This document shows, in pieces, positions 1 to 40,112 of a stretch of 40,112 nt of DNA. The position numbers and the translations under genes were made by a program. Below the pieces are notes generated by a model. The model saw only the letters and a program-made list of their open reading frames with translations, was not told where the DNA came from and ran no database searches. Positions within the stretch are counted from its first letter, which is position 1, and every line of letters starts with the position of its first letter. Origin of the DNA: Candidatus Altimarinota bacterium (lineage in GTDB: Bacteria; Patescibacteriota; Gracilibacteria; BD1-5; UBA6164); contig JAHDCR010000007.1 of NCBI GenBank assembly GCA_020629795.1, positions 7,172 to 47,283 of the forward strand, read 5' to 3'.

Positions 1-1
1 T

Positions 2-61
2 CTAGGGAGCAAAAATAGTGAGTATGAGTTGACAAATTATTTTTTTAAAGTTACTTATTAG
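2..61 (+). CDS. Possible 3' end of an upstream gene (partial)
   Basis: One plus-strand frame is open from the window edge to a TAG at 59-61 and gives 19 residues, ending in FKVTY. The length is too short to identify a family. It could be the C-terminus of a gene that starts outside the window, or a chance open stretch. The other plus frames stop earlier or run into the repeat that follows. Confidence 0.2.
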   Translation, partial: LGSKNSEYELTNYFFKVTY

Positions 62-73
62 TAATTTTCATGA

Positions 74-184
74 TTCTAATCCTTCCTTGAATTCCTACCT
101 TTGGAAAAGGCAGGAGGCAGTATTTTTTATTCTCTTGTAGCCCCTTTCCTTTGTTAAAGGAAAGGATTCAGGTTAGGATTAGAA
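74..184. mobile_element. MITE-like palindromic repeat, copy 1
   Basis: The ends form a perfect 10-bp inverted repeat, TTCTAATCCT at 74-83 and AGGATTAGAA at 175-184. Homology between the arms continues inward for about 26 bp with mismatches. Two hairpins lie inside: an imperfect one near 97-117, and a perfect 10-bp stem with a 3-nt loop at 143-165 (CCTTTCCTTT / AAAGGAAAGG). The right half matches copy 2 (799-911) closely. No coding capacity is seen. A non-autonomous miniature element or REP-like sequence is the best description. Confidence 0.6.
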
Positions 185-204
185 AAATAAATACAGAATG
201 TGTG

Positions 205-232
205 TTGAAACTCATAATTTTTCCTATATAAT
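205..232 (+). promoter_or_regulatory. Predicted sigma70-type promoter of def
   Basis: TTGAAA (205-210) and TATAAT (227-232) are separated by 16 bp and lie just after the repeat. The def start codon at 260 is 27 nt past the -10 box. This is the clearest promoter match in the first kilobase. Confidence 0.55.
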
Positions 233-259
233 TTTGTATATATATACTAAGAATGCGAA

Positions 260-736
260 ATGCTGAAGATAGAAACCTGAAAAGATAATAAAGTCCTCCG
301 AACTATTTGTGAACCGATTAAACAATCTGAGTGGAAGCAGTATGTGAAACTTGGAAAAGAAATGGTTACCTACATAAAAAATCCTGATCATGCTGGAGTT
401 TGACTCGCTGCTCCTCAAATATGAGTTACCAAAAGAATTATGGTTGTAAGTCTTCTGCGAGATTGGGAAGATGAAAATTTTTCAACTATTATGATGATTA
501 ATCCAGAAATCCTTGAGGCTTCTCAGGAAAAAATATGTGATATTGAAGAATGATGTCTCTCTCTCCCAAAAGCAAAAAAATGATTTGTAGCGCGTCATAA
601 AGAAATAAAGCTTTCCTACTATGATGAAAAACAGAAACAAAAAGTCATCAGACTCTCAGGACTTGCGTCAGTAATAGTGCAACATGAAATTGACCACCTT
701 AATGGAGAGCTTTATATTGATAAGCTTGAGAAATAA
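260..736 (+). CDS. def: Peptide deformylase
   Basis: Removes the N-formyl group from nascent proteins in the cytoplasm, using a divalent metal (usually Fe2+). With TGA read as Gly the 158-residue product carries all three family motifs: GVGLAAPQ at about 46-53, EGCLSLP at 97-103 (the Cys is a metal ligand) and HEIDH at 142-146 (two His ligands and the catalytic Glu). The Gly of EGCLSLP and a Gly next to LAAPQ are encoded by TGA, so this gene alone argues strongly for the recoding. The ATG at 260 gives a normal N-terminus and follows a good promoter. A hairpin terminator follows the TAA stop, so the gene is probably monocistronic. Confidence 0.93.
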
Positions 737-744
737 TATTGTCG

Positions 745-779
745 AAACACTTCTTTTTTACAAAAGGAGTGTTTTTTTT
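745..779 (+). terminator. Rho-independent terminator after def
   Basis: A 13-bp stem (745-757 with 762-774, one G-U pair) is followed by a T-run. It starts 9 nt after the def stop codon. Confidence 0.7.
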
Positions 780-798
780 ATACTTGAAATAAGTTTTA

Positions 799-911
799 AT
801 TCCACCTCTGAATCTCCTCCTTTGTAATCAAAGGAGGAGGGCTACAGTCTAACTTCACCTATTTGCAGCCTCTTTCCTTTTTAGTAAAAGGAAAGAATTC
901 AAGATAGGAAT
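799..911. mobile_element. MITE-like palindromic repeat, copy 2
   Basis: This 113-bp element is bounded by ATTCC (799-803) and GGAAT (907-911), which extend into imperfect inverted ends. It holds two perfect 11-bp hairpins, 814-824/829-839 (CTCCTCCTTTG) and 871-881/886-896 (TCTTTCCTTTT). The right half, ending GAATTCAAGATAGGAAT, is close to the right half of copy 1 and to the reverse complement of the half element at 19971-20012. Its right edge lies directly against the gpsA 5' end and supplies an AGGA (906-909) that may act as the ribosome binding site. Confidence 0.6.
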
Positions 912-920
912 ATGATTTTT

Positions 921-1889
921 ATGCAAAAAATACTTATCCTCTGACTCTGAGCGTTTGGTTTTGCTATCGCAAAGCATCTTGGGGAAAACAATCCTGAACA
1001 TATCATATACGCAAGTGAAATAAATCCCGACATCTACAACAGCGTTTCAGAAACGAGAATGCATCCTTATTTCTTTCCTGGTGTAAAACTTCCTGAGAAT
1101 ATTCAACTTATCTCAAACACCGATGATTTTCTTCCCGAAGTTGATCTGATTATATCTATTATCCCTTGTCAATTCGTCTCTGGAGCATTTGATAGCATGA
1201 AAACGCATCTAAAAGCAGGAGTTACTATCCTCAACCTCTCAAAATGAATCGATAATACCAGCATGCAGACAGTGAGTGAAAAACTCAGTGAAGTACTTTC
1301 GGGGACTGACTATCAGTATGCTTATCTCGCTGGATGAATGATTGCTGGGGAACTTGTAGAAAATAAAATACTTTGAGCTGATATAATCTGTGAGGACTTT
1401 GATATCGCATCACAGCTCCAGAGATTATTTATATCAGATACGCTCGATATCAATCTAAAAATTTGAAACACAAAAAATACAGAGCTCTACGCAGCGCTGA
1501 AAAATATAATAGCGCTCATACTCTGATACTACGAATGAGCATGATATGGTGCAAGTTCACGGTGATATTATTTCGCGAAACTTTTAGAAGAATTGAAGTG
1601 AGTTATTCATCTCCTGAATTGAGATGAAAATATCGATTTCACAGACTATGCCCTCTCTTGAGACCTCATCGCTACATGCTTTGGAGCAAGTAGAAACAGA
1701 CAATTATGAAATATGCTGGGAAAGTGAGCAGCTATCCACGATGCTCTATGAGAGCTCAAATCGCAAAATAAAATAGCAGAGTGATATGAGACGCTCAAAT
1801 GAGTCTACCAACTCACTGATGGAAAAGCTGGATTTGAAGAAATTAATAATTTTGGAAAAAAATACATTAGTATTGTTAGCTCTATCTAA
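921..1889 (+). CDS. gpsA: Glycerol-3-phosphate dehydrogenase [NAD(P)+]
   Basis: Reduces dihydroxyacetone phosphate to sn-glycerol 3-phosphate for phospholipid backbones. With TGA as Gly the product is 322 residues, normal for the family. It opens with a Rossmann dinucleotide loop, GLGAFG, at about residues 8-13, in which two Gly are TGA-encoded. The C-terminal half carries the substrate-domain segments SSRG, GD and TCFGASRNRQLG. I chose the ATG at 921 because MQKILILGLGAFG matches the usual family start. An in-frame ATG at 912 would add three residues but sits only 2 nt from AGGA. The TAA stop overlaps the convergent deaminase stop by a few bases. Confidence 0.92.
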
Positions 1890-2332
1890 GACACTGATCG
1901 CTCTAAGTGAGAAATTGTTGCTCCGTTTTGTTCCACATACTCTTTAATCTCGTCTCAGGTATGATGTTTGTATTTTTCTGCAAATACAATCCTTTTTAGT
2001 CCAGCTGCAATAATAGCGCGAGTACAATCAAAACACGGTTCATACGTGCAATAAATAGTAGCTCCCTCTACGGCTATTCACTCTCTTGCAGCCCAAACAA
2101 TCGCATTCATTTCTACATGAATTTCATATTTATACGACCAATCGTGATGATCCTTGGTATATTTTCCTTCCCAATAATCACAACAATTAATATATCATGA
2201 TGGAGTGCCATTGTATCCTGTTGATACGATTCTTCCTCATTTGACAATTACGGCTCAAGTTTGACGAGATACACACTTTGAGGCACTTGCTAATTCATAG
2301 GCAATGTTTATAAAGTTTATATCTCGGAGCAT
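1886..2332 (-). CDS. comEB: dCMP deaminase (ComEB type)
   Basis: Converts dCMP to dUMP, the substrate of thymidylate synthase. The 148-residue protein has the zinc-dependent cytidine/deoxycytidylate deaminase signature: HVE at residues 72-74 (ligand His and catalytic Glu) and PCFDC at 99-103 (two Cys ligands). Several Gly positions, such as the loop NGTPSG, are TGA-encoded. It is divergent from tmk-nudix-thyA, so dUMP formation, methylation to dTMP and phosphorylation to dTDP are encoded side by side. The stop is TAG and overlaps the end of gpsA. Confidence 0.9.
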
Positions 2333-2436
2333 AAGTATTTTTAAAATGAAATATTAATATGATTATAATTAAAATACTAGCTAAGTAAAAAATATCTTTT
2401 TCTCCACATTTTTTCAACAACAAAAGATACTTTACT

Positions 2437-2465
2437 TTGCGCGTTAGGATACTTATTTGTATACT
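2437..2465 (+). promoter_or_regulatory. Predicted promoter of tmk-nudix-thyA
   Basis: TTGCGC (2437-2442) and TATACT (2460-2465) are spaced by 17 bp, with the tmk ATG 27 nt downstream. They lie in the 160-bp divergent region shared with the dCMP deaminase. Confidence 0.45.
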
Positions 2466-2492
2466 AAAAATATACTTCATTATAGAATATAT

Positions 2493-3149
2493 ATGTTCAT
2501 CGTAATAGACTGACTTGATGGTTCTGGAAAAGGAACTCAAACCAAACTTATAGTAGCAGAGCTCGAAAAAGTTTGAAAAAAAGTTCTGCTTTTAGACTAT
2601 CCAAGATACGGAAATACAGCTGCGTATTTTGTAGAGAAATACTTAAACGGTGATTACGGGGCAAATATTTCAGCAAAAAGAGCAAGTCTGTTTTACGCGC
2701 TTGATAGATATGATGATTTACATGACGCGGAAAATACTTTCTCTGATTATGATTATATCATTTCTAATAGATATGTATCAGCGAGCATGATACATCAAGC
2801 AGGAAAAATCAAGGATGATACAAAGCGAATAGAGTTTCTTGATTGGCTTTCAGAGCTTGAATATAAAATACTCTGAATTCCAAAACCAGACAAGGTATTG
2901 TTTCTCGATGTCCCACCAGAAGTGAGCCAACGAATGGTAGAAGCCAAGCAAGATCGAGAATATATAAAAGATGGGAGTAATAAAGATATACATGAAGCAG
3001 ATGACAATCATATGAGCGATGCCTACCAGGCTGCACTTCAGGTCGTAAAGCACTTCTCAGATACTTGGGAAGCTGTACCCTGCTGTAAAGATGGTAATAT
3101 ACTTCCTGTTGATACAATTACACAAAAAATACTTACTAAAATAATATAA
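2493..3149 (+). CDS. tmk: Thymidylate kinase
   Basis: Phosphorylates dTMP to dTDP with ATP. The 218-residue product starts MFIVIDGLDGSGKGTQ, and the P-loop GLDGSGKGT is at about 7-15; the first Gly of this stretch is a TGA codon. A DYPRYG segment follows where the family's DR(Y/F)xxS-like nucleotide-binding region begins, and SNRYVSASMIHQAG matches the conserved thymidine-binding segment. First gene of a three-gene run: the next gene starts 2 nt after its TAA. Confidence 0.93.
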
Positions 3150-3151
3150 AA

Positions 3152-3796
3152 ATGAACCAAATAATTGCAGATAAAATGAAGCGAGAAGTTATGGTCGTAA
3201 AAAACTCTCATTTATTCTCAGATGTAGAGAGAGAAAGTAAAGTGTATACGACGCAGGATTCTAATTTTGAAACAAAAATCTTAGAAAACTTTGAGTTCAT
3301 GATTCGAGGTGAAGCAGAAGAAAATACGGACTATAAACAGCCCATTACATACGCTATTGTTCTCAATGAAGATAACGATATATTTGTATATACCAGATGA
3401 TGAAAAGACTCAGCAGCAGGTGACGTAAGACTCCATGAAAAACTCTCAATTTGAGTAGGATGACATCTAGAGCGCGAAGATGAAGATGTAGAAAACCCAC
3501 TAAGAGACTGTCTATCACGGGAACTCGAGGAAGAAATTAATTTAAAAGCAGAAAATATTAGTGACATATTTCCAATCTGATATATAAATGATGATAGAAA
3601 TCCTGTTTGAGAGGTACATATCGGAGTTTCCTATATAATTAAAACTCAAAATTTTAATCCTGTAATGGAAGATGGTGAGTTAGAAAGTTGAGAATTTGTA
3701 AGTTATAATACACTTAAAGAGATGATGCAATCTGGAAAGTATGACGTTGAAACATGGACGGACTTACTCGCTCCTGAAATAGAGAAATATATCTAA
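3152..3796 (+). CDS. NUDIX-family hydrolase, substrate unknown
   Basis: A 214-residue protein whose central part carries a NUDIX box: a Gly-rich lead (VGGHLERED) followed by SRELEEEINL, which fits the REUxEE core that binds Mg2+ and nucleoside-diphosphate-linked substrates. The box has an insertion and ends in Asn where the consensus has Gly. The roughly 80-residue N-terminal extension resembles long NUDIX proteins annotated as predicted phosphoesterases. It lies between tmk and thyA with 2-nt and 42-nt spacers. That suggests, but does not show, a role in nucleotide-pool cleaning, for example removal of dUTP or damaged dNTPs. No dUTPase is visible in the window. Confidence 0.82.
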
Positions 3797-3838
3797 AATA
3801 TATTTACTCCTCAACAATAATTTTTTAATTTTTCTACT

Positions 3839-4810
3839 ATGAAGCAATACCTAGATTTACTCAGAGAAATAAAAGAGCACTGAGTCCACAAAGATGACAG
3901 AACAGGGACTGGTGTAACAAGTCTCTTTGGTATGCAAGCCAGATACAACCTTGCTGATGGATTCCCTCTCGTAACTACTAAGAAAACTTTTCTGAGAATC
4001 ATAGTAGTAGAGCTTATTTGGCTCATCAGAGGAGAGACAAATATTAAATACCTCGTAGATAGAAACTGTCACATATGGGATGAATGGCCCTTTCAAAACT
4101 ACCTTGAACAAAATGGACTAGCAGAAAAATATGAAAAACACTCAGAGCCGTGGCTTGCAGAAAAAAAGGCTTTTATAAATAAAATCAAACAGCTCCCTGC
4201 TGATGATGAATTTGTCGTAAAATGGTGAGATCTTGGGCCTGTCTATGGACATCAGTGGAGAAATTTTAACGGCTGACATTCTCACGCGTTTAAAACAGGA
4301 AATACGGATACAAATAGCAGCTGAGTCGACCAAATAAGAAGTGTAATTGATACTATAAAAAATAATCCTACAGATAGAAGAATTATTGTATCAGCATGGA
4401 ATCCAGCCCAGAAAGATGATATGCTCCTGCCTCCGTGTCACGCATTTTTCCAGTTTAATGTCGATACCACAAATAATATTCTTAACTTACAACTCTACCA
4501 AAGATCAGCAGATATATTTTTAGGAGTGCCGTTTAATATAGCTTCCTACTCCATCCTACTGATGATGATAGCTGAAATTACTGACTTAAAAGCCGGAACT
4601 TTTGTACATACTCTGTGAGACGCACATATTTATGATAACCACGTGGATCAAGTAAACGAGCAATTAACTCGTGAACCTCTTCCACTCCCAGAACTCAAAA
4701 TCAACAAGACACTCAAAACGCTTGAAGATATAGAAAATCTTGAGTGGGAAGACTTTGAGCTTATTGGATATAAATCACACTGAGTTATAAAAGCTCCTGT
4801 CGCAGTATAA
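3839..4810 (+). CDS. thyA: Thymidylate synthase (folate-dependent, ThyA type)
   Basis: Methylates dUMP to dTMP using methylene-tetrahydrofolate. The 323-residue sequence has the ThyA landmarks in order: RTGTG near residue 21, a VYGHQWRNF segment near 135, the nucleophile Cys at about residue 200 in [10 protein letters not shown], the dUMP-binding [17 protein letters not shown] stretch, and the AHIYDNH segment near the end. Several conserved Gly, such as the one before DAHIY, are TGA codons. It follows the NUDIX gene by 42 nt and is closed by a strong terminator. Confidence 0.95.
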
Positions 4811-4813
4811 AAA

Positions 4814-4847
4814 CAAAAAAAGACTCATTGTACAGAGTCTTTTTTTG
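4814..4847 (+). terminator. Rho-independent terminator after thyA
   Basis: A 13-bp stem (4814-4826 with 4835-4847) has an 8-nt loop and A/T-rich flanks. The core is AGACTC / GAGTCT followed by seven T. It starts 4 nt after the thyA stop. Confidence 0.8.
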
Positions 4848-4901
4848 TAACTCAAAGCTATATATGATATTATTTTATATATACTTTTTGAATTAATTGT
4901 A

Positions 4902-6209
4902 ATGGAGTTTTTCACCCCTTTTTGGATATCAATATTTATCTTTGCTATAACATTTATAGGGATACTTTCAGAGCAGGTACATAGATCTCTCATTGCTTTT
5001 TGCTGAGCTGTTGCTATGGCAACCATATGATGAATGCTAGGTTGGTATAGTCATGAACAAATCCAAAACTCTGTTGATTACCCAACTCTTCTCTTACTAT
5101 GAGGTATGATGGTTCTTGTAGCTGTCATGGAAAAAACTGGTGTATTTGAGTATCTTGCAATCACTATTGCAAAAAGAACTCACGGAACTTACTGGAAGCT
5201 CCTTGTTGCTCTGTGAGTATTTACCTCTCTCTCATCTATGATATTAGATAACGTAACTACTATCATCCTCGTAGCTCCTATTACACTCATTATCACTAGA
5301 ATACTCCATTTTAACCCTATCCCCCTACTTATGAGTCAGGCTATACTCTCAAATATTGCCTGAGTAGGGACTCTCGTATGAGATCCTCCAAATATCATTA
5401 TTGGTTCTGTTGCTGGTTTTAGTTTTATGACTTTTCTCACATACTCCCTCCCCGTAGTTACCCTCGCTTGGATATCTGCGCTGCTATACATACTCTACTC
5501 ATGTCAGTGAGACAATAAAGTAAAGCCAAAATATATAGAAAAACTTATGGAGATTAAGGCACATAAGTCTATTACAAAGCCTATTGTACTTAAAAAAAGC
5601 CTCTTTGTATTGAGTTTCGTTATATTTTTATTTTTCTTTCACCACGCATTGCATTTAGCTGCTAGCACGGTAGCGCTTCTTGGTGCTGCTTGTATTCTCC
5701 TCTTAGTCGCTCCTCATGATAACCCTCAGAAATATCTTAAAAAACTAGAACTATCAGTCTTTCTATTTTTTACATCTCTCTTTATACTAGTTTGATGACT
5801 TGAGGCAGCATGAGTACTAGATTATATAGCTACACTCATAGCTGATTGAGTAGAAACTAATATAGTAGCTACTGCCATAGTGCTCCTATGGTGAGCAGCT
5901 ATTCTCACAGCAATTATAGATAATATTCCTATGACTATTGCTATGGTTCCGATTATAGGTTTTTTTGAATCTCAATGAATCCCGGGCACGAATATCCTCT
6001 GGTGGGCACTTGTGTTTTGAGTTGGTTTTGGAGCAAACATTTCTCCTATATGATCTACTGCAAACCTGGTAGTTATGGCAAAGCTAGAACTTGCATGACA
6101 GAAAATCCATAGCAAAGATTGGATGGCAATGTGAATACCTATTGCATTTCTCTGACTCTCAATTGCAAGCGCGGCACTCATGCTATTTGGAAACTATTTT
6201 ATGGGTTAA
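4902..6209 (+). CDS. NhaD/ArsB-type ion transporter
   Basis: A 435-residue very hydrophobic protein with about eleven predicted membrane segments. Motifs place it in the ion-transporter superfamily that includes NhaD Na+/H+ antiporters and ArsB: LDNVTTIILVAP, GDPPNIIIGS, DNIPMTIAMVP and GANISPIGSTANLVV. The paired Asp-Asn elements in the two halves are typical of the inverted-repeat architecture. NhaD-like cation/proton exchange is the better guess, because no arsenic genes are nearby. The sequence alone does not fix the substrate. The stop overlaps the stop of the opposing gene by 4 bp. Confidence 0.8.
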
Positions 6210-7123
6210 AAGAATATTTCTACATTAATATGAGCAGTATCATCAGTAATAATTCAAATTATACTACTTCTTTTGTTATCAATTTGAAAAGTCACATGCG
6301 GATTTATATCTCACCATCCATCTGAAAAATTTGAGAACACTTCTAGGTCTTCATAATAATCATGATATTGAATACCTACTCAAACTCATAGAGCAAATTG
6401 AGGAGAGAATTGATATTGATAGCCTGCCCTAAGTTCTACACTTGCGTTTCAAACTTCAAAGTGGAAATTAGAGTCAAGTAATACATTTCAATCATTTCAA
6501 GTAGGAAAATCACAATGTATATCTGTAGTTAAAAACGGATTATATAGAGTTTCTTTTCAATCAGCTGTAAAAGTTCATTCAATATCATAATTTGTTCACA
6601 ATGATTCTCATGTAGCATCTATTTGGGTAACAACTTCAAAACTATACTCGGTCACTCAAACTCCTCACCAGATTTCACAATTTTTTCATTCTCTTATTTG
6701 AGCTGCAAGTTCTAAACTTTGATAGTCGTATTGAAATCTACCAAATATATTTCATTGTAAATAAAAATCTGGAATATTTATGTCTTGTGGAATAACTATC
6801 TGAGGTGGAATGAATTTTTGGTCAAAATAAAAAGAATTTGAAAAATTTCAGCCACTAACTCCATGACCGTACGACACTCGTAAATCTCTTCATAAAACAG
6901 TAAAATTATATCCTATCTCCCTTTCACTGTTTGATATAAATGTTGAGCTTGACTCTCAATATCCAGAAAAGCTCAATTCACCAAGTGGTAATTCTTGGAG
7001 TATAAGTTGGACGTCTCAAGGTATTACTTCCAGGATCTCTGGAATAGTTATTTCTTGTCAATTTACTGATGTTGTTGGTATTGAAAATACTGCTGCAGCA
7101 GCACAGTTTTTTAGTGTATTCAT
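6206..7123 (-). CDS. Exported beta-rich protein of unknown function
   Basis: Not recognised. The 305-residue product starts MNTLKNCAAAAVFSIP, a weak signal-like N-terminus. The rest is rich in aromatic residues alternating with polar ones (such as FQYDYQSLELAAQIREG and ASVELRAGYQYQF), a pattern common in beta-barrel or beta-sandwich proteins. It contains many TGA-encoded Gly. Its C-terminus ends in alternating residues (HINVEIFF), like strands of outer-membrane barrels, although CPR cells are thought to lack an outer membrane. No terminator separates it from the convergent transporter. A surface-layer or extracellular role is only a guess. Confidence 0.6.
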
Positions 7124-7184
7124 AAAAAAATCATATAAAGTTGTACTTCTTTATATGATTTAATCAAAAATAGTCAATAATATA

Positions 7185-8870
7185 TTATATTTCTATTATT
7201 TCTTCTTTTTTTCCCCTTATTAGCAATTCATATCCTCAAAGCTCTAATGTCTTTGGAGAAATTACAATTCTATTTGGAATTCCCCACAGTTCGCAGTCTC
7301 CTGCTTTTTGTCAAAATCAATCTTTCCTTCCCATTCTATCGTCCAAAATAACAGTTTCACCTGATTTTTCTAAATCCTCGGCTATTTTTCGAGCCGCATC
7401 CAGATTATTTTCTCACATTACAATAATATAATATGAATACGGAGCAATGTGATCTGGCCACGCAATACCTTTTTCGGTCATAAAGTATTCTGCCATAACT
7501 CCCATGAGACGAGATACCCCGATACCATAACATCACATTTGTACTTCATCCTGCATTTTATTATTTTCATCAAGATAGCTAAGTCCAAATGGTTTTGAGT
7601 ATTTTGTACCTAAGTGGAAAATATTCCCTACTTCAGAAGCTTTTTTAAATACCAATTTTTCTCCTGGTACATGTATTGAGGTAAATCCCTCTATCGGCTC
7701 TGAAAAATCTCAAAATTCAGAAATAGCAAGGTCAGAAATATTTACATTTTTCGTTGATTTAGCAATCGCATTAGCTCCCCCAAAGAAATTTTTAACTGTT
7801 TTCAAAGATTCATCTGCATAACACTCAAGGTTTAAGTTACTATCTGAAAGTGGAGAAATAAATCCTCTCACCGTTCCTAACGCTTCTAGATCAGATTCAT
7901 TTGCTAAAACAAATGTATCATCGTATTTTTCAGCTATAAACTTACGAAGTTTTATTTCATTAATATCTAAATCACCTCTTATTGCAACTGCAATATATTT
8001 TCCTAATCTTTCAAGCTTATATACTACTGTTTTGAGCATTTGCCAGTTAGGAGCATCGAAATACTTTGTCATTTTGTCCATATTCACAATTTCTGGAACT
8101 GAATCTATGTACTCCATAGTATGCTCTGACTCAGATATATTTTTATCATCAGGTACACCTGAAGCAAGCTCTAAATTATAACAGTATCCTGATGAATCAG
8201 ACACAATTATATCCTCTCATACTGAAAGATAGGTTTGGAACTCATGAGAATTTTTATCTGAAATAGCTCCACCATCAGCGTCCGCAATCACTGTATCAGC
8301 TCACAGTCATAAGTTATCAAAACATCTCATGTATACCTTTTTTACTTCCGCGTAAAACACATCAAAATCCTCCACATTCGCGTGAAATGAATATGCATCT
8401 TTCATAATAAATTCTCGACCTCTTAGGAGTCCAGACTTTGCACGTTTTTCATTTCGAAATTTCTTTTGGATATGATACACACAAGTTGGGAGGTCTTTAT
8501 AGGATTGAATAAATTCTCCTAGTATTGGAGTGACATTTTCTTCATTAGTTGGAGCAATACGGTATTCAGTACTACCGTGACCTGGAACTTTAAAGTATTC
8601 AGGAATTTCCCAGCGATTAGTTGTCTCCCAATACTCTCTTGGTGTGAGTATCGTCATGAGCATTTCATGATATCCTGCATCGTCCATTTCTTTTCGGATA
8701 ACCTGCTCTATATTATGAAGTACCCGTTGCCCCATTGGGAGAAACTCATACGCACCGGCCATAGCTTGCCTGATATATCATCCTTGTAAGAGAAGGCTTG
8801 TAGATTTGTTATCACTCACTTTTGGAGCTGATTTAAGGGTCTTAAATGGAAATTTTGAGAGTTGTAGCAT
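7185..8870 (-). CDS. proS: Prolyl-tRNA synthetase (bacterial type with editing insert)
   Basis: Charges tRNA-Pro. The 561-residue protein has class II motif 1 within about residues 37-80, motif 2 in FRNEKRAKSGLLRGREFIMKDAYSFH order, and motif 3 with GCYGIGVSRLMG. Between motifs 2 and 3 is an insertion of roughly 180 residues, containing GDLDINEIKLRKF, that corresponds to the YbaK-like (INS) editing domain of bacterial ProRS. A C-terminal anticodon-binding domain follows (DDRMGRKDGFGQKAGD). A free-standing editing protein of the same superfamily is encoded at 21524-21997. Confidence 0.93.
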
Positions 8871-8893
8871 AGTGTTATAATTAGTTGTAGTAT

Positions 8894-9121
8894 TTATTTA
8901 AAGAACTTATCTCTATGGAGATGTCCTCATCTTTTCTTTTTTCCCTGAATTCTCCATCTCTGAGTTATAATGTTCTTTTCTAATAAATGTTGCACAGAAA
9001 GTACATCAAATATATTTTTTTGAGTCGCATTTTCGATATCTCAGAAAACATCTTCTATGAGCTCTATTGCCCTATCATTTAATCAGTATTTTTCGTAATC
9101 GGTCCCATGGTAATTATTTTG
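8894..9121 (-). pseudogene. Small open frame without a usual start codon, possible remnant
   Basis: Between a TAA at 9122-9124 and the TAA at 8894-8896, one minus frame gives about 75 residues that look protein-like when TGA is Gly (DRAIELIEDVFGDIEN, then a basic end KKKRGGHLHRDKFF). No ATG occurs in frame; the first GTG is near the middle. An ATG at 9107-9109 lies in another frame and hits TAA after nine codons. This could be a gene remnant, a frameshifted gene, or a gene with a rare start codon. It lies 24 nt upstream of proS. Confidence 0.35.
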
Positions 9122-9138
9122 TTAGATAAATAAAGTCA

Positions 9139-9173
9139 AAAAAATCCCTCCCATATAGCAGGAGAGATTTTTT
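9139..9173 (-). terminator. Rho-independent terminator of the tail-fibre-like gene
   Basis: The stem 9139-9151 / 9161-9173 has one mismatch and a 9-nt loop, with a run of T on the minus strand. It lies about 130 nt past the stop at 9304. The 130 nt between hold no recognisable gene or RNA. Confidence 0.55.
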
Positions 9174-9303
9174 AGATTGTTACATCTTAAAACAGTTCCC
9201 TACTATATAGAAGGGATAAGGGGTTGCAGGTTCCTGTTCTGTTTTGTGTTCATACCATAATAATATTTTAAAAATAGCACATGTCAAAGCTTTAAAAATA
9301 AAT

Positions 9304-10818
9304 CTATCCAGAAAAACCACATTCAACTAAAAAGTTGGTAACAGCTTCAACCGTTCTTCAACACGTATCAGGCGAAATCACCCAATGACGTTCATTTCAT
9401 GTTCAAGACCAATTCCAATAACAAAGTTCAGCTCTTCTAGGTTCAAAACATATTCATCAAACTTCTATTGAAGAAGATGATGATACTTTATTATCAACAT
9501 ACCCTTTAGTTGCAACGGTATCATTACTATCACTATTAGAAGTTTGGTTTCTCATTCTAATTTTTCCATTTACATCTAATCTTTGAGTTGGTCCAGAAGT
9601 TCCTATCCCAATGTTACCGTTTGAAACTCAATAAATTTTGTTGGCTATATTAAGTTGATCAGACGCTGTAGCACTCGGCACCTGTGTTGCGTATCAAATT
9701 GCTACATTTCTAGAACCTGTAGAAATATTTCTCCCTGCTTCGTATCATATACTAGTATTGAACTGTCAGGTTCTTAGTCCTCTCATAACCGAACTTCATA
9801 CTCAAGTATTTCAAGCTCAGGTAGTTACACCGTCTAAGGCTAAATGTCATACAGCTACTCCAGCATAGGAGGTAGTATCCTCTAGAGCATTAGTACCTAT
9901 TGCAATATTTGTCCCGTTTGAAGAAAGTCTTCTTAGAGCATTATACCCTAATCAAATATTATATGATCAAGTAGTGTTTGTCGTAAGAGTGTTAGGTCAA
10001 ATTCATAGATTAAATCGTCACGTTGAATTATTTCGAAGAGAAGCATATCATATTGCCGTATTATATGTTCACGAATTTCCAGTTAATACGTATGGTCAAA
10101 TTGCGGTATTAGAAAAACTATTTCCTCCACCTCTCCCAAAAGTCATTCCATTTATAGTCGCATCAGAGTACAGAGTCAATCATGCCATAGAAAAAGATTC
10201 AGAATTGTTGAGTTCACTATTTCCCACTGAATTAGCCGCAAGTGATGACGCGGTCAAAGAGTTATTTTGAATCTCTGAATCATCTATTTGGTTTTGCGCT
10301 AAATCTACTTCTCAAATACTTCCATTTTGTATTTCACTACTATCTATTGTCCCATCTTGAATAGTATCACCGTTAATACTTTCTCATACGTTTACATATC
10401 GACCATCATTATACAGTCGGTCTCACACATCATCATCTGAATTTGGATTTCAGGTTATTGAAAGTCGTCCATTAACAGATAACTTTTCTCATGGATTACT
10501 CTCTCAAATACCTATATTTGTACCCGTGTCTGTAATTGTTCCAACCTCAAAAACCTTAGTACTTGAATTCCATACTGGAACAGTATTGTCTGTGTTTATA
10601 ATATTTTGAAAGGCTAAGACGTAGTCTGATAGTATTTGTCATACTGGATCAAATATTTGTGAAATTATACTCCCAATGTATCATTTAGGCTCATAGCCAC
10701 TTGGGGTTGTGTAGTTTGATGGTTGCTTAACTTCTGTTACATTTGATGCTACTGATGCAGCCCTTACTATCCCTACACTAAGAAATAGCAGTAAAAATAT
10801 TAATATTATTTTTTTCAT
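9304..10818 (-). CDS. Exported tail-fibre/adhesin-like repeat protein
   Basis: A 504-residue protein with a clear signal peptide (MKKIILIFLLLFLSVGIVRAA). Two modules of the form NIGIGxSxPxxxLxVNG (near residues 101 and 403) are typical of phage tail-fibre-like and head-domain proteins. Between them, first come NGTI-SSEI-NGSI-type repeats. Then come about seven repeats around N-T-A-I-G-x-x-A-L and N-T-T-G, as in trimeric coiled or beta-roll stalks. The last ~55 residues hold four Cys and several Trp, perhaps a disulfide-stabilised tip. A surface adhesin or host-contact fibre is plausible for an epibiotic CPR cell. No phage genes are nearby. Confidence 0.7.
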
Positions 10819-10822
10819 AAAA

Positions 10823-10861
10823 AAAATGAGTAGTTAATATACATATATTAGCACTCATTTT
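10823..10861 (-). terminator. Hairpin with T-run directly before the fibre gene start
   Basis: Arms 10823-10831 (AAAATGAGT) and 10853-10861 (ACTCATTTT) pair perfectly. An inner 5-bp stem lies at 10835-10839/10846-10850. On the minus strand the hairpin is followed by eight T that run into the ATG of the fibre gene. It can end transcription of the upstream gene (10907-12379), or act on expression of the fibre gene. Confidence 0.5.
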
Positions 10862-10906
10862 CTTGTGTTTCAATATATTCACGTTTACAAAATGTAAGAA
10901 TATTTT

Positions 10907-12379
10907 TTAATCCGCAAAAAATGGTGGAGCAGAGGTTTGGATTGCAGGATTATATTCTATCACTAATGGGTATTTTCTATATCAAGCTTTTCCTACCTGA
11001 GATTCAGTATTAGTATCATCACCGTCTCACATTTCTGATTCATTTCAACTGTTTGCTGCGAATTGATTTCATGTTGGATTTCATTCATCATCAACCTCTG
11101 TTACTAAAAGATACCTACGCAAAAAGCTTAAATCATATTTTTTTGCAAGATTTTCATCACACAGGTTATCTTCAAAAAACGGACAAATAAATGGAGATTG
11201 TATAGCTCATCATGTTGTATTTTCTGAAAATACCGATCCATGTATATATAACTGATTTGCTAAATCTGAATCTGTAGTGTTTCCTGTAGCAATAGTTCAT
11301 CAAACAGAACTTAAAACTGACCTATCTGCATACATCACCGCATGAATATCTGTAACATCGTTATCAATTATAATATTTCAACCTATTCCAGATTTTTGTA
11401 TAGCGATGAGTCATAAGGTATCGTTATCTCATATATTATCTATTATATTACTATCAATAAATATATCACCCCCTTCAACAACTAAAGTTTTAACTCAAGA
11501 AATATCTGATGATCAGGTGACTCGCACTAAATCACCATTCAAATCTCAATAATATAAAACTGTGCCGTTCAGTAATACGGTTCATCATCAAGCTCCGTTA
11601 GTCCAACTACTATCACTCAGTGAGTTTACCTGCCTAGTTCCATTAGAAATAGGAGCCTTTAATATCGCTGCATAAACTTTTTGTAGAATATTTTTTCTGA
11701 GTCAAGATTTTTCTACATTTCATATAACTCGGATGTCATTTTCAAACTCTTCAATATTAGTATTTTCATTTTGTGATGATGTAACTCCATCAACTCGTAC
11801 ATATCTCCCCTCAGAACTATGATCAATAGAGCGATCTACAAATGCATCAAACTCTATGCCACCAAAATGCTGTGTACCAATATATTTGCTATATGCATTT
11901 CCTCATAAGTAAGAACTCAGCTCACTGTTTTCCAGACGAGGAACACAAATATATACAAAATTTCCAGTGTCAGTGTCGTTAAAATTCATTGCTCAAAACT
12001 CTTCATTATATGAGAATCCATCTAATTTGTATCAAACATGAGTGAGATTGTCATCACAGTTTGTAACTATCTCTGAAGTAATACTGACTCTTTGAGAATT
12101 TCAAGGGTAAACACTATAATCCATTTCAAATGGTCAATAAACAGTGTCATGATAAAATCCAGTAAAATAATCCCCCTCTAAGCTTGTGTCATTATCAAGA
12201 TTAATAATCTTTATTGCTCCATCTTGTATATAGAGCTCTTGTCCATCATAAGACTTTGGTCAGGATGCATCATTTGTTGTTTCAGAAATAATAACCCGTA
12301 TTGTATTTGCAGCATAGACAGCTCAAAAAAGTGTTAGTGGTATCAATAATATCCCTATCAAAGTTTTATTATTCATCAT
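10907..12379 (-). CDS. Exported protein with beta-helix-like central region
   Basis: A 490-residue protein beginning MMNNKTLIGILLIPLTLFGAVYAA, a typical signal peptide or anchor; the second Met (12376) is an equally good start. The middle is a stretch of short beta segments with Gly/Asn turns (IDSNIIDN, GNIIIDNDVTDIHAVMYADRS, LYIHGSVFSENTTGGA) that suggests a right-handed beta-helix or polymer-forming fold. The C-terminus is Asp/Asn-rich and ends in a Pro/Phe motif. From memory, similar architectures occur in CPR surface proteins near pilus genes, but no pilin genes are visible here. Function unknown. Confidence 0.65.
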
Positions 12380-12466
12380 CTCATAAGATTTATTTATAAA
12401 TTGCACATACTCTACCGAATTTCATACCTCAAACAAAAAATCTCACCAAATTATACCTATACAAAA

Positions 12467-12500
12467 AAAAATAATCTCTTATAATTAAGAGATTATTTTT
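12467..12500 (-). terminator. Rho-independent terminator after the lipoprotein gene
   Basis: A 15-bp perfect stem (12467-12481 with 12486-12500) with a TAAT loop and A/T runs on both sides can work in either direction. It lies 21 nt past the lipoprotein stop and about 90 nt before the next minus-strand gene. Confidence 0.75.
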
Positions 12501-12520
12501 AATAAGTTTTACAAAAAATA

Positions 12521-12880
12521 CTATTGAACAGTAGTTTCAGCGTCAACTTCCATCATTGCATCGTCTTCCATCATTGCATCGTCTTCCATCATTTCTTCGT
12601 CAGACATATCATCTTCCATCATAGCGTCATCACCAGTAGAAGCGTCATCCATCATTTCTTCATCTGTCATGTCAGCGTCATCAACACCATCCATTTCATC
12701 TTCTATAATTTCAGAGTCATCGTCACCGTCAACAAAATCAACAACTTCTTCAGTACCTTCAACTACAGTATCAACTACAGCTTCACCACCTTCAACAACA
12801 GTATCTATAGCTTCATCAGCACCACAAGAAGCAAGAGCCATTAGAGCTACTAACATCATTACACCTAGTACGTTTTTCAT
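12521..12880 (-). CDS. Acidic, Met-rich repetitive lipoprotein
   Basis: A 119-residue protein with a short signal peptide ending in a lipobox (LASC, Cys at about residue 19), so it is probably lipid-anchored outside the cytoplasmic membrane. The mature part is almost entirely Asp, Glu, Met, Val and Ala. It contains VVEG/VVDTVVEG repeats, then tandem DDAMMEDD/DEEMMEDD units (12533-12660). No Lys or Arg follows the signal region, so the protein is extremely acidic. The family is not recognised; cation binding or surface charge are possible roles. The stop is TAG. A terminator follows, and the FecR-like gene is divergent upstream. Confidence 0.75.
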   Translation of the reverse strand: MKNVLGVMMLVALMALASCGADEAIDTVVEGGEAVVDTVVEGTEEVVDFVDGDDDSEIIEDEMDGVDDADMTDEEMMDDASTGDDAMMEDDMSDEEMMEDDAMMEDDAMMEVDAETTVQ

Positions 12881-13000
12881 AATTTTAATTGTAAAACAAA
12901 ATAAACTAGCCCGCAGATTATAGGGATAACTCTGACCTTTCCAAAAAATACATATATACTATTACTTATTTTATTGTATAATTTTATACTAATTGCTTTT

Positions 13001-13029
13001 TCTTGTATTTATAAACTTTTAGTTATAAT
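13001..13029 (+). promoter_or_regulatory. Possible promoter of the FecR-like gene
   Basis: TCTTGT (13001-13006) and TATAAT (13024-13029) are spaced by 17 bp, 34 nt before the ATG. The -35 box is weak. They lie in the 183-bp divergent region shared with the lipoprotein gene. Confidence 0.35.
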
Positions 13030-13063
13030 TATCTATATTATATTTCAATAAGATATAGCCCTC

Positions 13064-14575
13064 ATGAGTCGAAATAGAAGTAGAAATGCAATGCAAAATA
13101 CCTTTAAGGATTATTTAGTTCCAATAGTAGGTTGAGTCATACTTATAATACTGTTATTTAGTGTTTTTTGAGGAGATGATACTCAAACGTCTACAAATAC
13201 TGAAACGAGCGAAAATATAAATCCTGTTAGTGTTAATTTTTCGACTGAAGGAACTCAAGCATTTATTATGTATCCATGAGATGAGAGAAAAGAAATACAA
13301 CAGTGAGCTTCTCTCTATAAGTGAGAAAGCGTAATTGTTAAGGAATGAATTGTTAATCTTACTTTTGAGAATAATAACAGTATATCACTCAATAAGGTAG
13401 CTGAGTTAAAATACAATGAAGATGCGAGCCTTTCGCTATACAGTAGTGATGCCTGGGTTACACTTGCTGAAAATACCAAAATTGCAATGAGATATGTAAA
13501 TATTGAATCTCCGGCTGGTAGTATTCTCTCCCTCACTCAAAATGAAGCAAGTAGTACTATATATGTCTTGGACTGAAGCGCTAAAATAACGAATCTATGA
13601 TGAGCTGCAACTTCAATGGTTTCATGACAAAAACTTAGTATAGCTCGACAATATGCTGCAGACTGAGAAGCAGATCTTGCGTGAGATAAATGAAATATTG
13701 ATAGTTATTTTAAAAGTAGTGACTGGTTTATTGAGAATGACGGAATAAGTGTATTAAATAAAGCTAGTAGTGAAGAGCAGGAAGAAAATAACGAATCCAC
13801 AGACCTTAGCTCTACTGGCAGTTTACAATGAGAAGTATGAGTTTTCCTCAGTTTTGACAGTATCAGAGATGAGTGAAACATTGATGCAGCTTCGATTGAT
13901 ATTACTGGAAAAGTTTTGAGTGAATCTGTAGAACTTGTAACCATTAACGGAAAACAAGCTGAAATATCTGCCGATAAAACATTTGTTGTCACGCAAGTAA
14001 GCACAAATCAAAGTGTAAATGATATAGTAGTTAAGATTTATGATGATAATAGAGCTGTATTAGATAAAAATGTTATAACACTTTATAATTGAAATCCTAG
14101 TACTAACACAAATACTCCTAACCAAAACTCCTGATCTGAAACAAGCACTTCTCAAACAACATCTGACACTAACTCTCAAGGGGTTACGACATTTTGAGTT
14201 GATGCAACAAATTTTGTATTTACGCAACCTGCTGCAAGTGGAAAATTTTCAACTACAGGTTCTGAAGTAACAATTAGAGGATTAACCACAGCTGAAAATA
14301 TTTCTAAAGTTGAAGTTAACGGTTTTAAACTCGCATCGTTTAATGGGAGTACTTGGAGGTACCACGCATTTGAAAGATTTGAAACACTTGAATCAGGAAC
14401 GAATCAATATCGGGTTGATTACTACTGAGAAAATGGCTCTATAGTTTATACTGATTACTATACGATTGTTAAAAGAGATGAAGAAGCTCAGACTCAAACT
14501 ACCCCAGAGCCAGAGCAAGAAAGTGAAGAATCTGAAGATACAACAATACCACCAGAAGAAGATCTCTTTCAATAA
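13064..14575 (+). CDS. Membrane-anchored FecR-like protein with Ig-like domains
   Basis: A 503-residue protein. A basic N-terminus (MSRNRSRN) is followed by one membrane helix at about residues 18-36, so most of the chain is outside the cell. Residues about 60-210 show the FecR pattern: a threshold segment (GASLYKGESVIVKEG), a beta-rich middle, and a closing GSAKITNLGG. Two Ig/bacterial-adhesion-like segments follow (about 265-345 and 385-470). They are separated by a Ser/Thr/Asn/Gln linker, and the C-terminus is Pro/Glu-rich. FecR-like domains without a TonB or sigma-factor partner occur in surface proteins of many bacteria. No sigma factor is encoded nearby. Confidence 0.7.
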
Positions 14576-14586
14576 TAACTACATAT

Positions 14587-14617
14587 AAAAAAGCTTAGAA
14601 AATTTCTAAGCTTTTTT
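14587..14617. terminator. Bidirectional terminator between convergent genes
   Basis: AAAAAAGCTTAGAAA (14587-14601) pairs with TTTCTAAGCTTTTTT (14603-14617). It lies between the TAA of the FecR-like gene and the TAA of the opposing small gene, with T-runs on both strands. Confidence 0.8.
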
Positions 14618-14618
14618 A

Positions 14619-14948
14619 TTAACAAGAACATCACGTCCCACACGAACCATTTTCATCTTTAGAACCACATCATCAAGCTGAACCTCATCATATTATCGAG
14701 ATAAACATAGATTTTAACTCCTCTGGCTCTGGAATGAGTCATTCAAATATCATATCTTTAAAATTAATACTTTCTTCCTCTATAATAAGAGCTGACTGCT
14801 CTGTGATATTTAACTCCTCTTTGATACTACTATCATTTGTAGTCTCAACGATTACAAAGTCTGTTAGACCCAGCTCTTCTAAAACGAGCCGAATCTTATC
14901 AGTTAAAGTACTTGCTTGCTCTCATTTTCCCCATACACATACTTTCAT
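14619..14948 (-). CDS. Thioredoxin-fold-like protein lacking CxxC, with Cys-rich tail
   Basis: A 109-residue protein. The first ~80 residues (MKVCVWGKGEQ..LVLEELGLTDFVIVETTND..) resemble small thioredoxin_3 / redox-active disulfide protein 2 domains. The usual CxxC after the first strand is replaced by GKGEQA. The last ~23 residues are Gly/Ser-rich with four Cys (GGCGSKDENGSCGTGCSC), a possible metal- or disulfide-forming tail. Several Gly in the tail are TGA. It follows rplY by 75 nt, but a terminator lies between them. The assignment to the fold is by pattern only. Confidence 0.6.
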
Positions 14949-14975
14949 AGTGTTCTTAAATTATTTTTAATATAA

Positions 14976-15008
14976 AAAACTTCCTCTAGATTGTATAGAG
15001 GAAGTTTT
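14976..15008 (-). terminator. Rho-independent terminator after rplY
   Basis: A 13-bp stem AAAACTTCCTCTA (14976-14988) / TAGAGGAAGTTTT (14996-15008) with a 7-nt loop lies 15 nt past the rplY stop, with Ts following on the minus strand. Confidence 0.8.
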
Positions 15009-15023
15009 GTTTTTCAATTTTAA

Positions 15024-15671
15024 CTATGCGTTTTCTTCTGTGTTTTCTCCTTCTGCTGGAGTTTCACCTTCTGGAGTTTCACCTTCTTCAGATTCATCAC
15101 TCTCTTCTTCTTCAACCACTACTTTTGGAGCACTACAAGTTACAATCGTATCTTCATCATGGAGGTGTGTTTCATATTTTTCTGTATCAATACCAAGATC
15201 TGAGAATCTAATTGCATCTCATTCTTCTTTTAATACAGATAAATCAACGTCAAAATGATCTTTTAAATCTCTTGGAAGACATTTAACCTCTATTTCTTTA
15301 ATAACTTCTTGAACTACACATCCTTCTTTTGTAGCTGGAGCTTCACCCACAAAGTTTAGATGAATATTTGCAGTAAGTTTTTCACCTCTAGTAATTGCGT
15401 AAAAATCTACATGAGTAAATTCTCCACTTACTGGATGTTTTTGAGTTTGTTGAATAAGAACTTCTAATTCAAGTTTTCCAACTTTTAGGCTTACGATATT
15501 ACTCTCACCTGCTCCTCTATGAAGTCTGAGAAAATCAGAAGCATCACAAATTAAAGAAATTGGTTCTTGAGTTTTTCCGTAGACAACACCTGGAACCTTT
15601 CTTTCGGCTCTAAGTTGAGATGTTTTTTGGTTTACATCTCTGATGTCAGCTGATATAGCAAATGATGTCAT
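15024..15671 (-). CDS. rplY: 50S ribosomal protein L25 (CTC/TL5 form)
   Basis: Binds 5S rRNA in the large subunit. The 215-residue product is the long form: an N-terminal L25 domain (about 1-95, with RKVPGVVYG and HVDFYAI) and the C-terminal beta domain seen in general stress protein CTC. It ends in an acidic, low-complexity tail with EGETPEGETPAEGE repeats. Only one TGA (about residue 151) interrupts it under the standard code. The ATG follows a good promoter, and a terminator closes the unit. The stop is TAG. Confidence 0.92.
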
Positions 15672-15721
15672 AGTTTCTAATAAACAAAGTAAATTTCTTG
15701 TATTTCAAAGAAAGCTCACAG

Positions 15722-15749
15722 ATTGTATATAAAAAGCTATTTCTTGCAA
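15722..15749 (-). promoter_or_regulatory. Predicted promoter of rplY
   Basis: On the minus strand TTGCAA (15749-15744) and TACAAT (15727-15722) are spaced by 16 bp, about 50 nt before the rplY ATG. The plus strand of the same divergent region has a TATAAT at 15812-15817 upstream of yebC without a clear -35 box. Confidence 0.45.
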
Positions 15750-15849
15750 AAGTTTTTTCTTTTTTTCTGAGTAAGTTATGACTCTCAAATCTTTACAAGT
15801 AAAACAAATAGTATAATATACTATAAATTACCTTATTAATTATACATAT

Positions 15850-16620
15850 ATGTGAAGAGGTCCTGTAGTACAAGCCCGTAAAAATGCCGTAAATGCTGTA
15901 AAGTGAAAAGTATTTTCTATGCATGCCAAACTTATTGCAATCGCAGCTCAAAAATGATGAAACCCTGAAGACAACCCTACCCTTGCTACACTAATACACA
16001 AAGCAAAAAAAGAATGAGTCCCAAACGACACCATAGATAGAGCTATTAAAAAATGAACAGGTGAAGATAAAGATGCAGCACAAATATCTGAAATTATTTA
16101 TGAATGATATGCTCCAGGATGAGTAGCCCTACTCATATCTACACTCACTGATAATAAAAATAGAACGGTTTCTAATGTGAGAAGTATATTTTCAAAATAT
16201 GGATGAAATATGTGAGAATCTGGTGCAGTTTCTTGGATGTTCCACTCAAAATGAGTTATATTTATTGACCCAAGCTTACACAGCTATGAGAGTATAGAAG
16301 AGCTCGTTTTTGAAACAGATGCGCAGGATATAATGCTCGAAGCTGGATATGTAAAAATTATTACAGCACCTGAGGATTTACAGAGTGTTGAAGATTTTTT
16401 CGTAAATAAAAATATATCGATTTTTGAATCTAAGCTTGATTATATACCAGATAATGAAATGGAAATCGACGATTTTGATAAAGCTCTGAAATTTACAAAA
16501 ATGATTGAAGCCTTTGAAGAGGACGAAGATGTAAATATAGTTTCAAGTAATGAAATTATTTCTGAAGAATTACAGAAACAAGTAGATGAATTTATAGAAA
16601 AAAATACATTTAGAACATAA
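15850..16620 (+). CDS. yebC: YebC/PmpR family protein
   Basis: A 256-residue cytoplasmic protein of the YebC family, implicated in transcription control and, in recent work, in helping ribosomes through difficult stretches. The N-terminus MGRGPVVQARKNAVNAVKGK is a variant of the usual start, in which the second residue is a TGA Gly. NPTLATLIHKAKKEGVPNDTIDRAIKKG and YEGYAPGGVALLI match the conserved first and second domains. The length is normal for the family. It is divergent from rplY and ends in a strong hairpin. Confidence 0.9.
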
Positions 16621-16650
16621 AATAAAAAGAGCTGTAAGCTCTTTTTATTT
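16620..16650. terminator. Terminator between yebC and the convergent PP2C-like gene
   Basis: A 14-bp stem AAATAAAAAGAGCT (16620-16633) / AGCTCTTTTTATTT (16637-16650) has a 3-nt loop. It overlaps the last base of the yebC stop, and its right arm contains the opposing gene's TAA (16645-16647). Confidence 0.75.
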
Positions 16651-18558
16651 TACTATCAATCCATTATCACTTACCTCAAATTCTAATTTATACACTCAAT
16701 TACTACTCGCTACGAAAATTTCATTATCATTATCTACATAAAAATCATCGATTACAATATCCTTTCATTCTACTTGGCCTATGTAATTTAAAGATTTAGT
16801 ATCTCTAAAGTTTGTAGTATTTGGCTGAAATACAAGAATTCTATTATCTAATAACATATATACGTACGAGAGATTTATTCTGGCTCTTATAGATGGAAGT
16901 TTCTCAGAGTCTAAATTATCAAAGTTATAATTTTTAGGGAGATTATTTAAAACCAGTGATTCTAATCTATACTGAGGTGATCTGAAAAGTTTTACAACAC
17001 TTCCATCAAGCTTCAATATGTATATTCAACCATCAATTGCGAGAGATAATATTCTTCCCGTATTTATGGCATCTTCATCTGTAAGATATGCAACACCAGC
17101 ATTATAATTTTGACCATTTTTACTATGCATGAGTATCTGATTCTTTTGATCTGAAAGCATATATATATTTGAAGCATAAGACGTTACTATTGGAGAGTCT
17201 CCCCATCTATCTTGATCTAACACATCACTATAAGAAAAGAAATTATTTTTTGCAAAATTAACAACCTTTCATGAATCCGTCAAAAGAACTATATTAGTAT
17301 CAAAAATAGTAGCATCTACAAAACTATCCCCCTCTGACATATCTGTAAATACGTGTTTTTCAGATTCTTGTCATGAAAATATTGGACCTGTAACTCCGTC
17401 AGGGTGAACAACATACACTTTATTACTAATACTAACAATCTTTACTATTTTTTCTCCCGTATCACCAAAACTATAGACTGTATTTTCACTATTTGTTATA
17501 AATGCTTCAATACCATTAAATTGTTTTTGGAGTATTCCGATTCTATCTTTTAAGATTTGCACATCAGAGAGAAAAAGTTTTTCAGCCTCCAGCTTCTCAA
17601 TGATATCATTTGCCTCTTGTATATTCAGAGTAAAAGTATCTTCATTATTTATATTTTGACTCGCAATTTGTATATTTCATTGTGCTGATATGAGCTCCTG
17701 TTTTAAGCTATCAGTTGAGCTAACAGTATTAGCGACACTTAAAAAACTTGAAAGAATCACATAGAGAAATACAGCTGACAAAAGAGCTCCAACTCAAAGC
17801 AATATTTGTTTTACTTGCTTTGATTGAGTAATAATCCTATCTTTAATATGATACACATATCAGAGTGCTCTTTTTACAAAAACATTATCACAGGCTTTAA
17901 GAACGTAGTGTGATATTTTTTCATAATTAAATCTTGATGGTTTTGCATCAGCAGATGTTTTTTGAAAATGTATTATTCCAGCGTTCTTTGAAATATTTTC
18001 TCATACAAGAATATCATGCATATTTTCAGCAGATGTTTTAATGTTGAGATTATAGAGACCATCAGCAATATCATCTCTTGAAAGAACATCAAGTAACCTC
18101 ATCGTTGAAAGAATCATAACCTCTCCAGAAGCTATATCTCAAGATGAAATAAATGAAAAATCCTTGCTTCTATCGTCACTGTCAGTTGCCTCAATAATAT
18201 CACGTCCACTATTGAAGAGATAACATGAAGCCTTTCATACTGTTGAAAATAAAAATGTTTTTTTACTATACACTCCGACAATTGCGTGAAGTCATTTTAT
18301 CTTTCCATCTTCATGCTTCCAGTTTCTCAGAAATGCATTAATGTTTTCAAGTGCATTAGAAAAATCTTTGTACACATTTTTAGGATGAATTCTATCTATA
18401 ATAGCATCAGTAATCTTGTGATACAGTAAATCTGCTAGACTTTGATCTTTACAACTAAAGAGTATAAAACAATCAAGATTTTCATCTAGATTGAGACTAT
18501 AAGATTTGATGATGTTTTCTCACCCAACATCAATTTTTTTCAGGTCTGTTTGTAGCAT
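16645..18558 (-). CDS. PP2C-like / coiled-coil / propeller-like membrane protein
   Basis: A 637-residue protein in three parts. Residues 1-170 resemble a divergent PP2C/SpoIIE-type phosphatase fold: HAIVGVYSKKTFLFSTVGKASCYLF, then SSGDIASGEVMILSTMRLLDVLS, which echoes the SDGLxDxL segment. The metal-binding Asp motifs are not obvious, so activity is doubtful. One membrane helix is at about 251-275, followed by a predicted coiled coil to about 345. The extracellular remainder (350-637) has repeated short strands with Asp/Gly turns (VYVVHPDGV, IVLLTDSGKV, IYILKLDGSV, EIFVASSNGV) that suggest a beta-propeller. A membrane sensor is a possible reading, with an outside propeller and an inside phosphatase-like domain. 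Confidence 0.6.
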
Positions 18559-18649
18559 TTTTCGTGAAAATATTTAAAAGTATTTATAGTAAAAATAATA
18601 TCCTCTAGAGCTCTCTTGTCAAAGAAAAAAGACAATAAGTGCTTTTGTT

Positions 18650-18676
18650 TTGATATTTGAGTAAGCTTGATATAAT
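18650..18676 (+). promoter_or_regulatory. Possible promoter of murA
   Basis: TTGATA (18650-18655) and a consensus TATAAT (18671-18676) are only 15 bp apart, shorter than ideal. The murA ATG is 32 nt past the -10 box. Confidence 0.4.
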
Positions 18677-18708
18677 ACTGTCACAATGCTAATAATTAAC
18701 TATAAAAT

Positions 18709-19968
18709 ATGTTTCAAATTGAGCAATCACTAGACCTATCAGGAAGTGTCACAATTTGAGGAAGTAAAAATGCTGCTCTCCCTCTCATATCTGCTGCTCT
18801 CCTTATTCCAGGCAAGGTTACATTTACAAACGTTCCAGATATTTTAGATGTTCATGACTTTCTTCATTTTTATAAAAGTCTTTGAGCTGAAACTAACTTT
18901 TCATGAGATATCCTCTCTATAGACACAACTGATATTTCACTCGATAACATAGATACATCTGCCATAGCAAGAACCCGAGCTGGTATATATTTTATTGCCG
19001 GACTCCTCTCTCGATTTGAAACTGCTGATGTTCCCTTTCCTCACGGAGATAAAATCTGAAAACGTCCTATAGATGAGCATATAGATGGATATAAAAATAT
19101 GGGCTACAGTTTTGAGGAAACAAGTGAAATGCTCAAATTTTCAGGATCATGATCATCAGATGATGTTACAATTACAGCGTATTTTGCCGTAACAGCTACT
19201 GCAAACCTCGTCATGGGTGCTGCAACGAGAAATGCTACTACGACAATACAGCTTGCAGCTTTTGAGCCTCATATCTTCAATCTCATAGATTTCTTGCGTC
19301 TCGCTTGAGTACAAATTGATGTACGATATGACCATACTATAATCATCCATGGAACTCGCAACCTAAAAACTAATCTGCAGCAAGAAGTCATTTCTGACTA
19401 TCTCCAATCTGGAACATTCGCAATTATTGCTGCTCTTGCGAGTAAAGAGTATATCGATATTCATAGAGCAAGGATTTCAGACCTATGAGCCTTTCTCTAT
19501 AAGCTGCATGATGCTGGAGTAAAAACAGAAAATCTCTGAAATGATACACTGAGAGTCTATAGATGTCATAACCTTAAAGCTGTAAACATCCAGACAAATA
19601 TATTCCCAGGATTTCCAACAGATTTAATGCCCCTGTTTACCGTACTCATGACGCAATGCGCGTGAACCAGTAGAGTTCATGAAATACTCTATGAGGGAAG
19701 ATTAAACTGGCTTGTAGAGTACGAAAATCTTTGAGTAGCTCCAAGGATCATTAATCTCCACGAAGCAAAAATTGAGTGACCAACATCACTTCAATGAGCA
19801 ACGGTGAAAAGCTGGGATCTCAGAGCATGAGCTGCTTTAGTTATAGCAGGACTTCTCGCAGAGTGAACTACAAAAGTAGAAAATGTATACTGGATTAAGA
19901 GAGGATACGATGATTTTTTATGAAAGCTACAAAGCCTCTGAGCCAAAATAGAGGAAATACAAGATTAA
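18709..19968 (+). CDS. murA: UDP-N-acetylglucosamine 1-carboxyvinyltransferase
   Basis: First committed step of peptidoglycan synthesis: transfers enolpyruvate from PEP to UDP-GlcNAc. The 419-residue sequence has the EPT fold landmarks: GGSKNAALPLISAALL at about 17-32 (Lys20 equivalent to E. coli Lys22), RTRAGIYFIAGLL near 89, the loop HGDKIGKRPIDEH at 112-124, and FPTDLMP near 303. At the loop position of the catalytic Cys (E. coli Cys115) this protein has Asp (about residue 114). Cys-to-Asp variants are known in mycobacterial and chlamydial MurA, remain active, and confer fosfomycin insensitivity. Many Gly codons are TGA. It probably starts its own transcript. Confidence 0.93.
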
Positions 19969-19970
19969 TC

Positions 19971-20012
19971 ACCCTATCTTGAATTCTTTCCCTAATATTA
20001 GGGAAAGAGATT
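19971..20012 (-). repeat. Half copy of the palindromic repeat family
   Basis: A perfect 24-bp palindrome (19985-20008, TCTTTCCCTAAT and its complement) is flanked on one side by CCTATCTTGAATTC. That flank is the reverse complement of the right end of the element at 799-911. The copy begins 2 nt after the murA stop. There is no long T-run, so it would be a poor terminator. Confidence 0.5.
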
Positions 20013-20036
20013 ATAAATAATTACTAAAATAAACAC

Positions 20037-20228
20037 ATGAATAAAGCTGGAATACTTCTCATACTCTTTGGAGTTACAAACATAATGTTTCCTGATTTTA
20101 TTGCCTATATCATAGGATGATTCAGTATCTTTGCTGGAGTAACTATGCTCTTAGGATCAAGCATCTGACCGAAAAAACCAAATGGAGAGAACTATGTTAA
20201 AGTTGGAGATTATAAAATATTTAGGTAA
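20037..20228 (+). CDS. Small two-helix membrane protein
   Basis: A 63-residue protein (MNKAGILLILFG..IAYIIGGFSIFAGVTMLLG..) with two short hydrophobic segments joined by a tight turn, then a polar C-terminus ending YKIFR. Two Gly are TGA-encoded. The family is not recognised; small hairpin membrane proteins of this type are common and mostly uncharacterised. The TAA is 2 bp from the murF stop on the other strand, and its terminator appears to lie inside murF. Confidence 0.6.
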
Positions 20229-20230
20229 TA

Positions 20231-21520
20231 TTATAAACTCTTAAAAAACTCGTCTTTCTTAGTTTTCCAATCTTCCGACTGTCTCGGAAGATTTTTTTGT
20301 TGTGTTGGTGTGAGCTGTGGGGCAAGTGCTTCTTCTGTAAAGATAGTATTTTGTGAGCCCTTAAAGAGGACTACATATTTCTCCTCGCTGTGATCTTTGA
20401 GATATTTCTTAAGATATTTTCCAGCTTCGCGAGATGAGAGTGAGCTGTGTATATCTCCTGAAAAATTTTGCTCATTAAGTTTTGGTAACGCATAGCTATA
20501 CATATCTGGTCAGATGAACAAAACAGCAGCAGAATCTAAAATATGCTCTGCAATTTCTTGGTGAGCTGATTCTCGAGCTTCTCAAATTTCTCGCATGTCT
20601 CACAGAACAAATATAGTTTTGTGTTTTGGATAGAGCTCTCTTTGAACTAACTTCGTATTTTCTATAACTTTTTTCATACTTTCAGGTCCAGCATTGTAGC
20701 TGCTATCGATGAAAATATTTTCATTTCTCTCAAAAATACTAAATCTTCCTGCTTGGAGCTCAAAATAAAAGTTATAGGAGTTCTCCTTAATTTTTATCCC
20801 TATATCTACTGCTATTTTCAGAGCAAGTTTTGTATACTCTATATTTTCATTTCACAGAAGATTTATAGAAATGTCTTTCTTGTTATATGTAAAATTTTGT
20901 GTCAGTCAGGTGTGAGATTTTTGAAGATGAGTTTTGGTTGCTGCTACAAATATTTTTTCATGAGAAGTTGAAAGAAGGTTTTCATGCTCTAGTGAAAAAT
21001 CATCTTGACCATTAAAATACACCTTTTGCTTAGATGCGAGAAGAAGTTTAAATTTATCTTGCCATAACTGTGATGTCCCACCTGGAAAATTATCACTATG
21101 CACACTATCTAGTTTTGTAATAATTCCAATATCTGGCTTCATAATAGAAAGCAGAAAGCCCATATCCCCTGGAGTATCAATACCGTATTCTGCAATCAAG
21201 ATATCATATTGTTTTTTTTGCAAAAGAGATTTTTTAAATATCTCCCACGATAGAGCTACAAGATTTTTAAAGCTCGGATTATAGTCCTCAATCTGAAAAA
21301 TAGAAAAGACTAAACCAAGCTCAGAGTTATAATTCTTAGGTGATGTATATATTTTCTTATCACTTTCAAGTTGACGTAACACCTGACAAATAACTAGTCT
21401 ACAACTCGTCTTTCAAACACTTCAGGTTACTCAAATAACAAACGGTTTTGTCCGAGCAAGATAGATTCGAGCGCAAAATGCAAGGAATCTATAGAGGAGT
21501 TTTAATAGTTTTTGTTTCAT
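20231..21520 (-). CDS. murF: MurF-like Mur ligase lacking the N-terminal substrate domain
   Basis: ATP-dependent ligase of the Mur family; MurF adds D-Ala-D-Ala to UDP-MurNAc-tripeptide. The 429-residue protein has the P-loop TGSVGKTS at about 32-39, an EYGID segment, and SSYNAGPESMKKVI, which matches the MurF signature DSYNANPxSM. The P-loop comes after only ~30 residues (MKQKLLKLLYRFLAFCARIYLARTKP, hydrophobic-basic). In E. coli MurF it follows a domain of about 100 residues that binds the UDP moiety. This short form resembles a Mur-ligase subgroup I associate with Gram-positive and CPR genomes. Last gene of the pyr operon; the spacer to prdX is 3 nt. Confidence 0.82.
20269..20298 (+). terminator. 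Plus-strand terminator inside the murF coding sequence
   Basis: A perfect 10-bp stem AATCTTCCGA (20269-20278) / TCGGAAGATT (20284-20293) with a 5-nt loop is followed by T7 (20292-20298). It lies 41 nt past the stop of the small membrane gene, but inside the last 25 codons of the opposing murF. It is the only plausible terminator for the plus-strand unit. Confidence 0.7.
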
Positions 21521-21523
21521 TTT

Positions 21524-21997
21524 TTACAATTCATGAAATACATATTCACTTCCTATATTTCCCAGGAAATGTTCTACTGATATCATATTTAAAACAACGG
21601 TGTTGTCATTTTGAAGTGGGTGAAATCCTATAAGTTCATCTTTGAGAATACTATCGAAAACCACCCTAATATCTCTCTGAGTATTATTTATAAGAGCAAA
21701 TGGACTGACAGAGCCTGGTTTGAGTCATATTTTTTCCATCATTCTCTCTTCACTGGCAAAGCTCATTTTACTATCATTGAAAATAGCCCTGATTATATTC
21801 GTATCCAGCTGTTTAGAGTCTGGTAATACAACCATATAAAAATTTGTAGCTTTTTTATTTCGCAGCAAAAGAGATTTTACTCTAAAACCTGGTATATCAA
21901 CTCACTTAGCTTGGTCGCACGTAAACACAGCATCGTGCTCATAGTTTGTATACTCTATTTCTAGAGAATCGAGTACATCAAATATCTTTTGTTTCAT
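21524..21997 (-). CDS. Free-standing prolyl-tRNA editing-family protein (YbaK/PrdX-like)
   Basis: A 157-residue single-domain protein of the YbaK/ProRS-INS superfamily, whose members hydrolyse tRNA-Pro mischarged with Ala or Cys. Visible features: MKQKIFDVLDSLEIEYTNYEHDAVFTCDQAK at the start, KSLLLRNKKATNFYMVVLPDSKQLD in the core, and a late GFHPLQNDNTVVL, typical of PrdX. The proS in this window has its own INS domain, so this one may handle a different mischarged amino acid. It lies between pyrD (1-nt spacer) and murF (3-nt spacer), so it is surely co-transcribed with them. Confidence 0.82.
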
Positions 21998-21998
21998 C

Positions 21999-22937
21999 TT
22001 ATAGCTCTTTTAAGTTTCAAATAATTTCTGAAATATCACTATACCCTTTACTGCTCGCATATTCTATAAACTCAGATTCAATTCTCTCAAAACAGTCAGT
22101 ATCTTCTTTTCCAAAAACAGTACCAAGTTGCACAAGGCTTGCTCCAGCGAGAAGATGTTCAAAGACATCTATTCCGTTTTTAATTCATCCACATCAGATA
22201 ATCTTTGTCTTGTCTCAAATCATTTTATAAAACATTCTCACATTTGCGAGAGCTACAGGTTTAACATAGTCTCCTCATAAACCTCCAAGTCCTCACTTAG
22301 GAGCTATAAGAGGCTGCTCCGTTTCGGGATCTATGATGAGCGTGTTTCCTACAGAGTTAATACAAGTAATGAAATCAACTGGGTATTTCTTGAGAATATT
22401 TGCCATCATCTCAGTGTGTACTGGATCAAAATATGGTGGGAGTTTAAATCCTATTGGTTTCGTAATTCCGAGAGCAAATATTTGCTGCAATAGCTCGTCT
22501 GTAGTTTCAAAATCATAGGCAATTTGTGGCTTTCCCACAACATTTGGACAACTGAGGTTCACCTCTAATACATCAACATTTTTATCTTCCTGAAAAGCTT
22601 TAATGAGTAAGAAAAAATCTTCAGGACAAAATCATACAATAGAAGCAATAATTGGTTTATTTGGAAACTGTTTTTTTATTTCAGCTGCGTATTCTAGATA
22701 TTTTTTGTATCCATGATTTGGAAGCCCCATTGAGTTAATACTTCACATATCTACTTCAATATATCGTGGTTCAGGATTTCACTGCCTTGCTTCTGGAGAA
22801 CATGATTTCATCGTTATTCCCCCGGCTGAGCTTCCAGCTATTTTTAGGAGCTCACCCTGAGTTGTACATCGTGGTCCTGACGCGTTGAATATGAAACTTG
22901 GGAATTCTACTGTTTTTAGGGTTTGTGAGATGTGCAT
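21999..22937 (-). CDS. pyrD: Dihydroorotate dehydrogenase (class 1)
   Basis: Oxidises dihydroorotate to orotate with FMN. The 312-residue protein shows the class 1 landmarks: SGPRCTTQGELL near the start, SMGLPNHGYKKYLE, VNLSCPNVVGKPQ with the class 1 catalytic Cys, TCINSVGNT, and GGLGGDYVKPVAL before the FMN-phosphate segment CGGIKNGIDVFEHLLAGASLVQLGT. No electron-transfer subunit (PyrK) is adjacent, so a class 1A enzyme is more likely than 1B. The spacer to pyrC is 9 nt. Confidence 0.9.
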
Positions 22938-22946
22938 AGAAATATA

Positions 22947-24239
22947 TTATATAGTTATTGTATCGTTCTCAAACTTCACCACTCCACCAACAAGAGTATG
23001 TGTCACTTTACCAGTTAGTTTCATACCACTATAAGGAGTATTCTTACCTTTAGAGAAGAATTTATTTTCATCTACAATCCATTCTTGTTCTGGGTCATAT
23101 ATTGCAATGTCTGCTGGAGCTCACTCTGACAGAGTTCAGGCATTAATACCTAATATATTTGCTGGCCCAGATGTCATTTTTTGTATTACTTTTGAAAGTT
23201 CTACTTTTCCTGTTTCTACGAGATAGGTATTTGCAACTGCAAGAGAAGTCTCAAGTCAGACAAATCCGTTTGGAGCATCTTCAAAAGCCATGAGTTTATC
23301 AGGCTGCGTATGTGGAGCATGGTCAGTCGTAAAAGCGTCTATAGTGTCATCATTTATAGCATCAATCACTGCGTCAATATGCTTCTGACTTCGTAGTGGT
23401 GGATACATCTTTGCATTGGTATTATACTCGAGACAAGCCTCGTCAGTAAGAGAGAAATGCTGAAAAGTAGCTTCTGCTGTGATATTGCTGTTTCCTCTCG
23501 CTTTTGCCTCTCTAATAGCTCGCATCGCTCCAGCTGTAGAGTTATGTAGTAAATGAAGTCTCGCTCCTGTATCCTCAGCAAGAAGAATATTTTTATATAC
23601 GGCCATATCCTCGGTGATAGCTGGAACTCATGGAACTCACATTTGAGTCGAAACCCACCCCTCGTGCATCACTCATAAGTCAGTGAGAGTATTCGTTTCG
23701 CAGTGACTCATAAGGAGAATATCACAATTTTTTGCGTACTGCATCGCTCTTCGTAGAATACTTTCGTCTTGCACATCAAGTCCATCATCGGTTACTGCAA
23801 TAGCTCAAGTATTTTTCAGTTCATTCATTTCGGCAATTTCCTTTCACCCAAGTCATTTGGTAATTGCTCCTGTAGGATAGACTCTTGCAAGATCTAGCTT
23901 CTGAGCTTTTGAAAGTATATATTCTATAACTGTTTGGTTATCTGCTGTAGGTTTGACGTTTGGCATACATACAATTGACGTTACTCAACCTGCAAGAGCA
24001 GCCTTGCAGCCTGTTTCAATTGTTTCTTGATCCTCTCTTCCTGGCTCCCTGAGATGCACCTGCATGTCTATAAATCCTGGAGTTACTATTTTACCAGTTG
24101 CATCTATTTCTCTCTCAAAATTTCAAGTGATGTTTTGTCCTACTTCTTGAATCTTTCAGTCAGAAATAAAGACATCACAAATCTCGTCTCTGTTATTCGC
24201 TGGATCGATCACTCGACCATTTTTTATAAGTATATTCAT
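22947..24239 (-). CDS. pyrC: Dihydroorotase with altered metal-site residues
   Basis: Amidohydrolase that cyclises N-carbamoyl-aspartate to dihydroorotate. The 430-residue length and the ordered blocks ([49 protein letters not shown]) place it in the type I (PyrC/CAD-like) family. The metal motif HxH reads QVH (Gln at about residue 60), and the TPHH motif reads TFQH (Gln at about 260). The other metal-site residues are present: His62, Asp151, His179 and Asp306. It may be an active variant, or a structural partner of PyrB like known inactive dihydroorotase homologues (PyrC'). It lies 9 nt after pyrB. Confidence 0.85.
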
Positions 24240-24248
24240 TGCTGTAAA

Positions 24249-25241
24249 TTATTTTCGAGTAAAAGTTTTTGTTTTTCCATCCATTCTTTGAGTCATGAGC
24301 CAGATGAGTGTTTTTCTAATAGCGAGACCATTTTCAACTTGTTTTAAAATATGAGACTGCTCATCAACTGCTGAGAGTGCGCTATGAATATCTATATCTC
24401 TGATAACTGGCCCTGGATGCATAAGTATGGCATTCTTGCTTGCAAGCTCGAGTCTCTTTTTGGATATACCATACATCTTTGAGTATTCTCGCAGACTTGG
24501 TATAAAACCTGTAGCTCCTCGCTCCTCTTGCATTCGTAGCGCGTATACAATATCTACTCAAGTAAGTGCTTTTTCAACATTTGTATACATTTCTACTCAA
24601 AAATTCTCTACATGTGCCGGCCAAAGCGTCATAGGACAAGCAACTCTCACAGTTGCTCAGAGTTGCTTTAAGAGTCTTACGAGGGATCCAAACACGCGTG
24701 AATGCATAATATCTCACACTATTGTCACCAATTTTCACTCTAAGTTATCAGATCAAACATGATCTAGCATTGTAAGAATGTCCAAAAGTCCTTGTGTTGG
24801 ATGCTCATGCCAACCATCACCAGCATTGAGAATACTCGCTGCAGTATGACGTGATAGCATCTGTGCTACTCAAGCTTCACTTGAACGAATTACTATTACT
24901 TTAGCATTATATGCATCGAGCGTCTGAGCCGTATCAAGATAACTCTCTCATTTTTTTACAGAGCTACTTCCTCATACGCTTGTAGTATCCATAGAGAGAT
25001 GTTTTGCTGCGAGATCAAAACTCGCAAGGGTTCTCGTGGAGTTTTCAAAAAAACAATTTATTTGTGTGTTTCACTTTGCGAGATTAAATTTATGAGTCTT
25101 ATATTCTCTAAATTTTCGAGCAATTTCAAAAATTACTCCGAGGTCAGTTAAGGATAACTGATCTACGGAGTAAAGGTCAAAAGCTCAAATGTCACGTCCA
25201 TCACGGACATGTAAAAGGTCTTGTTCTGGAGTGAGTGTCAT
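24249..25241 (-). CDS. pyrB: Aspartate carbamoyltransferase catalytic chain
   Basis: Condenses carbamoyl phosphate with aspartate. The 330-residue protein has the carbamoyl-phosphate motif ENSTRT near residue 66 (usually FxxxSTRT), the loop GGSSSVKKGES that supplies Ser/Lys from the neighbouring subunit, [13 protein letters not shown], and [10 protein letters not shown] near the C-terminus. No pyrI regulatory chain is adjacent. First gene of pyrB-pyrC-pyrD-prdX-murF. A clear promoter or PyrR-type anti-terminator is not visible in the ~100 bp upstream. Confidence 0.93.
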
Positions 25242-25280
25242 ATTTTTTGACTTTAAAATATATACTTGTACTAAGATACG

Positions 25281-25316
25281 AAAAAATACTTTCTCATCAA
25301 AGAAAAAGTATTTTTC
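25281..25316 (-). terminator. Terminator of the lysC-lysA unit
   Basis: Arms 25281-25292 and 25306-25316 (AAAAATACTTT and its complement) form an 11-bp stem with a T-run on the minus strand. It lies 24 nt past the lysA stop and before pyrB. Confidence 0.65.
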
Positions 25317-25339
25317 ATGTGAAAAAGATGTGGAATAAT

Positions 25340-26590
25340 TTATACACCTTCCTTCTCATTCTTCCAAATATCTTCAATATTCTGTCTTGCTCTTATTTCT
25401 ACAATTTCTCCACTCTCTTTTAACATTAACTCACCTGATTCTGGAAATGAATTATAATTTTTTATGGCCATTGCAGAGTTATAAGCTCCTACTCCATCTA
25501 TTACGAGTATATCTCAAATAGATGCTTTTTTAAGCTTTCTCGGCTCTATTACTTCAGCGTCATAGAGTTTAGAGGTAATAAGGTCAGAGCTTTCACAGCA
25601 ATGTCCAACAACTGCATACTCGACATATTCATCAGAGTTGTTCATAATATACAAAGGCTCTTGAACTCCGTACATTGCTACTCGTGGCATATCATTCATC
25701 CCTGAGTTTGTTTTGAGAAATGTATACCCCTCCTCTCCCGTATCTACTATATCTTGTACCTCTACGAGCATGCTGCAGGAATTAATAACTAGATATTTTC
25801 ATGGTTCCATTTCAAGATGTATTTTCCTCCCTGTTTCTTTATAGAAATCTTCAAATTTTTCAGACAGGGCTTTTCAAATAGCCTGCAAATCAGCTGATTT
25901 TTCATATGGCATTATTGCCATCTTGTGTCCTCCTCACATATCAAAAGTATCTATAGAAGGTATTTTTCTAAGTATATCAAATCCGTACTTAGCTGAATCA
26001 ACCCAACTCTCTGGTGTATTTTCGCTTCCGATATGAAAATGGAGTTTTGTAATAGTTATATCATATTGCTCTGATAATTTAATTATTTCATCGAGTTTTT
26101 CATGCCAAATTCAAAAAGATGACGTAGGCCCACCTGTAGAAATTTTTGCAAAGGCTCATGATGCTACTCATGGATTAATTCGGATTCCACAAGATTTTCC
26201 TGGGAAGTTTTTCCCAAAGAATTCTAATTGATGCATACTTGTTGCCACAAAGAAAACTCATTGTTGGATTAACTCTTTAGCACGCAATCATAATTCTTGA
26301 CTTGAGATTTGGATATTTTCAGCCGGGACTCAAGCATTTAAAGCCCTTAGAGCTTCAAAGTCACTACTTGCGTCTATTAAAAGTCCTTCTTGATGAAATA
26401 TTTTTAAAATATTCTTTTGTGGATTTGCCTTCATCGCATATCTCACAGAATGACCAAAAGCGCTTGGAAAGCCCATAAATTCACGAGCTCTTTGTCTCAG
26501 CTCTTTTTCAGAGTAAATATATACTGGTGTAGCATAAATTCACTGAATCTGAGATATAATCTCTGGAGTAATAAAATTTGGTGTATTCAT
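25340..26590 (-). CDS. lysA: Diaminopimelate decarboxylase
   Basis: PLP enzyme making L-lysine from meso-diaminopimelate. The 416-residue protein is alanine-racemase/ODC fold type III: the PLP lysine is in YAMKAN at about residue 54, followed by LHFHIGSE, GGGHKMAI, EMEPGKYLV and CCESSDLI (the Cys/Glu/Ser-Asp active-site loop), and YNSAMAIKNYNSFP at the C-terminus. Carboxynorspermidine decarboxylase-type relatives share the fold. Pairing with aspartate kinase (9-nt spacer) favours LysA. No other lysine-pathway genes are in the window. Confidence 0.87.
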
Positions 26591-26599
26591 AAGATATAT

Positions 26600-28111
26600 T
26601 TAATTATTAGAATATTGTAAGTCTGTTATAAATGCTTCATGGAGTACATTAATTGCCTTTTGCATATATTTTCAATCTATCCCGAAAACCATTGCTCTTT
26701 GGAGTCTTCACTGAGAGACTAACTCTATATTAATATTATTTTCAGAAAGAATATTACTCGCTCTCGCTAAGAGTCATACGTTATCTCTCATATGTTGTCC
26801 TATACAAAAAATCAGCGCTCTATCAGTCTCATACTCAACAAACTCCATATGTGTATTTTCCTGAATGTTACAAATTATTCTAAGTTTCTCACTCATTGTA
26901 TCAAGTTTTTTACTAATATCCTTGCTCGCATCAATAGTAAATGTAACTTCTGTTTCTGAAGCGGAAATTATATCTACAGAAAAATACTCTCTCACGACTC
27001 AAAAGATATTTGCTAAGACACCCGATTGAAACATTTTTCCAGAACTAATAGAGAAGAATACAATATTATTACGTCCTCCAACAAATATTTTTCCTGAAGT
27101 TTTTGTCGCTTTTGGTAATACCCATGTCCCGTTATCTTTGTCACTTGAAAAAGGATCAAACAAAAGAATTTTTACACCTGCATCTTGTACTTCTTCTCTT
27201 ATAGCTTGGCTATGAAGTAGCTTTGCATTTGCTCAACTATCTCCCGTAATTTCTCTCGCTATCACATAATCTATTTCTTTTATAAGTCTGGCTGACTCAG
27301 GATTATATAGTACTCGAGGATCAGCAGTCAGTACTCATTTTACAGATTTTTGAATTTCTAGTATTCATGAATATCCATTATGAGCATATCAGACGATACA
27401 AATTGCAGCTGTAGCATCACTATATCATCTCCCAATAGCATACTCTATTCATCCATCTAACACTCAAATATATCATGAAAGTATTGGTACATTCCCACTA
27501 TCTATATGATGATTTGTTACGCTATATATTTTTTCTTCTAAAAGTGAGAACAAAGCTTGTTCATCTAAATGTTTCGTTTCATCATTACTCACAAGAGATC
27601 ATAGATCTATACTTATTCATTTTATATCAGTTCCAATTTGAGATAATACATGAGAGAGGATTTCAGATGATAAATACTCTCAAAATCATAATAGAGAAAT
27701 AACTTTTCCTTTATGATTAACTATTGAATAGTCATTTTCAGGACATGGGATTATAATTTTATTTTCTTGCTTTATGTAGTAGTGAATATCACTTTGAAGT
27801 ATTTTAAAGAAAGTATCTATGAATTCCTCTACTTTTATATCATACTCTGAAAGTTTTTCAGCTGATACTTCCCTATGAAATAAATGTATAGTATTAAGTA
27901 TTTCTAATGCCTTCTCTATGTTAGGTTTTTCTTCACCTAAGAGCTTACCTAACTCAATCAGGTAATCTGTTGTGTTTGTCTTTTGAGACCTAATAGCAGA
28001 AACTACTACTATTTGTTTCTTTCATTTCCTATGATCATCTAAAATATTCTGACAGCTTTTATAGAGCTCTGCTGCATTTTCTCATCACATTTTTTTTACT
28101 ACAATATCCAT
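26600..28111 (-). CDS. lysC: Aspartate kinase
   Basis: Phosphorylates L-aspartate, the first step toward Lys, Thr, Met and diaminopimelate. The 503-residue protein has a kinase domain: KKMGGENAA at the start, VVVSAIRSQKT, GYIGVLDGGIEYAIGRGYSDATAA and VLTADPRVL. It ends in two ACT-type regions (about 355-425 and 435-495, with HMRDNVGLLARASNILSENNINIELVSQG). The start motif differs from the usual KFGGTS. The ACT domains imply amino-acid feedback control. The 166-nt leader upstream looks like an attenuator. Forms a two-gene unit with lysA. Confidence 0.9.
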
Positions 28112-28130
28112 AGGTTTCGTGACTAATAAA

Positions 28131-28239
28131 TAAAAAAATTCCAGGTTTTTCTCCTGAAATTCTTATCTTTTAATGCACTCATGCATTACAAAACAAAAAC
28201 CAGAGGAGAAAATCCTACAGGTTTCGTTTGTTTTGTAAT
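28131..28239 (-). promoter_or_regulatory. Candidate transcription attenuator in the lysC leader
   Basis: On the minus-strand RNA two exclusive folds are possible. Fold 1: the segment 28239-28227 pairs perfectly over 13 bp with 28197-28185, extended by 4 bp (28220-28223 / 28198-28201) across a 3-nt bulge. Fold 2: 28216-28204 pairs with 28155-28143 over 12 of 13 bp and is followed at once by GG-AA-U7, a terminator. The 5' arm of fold 2 lies in the apical loop of fold 1, so both can form together only as a pseudoknot. A separate 7-bp hairpin TAATGCA/TGCATTA is at 28171-28188. A leader peptide frame spans the first arm. Confidence 0.55.
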
Positions 28240-28254
28240 AATTTTTGTATTCAT
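28186..28254 (-). CDS. Candidate Thr/Lys-rich leader peptide of lysC
   Basis: A 22-codon frame from ATG (28254-28252) to TAA (28188-28186), with no TGA. The peptide begins MNTKIITKQTK and continues PVGFSPLVFVL. Codons 3-11 contain three Thr, three Lys and two Ile, all made from aspartate semialdehyde downstream of LysC. The Thr/Lys codons coincide with the first arm of fold 1, and the stop codon lies in its second arm. This placement is what a ribosome-stalling attenuator needs. Short AT-rich frames with Lys are common by chance, so this rests on the agreement of peptide, fold and gene. Confidence 0.5.
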   Translation of the reverse strand: MNTKIITKQTKPVGFSPLVFVL

Positions 28255-28260
28255 ATGATG

Positions 28261-28289
28261 AGTATAATAATTTTTCATTAAAATGAAAA
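28261..28289 (-). promoter_or_regulatory. Possible promoter of the lysC leader
   Basis: On the minus strand TTTTCA (28289-28284) and TATACT (28266-28261) are spaced by 17 bp and overlap the hisS stop. Transcription would begin close to the leader-peptide ATG at 28254, so the leader mRNA could be leaderless. The -35 match is only moderate. A 9-bp AT hairpin (28271-28290) overlaps the same bases. Confidence 0.35.
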
Positions 28290-29564
28290 AGTTTCTTCTT
28301 CCCCTGTTTTTAAATTCTTAATAGTATATTTTCATGCATCAAGTTCTTGTTCTCAACAAATAACTATGTGAGAATAATGATTCTTATCTGCATATTTGAT
28401 AGCTTTTTGAAGTTTTTTCTCTGAAAGTCAGAGATTTACATCTTTTCATTCGAGTCTCAGAACACTTGCTACTTTTTGAATATCTGTAAAATGAGCTCCA
28501 TCAAGGAGTGGGAGATAGTATTTAGGAGTATAGACATTTTGAATGTCTTCTAGGAGATTATGCCCTTCTAAAAATAATTTCATTGTCTCATCTCCAGGAG
28601 CAAAACCTATGGCTGGGATGTCTTCTTTTACACCGAATATTTTTGCAAGGCCATTGTATCGTCAACCTCAAAACAGCGCTCTTGGGTTATCAGGATTATT
28701 ATCAAATACTTCAAAAATGATTCCATCGTAATAATCAAACCCTCTAATTAAGTCTCCTGCAAACTCGATTTCAGAACTGTATCAGAGAGCTTCCAAAGAC
28801 TTCATAATGCTCGTAAATTCTCAAAAACTCTCACTTCCAGCCAGAGAGACAAAGCTTTGTTGTAGATCTGTGATAGTTTTTGCAGACATAAAGTCATGAA
28901 GCACTTGAGATTCGCTTCCTAATCATAGTTTAGCAAGTTCATCTTCAAATACATCCTTTTTGAGTTTCGCGTATTTATCTAGCAGTCTCATGAGATCACG
29001 CTTTGTATCATCACTCGTAATATCCAAAACGATAGAGAAAAAATCATTAATGAGTCCCCTATGATTAAGCTTTAAACTATAAGAATCTTTTGGAGCATTA
29101 AAGGCTCGCATGAGCTCGAGAGATAGGGTAAGTATTTCACTATCAGCATTTATGCTAGATTCACCAAAAATGTCAGCATTTAACTGCCAAAATTCTCTAT
29201 TTCTTCATTTTTGAGGTTTTTCATTTCTATAGAAATTCGCAATAGAGAACCATTTTATTGGTTTATCAATTTCTTTCCATTTTCTACTCACCATACGAGT
29301 AACAGTGGGTGTCATCTCTGGACGGATTGCCAAGCCGTCTAATTCACCATTCCTGTTTGTAATTTGAGTCAGCTCTGAACCTCAAACATCTTCTCCAGAT
29401 TTTGCTTTCCAGATATCTGTGGATTCAACAAGTGGACCAAGATATTCCTCAAAACCGTAGCTAAGACACACTCGTCTCCATGTATCAAATATGTGTTTTC
29501 TAATTTTATATTCATCAGGAAACCAGTCACTTGTTCCTTTTGGTGGGGTATTTGCTATTTGCAT
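28278..29564 (-). CDS. hisS: Histidyl-tRNA synthetase
   Basis: Charges tRNA-His. The 428-residue class II enzyme starts MQIANTPPKGTSDWFPDEY, has motif 2 around [30 protein letters not shown], and has the His-binding segments RGFDYYDGIIFEV and the motif 3 region LFGGGRYNGLAKIFG. The anticodon-binding domain begins near YTPKYYLPL. Two TGA-encoded Gly lie in the motif 3 region. It is 44 nt downstream of pgeF and 24 nt upstream of the lysC leader peptide. Confidence 0.93.
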
Positions 29565-29608
29565 GTATGAATTATCTAATAATTATTAGCAGAAGTATAA
29601 AGAAATTT

Positions 29609-30346
29609 TTATGATATCCAAATACCAAAAGCATTATTTCCGTAGCTTTTCTGCTTCATATGACAATGTCGTCTGTAGCTATGAAATTTATCATTATTTT
29701 CATACGTACATTCAGAAGAAATGCTGATATTCTCTACTGTAATACCAGTATCTTGAATTTGTTTTTTAGCTATATTTCTGATGTCTAAATAATATTTTCA
29801 TGGTGATTTAATTGAAGATTGTATAAAGTCAAAATATAACTCTTTAAATGGCTTAATCTCATCAAGTCATAACTGATAGTTTTTTTGAGATATACAAGGT
29901 CATATAAAGACCTGTATGTCCATAATTTTTGATTGAAATTTGTTAGTGAATACATCAATTGTTTTCTTTATAATATCTCACTCTAATCACTTTCTTCCAG
30001 CATGTATAACTCAAATAGTTTTTGATACTCTATCATGCAGCATAATCGGTACACAATCAGAGGCTAGAACAAATATAGCAAGGTCAGTCAGATTTGAAAC
30101 AATCGCATCTCCTGAAAGAATAGAGTGTTTATTAGCATCAGACAAAATGACTACTTTTGAACTGTGATATTGGTTTAAAATTTGTACTTGTTTTCAAATC
30201 TGCTCGGATAATACCCTGATATTAGTTTCAGAAACTCCTCTATCCTCTCAGTCGTATTTAGGAATTCGAAACAAATATGGTTTCCCTATAATTCAAAGAA
30301 AAACCTGGGGCCAAATATTATCAGGAAGGATTATATTCATATACAT
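29609..30346 (-). CDS. pgeF: YfiH/PgeF family multicopper-fold protein
   Basis: A 245-residue protein of the YfiH (DUF152, laccase-domain) family. Members act as purine-nucleoside phosphorylase/deaminase-like enzymes and, in E. coli, as the peptidoglycan editing factor PgeF. Conserved segments: ASDCVPIMLHD, VIHAGRKGLEGDIIKKTI (family HAGWRG), FIGPCISQKNYQLG and SSECTY..FHSYRR. The His and Cys residues of these motifs form the zinc site. Two ATGs are possible (30346 or 30340). It lies 27 nt downstream of comM. Confidence 0.82.
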
Positions 30347-30373
30347 AGAGTATATATTATGGCTTCGTAAATA

Positions 30374-31909
30374 CTAATTTTCTTCTCTTTTTCTATAACT
30401 CAATGATTCTAACACATGATTTACTTGTATATCGACAGAATTTTCTAAATCAGCTATGGTTCTACTGAGTTTTAAAATTCTATAGTAACTCCTTGCGGAT
30501 AGATTCATTGTTTTTACTGCATTTTGAAGAATTCATTCTGACTCTGCATCTAAAATACATAATGATTTAATATCCTTAGAAGACATCTCAGAGTTTGATG
30601 ATATCCCCATTCATGTAAAACGCTCAAGCTGAATATTACGCGCAGCTTGGACACGTATTTGTACTTCTTTTGAGCTCTCGGCTAATGTAGCATTAGAAGC
30701 TCTGAAATCTTCTGTAGGGACTTTTGGAACCTCAATATACATATCTACTCTATCTAGTAGTGGTCAAGAAAGTCTTCATCTATAGTTTGCTATTTGATTG
30801 TTAGAACATATACACTGTTTGTCTGGATCAGTGAGATATCCACAAGGACATGGATTCATAGCTCCAACAAGAGAAAATTTTGCTGGATAGTTATAACTCG
30901 CATTCACTCGAGTTACTGTAATTTCTCAATCTTCAAGTGGTTGACGTAAGACCTCTAGTACAGTTTTCTGAAATTCTAGTATCTCATCTAAAAATAATAT
31001 TCACTTATGAGCTAAAGATATTTCTCATGGTTTAGCTTGCCTACCTCCTCAAATGATACTTACAGAACTTGTAGTATGGTGTATGGCTCTAAAAGGTCTT
31101 TCAGTAATGAGAGGATGTTCATTTGATAGGAGTCAAGAAATTGAATATATCTTGGATATTTCAATTGCTTCATCCAGTGTTAAATCAGGAAGAATACCTG
31201 AAAGAGATTTTGCAAGAAGCGTTTTTCCAGATCATGGAGGTCATTCCATAAGAATATTATGTCCACCAGCAGCTGATATTTCTAATGCTCTTTTTGCATG
31301 TGATTGTCATATAATATGTGCAAAATCATATCAATTTCCAATCTTTTCTCACCGTAGTGATGAAAGATCTAAAATATCTTCTGGTCTATATTCCTCATCT
31401 TTATTGAGTATATCAATAAGCTGGGTAAGATTATGAATCTTGATTACTTCTATATCAGGAATAATAGAAGCTTCTTTAGTATTTTCAGCAGGTATAAAAA
31501 GTCGCTTAAAGCCCTTTTCTTTTGCTCAGATAGTAGCTGGAAGGACAGAAGGGATATGACGTAAAGAGCCGTCAAGAGATAGCTCTCAGAGGAATATACT
31601 TCCCTTAACAAGCTCATCATTTTTTATATATCATTGATCGAGTAATATTCCAATAGCGATTCATAAATCAAAGCTTGGTCCAGTTTTTTTAATATTCGCT
31701 GGAGCTAAATTAACTGTAATCCTACTTGGAGGTATTTTAGCACCAGCTGATTTCAGTGCGCTTCTGAGTCTCTCTTTACTTTCTTGGACTCACTGATCCG
31801 GTAATCATACTATAGTAAAAGCTGGGAGTCACTGGTTTATGTCTACCTCTATATCTACTACTGTAGTATCTAGACCATTTACTGTTATAGCGTGCGTTAA
31901 TGATATCAT
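30374..31909 (-). CDS. comM: ComM/YifB family Mg-chelatase-like AAA+ ATPase
   Basis: A 511-residue protein. The N-terminal domain begins MISLTHAITVNGL and includes [28 protein letters not shown]. The AAA+ core has Walker A EGPPGSGKT and Walker B GILFLDEILEF, then GAMNPCPCGY with its Cys cluster and LSGPLLDRVDMYIEV (sensor/arginine-finger region). The C-terminus is a Mg-chelatase helical domain. ComM is a hexameric helicase that promotes branch migration during natural transformation. Several critical Gly, including those flanking LPAF and the Gly before PPGSGKT, are TGA-encoded. A 217-bp non-coding gap separates it from secY. The stop is TAG. Confidence 0.92.
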
Positions 31910-32085
31910 CTCTTAATTATGTTATGTGCTAATATTATGTATATATCAAGTATATATATTGAGTATATAAATAATTAATTCATAATCAAAATAGGATAAT
32001 CAATTTATCTATACAATTTTTGCGTTATAAGGATGATAAATTAAAATTATATTAAATCTATAATAAAAAACTTAGTACATAAAAA

Positions 32086-32109
32086 AAGACTAGAAGTAAT
32101 TCAAGTCTT
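32086..32109 (-). terminator. Terminator of the S10/spc operon after secY
   Basis: The stem AAGACT (32086-32091) / AGTCTT (32104-32109) has a further GAA/TTC pairing inside and T7 on the minus strand. It lies 18 nt past the secY stop. The rest of the gap to comM (31910-32085) is very AT-rich and holds no gene or RNA that I recognise. Confidence 0.6.
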
Positions 32110-32126
32110 ATTTATCTTTCAAATTT

Positions 32127-33395
32127 CTATTTATATTTTGAGTAATCAAACATCTTCATGTCACCATCGATTCTTCTAATAATATCTAGTATTACTGATA
32201 CAATAATGATAAGACCAGCACCAGTTACTATAAGATCAACTGATTGACCTAGGAATTTTCCTAATATATATGGAAGTACAGCAATGAGTGCTAAGAACGA
32301 ACCTCCAAAAAGATTTAAATGATTAGATACTTTTTGTAAGTAATTAGCTGTATCTTCTCCAGGTCTAATTCCTGGTATATATCATCCTCTTTTTTGAATA
32401 TTTTCTGCAACTTGTTCTGTATTGAAAGTAATAGAAACATAGAAAAATGAGAAAGCTAATACTAGAGCAAAGTAAATAGCGATGAAATACCAAGATGGAT
32501 TATCTAAAGAAAAATATCTTACTAAGAAATCTCAAATGTTTGATGCATTCCCTCCACTCGTATTTGATAGTATTTGACCTAAAATTGCTGGGAAAGTAAT
32601 AATAGAAATTGAGAAAATGATAGGTATCATACCTGCCTGATTAATCTTTATTGGAAAATAAGATTTTTCCTCTCAACCTGTTTTAGCATAAATAATTGGA
32701 ATTCTTCTGTGCCCCTCAGTAAATTTTATAATAACATATATGATTGCAAGAGTAGCAAGTAATAGTCCAGCAAATAATGAATACTGACTCGTAGAGATGT
32801 ATCCACTAATAACACCAGGAGTAGTAGATAGAACTCAAGCCATAATAATGATTGATATACCATTAGAGATACCGTATTCAGTCATTACTTCACCAAGCCA
32901 CATGAGGAATATAGTACCTGCAGTAGCTATTAACATCGCAGAGAGAACGATTCATGCATCAGCAGTATTAATTATAGTCCCACCTGCTAAAGAGTTAAGA
33001 AGAACTATCATACCATAACTTTGCAAGAAAGCTATTGGAAGAGTCAGAAGTCTTGTATATTTTGTGATTTTTTTCTGACCTTGTTCTCCTTGTTTTTGTA
33101 ACTCTCAAATTCGTGGTACAATAACTCATAGAAGTTGAATAATAATCACAGCATTAATATATGGTGAAAGCCCCATTAGAATAATAGAGAAATTTTGTAG
33201 ACCACCTCACATAAGTGCAGAAAAGAATGACAATCCTTTTTGACCATCAATAATCGCTGCTAAACCTGCAGTATTTACTCCTGGAATTGGTATTACAGAA
33301 AGAAACTTGTAAACAAGTACTAGAAGAAGTGTTGCTATTATTTTTTTACGTAAATCTTTAATAGAAAAGATTGATGTAAGTGTATTTACTATCAT
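32127..33395 (-). CDS. secY: Protein translocase subunit SecY
   Basis: Channel subunit of the Sec translocon in the cytoplasmic membrane. The 422-residue protein has about ten membrane helices. It includes [11 protein letters not shown] near helix 1, the plug-region [41 protein letters not shown] and the cytoplasmic loop [11 protein letters not shown]. The C-terminus has [19 protein letters not shown]. Last gene of the ribosomal cluster. adk, map, infA and rpmJ, often next, do not follow: comM lies downstream. The stop is TAG. Confidence 0.95.
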
Positions 33396-33438
33396 AAAAG
33401 TTAATTATTCAATATTTTGTAAATTATACATAAAAGAA

Positions 33439-33462
33439 GAAAAAATCCAAGCTATGCTTGGA
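33439..33462 (-). terminator. Hairpin terminator between rplO and secY
   Basis: TCCAAGC (33446-33452) pairs with GCTTGGA (33456-33462) over a 3-nt loop. On the minus strand it is followed by ATTTTTT and a T/C-rich stretch. It lies 17 nt past the rplO stop, so it could reduce secY transcription relative to the ribosomal genes. Confidence 0.65.
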
Positions 33463-33478
33463 CTATTTTCATTCTTAA

Positions 33479-33940
33479 TTAAGAAACAGAAACGTTGAGT
33501 GTCCCACCAGCTTTTTCAACAGCTGCTTTAGCAGAGCTAGAAGCTACATCAACAGTTATAGAAACTTTTGATTTTAATTCACCATTCCCTAAAAGTTTTA
33601 CACCTAAAGATTTTCTTGTTATCACTCCTGTTTCAAGAAGAGTATCTTTTGTTATTTCCTTTGCTCATTTAGTAATAGCAAATTCAACATCTGAAAGGTT
33701 TATAATGTTGTAATGCTTTTTAAATTTTGCATTAGAGAAACCTTTGAGTTTTGGCATTCTTCTAAAAAGTGGAGTTTGACCACCCTCAAACCAATCAGGT
33801 ACTCATCCACCTGATCTACAGTTTTGACCGTTCATTCCTCTACCACAAAATGTTCCTACTCCAGAACCATTTCATCGTCCTACTCTTTTAGATTTCTTTC
33901 TGCTCCCGGCAGTAGATTTGATTGTTTGTGTTGTAAGCAT
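33479..33940 (-). CDS. rplO: 50S ribosomal protein L15
   Basis: A 153-residue large-subunit protein. The N-terminus is the basic, Gly-rich extension that threads into 23S rRNA ([26 protein letters not shown]). [16 protein letters not shown] follows, then the globular domain with [30 protein letters not shown]. The Gly in GRGNG and in the SGGGVP segment are partly TGA-encoded. It follows rpsE directly: rpmD, normally between them, is absent. Confidence 0.95.
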
Positions 33941-33973
33941 AATACCTGATTTTATTAAATTGTTGTATAAAGA

Positions 33974-34456
33974 CTATTTGAAGCTAGTAAGAGCTTTCAT
34001 AGTTGCTTTTGCATTATTAAGGAGGTTTGAAGAACCATATCTTTTAGCAAGAATATCACTATAACCAGCAACAGAGAGAACTTTTCTCGCAGATCCACCA
34101 GCAATAATTCCAGTACCTTTTGAAGCAGGATGAACCATTATTTTAGCCGCTTTAAATTTAGCAGTAATTTCATATGGAACAGTGCCATTCTCCATTTTAA
34201 CAGTGATTAGGTGTTTTTTAGCATCTGCAATTGCTTTTGCGATAGCATCTACTACTTCCCAACTTTTTCAAGTTCCAAGTCATACTCTTCCTTTACCATC
34301 TCAGATTACCATAACGGCTCTAAATCTAAGCTGACGACCACCAGCAGTAACTCTTGTTACTCTATCAATCGCAAGAAGTTCTTCTTTAAACTCTTTTTTT
34401 GGTTTAAAATTATCTCTTCCTCCTTTTCTAGGATTTCTCTTTCCTTCGAATGCCAT
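33974..34456 (-). CDS. rpsE: 30S ribosomal protein S5
   Basis: A 160-residue small-subunit protein near the decoding and mRNA-entry sites. It begins MAFEGKRNPRKGGRDNF. The double-stranded-RNA-like N-terminal fold contains [37 protein letters not shown], and the C-terminal half has VPYEI, PASKGTGIIAGGSARKVLSVAGYSDILAKRYGSSN. Three Gly in the first half (in GDGKG, GLGT and TGKS) use TGA. Confidence 0.95.
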
Positions 34457-34474
34457 AAATTTGTATAAAAATAA

Positions 34475-34819
34475 TTAAAATTTTAGTCCTCATTCTCTTG
34501 CTGCATCAGCGAGAGCTTTTACTCTTCCGTGGTATGAAAATCATCCTCTATCGAAAACAATAGTATCGATTTTAAGATCTTTAGCTACCTTAGCAATTTC
34601 AGATCAAACTTTTCCAGCAAGCTCAGTTTTAGTAGCTTTATCTTTCATTTTTAAATCTGAAACATATGCAAGAGTTTTACCAGCTTCATCATCAATAAGT
34701 TGAGCAGTTATATGAGAAGTACTTCTAAAAATACTGAGTCTTGGTCTGCTCGCAGTACCTGAAATTTGAGATCTAACTCTCGCTTTTCTTCTGAGTCTAT
34801 TTACTTGTTTTTGTAACAT
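34475..34819 (-). CDS. rplR: 50S ribosomal protein L18
   Basis: A 114-residue protein that brings 5S rRNA to the large subunit. It has the basic start [33 protein letters not shown], then HITAQLIDD, and the C-terminal [21 protein letters not shown]. Two Gly (after KV and near the C-terminus) are TGA codons. Order and spacing are those of the spc operon (18 nt before rpsE). Confidence 0.95.
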
Positions 34820-34855
34820 AGCTATATTGCTTAGTTTTAAATATTATAATGAGTC

Positions 34856-35395
34856 TTATTTCGCACCAGTTTTACCAGCTTTTCTTCTAACATGTTCTCC
34901 AAGATACTTAATACCTTTTCCTTTATATGGTTCAGGTTTTTTCTTAGCCTTAATCTTAGAAGCGAATTGACCAACTCTTTGTTTATCTATACCAGATATA
35001 TGAAGTACATTTTTAGCTTTTTCATCCATAGCAGCAGATAAATCAGAAGGAACTTCCATTTCTACTTTATGTGAATATCCAATAGAAAGAATAAGTTTCT
35101 TTCCTTGAACTTCAAACTTATACCCTACACCATTAATCTCTAATGATTTTTTGTAACCGTTTGAAACTCATTCAACCATATTAGCTATGACAGCTCTAGT
35201 AGTTCCCCAAAGAGCTTTACCTGCATCATCAAGTTTTGTAACTATAACATTTCCATCCTCAACATTAACAGCAACAGTCTTAGAAAAATCGAAACTTAGA
35301 GTTCCTTTTTCTCCTTTCACTTCTACTGTATTTCAAGTAATTTTAACTTCTACCTTTTCTGGTATTACTACCGGTAGCTTTCCTATTCTAGACAT
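34856..35395 (-). CDS. rplF: 50S ribosomal protein L6
   Basis: A 179-residue protein at the factor-binding side of the large subunit. It starts MSRIGKLPVVIPEKVEVKITGN and contains two L6 repeats. The second includes GVGYKFEVQGKKLILSIGYSH, and the C-terminus holds PEPYKGKGIKYLGEHVRRKAGKTGAK, the typical rRNA-binding end. Two Gly codons in the first half are TGA. Confidence 0.95.
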
Positions 35396-35460
35396 TTTTT
35401 AAAAATTTTAATTAAATTACGATAGAATATATTCTATCTGCATTATTATTGTTTACTAAA

Positions 35461-35856
35461 TTAGTAAACCTCACAAAGAAGTTCTCCACCTACTTTTAGG
35501 CTTCTTGCTTCGTATCCAGTAACAACACCTTTTGGAGTTGAAACAATATAGATACCTTTTCCATTTCTAGATTTTTTTATATCATTACTTCCAAGGTAAA
35601 TTCTTTGACCAGGCCTAGATATTCTTTTAAATGTAGGAACAACAAGTGTTTTTCTAACATCGTTTAATACTATTTGTAGGTCTTTTTTTCCTCCTCCAAG
35701 ATCATTTTCTGAGTAATCAGCAATATACTTATTCTTTTTTAGAATTTTAAGAATATCAGACTTAATTCTTGAGTATGGAACAGAAATATCTTCTTTTCGA
35801 GCAAGATACGCATTTCGTATTCTTGTGAGTAAATCTCCTATCGGATCCATTATCAT
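35461..35856 (-). CDS. rpsH: 30S ribosomal protein S8
   Basis: A 131-residue protein that binds 16S rRNA helix 21 and in many bacteria represses the spc operon. MIMDPIGDLLTRIRNAYLARKED and the C-terminal KGIYIVSTPKGVVTGYEARSLKVGGELLCEVY are characteristic. No TGA codon is used. An alternative ATG lies two codons in (35850). Confidence 0.95.
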   Translation of the reverse strand: MIMDPIGDLLTRIRNAYLARKEDISVPYSRIKSDILKILKKNKYIADYSENDLGGGKKDLQIVLNDVRKTLVVPTFKRISRPGQRIYLGSNDIKKSRNGKGIYIVSTPKGVVTGYEARSLKVGGELLCEVY

Positions 35857-35900
35857 ATGACAATATTTATGAAACTAAAACGTGTATTAACAATTTTCTA

Positions 35901-36125
35901 TTACCAACTTGATTTTCTAACACCTGGAAGTTCTCCAGCGTTTGCTTTTTCTCTGAAACATATTCTACAAATTCCATATTTTCCAAGAAATCATCTGGTT
36001 CTTCCACAGACTCCACAACAATTAAATACTTTTGTTGCTTCAACTGGTTTTCTTCCATCAGCTATTGCTTGGAGAAATTTCTTTTTCAGTTTTTGAGATT
36101 TTGCAATCTTTGATTTTCTAGCCAC
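35901..36125 (-). CDS. rpsN: 30S ribosomal protein S14, zinc-binding form
   Basis: A 74-residue S14 with the zinc ribbon CGVC and CRIC (C+ or type Z) and the conserved end GELPGVRKSSW. It starts with GTG (36125-36123, then ARKSKIAKSQ), since no ATG is in frame. It is about 13 residues longer than the classic 61-residue zinc form, through an insertion before the first Cys pair (QAIADGRKPVEATKVFN). One Gly of TRGFLGKYG is TGA. Confidence 0.9.
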
Positions 36126-36149
36126 TTTGTGATTATTTAAAAAAGTATA

Positions 36150-36689
36150 TTACTTAGCAAATGGGAATCCCATTTCTGTAAGGAGTGCTCTACCAGCATC
36201 AGCTGATTTTGCAGTAGTTTTTACCGTAATTTGTAATCCATGGTTTTTAACTACATCATCCTGTGGTACTTCTGGGAAAATTGTATGTTCCTTTATACCA
36301 AAGTTATAATTTCCTTCACTATCAAATGATTTTGAGCTTATACCTCTGAAATCACGTACTCTTGGAAGAACAATTGTTACAAGCTTCTCTAGGAAGTTAT
36401 ACATATTGTCACCTCTTAGTGTAACTGTAAGACCAACTGGCATACCTGCTCTAAGCTTAAAGTTAGAAATTGCCTTTTTAGCATTTTTAACTACAGGAGC
36501 TTGTCCTGAAATAAGCGAAAGGTGTTCAAGAAGTACAGAGTAGTCCTTATTACCATTACGGATATAAGTTCAGATACCCATATTGAGTACAACTTTTTCA
36601 AGTTTTGGAACTTCCATAATATTTTCACATCCAAGATCCTTCATTAGCTTTGCAGCGATCTTGTTATTATATGTATCTTTTAAAGTCAT
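36150..36689 (-). CDS. rplE: 50S ribosomal protein L5
   Basis: A 179-residue protein that contacts 5S rRNA and P-site tRNA. It runs from MTLKDTYNNKIAAKLMKDLG through VPKLEKVVLNMGIG (the second Gly is TGA), VVKNAKKAISNFKLRAGMPVGLTVTLRG, and RVRDFRGISSKSFDSEGNYNFGIKEHTIFPE to a short C-terminus LLTEMGFPFAK. Length and motif order are standard. Confidence 0.95.
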
Positions 36690-36703
36690 CTGAAATGAAA
36701 TAA

Positions 36704-37048
36704 TTATTTAATAATACAATCTTTTGGCTCTTTTTTATTGTCTTTTGCTGCTTTTTTTGAAAAACGGAATTTTTTATTTTTTCCTTTTTCTTCAATCATC
36801 ACATATCCGACTCTCGTAGGTTTTTGTGTAATTGAACATAATAACATAGCGTTAGAAGCATCAATGGCTTTTTCCATTTTTAGGATTTGACCAGGAGTAG
36901 TTCCTTGCTTTTTTATATGCTTTGTAACAACGTTTACTCATTCTATTAGAATTCTGTTAGTTTTCAGAAATACTTTTAAAACTTTTCCACTTGTTCATTT
37001 ATCTTTACCAGCTATCACTGTAACTGTATCTCAAGTTCTTATTTTCAT
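36704..37048 (-). CDS. rplX: 50S ribosomal protein L24
   Basis: A 114-residue assembly-initiator protein. It has the KOW motif in the first 35 residues (MKIRTGDTVTVIAGKDKGTSGKVLKVF), then IEGVNVVTKHIKKQ. A Lys-rich C-terminus (EEKGKNKKFRFSKKAAKDNKKEPKD) follows the core. Three Gly in the KOW half are TGA-encoded, which is why no long standard-code frame exists here. Confidence 0.93.
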
Positions 37049-37067
37049 AATTTTTATTATCGTTTAA

Positions 37068-37436
37068 TTATAAAACCTCAGGAGCGAGAGATACTATTTT
37101 ATTATAGCCTTTCCCTTTGAGTTCTCTTGCAACAGGTCCGAATATACGAGTTCCTTTTGGTTGTCCGTTATCATCTATGATTACACAAGCGTTATCATCG
37201 AATCTTACATAACTCCCATCAGTTCTTCTTACTTCTTTTGCTGTTCTCACAACTACTGCTTTTACTACCTTTTTCTTTTTTATACTTCCATCTGGAGAAG
37301 CCTTTTTCACTGAACATACTATGATGTCACCTATAGAAGCATATCTTCTATGAGAACCACCAAGTACTTTAATACAAAGAACTTCTTTTGCTCCAGAGTT
37401 ATCTGTAACAGCGAGTCTTGTTTCTGTTTGTATCAT
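37068..37436 (-). CDS. rplN: 50S ribosomal protein L14
   Basis: A 122-residue highly conserved protein at the subunit interface. It starts [28 protein letters not shown] and contains [29 protein letters not shown]. It uses no TGA although it has many Gly, in line with codon bias in highly expressed genes. Confidence 0.96.
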
Positions 37437-37470
37437 AATAAATTGTAACTTTAGTCTTTAAAAATCTTAA

Positions 37471-37695
37471 TTATGCCACCGCAAGTGTCCATCTTTTTTG
37501 TTTTGATAGTGGTCTAGATTCATTTATTGTTACCACATCCCCTATGTTACTTGAGTTGTTTTCATCATGTGCATAAAACTTTTTAGTTACCTTATACTTT
37601 TTATGGTATTTTGGATGACTTTTGTATGTATCAACTGATACTACAATTGTTTTGTCCATTTTGTTACTCACAACTGTTCCTGTAATAGTTCTCAT
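37471..37695 (-). CDS. rpsQ: 30S ribosomal protein S17
   Basis: A 74-residue OB-fold protein binding 16S r[33 protein letters not shown] and [18 protein letters not shown] are diagnostic. The frame stays open upstream to an ATG at 37758. I chose the internal ATG at 37695 because the family begins there and the longer start would overlap rpmC. Confidence 0.94.
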
Positions 37696-37720
37696 ATATA
37701 TGATATATTTTCTAGTAAAA

Positions 37721-37933
37721 TTATTTAGCCCCGAGACTGATTGTTTTAAGAGAAGCAATATATCTTCTCATTGCTTTAATGAGGTGAGTTTGTTTTACTT
37801 CACCAACAGCAAGCTTCATTTTTAGAGTGAAAAGTACTTTTTCAGCTCCTTTGATTTCTTCATTGATTTTTTCTGCTGATAGTTTTCTCACAGCATCTGA
37901 AGATTTCATTTTTAGATCTTTAATTTCTTTCAT
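37721..37933 (-). CDS. rpmC: 50S ribosomal protein L29
   Basis: A 70-residue two-helix protein at the peptide exit tunnel. [65 protein letters not shown] has the helix-turn-helix pattern of the family. It has no TGA codons. It sits 12 nt after rplP and 25 nt before rpsQ. Confidence 0.93.
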
Positions 37934-37945
37934 GTTGCAGAGTGA

Positions 37946-38350
37946 TTAATCAACTATAATTTTTGTCTTCACTGGAAGCTTATAAGCAGCCAGCGAGAAA
38001 GCTTCCCTTGCAACTTCTGGAGCTACTCATGTCATTTCAAAGAGTATTCTACCAGGTTTTACAGGAGCCCTATACATTTCAACAGATCATTTACCTCAAC
38101 CCATCGGTACTTCAAGCGGCTTAGCTGTATAAGCTTTATCTGGAAAGATTCTTATCCAGATTTTTCCACCTCTTTTTACATAACGTACCATTGCTCTTCT
38201 CGCTGATTCTATCTGACGAGAAGTTATATAACCTCGAGTTGTAGCCTTAAGAGCGTAGTCACCAAATGCAATTTCTGCACCTCTGGTAGCACTCCCTTTG
38301 AGACGACCTCTCATGGTCTTTCTATATTTGGTTTTTTTTGGTTGTAACAT
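37946..38350 (-). CDS. rplP: 50S ribosomal protein L16
   Basis: A 134-residue protein near the A site. It starts [34 protein letters not shown]. The invariant segment PLEVPMGGGKGSVE contains two TGA-encoded Gly, strong support for the code. The C-terminus is [28 protein letters not shown]. Confidence 0.95.
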
Positions 38351-38379
38351 TGTAAGCCAAGTTAGTATATAAATATTCT

Positions 38380-39030
38380 CTAAGAGTCAAGTTTTTTATT
38401 TTTTTTATAGATATCTCCTTTGTATATCCACACCTTTAATCCAATCGTACCGTAAATAGTTTCAGCTCTCACTGTAGTGTAATCAATATTAGATCTAATA
38501 GTTTGTGTTGGGATATTTCCTTCTTTAAACGTTTCTTTTCTTGCTATTTCAGCACCATTTAGTCTTCCACCAACTTTTACCTTGATACCAAGAGCTCCTT
38601 TTTCCATTGCTTTTTGAAGAGCTTGTTTGATAGCTCTCTTATATGGCATTCTTTTTTCAATTTGATTTGCTATAGAGAAACCAACAATCTTAGCATTTGT
38701 GTCTGGTTGTTTAATTTCTTTTACGTTAATAACGAATTTTCCTCCAAACTTGTTTTGAAGTTTTGTTTTCATTTCTTCTACTTGTTCTCCTGTCTTACCA
38801 AGAATAAGAGACGCTTTTGAAGTAAATATATCAACAACAACTGATTCTTCATTTTTTGATATAAGTATATCTCATACAGGAATACCTGTAAGTTGTTTAT
38901 CAAGCAATTCTCTTACTTTGATATCGTGAAGAAGTGCATCTTTATATTGTTTCTTATCACCGTACCAAGAAGATTTCCAGTTTACGATATAAGGGAGACG
39001 GAATGCGATTGGACTAACTTTATGTCACAT
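38380..39030 (-). CDS. rpsC: 30S ribosomal protein S3
   Basis: A 216-residue protein with an N-terminal KH domain, lining the mRNA entry channel. It opens [23 protein letters not shown], with Gly2 a TGA codon. The KH loop reads [12 protein letters not shown], and the C-terminal domain has [25 protein letters not shown] and [14 protein letters not shown]. It is separated from rplV by an unusually long structured spacer. Confidence 0.95.
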
Positions 39031-39060
39031 AGACAAATATATTTATAGTTTAAAATTCTT

Positions 39061-39155
39061 TATAGTGGTCTAGGATACCCCGGGTAACACTCTACTATAC
39101 TACTTTGCTTTACATAAGTAACTTTAATGCAAAACTAGTTTTGCGTAATTACTTA
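39061..39155 (-). promoter_or_regulatory. Structured intercistronic element between rplV and rpsC
   Basis: The 118-nt gap holds two foldable units. Unit one: TATAGTGG (39061-39068) pairs with CTACTATA-type bases at 39092-39099 over 8 bp (one G-U), with an inner TACC/GGTA hairpin (39076-39079/39083-39086). Unit two: a perfect 16-bp palindrome GCAAAACTAGTTTTGC (39129-39144) is enclosed by TAAGTAA/TTACTTA (39115-39121/39149-39155), whose far arm overlaps the rplV stop. There is no U-run, so RNA processing or regulatory binding is more likely than termination. Confidence 0.45.
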
Positions 39156-39475
39156 ACTTGAAGTTCTAATTTAACATTAGAAGTTCTTTTCAGAATCGGG
39201 TGCATTCTCCCTCTAGAAACTGGTCTCCCTCTTTTATAGACGATACCTTTTGTAATAATAAGAGTATCAATCATAAGTTCATCAGCTTTTTGAGAATCAT
39301 TATGTACCGCGTTACTTACAGCGCTGTGAACTACTTTATAGAGTAGATCTGCACCTTTTTTTGGAGCGAATTTGAGAAACTTAAGAGCTTGCTCTGCGTT
39401 CATTCCACGAATCACCTCAGCAACTACTCTGAGTTTTTTTGGTGAGATTCGGATATTTTTTGCATTTGCTTTCAT
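39149..39475 (-). CDS. rplV: 50S ribosomal protein L22
   Basis: A 108-residue protein whose beta hairpin lines the exit tunnel. It starts MKANAKNIRISPKKLRVVAEVIRGMNAEQALKFLKFAPKKGADLLYKVVHSA and ends with YKRGRPVSRGRMHPILKRTSNVKLELQVK. It contains no TGA codons. Its 3' end forms part of the hairpin noted at 39061-39155. Confidence 0.95.
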   Translation of the reverse strand: MKANAKNIRISPKKLRVVAEVIRGMNAEQALKFLKFAPKKGADLLYKVVHSAVSNAVHNDSQKADELMIDTLIITKGIVYKRGRPVSRGRMHPILKRTSNVKLELQVK

Positions 39476-39504
39476 GACTATCTATTTAAAGAATTAGTAT
39501 TATA

Positions 39505-39768
39505 TTATTTTTTTCCAGCGTGTCCTCTAAATGTTCTAGTCATTGAGAATTCACCAAGTTTATGACCAACCATATCTTCTGTAACAAATACAGGAGTATG
39601 AGTTTTACCATTATGTACTCCGAAAGTATGACCAACAAACTCAGGAATTATAGTACATGTTCTTGACCATGTTTTGATAACAGTTTTCTTTCCTGTTTCA
39701 TTGAGCTTCTCAACTTTCTTTACGAGTCTATCGTAAATATAAGGTCATTTTTTTAAACTTCTTGTCAT
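39505..39768 (-). CDS. rpsS: 30S ribosomal protein S19
   Basis: An 87-residue protein of the 30S head. It starts [23 protein letters not shown], where the Gly before PYI is TGA. It includes [55 protein letters not shown], the standard family sequence. Confidence 0.95.
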
Positions 39769-39798
39769 AAGACGATTTCTATTAAATAAAAGTAATAA

Positions 39799-40112
39799 TT
39801 ACATCATGAGTTTTCATTTTCTCGTTTTGAGAATCCATTTTCCTGTAGTTTTCTTTCTGTTTCTTGTTTTCTTACCAAGAGCAACTTTCCCCCATGGAGT
39901 TTTCGGAGCTTTCATACCGATTGGACTTCGCCCTTCTCAACCACCATGTGGATGATCAACTGGATTCATAGCCTTACCTCTTACTGTAGGTCTTTTACCC
40001 ATCCATCTAGATCTACCTGCCTTACCGATAGTAACTTGGTTATGATCTGGGTTTGAAACTCTTCCAAGAGTTGCGTAACAGTTTTTGTGAACTAATCTGA
40101 TTTCACCAGATG
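39799..40112 (-). CDS. rplB: 50S ribosomal protein L2 (C-terminal part, cut by window edge)
   Basis: About 103 C-terminal residues: [20 protein letters not shown], the invariant [19 protein letters not shown] near the peptidyl transferase centre (one of its Gly is TGA), and the basic end [21 protein letters not shown]. The start lies beyond position 40112, consistent with the S10 operon continuing upstream. Confidence 0.95.

Follow-up and report, generated by a model that had tools for sequence, protein, structure and literature searches.

A dispersed family of REP-like palindromic repeats associated with DUF559 genes in a genome read by genetic code 25

CGTC REPs constitute one of two large super-families of prokaryotic palindromic repeats; the accessible part of the survey that describes them states that they lack a transposase of their own and does not settle how they are moved (PMC3733652). 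In the same part of the survey, GTAG REPs and REPINs, which are accompanied by RAYT, appear as short palindromes with a GTAG or GCAG tag at the foot, arranged in head-to-head doublets, located mostly between genes and in some cases inside them, and having a gene-bearing form in which the gene lies between inverted units (PMC3733652). The palindromes analyzed here resemble GTAG REPs in all these respects. However, they are accompanied by no RAYT gene: it is a DUF559 gene that lies between the units, which are approximately 46 bp long and end in a conserved 3′ tail (ATTCARGwTAGGATT). They were not filed as RAYT REPs, because the partner that defines this class was tested for and is absent.

The window, i.e. 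the whole analyzed stretch of 40,112 nucleotides, is part of a 1.1-Mb genome (G000; 22 contigs) and is read by genetic code 25 (TGA = Gly). The first-pass annotation had placed two palindromic elements with inverted ends and two internal hairpins each at positions 74–184 and 799–911, on either side of def, and a half element in the opposite orientation behind murA. The sequence and the predicted folds agree with this description throughout. Copy 1 (74–184) and copy 2 (799–911) are REPIN-like, head-to-head doublets of one palindromic unit of about 46 bp, while the half element (19970–20015) is one such unit. Like MITEs, both doublets have terminal inverted repeats, which are 9 bp long in copy 1 (TTCTAATCC/GGATTAGAA) and 5 bp long in copy 2 (ATTCC/GGAAT). 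From left to right, a doublet consists of an AATCC-type tail, a hairpin and GGCTACA, followed by TGTAGCC, a second hairpin and the 3′ tail, so that the GTAG or GCAG heads face inward.

The five units were matched by covariance model R1, in whose training set all of them had been included. These are (i) the left unit of copy 1 (78–122, minus strand; G000:C6:7249-7293, E 4.2e-14), (ii) its right unit, with a GTAG head at the foot of the hairpin (136–180, plus strand; G000:C6:7307-7351, E 1.2e-15), (iii) the left unit of copy 2 (799–846, minus strand; G000:C6:7970-8017, E 4.7e-12), (iv) its right unit, with a GCAG head (864–911, plus strand; G000:C6:8035-8082, E 4.7e-15) and (v) the single unit (19970–20015, minus strand; G000:C6:27141-27186, E 2.0e-11). 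The last lies directly 3′ of a gene of the EPSP-synthase/MurA family (18709–19968, plus strand; PF00275, E 1e-58) and has 19 identical bases in common with copy 2, in the opposite orientation.

Folding of single-stranded DNA gave z-scores of -6.2 for positions 70–188 and -6.6 for positions 795–915, with none of 200 shuffled sequences as stable, and a z-score of -2.9 for the half copy. In an alignment of 14 units, 99.3% of the stem cells are paired, and seven of ten stem pairs are changed on both sides, compared with 3.6 in shuffled alignments. Since these pairs change on both sides and remain paired, the palindrome was retained while its sequence changed. A GTAG or GCAG head is present at the foot of 10 of the 14 units; the CGTC tag is absent from the consensus of the window unit, and no Rfam family was detected in the window at the gathering threshold. 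The window also contains, at 12544–12679, five imperfect repeats (CATCTTCCATCATT...) spaced by 18–33 bp, which are likely to be a coding repeat.

The gene between the two doublets is def (260–736, plus strand), encoding a peptide deformylase (PF01327, E 2.2e-41, translated with code 25). Copy 1 is located directly 5′ of a promoter-like site of this gene (TTGAAA-16-TATAAT; 205–232, plus strand), and copy 2 adjoins the start of a glycerol-3-phosphate dehydrogenase-like gene (912–1889, plus strand; PF01210, E 4e-26), whose true start codon, going by the starts of homologues in congeners, is suggested to be the ATG at 921. The position of the window copies near gene starts or ends and their strong hairpins are what would be expected of immobile terminators or mRNA-stabilizing hairpins that arose in place. 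Nevertheless, def has its own terminator-like hairpin (744–775, plus strand), separate from copy 2, and a terminator scan found no such site in either doublet; a terminator role was therefore rejected as the main explanation. With homologous copies dispersed over the genome, at sites that are empty in relatives, an origin in place is hardly credible, but the units may have a secondary role in RNA stability.

Comparison with congeners revealed such empty sites for all three window loci. In genomes G013 and G014, def directly meets the dehydrogenase gene without copy 2, and a scan with R1 detected no copy 1 upstream of def; the G013 sequence aligns through this position by eye. At the single-unit site, the unit is lacking in all six readable congeners, in which only a short interval precedes the same downstream gene; the sequence of G013, the seventh congener, breaks off there. 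The window copies are therefore insertions, and the repeats are probably mobile. A different doublet stands in the place of copy 2 in G015, and in G012 a doublet is located just 5′ of the same dehydrogenase gene, so that more than one insertion has occurred at this site. The target-site duplications that the first-pass annotation proposed to look for were not seen by eye at the window copies, nor were any of 8 bp; at the empty sites, divergence is too high for the element ends to be fixed. No sharp ends were found for the window family, and copies in G041 are likewise without target duplication by eye.

As an empty-site test for a single unit, the FemAB-like gene on contig C22 of G000 was set aside, since its loop is of variable length in congeners and exact unit borders are not readable there. 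This loop contains a unit in G000 and, by eye, palindrome-like remnants in G017 and G015 (L348-L355), which hints that one loop was invaded repeatedly.

The extent of the family was examined by motif and covariance searches. Within the window alone, the 14-mer given in the first-pass annotation showed, with up to three mismatches, no excess (nine occurrences, 7.3 expected by chance); in the whole genome, five occurrences with at most one mismatch were found, and none of the reversed control. The covariance model detected 27 units in G000 at E < 1e-4, among them the five window units on which it had been trained, and the repeats are thus not confined to the copies first noticed. Seven head-to-head doublets have both halves at E < 1e-4; the rest are singles or doublets whose second half is degenerate. 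When 20 units were compared with the reading frames, two proved to lie inside long ones as in-frame peptides, the two proteins being, by eye, FemAB-like and ABC-F-like; most of the others lie outside any reading frame of at least 60 aa. Among 48 genomes of the family, units were found in 32 at E ≤ 0.01, with up to 102 in one genome. The window repeats are a dispersed family of REP-type palindromes, occurring as REPIN-like doublets and as singlets. The earlier alternative of "MITEs or REP-type palindromes" holds as regards the dispersed REP-type family and the inverted ends.

Two further observations concern individual copies. In G041, single units adjoin three genes that by eye resemble those of type IV pilins, as if they were part of the leader region (L317, L318, L319). 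Near a contig end of G000 (C4:50565-50635; L024) there is a palindrome of mixed type, composed of AAAGGAGG, a second hairpin (ATGTCAC..GTGACAT) and the tail GGATTAGA.

The first-pass annotation had suspected a RAYT or another transposase elsewhere in the genome. This was not corroborated: Pfam analysis identified no Y1_Tnp match in G000 (five of 14 control genomes do have matches), and the gene found to be associated with the repeats encodes a DUF559 endonuclease, not a known transposase. Y1 matches occur in 17 of the 48 family genomes, but no window-type unit was present at any of the 20 Y1 loci fetched from them, none of 18 usable Y1 genes had inverted flanks at z ≥ 6, and the numbers of units and Y1 genes are uncorrelated (Spearman 0.06 over 48 related genomes, whose points are not independent). 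A RAYT/Y1 transposase was on these grounds rejected as the partner; the Y1 transposase expected as the partner of a non-autonomous IS200/IS605 element is likewise missing. The units could still be classical RAYT REPs that have lost their RAYT gene or have it in the ~5% of the genome not covered by the assembly, and the GTAG or GCAG heads, the head-to-head doublets and the intergenic preference are like those of GTAG REPs in the available portion of the survey (PMC3733652), but given the results for the Y1 loci we regard this as very improbable.

The association with DUF559 emerged from the spacing of the units. Among the model matches, inverted units separated by ~400–490 bp, instead of the usual 10–25 bp, were conspicuous. 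One such pair, outside the window, is located at G000:C1:5168-5644 and has the arrangement inverted unit – DUF559 gene – unit. The interval between its units (C1:5214-5598) contains the larger part of the coding sequence of a 129-aa protein matching PF04480 (DUF559; E 9.2e-26; 90.3 bits compared with a cut-off of 20.6), the sole DUF559 match in the genome. In relatives, four of five long gaps examined contain DUF559; the fifth is a pair inside another gene.

DUF559 was found at 97 places in 33 of the 48 family genomes, and 95 of these were fetched. For each gene, the 270 bp on the upstream side were aligned with the reverse-complemented 270 bp on the downstream side, and z was calculated from 100 dinucleotide shuffles (50 for control intervals), with a threshold of z ≥ 6. 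Inverted flanks were detected at 59 of 88 usable DUF559 genes, versus none of the 18 Y1 genes and none of 110 control intervals taken within these loci; the remaining 29 DUF559 genes did not reach the threshold. The proportion was 29/34 for usable genes of the "long" type and 30/54 for the "other" type, a split defined by a regular expression and a few hand-added rows, from which the DUF559 tree moves a few "other" rows into the long clade. Many of the flanks are palindromes other than the window unit (e.g. CTCCCTTT..AAAGGGAGTACCCGCAGGGGGAGGGATTA).

The number of units in a genome follows the number of long-type DUF559 genes (Spearman 0.78 over 48 genomes, the relatedness of which makes p-values optimistic). 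All 16 genomes with at least ten units have DUF559, in 15 of them of the long type, and none of the 16 genomes without units has a long-type gene; G041 has 70 units, yet no long-type DUF559. These results demonstrate that the repeat family is specifically associated with DUF559 genes.

When mapped on the DUF559 tree, palindrome types A and B are clustered (8 changes each, compared with 12.3 and 16.6 after shuffling), with types assigned by simple regular expressions and 35 of 85 rows untyped. This clustering was set aside as evidence of co-evolution, because near-identical copies in G039 inflate it. Some DUF559 elements are bordered on the outside by tandem arrays composed of the palindrome tail and adjoining DNA (G000:C1 around 5050-5800, L151; also L190, L196, L197, L198 and L201). 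As a signature of mechanism they were discarded, since they are no commoner at DUF559 loci (27/95) than in control windows (11/40).

Profile searches with the DUF559 protein matched an endonuclease-like protein (3hrl, E 7.5e-20) and a mobile intron protein (3r3p, E 0.0039). The predicted model of a relative (pLDDT 82.8) most resembles NGO0050 (3hrl, Z 13.6), the homing endonuclease I-Bth0305I (3r3p, Z 10.3) and Vsr (1cw0, Z 8.9), and on this basis the protein is predicted to have a Vsr-like/homing-type PD-(D/E)XK nuclease fold. Other PD-(D/E)XK proteins (TnsA, resolvases, restriction enzymes) matched below Z 8, which in the model comparison indicates a common fold only. Protist ribosomal proteins also appear among the structure matches (Z 8.4–9.1); therefore, Z alone does not show function. 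The invariant acidic and histidine residues of the putative nuclease are, in A4, E25, D64, E75, D77, H81 and D90. The genes are under purifying selection, as indicated by pN/pS values of 0.25–0.37 in six pairs of relatives.

We consider it fairly probable that the elements in the window derive, as non-autonomous REP-like forms, from an element encoding DUF559 and are moved through its nuclease. We infer the following steps: the DUF559 protein would recognize palindromic (hairpin) ends and nick or cut at these ends or at the target, host repair would copy the element into the break, and gene-less doublets and singlets would be moved in trans.

Movement of the gene-bearing form can be followed in host proteins. 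Several DUF559 cores lie inside long open host proteins, in which the palindromes are translated as linkers. The hosts include, by Pfam, RecG (three), TsaD, MnmA and LeuS, as well as an N-terminal fusion to a methyladenine glycosylase, and, named by eye, RecQ, PriA, NadM and MiaA. Among 30 RecG genes fetched irrespective of inserts, the loop that links Walker A to the following strand is empty in 20, contains palindrome-DUF559-palindrome in nine and palindromes alone in one (G040); three further RecG inserts are known from the DUF559 loci. In G018 and G022, the RecG insert contains the window's own unit (CTATCTTGAATTCTTTCC...GAAAGAGG). DNA comparison of the RecG genes gave no exact insert borders.

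The phylogeny of 85 DUF559 cores, with little resolution at many of its deeper branchings, places 18 of 19 host-inserted copies in a single clade (SH-aLRT 89), including a subclade of seven with RecG, TsaD, LeuS and PriA hosts (PriA by eye). As one clade combines different hosts, the inserts have moved between genes. The label "host" requires two changes on this tree, compared with 17.4 after shuffling. In seven host proteins, Pfam (E ≤ 1e-5) identified host domains and DUF559 but no Hint/intein family, and the in-frame inserts appear to stay in the protein.

The closest alternative to the preferred model is that DUF559 is a homing-type parasite, which cuts palindromes moved by something else and is repaired into them. 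Its relation in fold to I-Bth0305I is consistent with such a role; furthermore, the REPIN-like doublets resemble the gene-bearing element with its gap emptied, and the G040 RecG loop contains palindromes without DUF559. A parasite of this kind would, however, be expected to be missing often from repeat-rich genomes, contrary to its presence in every genome with at least ten units, almost always as the long type, in a comparison that covered Y1 as the one other mobility gene, and we therefore judge homing into foreign palindromes unlikely.

A conventional mode of transposition is suggested by one genome, G039, which harbors seven complete, near-identical elements of 567–596 bp, each with a DUF559 gene and inner palindromes (loci L192, L193, L194, L199, L200 and L203). 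They have 23-bp inverted ends (GGCATAATCTAAATTTTGGTGGA) and 8-bp target duplications, which are perfect in five of the seven, while one matches in 7 of 8 positions and one in 4 of 8. Among the elements examined, target duplications are confined to these DUF559 copies, one of which sits inside a window-family unit. This points to a conventional DDE-type transposase as the simplest mover in G039, where DUF559 could be cargo.

Extended to the whole set, this reading would make DUF559 a cargo or Vsr-like repair gene, with the palindromes mobilized by conventional transposases or by replication errors. In the accessible parts of two reports, VsrA, a DUF559 protein of Caulobacter, is interpreted as a nuclease of mismatch repair with the capacity to produce double-strand breaks (PMC12907096), and a Legionella segment carries a transposase plus DUF559 (PMC12308824), both in line with such a role. 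The association nonetheless recurs across palindromes and phyla that differ widely, plasmid records annotate the gene between the arms as DUF559, and window-type elements show no 23-bp ends of this kind. A cargo or repair gene thus seems a rather unlikely general explanation, slightly more so than homing, and we retain the model of repeats derived from a DUF559-encoding element and moved by its nuclease.

The recurrence in other taxa was recorded as follows. DUF559 was present in 31 of 145 sampled genomes of the phylum, and in other Patescibacteria nine of 23 DUF559 loci reached z ≥ 6. None of three further loci, which came from a scan of named genomes (Cloacimonadota, Peregrinibacteria and Peribacteria), reached this value, a fourth being too short. 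Ten of 44 DUF559-bearing plasmid records were selected for taxonomic breadth (Azospirillum, three Deinococcus, two Sphingomonas, Sinorhizobium, Picosynechococcus, Synechocystis and Pseudanabaena). In nine of these ten, from distant phyla, inverted palindromic flanks were found at z ≥ 7 (Synechocystis, z 3.4), and the annotated gene between the palindrome arms is DUF559.

A locus filed as Bacteroidetes (L246; JABDAU010000084.1) contains a Gracilibacteria-like DUF559 with six standard-code stops in the matched stretch; TGA is perhaps read there as Gly, and the contig perhaps misbinned.

There is, in our estimate, an even chance that palindrome-DUF559 units represent a general, nuclease-only mobile class, distributed from Patescibacteria to Proteobacteria, Deinococcus and Cyanobacteria, which acts by cutting and copying at hairpin ends, with one clade invading proteins in frame without splicing and with many RAYT-less repeats being its non-autonomous derivatives. 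A full-text literature search, judged by titles and abstract openings and covering subscription papers and preprints thinly, yielded no report linking DUF559 with palindromes. If the nuclease itself drives movement, this would be a new class of element, and a family annotated as a domain of unknown function would form the core of a widespread mobile element. The association points to an unrecognized route for small DNA elements into bacterial genomes and provides a candidate enzyme for palindromes without RAYT, for a relative of which a solved structure exists (3hrl). On the same condition, RecG, tRNA-modification enzymes and a tRNA synthetase, with their in-frame nuclease inserts, would be a natural experiment in splicing-free protein invasion.

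Besides GTAG REPs, four kinds of described systems are comparable. MITEs and IS1595-type elements are similar in that short non-coding copies share the inverted ends of a gene-bearing form. In G039 there are true 23-bp inverted ends with 8-bp duplications, whereas the window family is without visible target duplication and has a partner other than a DDE transposase. Inteins are likewise in-frame inserts with a nuclease in conserved proteins, as in RecG beside the Walker A motif, but no splicing domain was detected here by Pfam. I-Bth0305I, a named mobile intron protein, and Vsr are alike in predicted fold; the DUF559 genes differ in being accompanied by palindromes, with no intron or splicing domain seen. 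CGTC REPs and the Rickettsia palindromic elements (RPE-4, RPE-6), which the window units resemble in behavior, are, according to the accessible part of the survey, palindromes found inside many protein genes, including DNA repair genes, and both are described there without a dedicated transposase (PMC3733652); their tag differs from that of the window units, and here some of the in-frame inserts carry a nuclease gene. The units of the window are REP-like repeats with a different partner gene.
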